Assembly: GCA_025922795.1 (NCBI GenBank)
Contig: JAICHC010000274.1
Location: 1 to 5,109 of the forward strand
Direction: 5' to 3'
Length of the DNA: 5,109 nt
From: Candidatus Binatia bacterium
GTDB taxonomy: Bacteria; Desulfobacterota_B; Binatia; UBA9968
Shown: in pieces, positions 1 through 5,109 of the stretch
Layout of the letters: every line of letters starts with the position of its first letter
Position numbering within the stretch: position 1 is the stretch's first letter
Position numbers and translations under genes: made by a program
Notes under the pieces: model-generated
What the model was told of the DNA's origin: nothing
Seen by the model: the letters and a program-made list of their open reading frames with translations, nothing else
The model's database searches: none

Positions 1-1303
1 AATCTTCGTGCTTCGCCGCTGCGCGCGCCAGTTCCAGTGCGCGACCATTGTCGCCTTCCGCCTTGGCGATCCACGACTCGATTACATTGATCTGGATGTC
101 AGCTTGATCCGCCCAGTAGGCCTGTTTGGCCGCGATCATTGCCGGTTTCACCCGCGTGGTGAGCCGCTCGAGTTCCGCTTTCGCCCCAGCGACATTGCCG
201 CTGCGCGCTGCGCCGACTCCTCGGGCGAAAACAGTCACGGCTACGGCATTGGGGAAATTGGTCCACTTGAACACGGCATCGCTCGGATGCGGCTTGAGCG
301 ACGCCGCTTCGGCCCAGCGGTCGCGTTCCAAGGTGAGCCGAGCCGGGATCGCCGCCAGCGCGAACGCAGCAGCGAGATTCTCGCCGGGAACTTTTTCTAT
401 TTTGAGGATCTCGTCGAGGCCGCGCCGCGCCTCACTGTCCTGGCCCATCTGCAGATAAGCATAAGTCATGTAGTCGAGCGCATGCAGTCGCGTGCGCAGG
501 TCCTTGGTCGCATTGAACGCGGCCCGGTTCGATTCGACGGAATCCTTCCAATAGCCTACACGGGTGAAAATGTGCGACGGCATGTGTAACGCGTGGGGGG
601 CCGACGGCGCGATGGTGGCGTAGCGCCTGGCGGCATCCAGGCCTTTTGCCGCAATCGGCGGGTAGTCGTAGCTATGGATGAGATAATGCGCCGCGCCCGG
701 GTGGTGCGGATATTTCTTGAACACGGGCTCGAGCAGTTTAGCCGCCATGAGTTGCTTGGTGTATTTCTTGTCAGTGGGCTCGAAGTTGGCCGACAGGGCA
801 AGGGCATACAGCACCTGCGCCTCGATATCATTCGAATACGCTTTGGCGATTTTTTCCATGGCTTTCTCATAGGCGAGAGCGCGCTGGCGGTGCGGCACGG
901 TATTGCCGTCTTTGTAAAACAATTCGAGCGCCGCGATGTAGTCGCGCTCGCGCTGCGTGTTTGCGCCGGTCGCCCTGGCTTTTTCTATCGCCGCCCAGCC
1001 GTTGGCCAGTTGCTTCGCGCTGATCGGCCAGACGAACGGATTGTCCTGGGTCGCAAGCGCGATACCCCACCAGGCCATGCCGCACTGCGGGTCGGCCTCC
1101 AGCACCGCTTCAAAAGCCTGGGTGACTCTGGGCCAGTCGAATGAATGGTAGAGGGCAGCGGCTCGCTGAAAACGTTTGCTCGCTTCGGCGTTGCAAGAAA
1201 CCGGGAAATTGACTTCGCCGAGACGCTCCCCTTGGGCCGACACGGCGCTACAGGTGAGAGCAAGGACGGCGAAAGTCAACGCAATCTGCAGAATCGATTT
1301 CAT
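1..1303 (-). CDS. Exported TPR-like protein of unknown function, C-terminus cut by window edge
   Basis: My translation of the minus strand from ATG at 1303 stays open for 434 codons to the left edge, so the C-terminus is missing. Residues 1-23 look like a Sec signal peptide: Lys at position 2, a hydrophobic core, and Val-Ser-Ala before a likely cleavage after A23. The mature protein is therefore probably periplasmic. Residues about 41-82 form a TPR-like helix pair ending in DPQCGMAWWG. Residues 200-259 hold the family's characteristic block, HHPGAAHYLIHSYDYPP followed by APHALHMPSHIFTRVGYW. I recognise this arrangement from widespread proteins annotated only as tetratricopeptide repeat proteins; no biochemical role is known to me. 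C38 and C74 could form a disulfide after export (inference). The start is supported by a good ribosome binding site. Upstream lies a near-consensus sigma-54 promoter, so expression is probably activator-dependent. Certain as a gene; function unknown. Confidence 0.93.
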   Translation of the reverse strand, partial: MKSILQIALTFAVLALTCSAVSAQGERLGEVNFPVSCNAEASKRFQRAAALYHSFDWPRVTQAFEAVLEADPQCGMAWWGIALATQDNPFVWPISAKQLANGWAAIEKARATGANTQRERDYIAALELFYKDGNTVPHRQRALAYEKAMEKIAKAYSNDIEAQVLYALALSANFEPTDKKYTKQLMAAKLLEPVFKKYPHHPGAAHYLIHSYDYPPIAAKGLDAARRYATIAPSAPHALHMPSHIFTRVGYWKDSVESNRAAFNATKDLRTRLHALDYMTYAYLQMGQDSEARRGLDEILKIEKVPGENLAAAFALAAIPARLTLERDRWAEAASLKPHPSDAVFKWTNFPNAVAVTVFARGVGAARSGNVAGAKAELERLTTRVKPAMIAAKQAYWADQADIQINVIESWIAKAEGDNGRALELARAAAKHED

Positions 1304-1308
1304 AACTT

Positions 1309-1314
1309 CTCCTT
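1309..1314 (-). promoter_or_regulatory. Ribosome binding site of the TPR gene
   Basis: On the minus strand AAGGAG lies five bases before the ATG at 1303. It is a near-perfect Shine-Dalgarno sequence at normal spacing. It fixes the start codon and hence the signal peptide. Confidence 0.9.
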
Positions 1315-1370
1315 CTTGGTACTGTTATCGTTAGAGATCCGTCTGGTGAGGCCTTCTTTCAATTCTGGGC

Positions 1371-1394
1371 ACATACAACGTGTGTTGTTCATGT
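1371..1394 (-). promoter_or_regulatory. Stem-loop at the predicted 5' end of the TPR transcript
   Basis: Read on the minus strand, ACAT, a two-base GA bulge, ACAAC, loop ACAC, GTTGT and ATGT form a nine-pair hairpin. Counting 12 bases from the -12 element puts the transcription start near 1393, so the RNA would begin in the first arm of this stem. Such 5' stems are known to stabilise mRNAs. It could instead be a protein-binding dyad overlapping the start site. The structure is seen; the role is inferred. Confidence 0.5.
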
Positions 1395-1404
1395 ATCTCT
1401 CTGC

Positions 1405-1419
1405 GCAATGGCGATGCCA
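1405..1419 (-). promoter_or_regulatory. Sigma-54 (RpoN) -24/-12 promoter of the TPR gene
   Basis: The minus strand reads TGGCATCGCCATTGCG from 1419 to 1404. The consensus is TGGCAY, a short spacer, then TTGCW. The -24 GG (1418-1417) and -12 GC (1406-1405) are exactly ten bases apart, as sigma-54 requires. TGGCAT and TTGC both match; only the last W is missed. Transcription would start near 1393, giving a leader of about 90 bases before the ATG. Two genes for GAFTGA-containing activators lie directly upstream, which strengthens the call. Confidence 0.8.
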
Positions 1420-1475
1420 TGACCGAACTCTCTCGCAGAAAAAACTAATCCATTGAATTGCGGAGGATTTTTTTT

Positions 1476-1539
1476 CGGGCAACCCGCAGTGAACGTTCCA
1501 AGGGCAAGGGGAGGGTAACTTTGTAGACACCTCGTGTAC
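1476..1539. promoter_or_regulatory. Cluster of short dyads, candidate enhancer (UAS) for a sigma-54 activator
   Basis: Three inverted repeats fall in this stretch: CGGG-CAA-CCCG (1476-1486), the perfect palindrome GAACGTTC (1491-1498), and the imperfect GTAGACACCTCGTGTAC (1523-1539), whose outer GTA/TAC and ACAC/GTGT arms pair in two registers. They sit about 80-145 bases upstream of the predicted start, the usual range for sigma-54 enhancer binding. Fis-type HTH dimers bind inverted repeats. None can be assigned to an activator from sequence alone, and short dyads arise by chance. Confidence 0.3.
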
Positions 1540-1555
1540 TCAAAAGGACTCACCC

Positions 1556-1571
1556 TGGTTGTCAATTTGCT
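1556..1571 (+). promoter_or_regulatory. Possible second sigma-54 promoter facing right
   Basis: The plus strand reads TGGTTGTCAATTTGCT, with GG (1557-1558) and GC (1569-1570) exactly ten bases apart and a full TTGCT -12 box. The -24 half keeps only TGG of TGGCAC. A transcript would start near 1582 and run antisense into the 3' end of the complete activator gene. No convincing gene follows, so it would make a non-coding or antisense RNA, or it is a chance match. Confidence 0.25.
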
Positions 1572-1680
1572 TTTAGGGAATTGAAAATATGCTGTCACTC
1601 TTGCGTCCCCGTTTAAGGTGGCGGGATGCCTTGGTCGCTAGGTTAATCAGGACGATGTCTGTACGCAGCACTTTTCTCCA

Positions 1681-1738
1681 ATCAAATACAACAAAAAGCC
1701 AGCACACCCGGGCGATCAATCGCCGGAGCGGCTGGCTT
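1681..1738 (-). terminator. Intrinsic terminator of the activator operon
   Basis: On the minus strand an eight-pair stem (AAGCCAGC at 1738-1731 with GCTGGCTT at 1703-1696) encloses a second small hairpin (GGCGA 1711-1715 with TCGCC 1720-1724, loop of four). It is followed by TTTTTGTTGTATTTG. Stem plus T-rich tail is the intrinsic-terminator pattern. On the plus strand no T-run follows, so it works leftward. It lies about 210 bases after the stop codon of the complete activator, leaving a long 3' UTR. Confidence 0.65.
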
Positions 1739-1946
1739 CAGACTCTCCTTGTCAAATTCCTCCGAAGAACGGTTGGCGTTGCTCCGCTTCGGCCTCACGT
1801 TACATGCTAAGGCTTCTCGAGGTTGGGGGAGGCGTATCGCGAGCGCAGGAATATCACATCACGAAAGGCTGTCAAGCAGATTTGCGCGCAAGCTTCGATT
1901 CGAAACCGAAACTTTTAAGAAAGATGCTTTATGACTTGTGCTGCTT

Positions 1947-3908
1947 TTATTTCGGACGCGGAATGCGCAGCGCTCGAATGCGGGAATTCAAGGTCGAGGG
2001 ATTCATGCCGAGTAACGCGGCCGCGCCGTCCTTACCGGCGACGCGCCAAGCGGCGGATTCCAAAGCCCGCAGGATGTTCTGGCGCTCCAGTTGCTGAAGC
2101 TCGCGAATTTGCAAAATCCGCTGGGGCACTTCCTCCGCTCTCTCTACTTTCAACGCGACATCGCGATGGCTCTCGCCTCTAACATCGGGTAAAGCGCGAT
2201 TAAGGTTAAGCCGGCCGTCTCGGGAGGTAATCACGGCGCGCTCGATGACGTTTTGCAGCTCGCGCACGTTGCCCGGCCAGACGTAGCTTTTAAGACGTTT
2301 CTTATGTTCCTCGGAGAGCGGTTCGATACTCCGGCCTAAACGTTGGGCGAATTTGGCCGCAAAAGCGGAGGCGAGCAAGAGAATGTCGTCGCTGCGTTCT
2401 CTCAAAGGCGGCACTTCGATCGGAAAAACGTTCAGCCGATAATAGAGATCATCTCGAAAGCAACCGCTTTTTACAGCCTGCTTGAGATCGCGATTGGTCG
2501 CGGCGATCACTCGAACGTCGACTTTTTTCGTTTCGGAGCTGCCGACCGGCGCGAACTCTCCCTCCTGCAACACGCGCAAAATTTTGGCCTGCAGGTCGAG
2601 CGATAGTTCGCCGATCTCGTCGAGAAAGATCGTGCCGCGGTCCGCCAGGCCGAAGCGTCCCTCGCGTTTTTGCGTGGCGCCGGTAAAGGCGCCTCTTTCA
2701 TGGCCGAAGAACTCGCTTTCCATGAGCGCGGCGGGAATGGCAGCGCAATTAACCGTGATCAAAGGCTTGTTTTGGCGGCGGCTCGCTGCGTGAATGGCAC
2801 GGGCGATTAATTCTTTGCCCGTCCCGGTTTCACCCAAAATCAACACCGTGGTATCGGTGCCTGCAACTTGTTCGATGTCACGAAGCAGTTCCTTGAGCGC
2901 TGGACTCTGCCCCAGAATCTGGTCGAACCCGCCCAGTGTTTTTACAGCCTCGCGCAGGTACTCGGCTTCGGCGGTGAGCGCATGAATTGTTTTTTCGGCT
3001 TCGAGACGATCGTTGACGTTTCTGAGAATGACCGTGTAAAAAGGCCGCCGCTCGATCTCGAAGCGCGACAGCGTGGCTTCAGCCGGAAACTCCTTGCCTT
3101 TCATGGGTGCCGCTTGAAGACCGCCGGCGATCCATAGCGAACGGCGGCCGTCTCGCTTGGCCTCAAGCTCGCGCATGAGAGCCAGGATCCTTTCGCGGCT
3201 CGGTTCGGAGAGGAAGTCGGTGAACTTTCCGCCGAGCATTTCCATCTCACTACGGTGGAAAGTTTTTTGGGCGGCGGGGTTAACACGGGTGATGTTGAGT
3301 CCCTGGTCGAACTCGATGATCGCGTCCATGGCGCTGTCGAACAACCGCCTCAGTTTTTCTTCCCGCTCTCGCAGCCGTTGCTCGGCGCGCAGCCTTTGCA
3401 GCTCGGCCGCCGCACGCGCGGCAAAGATCCGAAACAACGCCAGGAGTCGCGGTTCTTCGGGCATCGGGAGCGTGTCGAGCACGGCAAGGTGGCCGAGGAT
3501 CTGACCGTCGACGTCTAACAAAGGGACGCCCATGTAACTGACGGCGCCCATCGGCCCGAGATCCGGATCGTTGGGATACAAATCGACGAGTCGATCCGAG
3601 ATATGAACTAAGCGGCAATCTTTGAATACGGGCTCGCACGGCGTGCCGGCCAAATCGTACTCATAATCCTCGACGAATCGACCGCCGAGCCAGAAAGCCA
3701 CCGCTCGCAAGCGCTTCTCACCATGCCAGATCGTCACCCATGCGCCGTAGGTTCCCAGAGCTTTGGCGACATTTTCAACCAGGGCCGTAAAGAAACGCTC
3801 CCCTGTTTCTTTGGCCGTACCCTCCAAGATCTCACGCAGCACCGCCCCCTCGTCGGCAACTTGCAAGGGATTCTCAGTGAGAGTCTGCTCGGTCTTCAAG
3901 GATCGCAT
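1947..3908 (-). CDS. Sigma-54-dependent activator with GAF, PAS, AAA+ and Fis-type HTH domains
   Basis: This 653-residue bacterial enhancer-binding protein uses ATP hydrolysis to remodel sigma-54 RNA polymerase at -24/-12 promoters. A GAF domain spans about residues 25-170 (GVPLLDVDGQILGHLAVLD at 127-145). A PAS domain spans about 184-300, followed by a short coiled linker (301-322). The AAA+ module (about 328-560) shows Walker A GETGTGKE (359-366), the GAFTGA loop (406-411), Walker B TIFLDE (426-431), sensor ATNR (470-473), FRDDLYYRL (484-492) and WPGNVREL (544-551). The Fis-type HTH occupies about 607-650. There is no receiver domain, so it probably senses a ligand or redox state through GAF/PAS, as FhlA- and NifA-like proteins do, rather than through phosphorylation; the signal is unknown. 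An in-frame TGA seven codons upstream, with no other start between, supports ATG at 3908, although its ribosome site is weak. It follows its paralogue by 24 bases, so translation may be coupled. Confidence 0.95.
   Translation of the reverse strand: MRSLKTEQTLTENPLQVADEGAVLREILEGTAKETGERFFTALVENVAKALGTYGAWVTIWHGEKRLRAVAFWLGGRFVEDYEYDLAGTPCEPVFKDCRLVHISDRLVDLYPNDPDLGPMGAVSYMGVPLLDVDGQILGHLAVLDTLPMPEEPRLLALFRIFAARAAAELQRLRAEQRLREREEKLRRLFDSAMDAIIEFDQGLNITRVNPAAQKTFHRSEMEMLGGKFTDFLSEPSRERILALMRELEAKRDGRRSLWIAGGLQAAPMKGKEFPAEATLSRFEIERRPFYTVILRNVNDRLEAEKTIHALTAEAEYLREAVKTLGGFDQILGQSPALKELLRDIEQVAGTDTTVLILGETGTGKELIARAIHAASRRQNKPLITVNCAAIPAALMESEFFGHERGAFTGATQKREGRFGLADRGTIFLDEIGELSLDLQAKILRVLQEGEFAPVGSSETKKVDVRVIAATNRDLKQAVKSGCFRDDLYYRLNVFPIEVPPLRERSDDILLLASAFAAKFAQRLGRSIEPLSEEHKKRLKSYVWPGNVRELQNVIERAVITSRDGRLNLNRALPDVRGESHRDVALKVERAEEVPQRILQIRELQQLERQNILRALESAAWRVAGKDGAAALLGMNPSTLNSRIRALRIPRPK
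1962..3008 (-). repeat. Paralogous block duplicated at 4011-5057
   Basis: These 349 codons (coiled linker, AAA+ and HTH) align without any gap to 4011-5057 at a constant offset of 2049 bases. Stretches of 21 and 25 bases are identical (2838-2858 with 4887-4907; 2704-2728 with 4753-4777). The least similar part is the 22-residue linker between AAA+ and HTH. This shows a tandem gene duplication, old enough for considerable divergence, and it could mislead short-read assembly or read mapping. Confidence 0.85.
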
Positions 3909-3932
3909 CTTACCGTTTTCCGGTACTCAAGC

Positions 3933-5109
3933 CTAGGTTTTGCCATGCGAGATGGAACTGGAGGCACCGCGGTTCGCGGCCTCTTCTAGTCGCTGTTGTT
4001 CATTTTTCTGAATGTTGAAGGCGCGGATGCGTGAGTTCAGGGTCGAGGGATTGATGCCCAGAAGCTCGGCCGCTCCACTTCTGCCTGCAACACGCCACCC
4101 TGTGGATTCCAACGCCCGCAGGATATTGCTGCGTTCCAACTGTTGAAGCTCGTGCGCCTGAAGAATGGTTTTGGATAATTTACCGGAGGTGGGCCCCACC
4201 GGCACCGGACCGCTGCTTATCGTTACTCCGCCGTCGGGTAACGCTTTGTCCAAGTTAAGACGACCGTCCGAGGAAGTGATCACGGCGCGCTCGATAACGT
4301 TCTGCAACTCTCGAACGTTGCCAGGCCAGCTGTAGGCCGTGAGCCGTTGTTGACATTCCTCCGAAAGCGGCTCGATCAGGCGCCCCATGCGCCGGGCGGC
4401 GGTTTTGGCGAACGCTTTGGCAAGCGGTGCAATATCTTCCCGTCGGTCCCTCAACGGCGGAAGTTGAATCGGAAACACATTGAGCCGATAGTAGAGATCA
4501 TCTCTAAATTTTCCCTCCTTGACGGCCTGATCCAGACGACGATTGGTGGCGGCGATCACTCGAACATCGACTTTACAAATCCGGGAACTGCCGACCGGCG
4601 CGAATTCACCTTCCTGCAAAACGCGCAAAAGTTTGGCTTGCAGATCGAGCGATAGTTCGCCGATTTCATCGAGAAAGATCGTCCCCTGATCGGCCAGAGC
4701 GAAGCGCCCTTCTCGTCTTTGAGTCGCGCCCGTAAACGCGCCTTTTTCGTGACCGAAGAACTCGCTTTCCATGAGCGTCGCGGGAATAGCCGCGCAGTTG
4801 ATCGTGATCAGCGGGCGGTTCACCCTGCGGCTTCGTTGATGAATCGTTCGGGCGATTAATTCCTTGCCGGTTCCGGTTTCACCGAGAATCAACACCGTGG
4901 TATCGGTCACCGCGACTTGCGCGACGTCTTCCATGACAGATCTCAGAGCCGCGCTTTGACCGACGACCTCGTCAAAGCCGGCGAGCGAGTTTATGGTTTC
5001 ACGCAAATATTCGGTTTCGGCTTTGAGAGAATGAATTTTTTGCTCCGCTTCCAGGCGTTCGTCCTCCTCGCGCGTTTCGCCGCGTTTGCGCGTGCCGGCG
5101 ATCGGACGC
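3933..5109 (-). CDS. Sigma-54-dependent activator, AAA+ and Fis-type HTH, N-terminus cut by window edge
   Basis: The frame ending at TAG 3933-3935 is open to the right edge, giving 391 visible residues; the start and sensor domain lie outside. Residues 19-38 form a charged, probably coiled linker ([20 protein letters not shown]) nearly matching that of the downstream paralogue. The AAA+ module follows: Walker A GETGTGKE (about 76-83), GAFTGA (123-128), Walker B TIFLDE (143-148), [13 protein letters not shown] and WPGNVREL. The Fis-type HTH lies at about 327-365, followed by a 26-residue polar tail that the paralogue lacks. All residues for ATPase activity and sigma-54 contact are present, so it should be a working activator. 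Residues 1-18 are highly charged and lack the hydrophobic final PAS strand found at this place in the paralogue, so its input side differs. It is probably the upstream member of a two-gene operon. Confidence 0.93.

Follow-up and report, generated by a model that had tools for sequence, protein, structure and literature searches.

Gene layout of the window

The window, i.e. the whole stretch of 5,109 nucleotides that was analysed, holds a partial regulator 2, regulator 1 and a partial exported TPR gene, three genes in all, each on the minus strand. Regulator 1 starts 24 bases behind regulator 2, and the TPR gene follows after a gap of 643 nt. The features are:

3933..5108, minus strand: regulator 2, C-terminal 391 amino acids; AAA+ with GAFTGA, Fis-type HTH; runs off the window
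1947..3908, minus strand: regulator 1, 653 amino acids; GAF-PAS-sigma-54 AAA+ (GAFTGA)-Fis-type HTH activator
2080..2094, plus strand: second 9/10 GG-N10-GC match, TGGCGCTCCAGTTGC; a decoy within the regulator-1 coding sequence that shows the background level
1686..1739, minus strand: probable intrinsic terminator, a hairpin followed by UUUUUGUUGU, from RNA folding; sits between regulator 1 and the TPR gene
1405..1419, minus strand: candidate -24/-12 (sigma-54) promoter TGGCAT-CGCCA-TTGC, from motif and matrix score; predicted start near 1393
2..1303, minus strand: exported TPR/alpha-solenoid gene, N-terminal 434 of about 531 residues; runs off the window

The sequence-only reading had placed two sigma-54 activator genes next to the TPR gene, and this was borne out: they lie on the same strand, their GAFTGA motifs are intact, and the best -24/-12 match faces the TPR gene. 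It had also described a self-contained module with one alternative sigma factor. No rpoN is present among the three genes of the window, and "self-contained" is wrong because rpoN lies elsewhere. The close homologues P0007, P0014, P0019 and P0125 carry the name "Candidatus Binatia bacterium", which points to a lineage within Binatia.

The candidate promoter and its chance level

The pattern TGGCAY-N5-TTGC occurred once in the window, as TGGCATCGCCATTGC at 1419 to 1405 on the minus strand. The GG to GC distance is exactly 10 bases, as had been claimed, and the site faces the TPR gene with its last base 101 nt before the ATG. Scored against TGGCAC-N5-TTGC it reached 9/10, with both the GG/GC spacing and the TGGCAC/TTGC context. 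In 4000 first-order Markov simulations of the 643-nt gap, a gene-facing GG-N10-GC site of at least 9/10 appeared in a fraction of 0.012, or 0.033 when either strand was allowed. Simulations of the whole window (n = 1000) carried such a site in 26% of cases, and by consensus scoring the site at 1405-1419 was the joint best of the window, tied with the one at 2080-2094.

A family matrix was trained on the 11 promoters adjoining relatives of regulator 1 (see below). It gave the site at 1405-1419 the top score of the window with 10.5 bits, a value matched or exceeded by 5.4% of the gaps in 1500 simulations. In leave-one-out scoring the 11 training promoters reached 13.6 to 21.4 bits, so that the window site lies below all of them. 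Three relatives held out of training scored 13.8 (L109), 8.6, which is below the window site (L113), and 0.7 bits (L112). The flanks of the window site, an A before TGGC and a G after TTGC, differ from all 11 family promoters. Thus the site is a real match and the best of the gap. The earlier statement that it was very unlikely to arise by chance was too strong, given chance levels of 1.2% by consensus and 5.4% by family matrix and an equal match in coding sequence.

A probable terminator separates the TPR gene from the regulators

The 81-nt stretch 1680-1760 folded with a minimum of -33.5 kcal/mol (z -3.96), and none of 200 shuffled sequences was equally stable. The hairpin at about 1739-1686 lies some 207 nt behind the stop codon of regulator 1 and is followed by a U-tract; it was not among the hits of a simple scan. 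From the predicted fold we consider that it probably ends the regulator transcript and sets the TPR gene apart, which means that the TPR gene would need a promoter of its own. A simple scan of the minus strand yielded no sigma-70-like site. The Rfam matches SNORD26 and CcsR1 were rejected with scores far under the cut-off. The dyads TTCGA-A-TCGAA and TTGCGCGCAA shortly past the stop codon of regulator 1 were dismissed as chance-level occurrences, and no dyad of the window recurred in the flanks of regulator-1 relatives.

The two regulators

Both regulators contain a PF00158 AAA+ domain with an intact GAFTGA motif and an HTH_8 domain above cut-off; regulator 1 has GAF and PAS input domains in addition. 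The two genes are tandem paralogues whose products share 71% identity over 357 residues and an identical recognition helix of 11 residues that includes PSTLNSR. As tandem paralogous activators with a shared helix they could form mixed hexamers. Among the 25 NCBIfam families listed, regulator 1 fell under every cut-off (NorR, 381 vs 476 bits; NifA, 378 vs 529 bits), and its family is a separate and large one with at least 7999 homologues. Homologues P0122-P0240 are close to regulator 1, with about 70-99% identity. PADLOC matches of regulator 1 were rejected, since they trace to residues 304-648, where the AAA+ and HTH domains lie. Viral contigs contained two partial regulator matches at 48%, which were left out of the counts. 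A regulator-1 match was found in 0 of 59 genomes at E ≤ 1e-150 and in 0 of 250 genomes at E ≤ 1e-120, and a class-level search of 6 genomes gave no further relative.

Relatives of regulator 1 head a conserved cassette

Full-length or near-full-length relatives of regulator 1 numbered 14 (L101-L114) in 13 genomes, with 45-63% identity over the aligned length. Eight came from the phylum of genome G240, which we infer is probably Binatota (7 of 68 genomes, E ≤ 1e-110), and six from Acidobacteriota (6 of 396 genomes). G240 had been singled out by a looser search taken together with the G+C content of the loci. L107 is cut by a contig end. L108 (45% identical) is an additional copy from the same genome as L104 and may be a paralogue.

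The next co-oriented gene was mddA in six loci, L101-L105 and L107 (L101 and L103 above the NCBIfam cut-off, the other four by tblastn), where a small ORF may intervene before mddA. It was an OsmC-like gene in five, L106, L110, L111, L113 and L114 (all by tblastn, with L106 and L114 tested against Pfam), and also in L109 as judged from the first residues only. In L108 it was an ECF sigma factor gene, and L112 fits none of these target classes.

A candidate promoter lies directly downstream of the regulator gene in 13 of the 14 relatives, although it is weak in L113. Among the 11 loci with a located target start, a promoter match of at least 9/10 was present in the gap in 6, compared with 0.09 expected and 0 on the opposite strand; at 8/10 or better the numbers were 7 vs 0.72 expected, with 3 on the opposite strand. 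The best matrix site starts with TTGGC in 11 of 11, with a -12 element that is sometimes TTGT or TTGG; here the matrix fit forces one site per locus.

Just past the regulator stop codon, 13 of the 14 relatives carry palindromic enhancers with the consensus TCRCGAGATCTCGYGA, usually two and mostly 17 nt apart. They were scored with each locus, plus its sister for L101-L104, excluded from training, and reached 17.8-24.2 bits in 12 of 13 loci; L108 with a variant form scored 8.1 bits, and L112 had none. Only two sites reached 17 bits in 923 kb of other loci. An upstream control was left out of the counts for every locus, since for L107, whose contig stops within the gene, it had included downstream sequence. 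The whole arrangement of activator gene, TCRCGAGATCTCGYGA-like palindromes, TGGCAC-type promoter and mddA, OsmC-like or ECF sigma gene is present in 13 of the 14 loci, all but L112. For the mddA loci these elements predict sigma-54 control of dimethylsulfide production.

The window does not follow this pattern. Neither an mddA nor an OsmC-like gene was matched in it, and the next co-oriented gene is the TPR gene instead. The best score for a TCRCGAGATCTCGYGA-like enhancer in the gap was 2.0-2.5 bits, and 72.5% of simulated gaps reach 2.0; over the whole window the maximum was 6.2 bits. The proposed tie between the neighbouring activators and the TPR promoter was therefore not supported, the family enhancer being missing from gap and window alike. 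This leaves three options for the neighbours: they use a diverged enhancer, they use a distant one, or they leave the TPR gene alone. L107 and L114, both of which bear the enhancer, have the PSTLNSR part of the helix in common with the window. Behind the helix, 87 of the 120 listed regulator homologues read LRI or LKI, 13 read LGI and 3 fell outside the search expression; the 13 relatives with the enhancer all have LG[IVL] there. Because most homologues of the window regulator thus differ from the enhancer bearers at this place, the enhancer may have changed in the window.

Homologues of the TPR gene

The homologue set of the TPR gene consisted of 83 loci with 42-58% identity, mostly from one phylum reached via a Rokubacteria contig. 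L130 and L137 were left out as duplicates of L004 and L002, and the enhancer background above used all 85 loci. Loci L023-L100, which had flanks of 1.5 kb only, were superseded by longer regions and not counted twice. Gene starts of the homologues were set by rule. A scan of genome contigs for TPR relatives gave 22 loci, the best at 58% over a short piece, and 99 plasmid records matched, all below 60% identity; viral contigs contained no TPR relative. At E ≤ 1e-100 the gene was found in 0 of 68 genomes of the phylum of G240, the inferred home phylum, which gives no sign of conservation at the level of the lineage.

A -24/-12 site of at least 8/10 lies 47-63 nt before the TPR start in 7 of the 83 homologues (L004, L128, L129, L142, L143, L145 and L146); the corresponding distance bin of 45-65 nt was picked post hoc. 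The site of L004 is 10/10, and the sister pairs L128/L129 and L145/L146 each keep theirs. By the family matrix L004 scored 10.8 and L128 10.3 bits, close to the 10.5 bits of the window site. Counted 30-110 nt before the start over all 83 homologues, there were 7 sites of at least 8/10 vs 1.47 expected, and 4 of at least 9/10 vs 0.15 expected. A first pass over 41 homologues with 400 nt each had given 5 vs 3.7 and 2 vs 0.42, respectively. As a rough background, 545 ORFs of the same loci, with crude starts and including the TPR genes, had 22 sites of at least 8/10 and 7 of at least 9/10 at 10-120 nt. Measured against these ORFs the excess at TPR genes is about two- to fourfold. On the opposite strand, sites of at least 9/10 were seen within 200 nt in 3 of 83 loci compared with 4 of 83 on the gene strand (within 0-185 nt). 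Two of the three are one perfect outward site, TGGCACCGCAGTTGC, common to two related genomes and directed away from the TPR gene (L002, 471-485; L131, 3705-3719), and the third is the palindromic site of L128. L128 has a further 10/10 site at 6190-6204, 46 nt before the gene next after the TPR gene and on the same strand.

Of 21 genomes tested, RpoN (PF04552) was detected in 18; among these are 5 of the 6 that hold the seven TPR sites. Taken together, the recurrence among distant TPR homologues is suggestive, and no more than suggestive, of a real promoter. Conservation of the gene neighbourhood, a check that the sequence-only reading had set, turned out negative. The TPR gene was in the fetched flanks of 0 of the 14 regulator-1 relatives, and a sigma-54 activator in those of only 2 of the 83 TPR loci (L122, 1.2 kb away; L140, 5.5 kb away). 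Given this rarity, such promoters of TPR genes, if genuine, do not need an adjacent activator.

The TPR protein

Read by eye, the signal peptide of the TPR protein is MKSILQIALTFAVLALTCSAVSA. The partial protein of the window gave no family match at E 0.001, and its full-length relative P0001 (94% identical) contains TPR_16, TPR_2 and TPR_14 above the Pfam cut-off. The model of P0001 is a confident all-helical solenoid with a pLDDT of 93.4. A fold search with this model returned only generic solenoids among the matches listed (best TMq 0.43), from which no function could be assigned. The family is very large with at least 7997 proteins, of which P0001-P0024 are 80-94% identical to the TPR protein of the window. 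In residues 201-244 of P0001 the histidines H201, H206, H210, H237, H240 and H244 are invariant in 38 of 38 aligned homologues; on the exported alpha-solenoid this cluster is a possible metal or ligand site.

Interpretation of the site

On balance we lean slightly towards 1405-1419 being a genuine sigma-54 promoter, of no more than moderate strength, that serves the exported TPR gene. RpoN-bound RNA polymerase would occupy 1419-1405 and wait there for an activator. Transcription would begin near 1393, as judged from the spacing to the -12 element, and a leader of about 90 nt would precede the ribosome-binding site AAGGAG, recognized by eye. With the probable terminator of the regulator genes upstream of it, the TPR gene would be transcribed as a separate unit. 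In relatives of its neighbours, the enhancer that is missing here appears positioned for activation of mddA or an OsmC-like gene and, in one case, of an ECF sigma gene. The match, its orientation and spacing and the intact activator genes can be read from the DNA and the hairpin is predicted from it; promoter function is what they suggest. Francke et al. argue, in the part of their paper available to us, that sites with a high score and a correct position in front of a gene are very probably genuine (PMC3162934).

The main competitor, to which we assign somewhat less than an even chance, is that the 15-mer is meaningless and the TPR gene is read from another kind of promoter between terminator and start. 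The chance levels of 1.2-5.4%, depending on the scoring, do not yet allow for how many kinds of motif a reader has in view, and an equal match does sit in the coding sequence of regulator 1. That the TPR gene was found at E ≤ 1e-100 in none of the 68 genomes from the phylum inferred as its home points the same way. Against pure coincidence, strand, distance and spacing are all correct at once, and sites recur at a similar distance in some TPR homologues. A third reading, in which the site is no promoter and some ordinary repressor or activator uses it as an operator, is very improbable. The core ATGGC-ATC-GCCAT is a perfect 13-base palindrome with 5-base arms; yet such dyads are expected by chance, with 7 five-base dyads of spacers 0-12 in the gap and, by our own estimate, about 0.6 per 643 nt for the spacing of the core, and the RNA fold around the site is unremarkable (z 0.23).

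If the promoter is genuine, its activators could be the neighbours themselves. In this special case regulators 1 and 2 would jointly bind an enhancer in or near the gap and activate the TPR promoter directly, which we consider unlikely. The regulators are co-oriented and adjacent, share GAFTGA and the recognition helix, and nearly all relatives have a candidate promoter directly after the regulator gene. On the other hand, the family enhancer is missing despite a PSTLNSR stretch as in L107 and L114, and the TPR gene stands beside none of the regulator-1 relatives. The enhancer could have diverged, as the residues behind the helix suggest. Furthermore, the available part of a study on Desulfovibrio vulgaris documents enhancers able to act from afar and 23 sigma-54 operons of this species for which no enhancer was predicted (PMC4641369), so that the enhancer test does not refute direct activation by the neighbours. 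A yet more specific proposal, which we regard as still less probable, is that in a soil lineage, probably Candidatus Binatia, a duplicated activator pair was re-targeted from mddA/osmC-like genes to an exported alpha-solenoid by way of an altered enhancer and a newly gained sigma-54 promoter. If true, this would be regulatory rewiring caught in the act.

There is nothing unusual about an activator gene beside a sigma-54 target, so that little is gained from the window on its own. Of more interest is a by-product of the analysis, the mddA/osmC cassette: in two genome groups one activator family seems wired, by one sharply defined enhancer, either to an OsmC-like gene or to a methanethiol S-methyltransferase gene and with it to dimethylsulfide production. 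As a family member without that wiring, the window makes a change in enhancer specificity directly testable.

Comparison with known systems

In our literature searches, which mostly did not cover subscription journals, no paper was found that pairs mddA with RpoN. Sigma-54 appeared in none of the matches listed for mddA/methanethiol, OsmC in none of those listed for sigma-54 enhancer-binding proteins, and Binatota in none of those listed for sigma-54/RpoN. As far as the source was available, a soil mddA paper has nothing on mddA regulation (PMC5607357). The accessible main text of a 2025 comparison of sigma-54 regulons contains neither OsmC nor Acidobacteria, and a TPR COG is mentioned once, for Planctomycetes (PMC12316311).

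The site resembles a sigma-54 (RpoN) -24/-12 promoter in its TGGCA..TTGC and GG-N10-GC, for which the available part of the D. vulgaris study gives the consensus tGGcacg / tTGCt (PMC4641369). It differs by having T instead of C as the sixth base, by its flanking A and G, and by the lack of a detected enhancer. With NorR, NifA and FhlA the regulators share the sigma-54 AAA+ domain with GAFTGA and the Fis-type HTH, and regulator 1 also the GAF and PAS input; in contrast, regulator 1 stays below the NorR and NifA cut-offs and belongs to its separate large family.

HrpR and HrpS are paralogous activators that act together. Nitrogenase activators, too, are described as related activators acting together in the accessible part of one paper (PMC9542535). 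The pair in the window is like these in being related and in having the same DNA-reading helix.

Compared with the cassette of L101-L114, the window has two regulators, a probable terminator, a TPR neighbour and no enhancer, and its promoter lies 528 nt past the stop codon rather than 111-335 nt as in the 11 training loci. What it has in common with that cassette is a related regulator followed by a co-oriented gene with a candidate -24/-12 site.
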